From: Candidatus Zhuqueibacterota bacterium | GTDB lineage: Bacteria > SM23-31 | Direction of reading: 5' to 3' | Assembly: GCA_022562855.1 (NCBI GenBank) | Contig: JADFON010000077.1 | Coordinates: 1-7,594 of the forward strand | DNA: 7,594 bases | Part shown: piece by piece, positions 1-7,594 of the stretch | How positions within the stretch are numbered: the first letter of the stretch is position 1 | Layout of the letters: each line of letters starts with the position of its first letter | Made by a program: the position numbers and the translations under genes | Notes under the pieces: model-generated | The model's database searches: none | Told to the model about the DNA's origin: nothing | The model's input: the letters and a program-made list of their open reading frames with translations, nothing else

Positions 1-422
1 GCGGGGGCGGATTGATTGCCGGTATAGCTGCATGCGTAAAACAGATGAAGCCCGGAATTCAAGTGTTTGGTGTGGAACCGGCTGGCGCTGATTCGATGCG
101 TAAAAGCCTGGATGCCGGAAAGGCGGTGAAACTCGATAAAGTGGATACCATAGCCGACGGTCTCGGTTCCCCGATGGCTGGAGAGATCACGTTTGAATAT
201 GTCAAAAAGTTTGTTGACGATGTGGTTATTGTCAGCGATGATGAAATCAAAAATGCGATGGGTATGTTGCTTTCAAGATGCAAATTACTCACCGAACCAG
301 CTGGCGCGGCATCGGTGGCGGCGGTCCTTGAAAAGAAATTTCCTCAATCAAACGGTAAACGGGTTGTGGCAATTCTGAGCGGTGGGAATATCGACCTTGA
401 GCGCGTAAAAGAATTTGTCTAA
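1..422 (+). CDS. Threonine/serine dehydratase, PLP-dependent, C-terminal part (5' truncated)
   Basis: This is the last ~140 residues of a fold-type II PLP enzyme that deaminates threonine (to 2-oxobutanoate) or serine (to pyruvate), or racemises serine; it would act in the cytoplasm. The window opens inside the glycine-rich loop that grips the PLP phosphate (GGGL, codons from position 3). Further along are GVEP, TIADG, the TEPAGA motif and SGGNID; the serine of SGGNID contacts the pyridine nitrogen of PLP in this family. The protein ends about ten residues after SGGNID, so there is no ACT regulatory domain. That fits the short catabolic TdcB/serine-racemase-like form rather than the long, isoleucine-inhibited IlvA. 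The lysine that binds PLP lies upstream of the window. The gene is convergent with the HD hydrolase gene, with 9 bp between stops. Family is confident; threonine versus serine preference cannot be told from this part. Confidence 0.9.
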   Translation, partial: GGGLIAGIAACVKQMKPGIQVFGVEPAGADSMRKSLDAGKAVKLDKVDTIADGLGSPMAGEITFEYVKKFVDDVVIVSDDEIKNAMGMLLSRCKLLTEPAGAASVAAVLEKKFPQSNGKRVVAILSGGNIDLERVKEFV

Positions 423-431
423 AATAGAAAA

Positions 432-983
432 TTACAACCCAAGTTTGTCGGCAATCGATGACATTGCGTCAATGCATAGCTGGATATGTTCATCCATATC
501 GACCCCAAGTTCTTCGGTTCCCTGCCTGATATCCTCCCGGCTGACTGATGCGGCGAAGGCTTTGTCCTTAAACTTTTTCTTTACCGATTTAATTTTTACG
601 TCTTCGACTTTTTTGCTGGGACGTACAAGGGCAACGGCGGTTATGAAACCAACAAGTTCATCTACAGCGAAAAGGGTCTTCGCAAGTAAAGTATCGCGCG
701 GCACACCTGTATAGGAGGCATGAGACATAATTGCGCGCCGGTATTCCTCCGAAAACCCCATTTGTTCCAATATTTCAGAACCCTTGTACGGATGTTCCTC
801 CTTTGACGGGTACATTTCATAATCAAAATCGTGAATCAACCCGACTACACCCCAGATTTCCTCATCTTCGTCGAATTTCTTAGCATATGCGCGCACTGCC
901 GATTCGACAGCAAGCGCGTGTTTTATCAGACCGTCTTTCTTTGTATATTCGTTTAGCAGTTTCCAGGCTTCATCACGTGTCAC
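432..983 (-). CDS. HD-superfamily hydrolase (COG2316-like), 183 aa
   Basis: Predicted cytoplasmic metal-dependent phosphohydrolase of the HD superfamily. The metal-site signature is complete and in order: H22 (in LIKHALAV), H51-D52 (in LIHDFDYE), H88 (in MSHAS) and D108 (in VDEL); H64 in EEHP may contribute as well. Length and layout (HD core in residues ~18-125, then a Lys-rich helical tail ending near residue 183) match the small stand-alone predicted HD hydrolases grouped as COG2316, whose substrate is not established. There is no signal peptide or membrane segment. The start is GTG, supported by AAGGAG six bases upstream and by the absence of a better in-frame start. It reads towards the dehydratase gene with only 9 bp between stops, so any terminator for one must lie inside the other. 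The family call is firm; the substrate (nucleotide or other phosphoester) is unknown. Confidence 0.85.
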   Translation of the reverse strand: MTRDEAWKLLNEYTKKDGLIKHALAVESAVRAYAKKFDEDEEIWGVVGLIHDFDYEMYPSKEEHPYKGSEILEQMGFSEEYRRAIMSHASYTGVPRDTLLAKTLFAVDELVGFITAVALVRPSKKVEDVKIKSVKKKFKDKAFAASVSREDIRQGTEELGVDMDEHIQLCIDAMSSIADKLGL

Positions 984-989
984 GTTTTA

Positions 990-995
990 CTCCTT
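990..995 (-). promoter_or_regulatory. Ribosome binding site fixing the GTG start of the HD hydrolase
   Basis: Read on the minus strand this is AAGGAG, six bases before the GTG at 983. It decides the start of the HD protein, because no ATG lies nearby in frame. Confidence 0.8.
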
Positions 996-1060
996 CTTGC
1001 ACTATTGATTAGGTTGAATACATAACAAATAACAGTACATTTGTATTTTCTACAATTAGA

Positions 1061-1142
1061 TGCTGAAAGCAAGTTCAGCATGACGCTTTCCCGTGCCGTC
1101 ATTCCGAACTTAGCCTGCCCCATTATTTTGGGGTTTCGGAAT
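1061..1142. repeat. Cluster of overlapping inverted repeats, probably a dispersed intergenic element
   Basis: Three mutually overlapping palindromes sit in the gap between the HD hydrolase and peptidase genes. First, TGCTGAA (1061-1067) pairs with TTCAGCA (1074-1080) around a 6-base loop. Second, 1071-1085 pairs with 1097-1111 (arms of 15 bases, 13 matching, containing ATGACG/CGTCAT). Third, ATTCCGAA (1101-1108) pairs perfectly with TTCGGAAT (1135-1142), with an inner CCCCA/TGGGG stem (1118-1122/1129-1133). Since the arms are shared, only some stems can form at once. The GTCATTCCGAAC...TTCGGAATC pattern resembles multi-copy intergenic repeats seen in many bacterial genomes. Copy number cannot be judged from one window. 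No coding function is seen. Confidence 0.6.
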
Positions 1143-1196
1143 CTTTTTCAATAATTACGAAAATACCGGCAAATAATAATCACAGGAATTTCGTAG

Positions 1197-1232
1197 GGGC
1201 ACGGCGTGCTTGCTCCTCACGGAGCCGTGCCC
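1197..1232. repeat. GC-rich hairpin downstream of the peptidase gene
   Basis: GGGCACGGC (1197-1205) pairs perfectly with GCCGTGCCC (1224-1232). GTG/CAC (1206-1208/1218-1220) can extend the stem past a 3-base bulge. It lies 22 bases beyond the stop of the P1 peptidase gene in that gene's direction. No T-run follows on either strand, so it is not a classical intrinsic terminator. It could stabilise the 3' end of the peptidase mRNA, or be a dispersed repeat of the GTAGGGGCACGGC type. The wider gap, 984-1254, holds this hairpin, the inverted-repeat cluster at 1061-1142 and AT-rich sequence, with no gene. Confidence 0.6.
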
Positions 1233-1254
1233 AGAATCGCAGGTATTATAATTG

Positions 1255-2433
1255 TCATTTTTTCCAGGGGAATAATTTGTCATTCCAATTGAGGGAGTTG
1301 TATTTTTTCATTATTTCAATGGTTTCATCAAGAGGTATAGCTCTTGAAGTTCTTCCCTTGCCAGTGATATCGGTAGCCATAAACAACGAATTTATTATCG
1401 CTTCTTCCGTTGCTTCCACTACCGCAAGAAAAAGGTTTGACATATTGCTGTTCTTTACATCTCTTGTAATTCTTTCGATTCCCTGGGGTTCGCCGTTATC
1501 CCTTACGTCGGGATGGGTCGAAAATGCAATTGAATAATCTCCGCTTCCGTTTGAGGAATAAGAGCCAACTTTACCAAAGGCAAGATACGACCGTTTCGCA
1601 AGTCTTTTTAAATTTCGTGGAGACAGGGGAGCGTCGGTTGCAATTACGATCATGCAGGAGCCTTCGTCTTCGTCATCATAAGGAATAAACCGGGACATTG
1701 TGCTTCTTCCCATTTCGCGCGCTATTGGGGCGCCGTTTATCGACAGTATGCCACCGAAATTTGTTTGAACAAGCACACCGACAGTATACCCGCCCGCTTC
1801 TTCGGGCAAGACTCGTGATGAAGTGCCGATTCCGCCTTTGAATCCGAGAGCGCGTGTTCCCGTACCGGCTCCGACGCTTCCTTCTTCGACTTCCCCGCTT
1901 TGCGCGTTCTCAATTGCCGCCCTTACGTGTTCGGCTTTAACATGTCTTCCGCGGATGTCGTTTAGACCGCCGTCGTTTGTCTCGCCGACAACGGGATTGA
2001 TCGAGCCTACGTTACTGTTTTCCGGCAAAGACAACATATATTCAATTACGGCGTCTGCAACCAGGAAAGTGTTAAGCGTATTCGTCAGTGTAATCGGTGT
2101 TTCAATCGTACCGAGTTCTTCAACTTGTGTAAAGCCAACGGCTTTTCCGAATGCGTTGCCGACAAAGACAGCAGCAGAAACTTTATCGCGGAACATATTG
2201 CCGCCGTGGGGAATGATGGCGGTTACACCTGTCCGGATATTATCCCCGACGATCAATGTTGTGTGTCCGACTTTTACCCCTTCAACATCGGTAATAGCGT
2301 TCCATTTCCCGGGTTTCAGGACGCCGATGTGAACTCCAAGGTCGCGTGCACGTTTTCTTTCCTGACCGTTGATAATACCGGAAGCCATCATAACGAGCAT
2401 AAATACTGCTAAAAATGATATACGCGTTGTCAT
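1255..2433 (-). CDS. Exported P1-family peptidase (DmpA/BapA-like, S58)
   Basis: Predicted N-terminal-nucleophile aminopeptidase of the P1/S58 family, whose characterised members (DmpA, BapA) are made as a precursor that cleaves itself into two subunits and then releases N-terminal residues, some including beta-amino acids. The start chosen is the ATG at 2433, giving 392 aa; it has GGAGG six bases upstream, which an in-frame TTG six codons earlier lacks. Residues ~1-23 form a Sec signal peptide (basic start, hydrophobic stretch FLAVFMLVMMASGII, then Q24), so the enzyme should be periplasmic or secreted. Family signatures are ITDVEGVKVGH (~47-57), NPVVGETNDG (~146-155), GSVGAGTGT (~185-193) and GGIGTSSR (~200-207). 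The last holds the expected autocleavage site and nucleophile, probably S205, though S206 is not excluded. ATDAPLSP and GSGDYSIAFST near the C-terminus also match. Physiological substrate unknown. It is divergent from the ureohydrolase gene. Confidence 0.88.
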   Translation of the reverse strand: MTTRISFLAVFMLVMMASGIINGQERKRARDLGVHIGVLKPGKWNAITDVEGVKVGHTTLIVGDNIRTGVTAIIPHGGNMFRDKVSAAVFVGNAFGKAVGFTQVEELGTIETPITLTNTLNTFLVADAVIEYMLSLPENSNVGSINPVVGETNDGGLNDIRGRHVKAEHVRAAIENAQSGEVEEGSVGAGTGTRALGFKGGIGTSSRVLPEEAGGYTVGVLVQTNFGGILSINGAPIAREMGRSTMSRFIPYDDEDEGSCMIVIATDAPLSPRNLKRLAKRSYLAFGKVGSYSSNGSGDYSIAFSTHPDVRDNGEPQGIERITRDVKNSNMSNLFLAVVEATEEAIINSLFMATDITGKGRTSRAIPLDETIEIMKKYNSLNWNDKLFPWKK

Positions 2434-2439
2434 TGTTAT

Positions 2440-2444
2440 CCTCC
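2440..2444 (-). promoter_or_regulatory. Ribosome binding site fixing the peptidase start
   Basis: GGAGG on the minus strand lies six bases upstream of the ATG at 2433. It shows that the longer reading from the TTG at 2451 is very likely wrong, because this site falls inside that extension. Confidence 0.85.
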
Positions 2445-2457
2445 AAGACAAAATGTT

Positions 2458-2486
2458 TTTATATTACGGTTTTTTGCTATTGCCAA
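2458..2486 (-). promoter_or_regulatory. Putative sigma70-type promoter for the P1 peptidase
   Basis: On the minus strand, TTGGCA (2486-2481) and TATAAA (2463-2458) are separated by exactly 17 bases, and each box matches the consensus at five of six positions. Transcription would begin around 2451, leaving a leader of ~18 bases that just covers the Shine-Dalgarno sequence. The -35 box overlaps that of the opposing promoter on the plus strand. Prediction by eye only. Confidence 0.5.
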
Positions 2487-2508
2487 AGTTAATTGAACAA
2501 TGTATATT
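2480..2508 (+). promoter_or_regulatory. Putative sigma70-type promoter for the ureohydrolase
   Basis: TTGCCA (2480-2485) and TATATT (2503-2508) are spaced by 17 bases, each matching five of six consensus positions. Transcription would begin near 2515, leaving a leader of ~55 bases with a purine-rich run (2540-2558) and the AGGTGG ribosome site. Its -35 box occupies nearly the same bases as that of the divergent peptidase promoter. Prediction by eye only. Confidence 0.45.
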
Positions 2509-2569
2509 TCTAATTCCTACCAATGTAAAAAATCAAACTTGAAAGAAAAAGAAAAAAGGTGGTTTTCTT

Positions 2570-3436
2570 ATGGATGATACCCGTCCTCTTGTACCGGATG
2601 CTTTTGGAGGATCGTTAAAGCAAGATGTTAATTCGGAGTTTACTATTATTGGAATTCCATTTGATGACAAGTCATCGTACCGTAAAGGAGCAGCAGGGGG
2701 TCCCGCAGCAATACGTTCCGCGTCGTCATCAAGATCGATCAATTCTTTCACCGAAACCGGTTTAGACCTTAGCAGAGATACTTCACTGTTTGATTCAGGA
2801 GATGTGGGTTACAATGAAAATTATTCATCGTTTATTTCAGAAGTTGAAAACGCTGTTTCAAGAACGGTTGAAAGAGGATCGATTCCCGTAAGCCTGGGAG
2901 GCGACCACTCTATTACATTTCCGATAGTAAAGGGAATGTTGAATCACTTTAAGAAGTTGAATTTGGTGTGGCTTGACGCTCACCCCGATATATATCCCGA
3001 ATTTGACGGAGATAAATATTCACACGCCTGCCCACTCATGAGAATATTAGAACTGGAAGGAATAGAAACGGTAATTCTGGCGGGGATCAGGGCGACGTCA
3101 CCCGATTTGAATAAGTCACTCAAAGATGCAGGCGTGCAGGTCATAACATCTTCACAATTTGAAGAAGCGTCGGGGCTTTCGCTTTCGGGTCCCACATACC
3201 TGACAATAGATATCGACCTGTTAGACCCCGCATTTGCACCCGGCGTCGGCAACCCTGTGCCAGGAGGTATTGGCACGAGGGAATTAATCGATACGATTCA
3301 TTCATTCAGATTTCCGATCGTCGGATTCGACCTGGTCGAAGTCAATCCGGCTTATGACCACTCTGCTATTACGGCGGCAGCGGGCGCAAAAATTGTAATG
3401 GAAACCATTGGACATATTGTATCGGGTAAAACCTGA
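2570..3436 (+). CDS. Arginase/agmatinase-family ureohydrolase, 288 aa
   Basis: Cytoplasmic binuclear-manganese enzyme that hydrolyses a guanidino (or formimino) group, usually releasing urea; agmatine to putrescine plus urea is the common default for this length and fold. All six expected metal ligands are visible: H113 (GGDHS), D136, H138 and D140 (LDAHPD), and D214 and D216 (TIDIDLLDPAFAPG). H152 (SHACP) and E257 (EVNPAYDH) occupy the usual active-site positions. The second metal motif reads DAHPD with SHACP, rather than DAHTD with HG-T/S as in typical SpeB, so the substrate may not be agmatine. The start ATG has AGGTGG seven bases upstream. There is no signal peptide. It is divergent from the exported peptidase gene and the next gene downstream has its own promoter, so it is probably transcribed alone. 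Alternatives are arginase, guanidinobutyrase, guanidinase or formimidoylglutamase-like activity. Confidence 0.88.
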   Translation: MDDTRPLVPDAFGGSLKQDVNSEFTIIGIPFDDKSSYRKGAAGGPAAIRSASSSRSINSFTETGLDLSRDTSLFDSGDVGYNENYSSFISEVENAVSRTVERGSIPVSLGGDHSITFPIVKGMLNHFKKLNLVWLDAHPDIYPEFDGDKYSHACPLMRILELEGIETVILAGIRATSPDLNKSLKDAGVQVITSSQFEEASGLSLSGPTYLTIDIDLLDPAFAPGVGNPVPGGIGTRELIDTIHSFRFPIVGFDLVEVNPAYDHSAITAAAGAKIVMETIGHIVSGKT

Positions 3437-3655
3437 GAATTTCTTAAAAGGCGTCTTTAGATTTTATTGTTAAAGCTTTCCTCCGGGTAAAACCTTCAAA
3501 TGAACGTATTTTACAGCTATTATATTGGTTGTAATTCGCTTCCTCTTCTCCAAATCCCGATTCTTATTCAGCTATTTTTCTTATACCTCTAATATTAAAA
3601 TGCTCAAAATTGCTTCCAACCTGCCGATATACTAATGTAATCCCTGGGATGCCTG
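3437..3655. other. Noncoding gap upstream of the sigma54 promoter
   Basis: No convincing gene on either strand. It is AT-rich, has no clear intrinsic terminator after the ureohydrolase, and carries a second copy (3484-3495) of the 12-mer CGGGTAAAACCT that spans the end of that gene (3423-3434). As it precedes a sigma54 promoter, an enhancer site for an AAA+ activator might be expected here, but I see no clear dyad to nominate. Confidence 0.5.
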
Positions 3656-3671
3656 TGGCACAAAAGTTGCA
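3656..3671 (+). promoter_or_regulatory. Sigma54 (RpoN) -24/-12 promoter
   Basis: The sequence is TGGCAC, five bases, TTGCA. It matches the core RpoN consensus TGGCAC-N5-TTGCW exactly, including the invariant GG (3657-3658) and GC (3669-3670) 12 bases apart. Transcription should begin near 3682, about 36 bases ahead of the ATG at 3718. It lies in the right orientation and distance to drive the small gene at 3718 and, through it, the outer-membrane protein and the trans-envelope protein downstream. Expression would then need an activator ATPase that is not encoded in the window. Confidence 0.75.
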
Positions 3672-3717
3672 CAAATGAAACAGTTAAGCGACTTTTAATT
3701 TAAACACAGGTGATTTT

Positions 3718-3915
3718 ATGTATGGCACTCTTAAGGAAACAGTGGATTTCAATGAAATGAAATTACACCAGGGAACATCGGTATATATTGACCTTGCTCA
3801 AGCACAAATATATGACCAGATGGACCCTGAAGAAAGTTTGTTGGTATCGGTTGCTTTGAAATATTTTACTATCAGGGCTGATATCAAAAAATCACAAATT
3901 AAGCTTGCGGATTAA
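3718..3915 (+). CDS. Small orphan protein, 65 aa
   Basis: I do not recognise this protein. It is a short, soluble sequence with no signal peptide, cysteine or membrane segment. Residues ~1-25 look beta/loop-like (FNEMKLHQGTSVYIDL), ~26-50 look helical (AQAQIYDQMDPEESLLVSVALKYF), and the C-terminus is Lys/Ile-rich. Support for its being real: an AGGTGA-type ribosome site four bases before the ATG, the sigma54 promoter just upstream, and a stop (TAA) that abuts the next ATG as TAAATG, suggesting translational coupling to the outer-membrane protein gene. It could be a small cytoplasmic regulator or partner, or a leader cistron whose translation controls the next gene. Function unknown. Confidence 0.6.
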   Translation: MYGTLKETVDFNEMKLHQGTSVYIDLAQAQIYDQMDPEESLLVSVALKYFTIRADIKKSQIKLAD

Positions 3916-5679
3916 ATGAATATTTTCGGCAATATTTTCCGTTTAATCAGGCTGTTTTTGCAAGCAATTATGAAAATCCGGACAAGAAAATACTACATTT
4001 GGGCTAATTTCAGAAACGTTGCTATAATTTTTTTTATTACTGCATCCGTTATATTGACGCTTCATTCTTCTTCGATTGCCCAGGACGACAAATTTTCATT
4101 CAGACTGCGTGGAATGGGTGTCGGTCTGCATGGAATTATTGACGACCTGTACTCCGATCTTTCTTTAAATCCCGCATTTATACACAGATACAAAGGGAAC
4201 TGGTTATATACGAATTTCAGCAATCTCCAGGGCGGAGGGGATATATCCCAGCTAAATCAGGATCTGAATTTATCTCGGAATTTTGATTTATATCCGAATA
4301 ATTTAATTGGCGCAATAACGGACAGATTCGGTACGCCTTTCGGCATATTTATTGAAACAAGGGGATATAACTTACTAACGGATAATCTAAGTAGTAATGA
4401 ACAGTTTTTAACTGCTACTACGGGTATTATTAATGGAAGCCGTGAATTATTCGATACAGAAAACGCAAGCCAGAGTATTTCTTTTATCGGGCTTATACGG
4501 GATATCGGGATTAAAATATCGATACATCGAAATGACTTTAACCTGAAATTGTCAAGTGAGGATACTTTCAGCAGGTTTGCTGTCAGCGACACATCCGGGA
4601 ACAGAGACAATGTCGAGTTCGTAAAAAACATAACTACACGCGATTTCGATTTTCCGAATTCAATGATTGGAATTTCAGTCGGCAAGATATTCAAAAGCGA
4701 GAACCAGGAAATCAGTCTTTCGGCGGGCACCAGACCTGAAAGAACGGCGTTTCAATCAAATGAAATACTGAGCTTCTTCAAGGAGCCGCTTTTGAACGGT
4801 ATAGCAGATAAATTCGACATCCTCAACAACCGCGAGACGGGCTTTTTTGAAATGGGTCTTAGTTCGGTATTTATTAATGCACGCGTAAAAAAAATCTATC
4901 CTTCGATAAATGACTTGCAGCAAAACACTTTTAGCTTAAACTTTACCCGTTACACTGTACCTTTTGATATTAAAACCTCGGAAAATACTGTTCATGACTC
5001 TCTCGATATTGCCGGTGCATCAAGGAAAAACGTAACGTTCACACGCGACGGATTCTCCGATGCTGTTGGAGAGGGAATTCTTAACAGAGTCGAATTGGCT
5101 GTAGGGATAGAACGCCACTTCGGGAACCTGAATACATTAATCGCTTTTGGAGCAAAAATTGACTATATATGGGGCAAAACAGATATAACTTTCGGACCGG
5201 GTAAAATTGCTGAGAAACTCACAATCGATGTGGACGTTGGAGACCCTGCTGAAGAGGCGGAAAGTTTCAACCGGATCATTTCCGATAACAAGCAGTCAAC
5301 CGTTACATCAGACCTTCGGGGTACATTTCTAAGTATTCCTGTTGGCTTCGAGGCAAAAATAACGGATAGGTTTACAATCAGACTTGGCGCACGTACGATT
5401 ATACCGTTGACATTCAAGACGGAATCCGAATCGACCGTGTCCGACATGCCTGACGAATTACTACAGACGGATGAAGCCCTGACCACCTTTGTATCTCAGG
5501 ACGGACCCGGAACCGTTACTACTACCAGCACATTATTTGATGGCAAGAAATTAAATTACAATTCATACCATTTTGGAGCGAGCTTCAAAGCAAACGACAT
5601 GATAACACTTGATTTGCTCCATTTTTCCAAAGTAACGGAACTGGACACGTGGTGGTTTTCAATTGTGTTAAGATATTAA
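3916..5679 (+). CDS. Predicted outer-membrane beta-barrel protein
   Basis: A 587-residue exported protein. A hydrophobic stretch (residues ~35-49) followed by SSSIA and Q56 makes a plausible Sec signal peptide cut after A55. The mature part alternates polar and hydrophobic strands rich in Asn, Ser, Thr and aromatics. Near its start is a LSLNPAF motif (N85-P86-A87), as often seen in OmpP1/FadL- and PorV-like barrels. It ends in a strand reading WWFSIVLRY, whose final aromatic residue is typical of substrates of the BAM machinery. There is no plug or TonB-box motif I can recognise. The start is ambiguous: ATG 3916 directly follows the upstream stop (TAAATG, coupling), while ATG 3970 gives a more normal signal-peptide length; neither has a strong ribosome site. 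A porin or channel, or the outer-membrane partner of the following trans-envelope protein, are both possible. Family assignment is tentative. Confidence 0.75.
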   Translation: MNIFGNIFRLIRLFLQAIMKIRTRKYYIWANFRNVAIIFFITASVILTLHSSSIAQDDKFSFRLRGMGVGLHGIIDDLYSDLSLNPAFIHRYKGNWLYTNFSNLQGGGDISQLNQDLNLSRNFDLYPNNLIGAITDRFGTPFGIFIETRGYNLLTDNLSSNEQFLTATTGIINGSRELFDTENASQSISFIGLIRDIGIKISIHRNDFNLKLSSEDTFSRFAVSDTSGNRDNVEFVKNITTRDFDFPNSMIGISVGKIFKSENQEISLSAGTRPERTAFQSNEILSFFKEPLLNGIADKFDILNNRETGFFEMGLSSVFINARVKKIYPSINDLQQNTFSLNFTRYTVPFDIKTSENTVHDSLDIAGASRKNVTFTRDGFSDAVGEGILNRVELAVGIERHFGNLNTLIAFGAKIDYIWGKTDITFGPGKIAEKLTIDVDVGDPAEEAESFNRIISDNKQSTVTSDLRGTFLSIPVGFEAKITDRFTIRLGARTIIPLTFKTESESTVSDMPDELLQTDEALTTFVSQDGPGTVTTTSTLFDGKKLNYNSYHFGASFKANDMITLDLLHFSKVTELDTWWFSIVLRY

Positions 5680-5752
5680 GAACAAAACAGTTGAAAAAGG
5701 AACATTTTGTAACTAACATTAGTGCAATTGATATAAATTCTAAAATTAGAAA

Positions 5753-7594
5753 ATGATCATTCCGACTTCAAAATATAGACTAAAAATTATAATTTCTGTC
5801 CTGTTGGTTGCTGTTCTCATTGTTGGACTGACGAATATCCATGCCCAGCAAAAGGGGATGATAACCTCTATTGGTAACAGTACGGTCAGAATAAATTGGG
5901 GAACTCTGGACGGCTTAGTCCAGGGTGTAATTCTCAATGTTTATCGTGAAGACGTGAGAATTCATCCAGCTACGGAAGAAGTTTTAGGGACAAGTGAAAA
6001 ACTGATCGGGAAAATCGAAGTAACTTCGAGCGAGCCTAATAATTCCACAGCCAGGGTGGTAGAGTTTACCAATTCTTTTAGACTCGGCGATGTAGTCAAG
6101 GTCTCTTTTGATGATTCGCAAAGACTGACAAATTTTGCACAGGAGCTCGACAAAGGAACGATTCAGGACGTAAACAACTTGATTATTACCTTTAACATGG
6201 GAATGCTGGATGGAGTGGAGCAAAATCTCCTTTTCGATATTTATCGTCAGGAGGGTGCATCTGTTCACCCGGTAACGGGCGAACCAATCGATCCCGTCCG
6301 TTTTTATATAGGCAGATTACAAGTAACAAGTACTTCCGACAATTTTTCGATGGGACAAATAATTGAACGTGAACGGGACGTGATAATCGGGGATAGGGTC
6401 GAGCTTTCAAACCTGCAGGCAGGCGATATTGCGATGGAAACTCAACCGGCGGCAGAAATGCCTGCCCCGGTAATACCAGAGACAACTATATTGCCTGAAT
6501 CTCAACAGATGACCTTTCCGGACAATATGGTCGGAACAGTAACGCGGGTTTCCGACCGGGATTTATATTTGATTTGGAGAGGGGACTACGGTGTTCCGGC
6601 GGGAAGAATATTCGGTCTTTTCCGCAGGATTGAAATCCGGCATCCGGAAACAGGATTTGTCATAGATAATCCTCTTATTCAAATCGGTACGGCAACCTTG
6701 CGTGAAACCATAGGAAAATTGGGCAGGGCGACCATTGCAACATTCGATGATGATATATTGCCACAAGATTTGGTAGGTTTATCGGAAGGTGAGACAATAT
6801 CTTCCGGTCAGGTAATTACACCGGAAAATTCCCAACAAGTTTTTGAAGCCCAGCGAAGCGACATATTGGAACTTGCACGGGAACTGGCAAATAATACTAC
6901 GCAGTTGCAGGCGGAAATGAGAATGGTGAAAGCAGATTTGGACAGGTTGGACAGGATCGACCGTGATCTCGCTGCCCAGATGGCGCTTACGCAACAAACC
7001 TTTGAATCAATAAATGAAATAAAAATGATGCTCAGGAGGGAGGGCTATTCGGTTGAGGGATTTGACCTCCCGCTTTCCCGCGCTTCAGTCGAAAGAACGG
7101 AAATACCCGGTTCGGGAATACGTAGCCTCCGTTTGAACTACACTGATGACATCACGGTCAATTTCCAATTAAAAGGCAATAACATTCTCGTTACGCTGGA
7201 AGTCGACAGTCTCGGAAATATTGTCGGTATGAGACAAGCACAGAGTATCCCTGGGCAGGACATTATCGGTATGGATTCAACGCAACAGGCAGAAGGACCT
7301 ATTACAGGACCGGGGACGTCTCTTGAAAGCGGTGAACCCGAGGAAGTGGAAAGCACACCTTTCTATAAAAGTATATTCGGTATCGCCACAATGATCGTCG
7401 TGTTATTTGGAGTTTTAGGGGCGCTTTATTTCTTCGTGCTCAAGAAAAAGAAATCGGTAGACAAAGCTGGCGGCGGTGATATGGATGCCGGAGGTAAAAG
7501 CACGGATGATGATTTTGGCGGAGAAGAAGTGGAAGAAGGCGAAGAGATTGAAGAATTAGCCCCGGACGAAGAAGAAATAGAAAGCTTTGAAGAA
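5753..7594 (+). CDS. Trans-envelope protein: three FlgT-C-like repeats, coiled coil, TM helix, acidic tail (3' truncated)
   Basis: An uninterrupted frame of 614 codons that runs off the window. Residues 1-31 are a signal peptide (hydrophobic core IIISVLLVAVLIVGL, cut likely after IHA). Three related beta-rich modules follow at ~35-117, 135-218 and 261-343. Each has G-x-I/V near its start, a DG or YG turn followed by a G/N-rich step, a Y/F-R, HPxT at 71, 172 and 297, then IG and a closing strand. The pattern resembles the C-terminal domain of flagellar protein FlgT and related envelope proteins. Residues ~359-430 look like a coiled coil, ~445-500 a small beta region, ~541-563 a transmembrane helix followed by KKKK, and ~570-614 an acidic, Glu/Asp-rich tail. 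Predicted topology: most of it periplasmic, tail in the cytoplasm. An in-frame TAG (5747-5749) shortly before the ATG fixes the first possible ATG; no clear Shine-Dalgarno is seen. It lies 73 bp after the outer-membrane protein gene, so co-transcription is likely. Function unknown. Confidence 0.85.
   Translation, partial: MIIPTSKYRLKIIISVLLVAVLIVGLTNIHAQQKGMITSIGNSTVRINWGTLDGLVQGVILNVYREDVRIHPATEEVLGTSEKLIGKIEVTSSEPNNSTARVVEFTNSFRLGDVVKVSFDDSQRLTNFAQELDKGTIQDVNNLIITFNMGMLDGVEQNLLFDIYRQEGASVHPVTGEPIDPVRFYIGRLQVTSTSDNFSMGQIIERERDVIIGDRVELSNLQAGDIAMETQPAAEMPAPVIPETTILPESQQMTFPDNMVGTVTRVSDRDLYLIWRGDYGVPAGRIFGLFRRIEIRHPETGFVIDNPLIQIGTATLRETIGKLGRATIATFDDDILPQDLVGLSEGETISSGQVITPENSQQVFEAQRSDILELARELANNTTQLQAEMRMVKADLDRLDRIDRDLAAQMALTQQTFESINEIKMMLRREGYSVEGFDLPLSRASVERTEIPGSGIRSLRLNYTDDITVNFQLKGNNILVTLEVDSLGNIVGMRQAQSIPGQDIIGMDSTQQAEGPITGPGTSLESGEPEEVESTPFYKSIFGIATMIVVLFGVLGALYFFVLKKKKSVDKAGGGDMDAGGKSTDDDFGGEEVEEGEEIEELAPDEEEIESFEE
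5855..6781 (+). repeat. Three divergent in-gene copies of an ~83-residue module
   Basis: Copies lie at about 5855-6103, 6155-6406 and 6533-6781. They are recognisable at protein level by HPATEE, HPVTGE and HPETGF at equivalent positions, each preceded by a Y/F-R strand end and followed 8-13 residues later by IG. Nucleotide similarity is low, so the duplication is old. Copies 1 and 2 are the closest pair; copy 3 is separated by a Pro/Glu-rich linker (~residues 228-258). Confidence 0.75.

Follow-up and report, generated by a model that had tools for sequence, protein, structure and literature searches.

The last gene of the window, the whole 7,594-nucleotide stretch of DNA analysed here, raises the question of what a protein that joins three copies of a module of pilus and flagellar outer rings to a coiled coil, a single transmembrane (TM) helix and an acidic tail might do in the cell envelope. 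A first-pass annotation, made from the letters alone, had listed these parts, had given no named family with the same order, and had suggested a bridge or a sensor across the envelope.

The gene and its orthologs

The gene (5753-7594, + strand) starts with an ATG at 5753, and its frame stays open to 7594, where the assembled contig ends; the window is the whole contig G000:C83 of a metagenome-assembled genome (MAG). The visible product has 614 residues, and the 3' end of the gene is cut by the contig edge. Since the ortholog C-termini lie 0-8 residues past the last aligned residue of the window protein, only the last few codons are missing. The gene is present in five of the six phylum genomes examined; the sixth, G001, is 63% complete. 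Because the orthologs, with identities of 48, 31, 28 and 28% to the window protein, come from four other genera of the phylum, the claimed open frame is a real gene and no chance frame. An Rfam scan of the window and a phage search gave no match, and a promoter scan stayed near chance level.

Against Pfam and NCBIfam the whole protein returned weak coiled-coil-type matches only. No family there covers its full order, which agrees with the earlier statement that no named family has it, and no characterised family was found that covers the whole protein. The complete order of modules, coiled coil, β domain, TM helix and tail was likewise found in no searched genome outside the phylum. The architecture is real and lineage-specific, and it is built from a known module.

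Three homologous modules related to TsaP

The N-terminal half carries three modules, each with one HPxT motif (HPAT, HPVT and HPET). Module 1, a small β-barrel of the FlgT_C/TsaP type, lies at 5852-6112 (+; residues 34 to about 120), module 2 at 6155-6418 (+; residues 135-222) and module 3, the most diverged copy, at 6518-6790 (+; residues 256-346). Module profiles were cut from a five-row ortholog alignment and compared pairwise with hhalign. The pairs align over 84-85 columns with probabilities of 99.6, 98.6 and 98.5% (E 8e-24 to 4e-15), the latter two for module 3 against modules 1 and 2; the best of the column-shuffled controls, 40 per module pair, reached 1.0, 1.2 and 22.8%. The three modules are truly homologous to one another, which bears out the repeats first marked by their HPxT motifs. 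In profile comparison the coiled coil and the β domain that follow gave no match to the modules. An AlphaFold2 model agrees, with a similar strand order in all three modules at a pLDDT of mostly about 70-84. The model of the whole protein is poor (pLDDT 57.4, pTM 0.23) and fair within the modules only, and the relative placement of the domains was left out of use.

The modules had been called FlgT-C-like, and the type stands, although FlgT itself is not the closest relative. Three of the five orthologs match Pfam FlgT_C (PF16538), at best with an E of 3.6e-5. In the window protein, module 2 reaches an E of 0.1 and 13.5 bits, against a curated cut-off of 27 bits, and the G004 ortholog scores 22.2 bits in the genome search; FlgT_C scores fall under the cut-off wherever a score is shown, and the profile homology to TsaP holds regardless. 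In a profile search of the PDB the TsaP structures 3jc8 and 6ve2 match with E values of 2.7e-9 and 2.2e-6. Profile positions 34-214 are collinear with residues 149-338 of the 6ve2 chain, which places modules 1 and 2 onto the C-terminal half of TsaP. Foldseek also puts 6ve2 first (E 1.7e-5), followed by 8z5n and FlgT (3w1e). By sequence and by fold, the nearest solved relative of the modules is TsaP, not FlgT. VIA-align gave Z scores of 12.3 for 8z5n and 11.8 for FlgT, but at an rmsd of 6-8 over ranges extending into the signal helix; the N-domains of F1-ATPase, which are unrelated, reached a Z of about 10 at an rmsd of about 2. Since these N-domains also score, the fold alone is not specific and the family call rests on the sequence profiles.

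That the protein is a component of the flagellar outer ring related to FlgT is very improbable. It has FlgT_C-like modules with fold matches to FlgT and 8z5n, and FlgH is found in four of the six phylum genomes, so that absence of flagella is no bar to a flagellar role, which is otherwise unsupported. FlgT carries one such C-terminal module and neither a TM helix nor a coiled coil. The protein of the Vibrio flagellar H ring (PDB 3w1e; FlgT_C PF16538) shares the module fold and a weak profile match with the window protein; it differs in its single copy, its other N-terminal domains and its lack of a TM helix, and the window protein remains below the Pfam cut-off. TsaP scores better by both measures, no flagellar gene was recognised near the studied gene in the loci read, and FlgH was not detected in the gene's own genome, which is 80% complete. 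Membership of the FlgT family was rejected on the order of parts, three modules followed by a coiled coil and a TM helix in place of a single C-terminal module, and on the lack of flagellar genes among the neighbours scanned.

Spread and history of the module

The module had been taken to occur normally in small periplasmic or flagellar proteins, and this needs correction. Outside the phylum, LysM proteins of the TsaP type end in two modules, and a single module is also found in FG-GAP repeat proteins. Among the proteins sampled outside the phylum, a hydropathy scan found no C-terminal TM helix. The FG-GAP proteins (e.g. L021, L024 and L032) resemble the window protein in having one module copy in their N-terminal part and differ from it in lacking the triplication, the coiled coil, the C-terminal TM helix and the acidic tail. 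Five such proteins from other phyla (L021, L024, L032, L033 and L039) join one FlgT_C-like module to FG-GAP repeats, and in family f3 (L012 and L013) an FG-GAP gene lies directly downstream of the studied gene.

Read from sequence alone, two smaller proteins of the phylum also carry the module. A paralogue in G002 (L068:4031-5185, 384 residues) appears to join a signal peptide and a single module to a C-terminal portion that resembles a barrel, with no Pfam match. A protein of 170 residues in G005 (L069:3662-4174) reads as a signal peptide followed by one module and, at the C-terminus, a TM helix; it would be the same plan in its smallest form.

In a tree of 52 distinct modules the TsaP modules group together and the three window copies fall outside them, with weak support. 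Forcing module 1 to join the first TsaP module lowers the log-likelihood by 24 units (p-AU 0.063), and forcing module 2 to join the second lowers it by 11 units (p 0.11), which suggests that descent from TsaP modules is disfavoured, though not rejected. A common origin of the three copies also escapes rejection, at a small cost (p 0.43). Because it costs little compared with the disfavoured TsaP groupings, internal triplication is the simpler history.

TsaP has a peptidoglycan-binding LysM-like domain and helps to anchor the secretin (PMC9239104); species differ in whether its loss has consequences (PMC8811193). In our literature search we found no paper that treats both FlgT and TsaP. TsaP (PDB 6ve2, 3jc8) and the window protein share two tandem modules, collinear with modules 1 and 2, and TsaP is periplasmic and sits beside an outer-membrane channel. 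TsaP begins with a LysM domain and ends after its second module, whereas the window protein has three modules, a coiled coil, a β domain, a TM helix and an acidic tail, and LysM gave no match in it or in its orthologs. Membership of the TsaP family was rejected on the missing LysM domain and on modules that, with weak support, group apart from those of TsaP.

A substitute for TsaP is a separate matter: the modules might bind a type IV pilus or type II secretin, with the inner-membrane anchor replacing the peptidoglycan anchor of TsaP. We regard this as unlikely. TsaP is the closest solved relative, and secretins and ATPases of the T2SSE/PilB/PilT type are present in all six phylum genomes; in the gene's own genome PilM-type proteins adjoin one secretin and a PilT-family ATPase lies near a second. 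In none of the six genomes was a TsaP found that combines LysM with FlgT_C, the TsaP profile matching only the window protein type or separate LysM proteins, but this absence weighs little because the genomes are incomplete MAGs. Against the substitution, the studied gene does not lie near pilus genes, and the tree sets the TsaP modules apart. The PilM of the gene's own genome is split over L070:3168-4340 and 4407-5108, 66 bp apart, into halves matching Pfam PilM_2 positions 1-142 and 181-337; this may reflect a frameshift, a fault in the assembly or a genuine split.

Coiled coil, β domain and membrane anchor

The N-terminal signal peptide (5753-5845, +; residues 1-31) has a predicted cleavage site after IHA. 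The AlphaFold2 model places a hydrophobic helix at residues 7-30, and the N-termini of L002 and L004, the two other orthologs that have one, are similar. Behind the modules follows a long helix, likely a coiled coil (6830-7042, +; residues 360-430; helix 360-429 in the model). Compared with residue shuffles, its heptad a and d positions are enriched in every one of the five orthologs (p 0.0 to 0.011), which upholds the coiled coil read from the letters.

A small conserved domain of four β-strands comes next (7079-7210, +; residues 443-486), marked by invariant residues in the motif RxxYTDDIxVxF...LLVSLxVD and by strands in a low-confidence part of the model. Few other parts of the protein are as well conserved, and this domain and the coiled coil are the parts most specific to the phylum. 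A search of 386 genomes with these two parts gave, outside the phylum, three weak matches only (E 1e-4 to 7e-4). One of them, in G269, reaches the β domain; it is a protein of 190 residues with an N-terminal TM helix and a coiled coil and without the modules, and was put down to chance similarity between coiled coils. In the other two the match is confined to the coiled coil. The YTDDI...LLVSLxVD domain is thus specific and conserved, and no described family was found for it.

A linker (residues 487-537) has very low model confidence and is probably disordered. It leads to the TM helix (7373-7441, +; residues 541-563; helix 538-570 in the model), which is followed by KKKK (7442-7453, +; residues 564-567) and a tail predicted to be cytoplasmic (7454-7594, +; residues 568-614), where 20 of 44 residues are acidic and 2 basic. 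The single TM helix, the lysines and the Glu/Asp-rich tail, all named in the first-pass annotation, recur in kind across all orthologs, with tail lengths of 30-51 residues. Given a cleaved signal peptide and the positive-inside rule, the protein is predicted to pass the inner membrane once, N-out and C-in, so the inner-membrane anchoring first suggested fits the sequence.

Such a predicted topology would also allow an envelope sensor, in which ligand binding by the modules would be passed on through the coiled coil to a cytoplasmic partner. This half of the bridge-or-sensor suggestion has gained no positive evidence and is quite improbable: Pfam and NCBIfam recognised no sensor or output domain in the protein, and no regulator was recognised next door in the loci read.

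A hub of the FimV/HubP kind, whose periplasmic part would be anchored at an envelope structure while the acidic tail recruits cytoplasmic clients, also appears improbable. FimV/HubP proteins have a signal peptide, a periplasmic binding domain, one TM helix and an acidic cytoplasmic region (PMC12918733). The window protein follows the same order, with its TM helix at 541-563 leading into an acidic region by sequence and predicted topology, and the acidic tail is kept in all orthologs. A low-complexity tail says little, however, and this one spans 30-51 residues against about 500 in FimV. The LysM-like and C-terminal TPR (FimV) domains of FimV/HubP have no Pfam match in the window protein or its orthologs, and no sequence relation was found; membership of that family was rejected on the absence of these domains.

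The upstream barrel and a candidate tether

Directly upstream, on the same strand and 73 bp away, lies a gene for a 587-residue outer-membrane β-barrel protein (3916-5679, +), the partner candidate. Its N-terminus resembles a signal peptide, and its C-terminus bears the aromatic signature of outer-membrane barrels. This barrel neighbour recurs in related genomes. In the window, L010 and L012 the barrel gene immediately precedes the studied gene in the same orientation, 73-137 bp away. In G005 (L073/L013) each of the two genes lies at the edge of its own contig, and the genes on their outer sides, one ClpC-like and one FG-GAP, are those of L012. In G003 the contig starts at the studied gene, and the genome yielded no barrel relative. 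Two adjacent genes in three MAGs and one split-contig case amount to modest evidence from synteny. Distant relatives of the barrel outside the phylum have other neighbour genes and no module, so the pairing is phylum-specific.

Profiles from Pfam, NCBIfam and the PDB recognised no family for the barrel. Its model is barrel-like at low confidence and the fold search lists generic barrels, a result that is untrustworthy because the pLDDT is 42.

The reading that we favour, with a probability of roughly 0.45, is that the gene encodes a lineage-specific, periplasm-spanning tether that is anchored in the inner membrane and holds an outer-membrane barrel through its three modules. Once the signal peptide is cleaved, the N-terminal modules would lie near the outer membrane and hold a partner there; the barrel encoded directly upstream is the most likely one, the pilus secretin a less likely one. 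The coiled coil, of roughly 70 residues, would oligomerise the protein and extend back through the peptidoglycan layer. Anchorage in the inner membrane would come from the C-terminal TM helix, and the acidic tail, which is short, may serve as a docking patch in the cytoplasm. A tie between module and barrel is favoured partly because of the paralogues in L068 and L069. By analogy, the protein would work like TsaP, with the same type of module beside an outer-membrane channel, but with an anchor in the inner membrane instead of the peptidoglycan. Of the two roles first proposed, the bridge is the one that we infer.

Such a tether would be a concrete candidate for a link from the outer to the inner membrane in an uncultured phylum. 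It would show the small β module of TsaP and FlgT to be a general adaptor for outer-membrane structures that can be given a new anchor, whether peptidoglycan (through LysM), FG-GAP repeats or the inner membrane. A phylum-specific trans-envelope machine, in which an oligomeric stalk with a cytoplasmic docking tail ties the barrel to the inner membrane, seems rather unlikely. If it existed, it would add a further coupling of barrel to inner membrane besides the TonB, secretin and Tol-Pal types, with a stalk that repurposes the module of pilus and flagellar outer rings.

Among the neighbours scanned, the recognised genes are the barrel, a peptidase S58, an agmatinase and the FG-GAP and ClpC-like genes. 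An open reading frame of 65 residues (3718-3915, +) ends directly before the start codon of the barrel gene; its window copy has no Pfam or NCBIfam match, and it is conserved in G002 (L010:3445-3729) with the pattern ...YIDLAQAQ...KYFTIR...KKSQI. Further upstream lie two divergently oriented genes, one for a peptidase S58 with a hydrophobic N-terminus (1255-2451, -) and one for an agmatinase (2570-3436, +), which stand in the same order beside this locus in L010.
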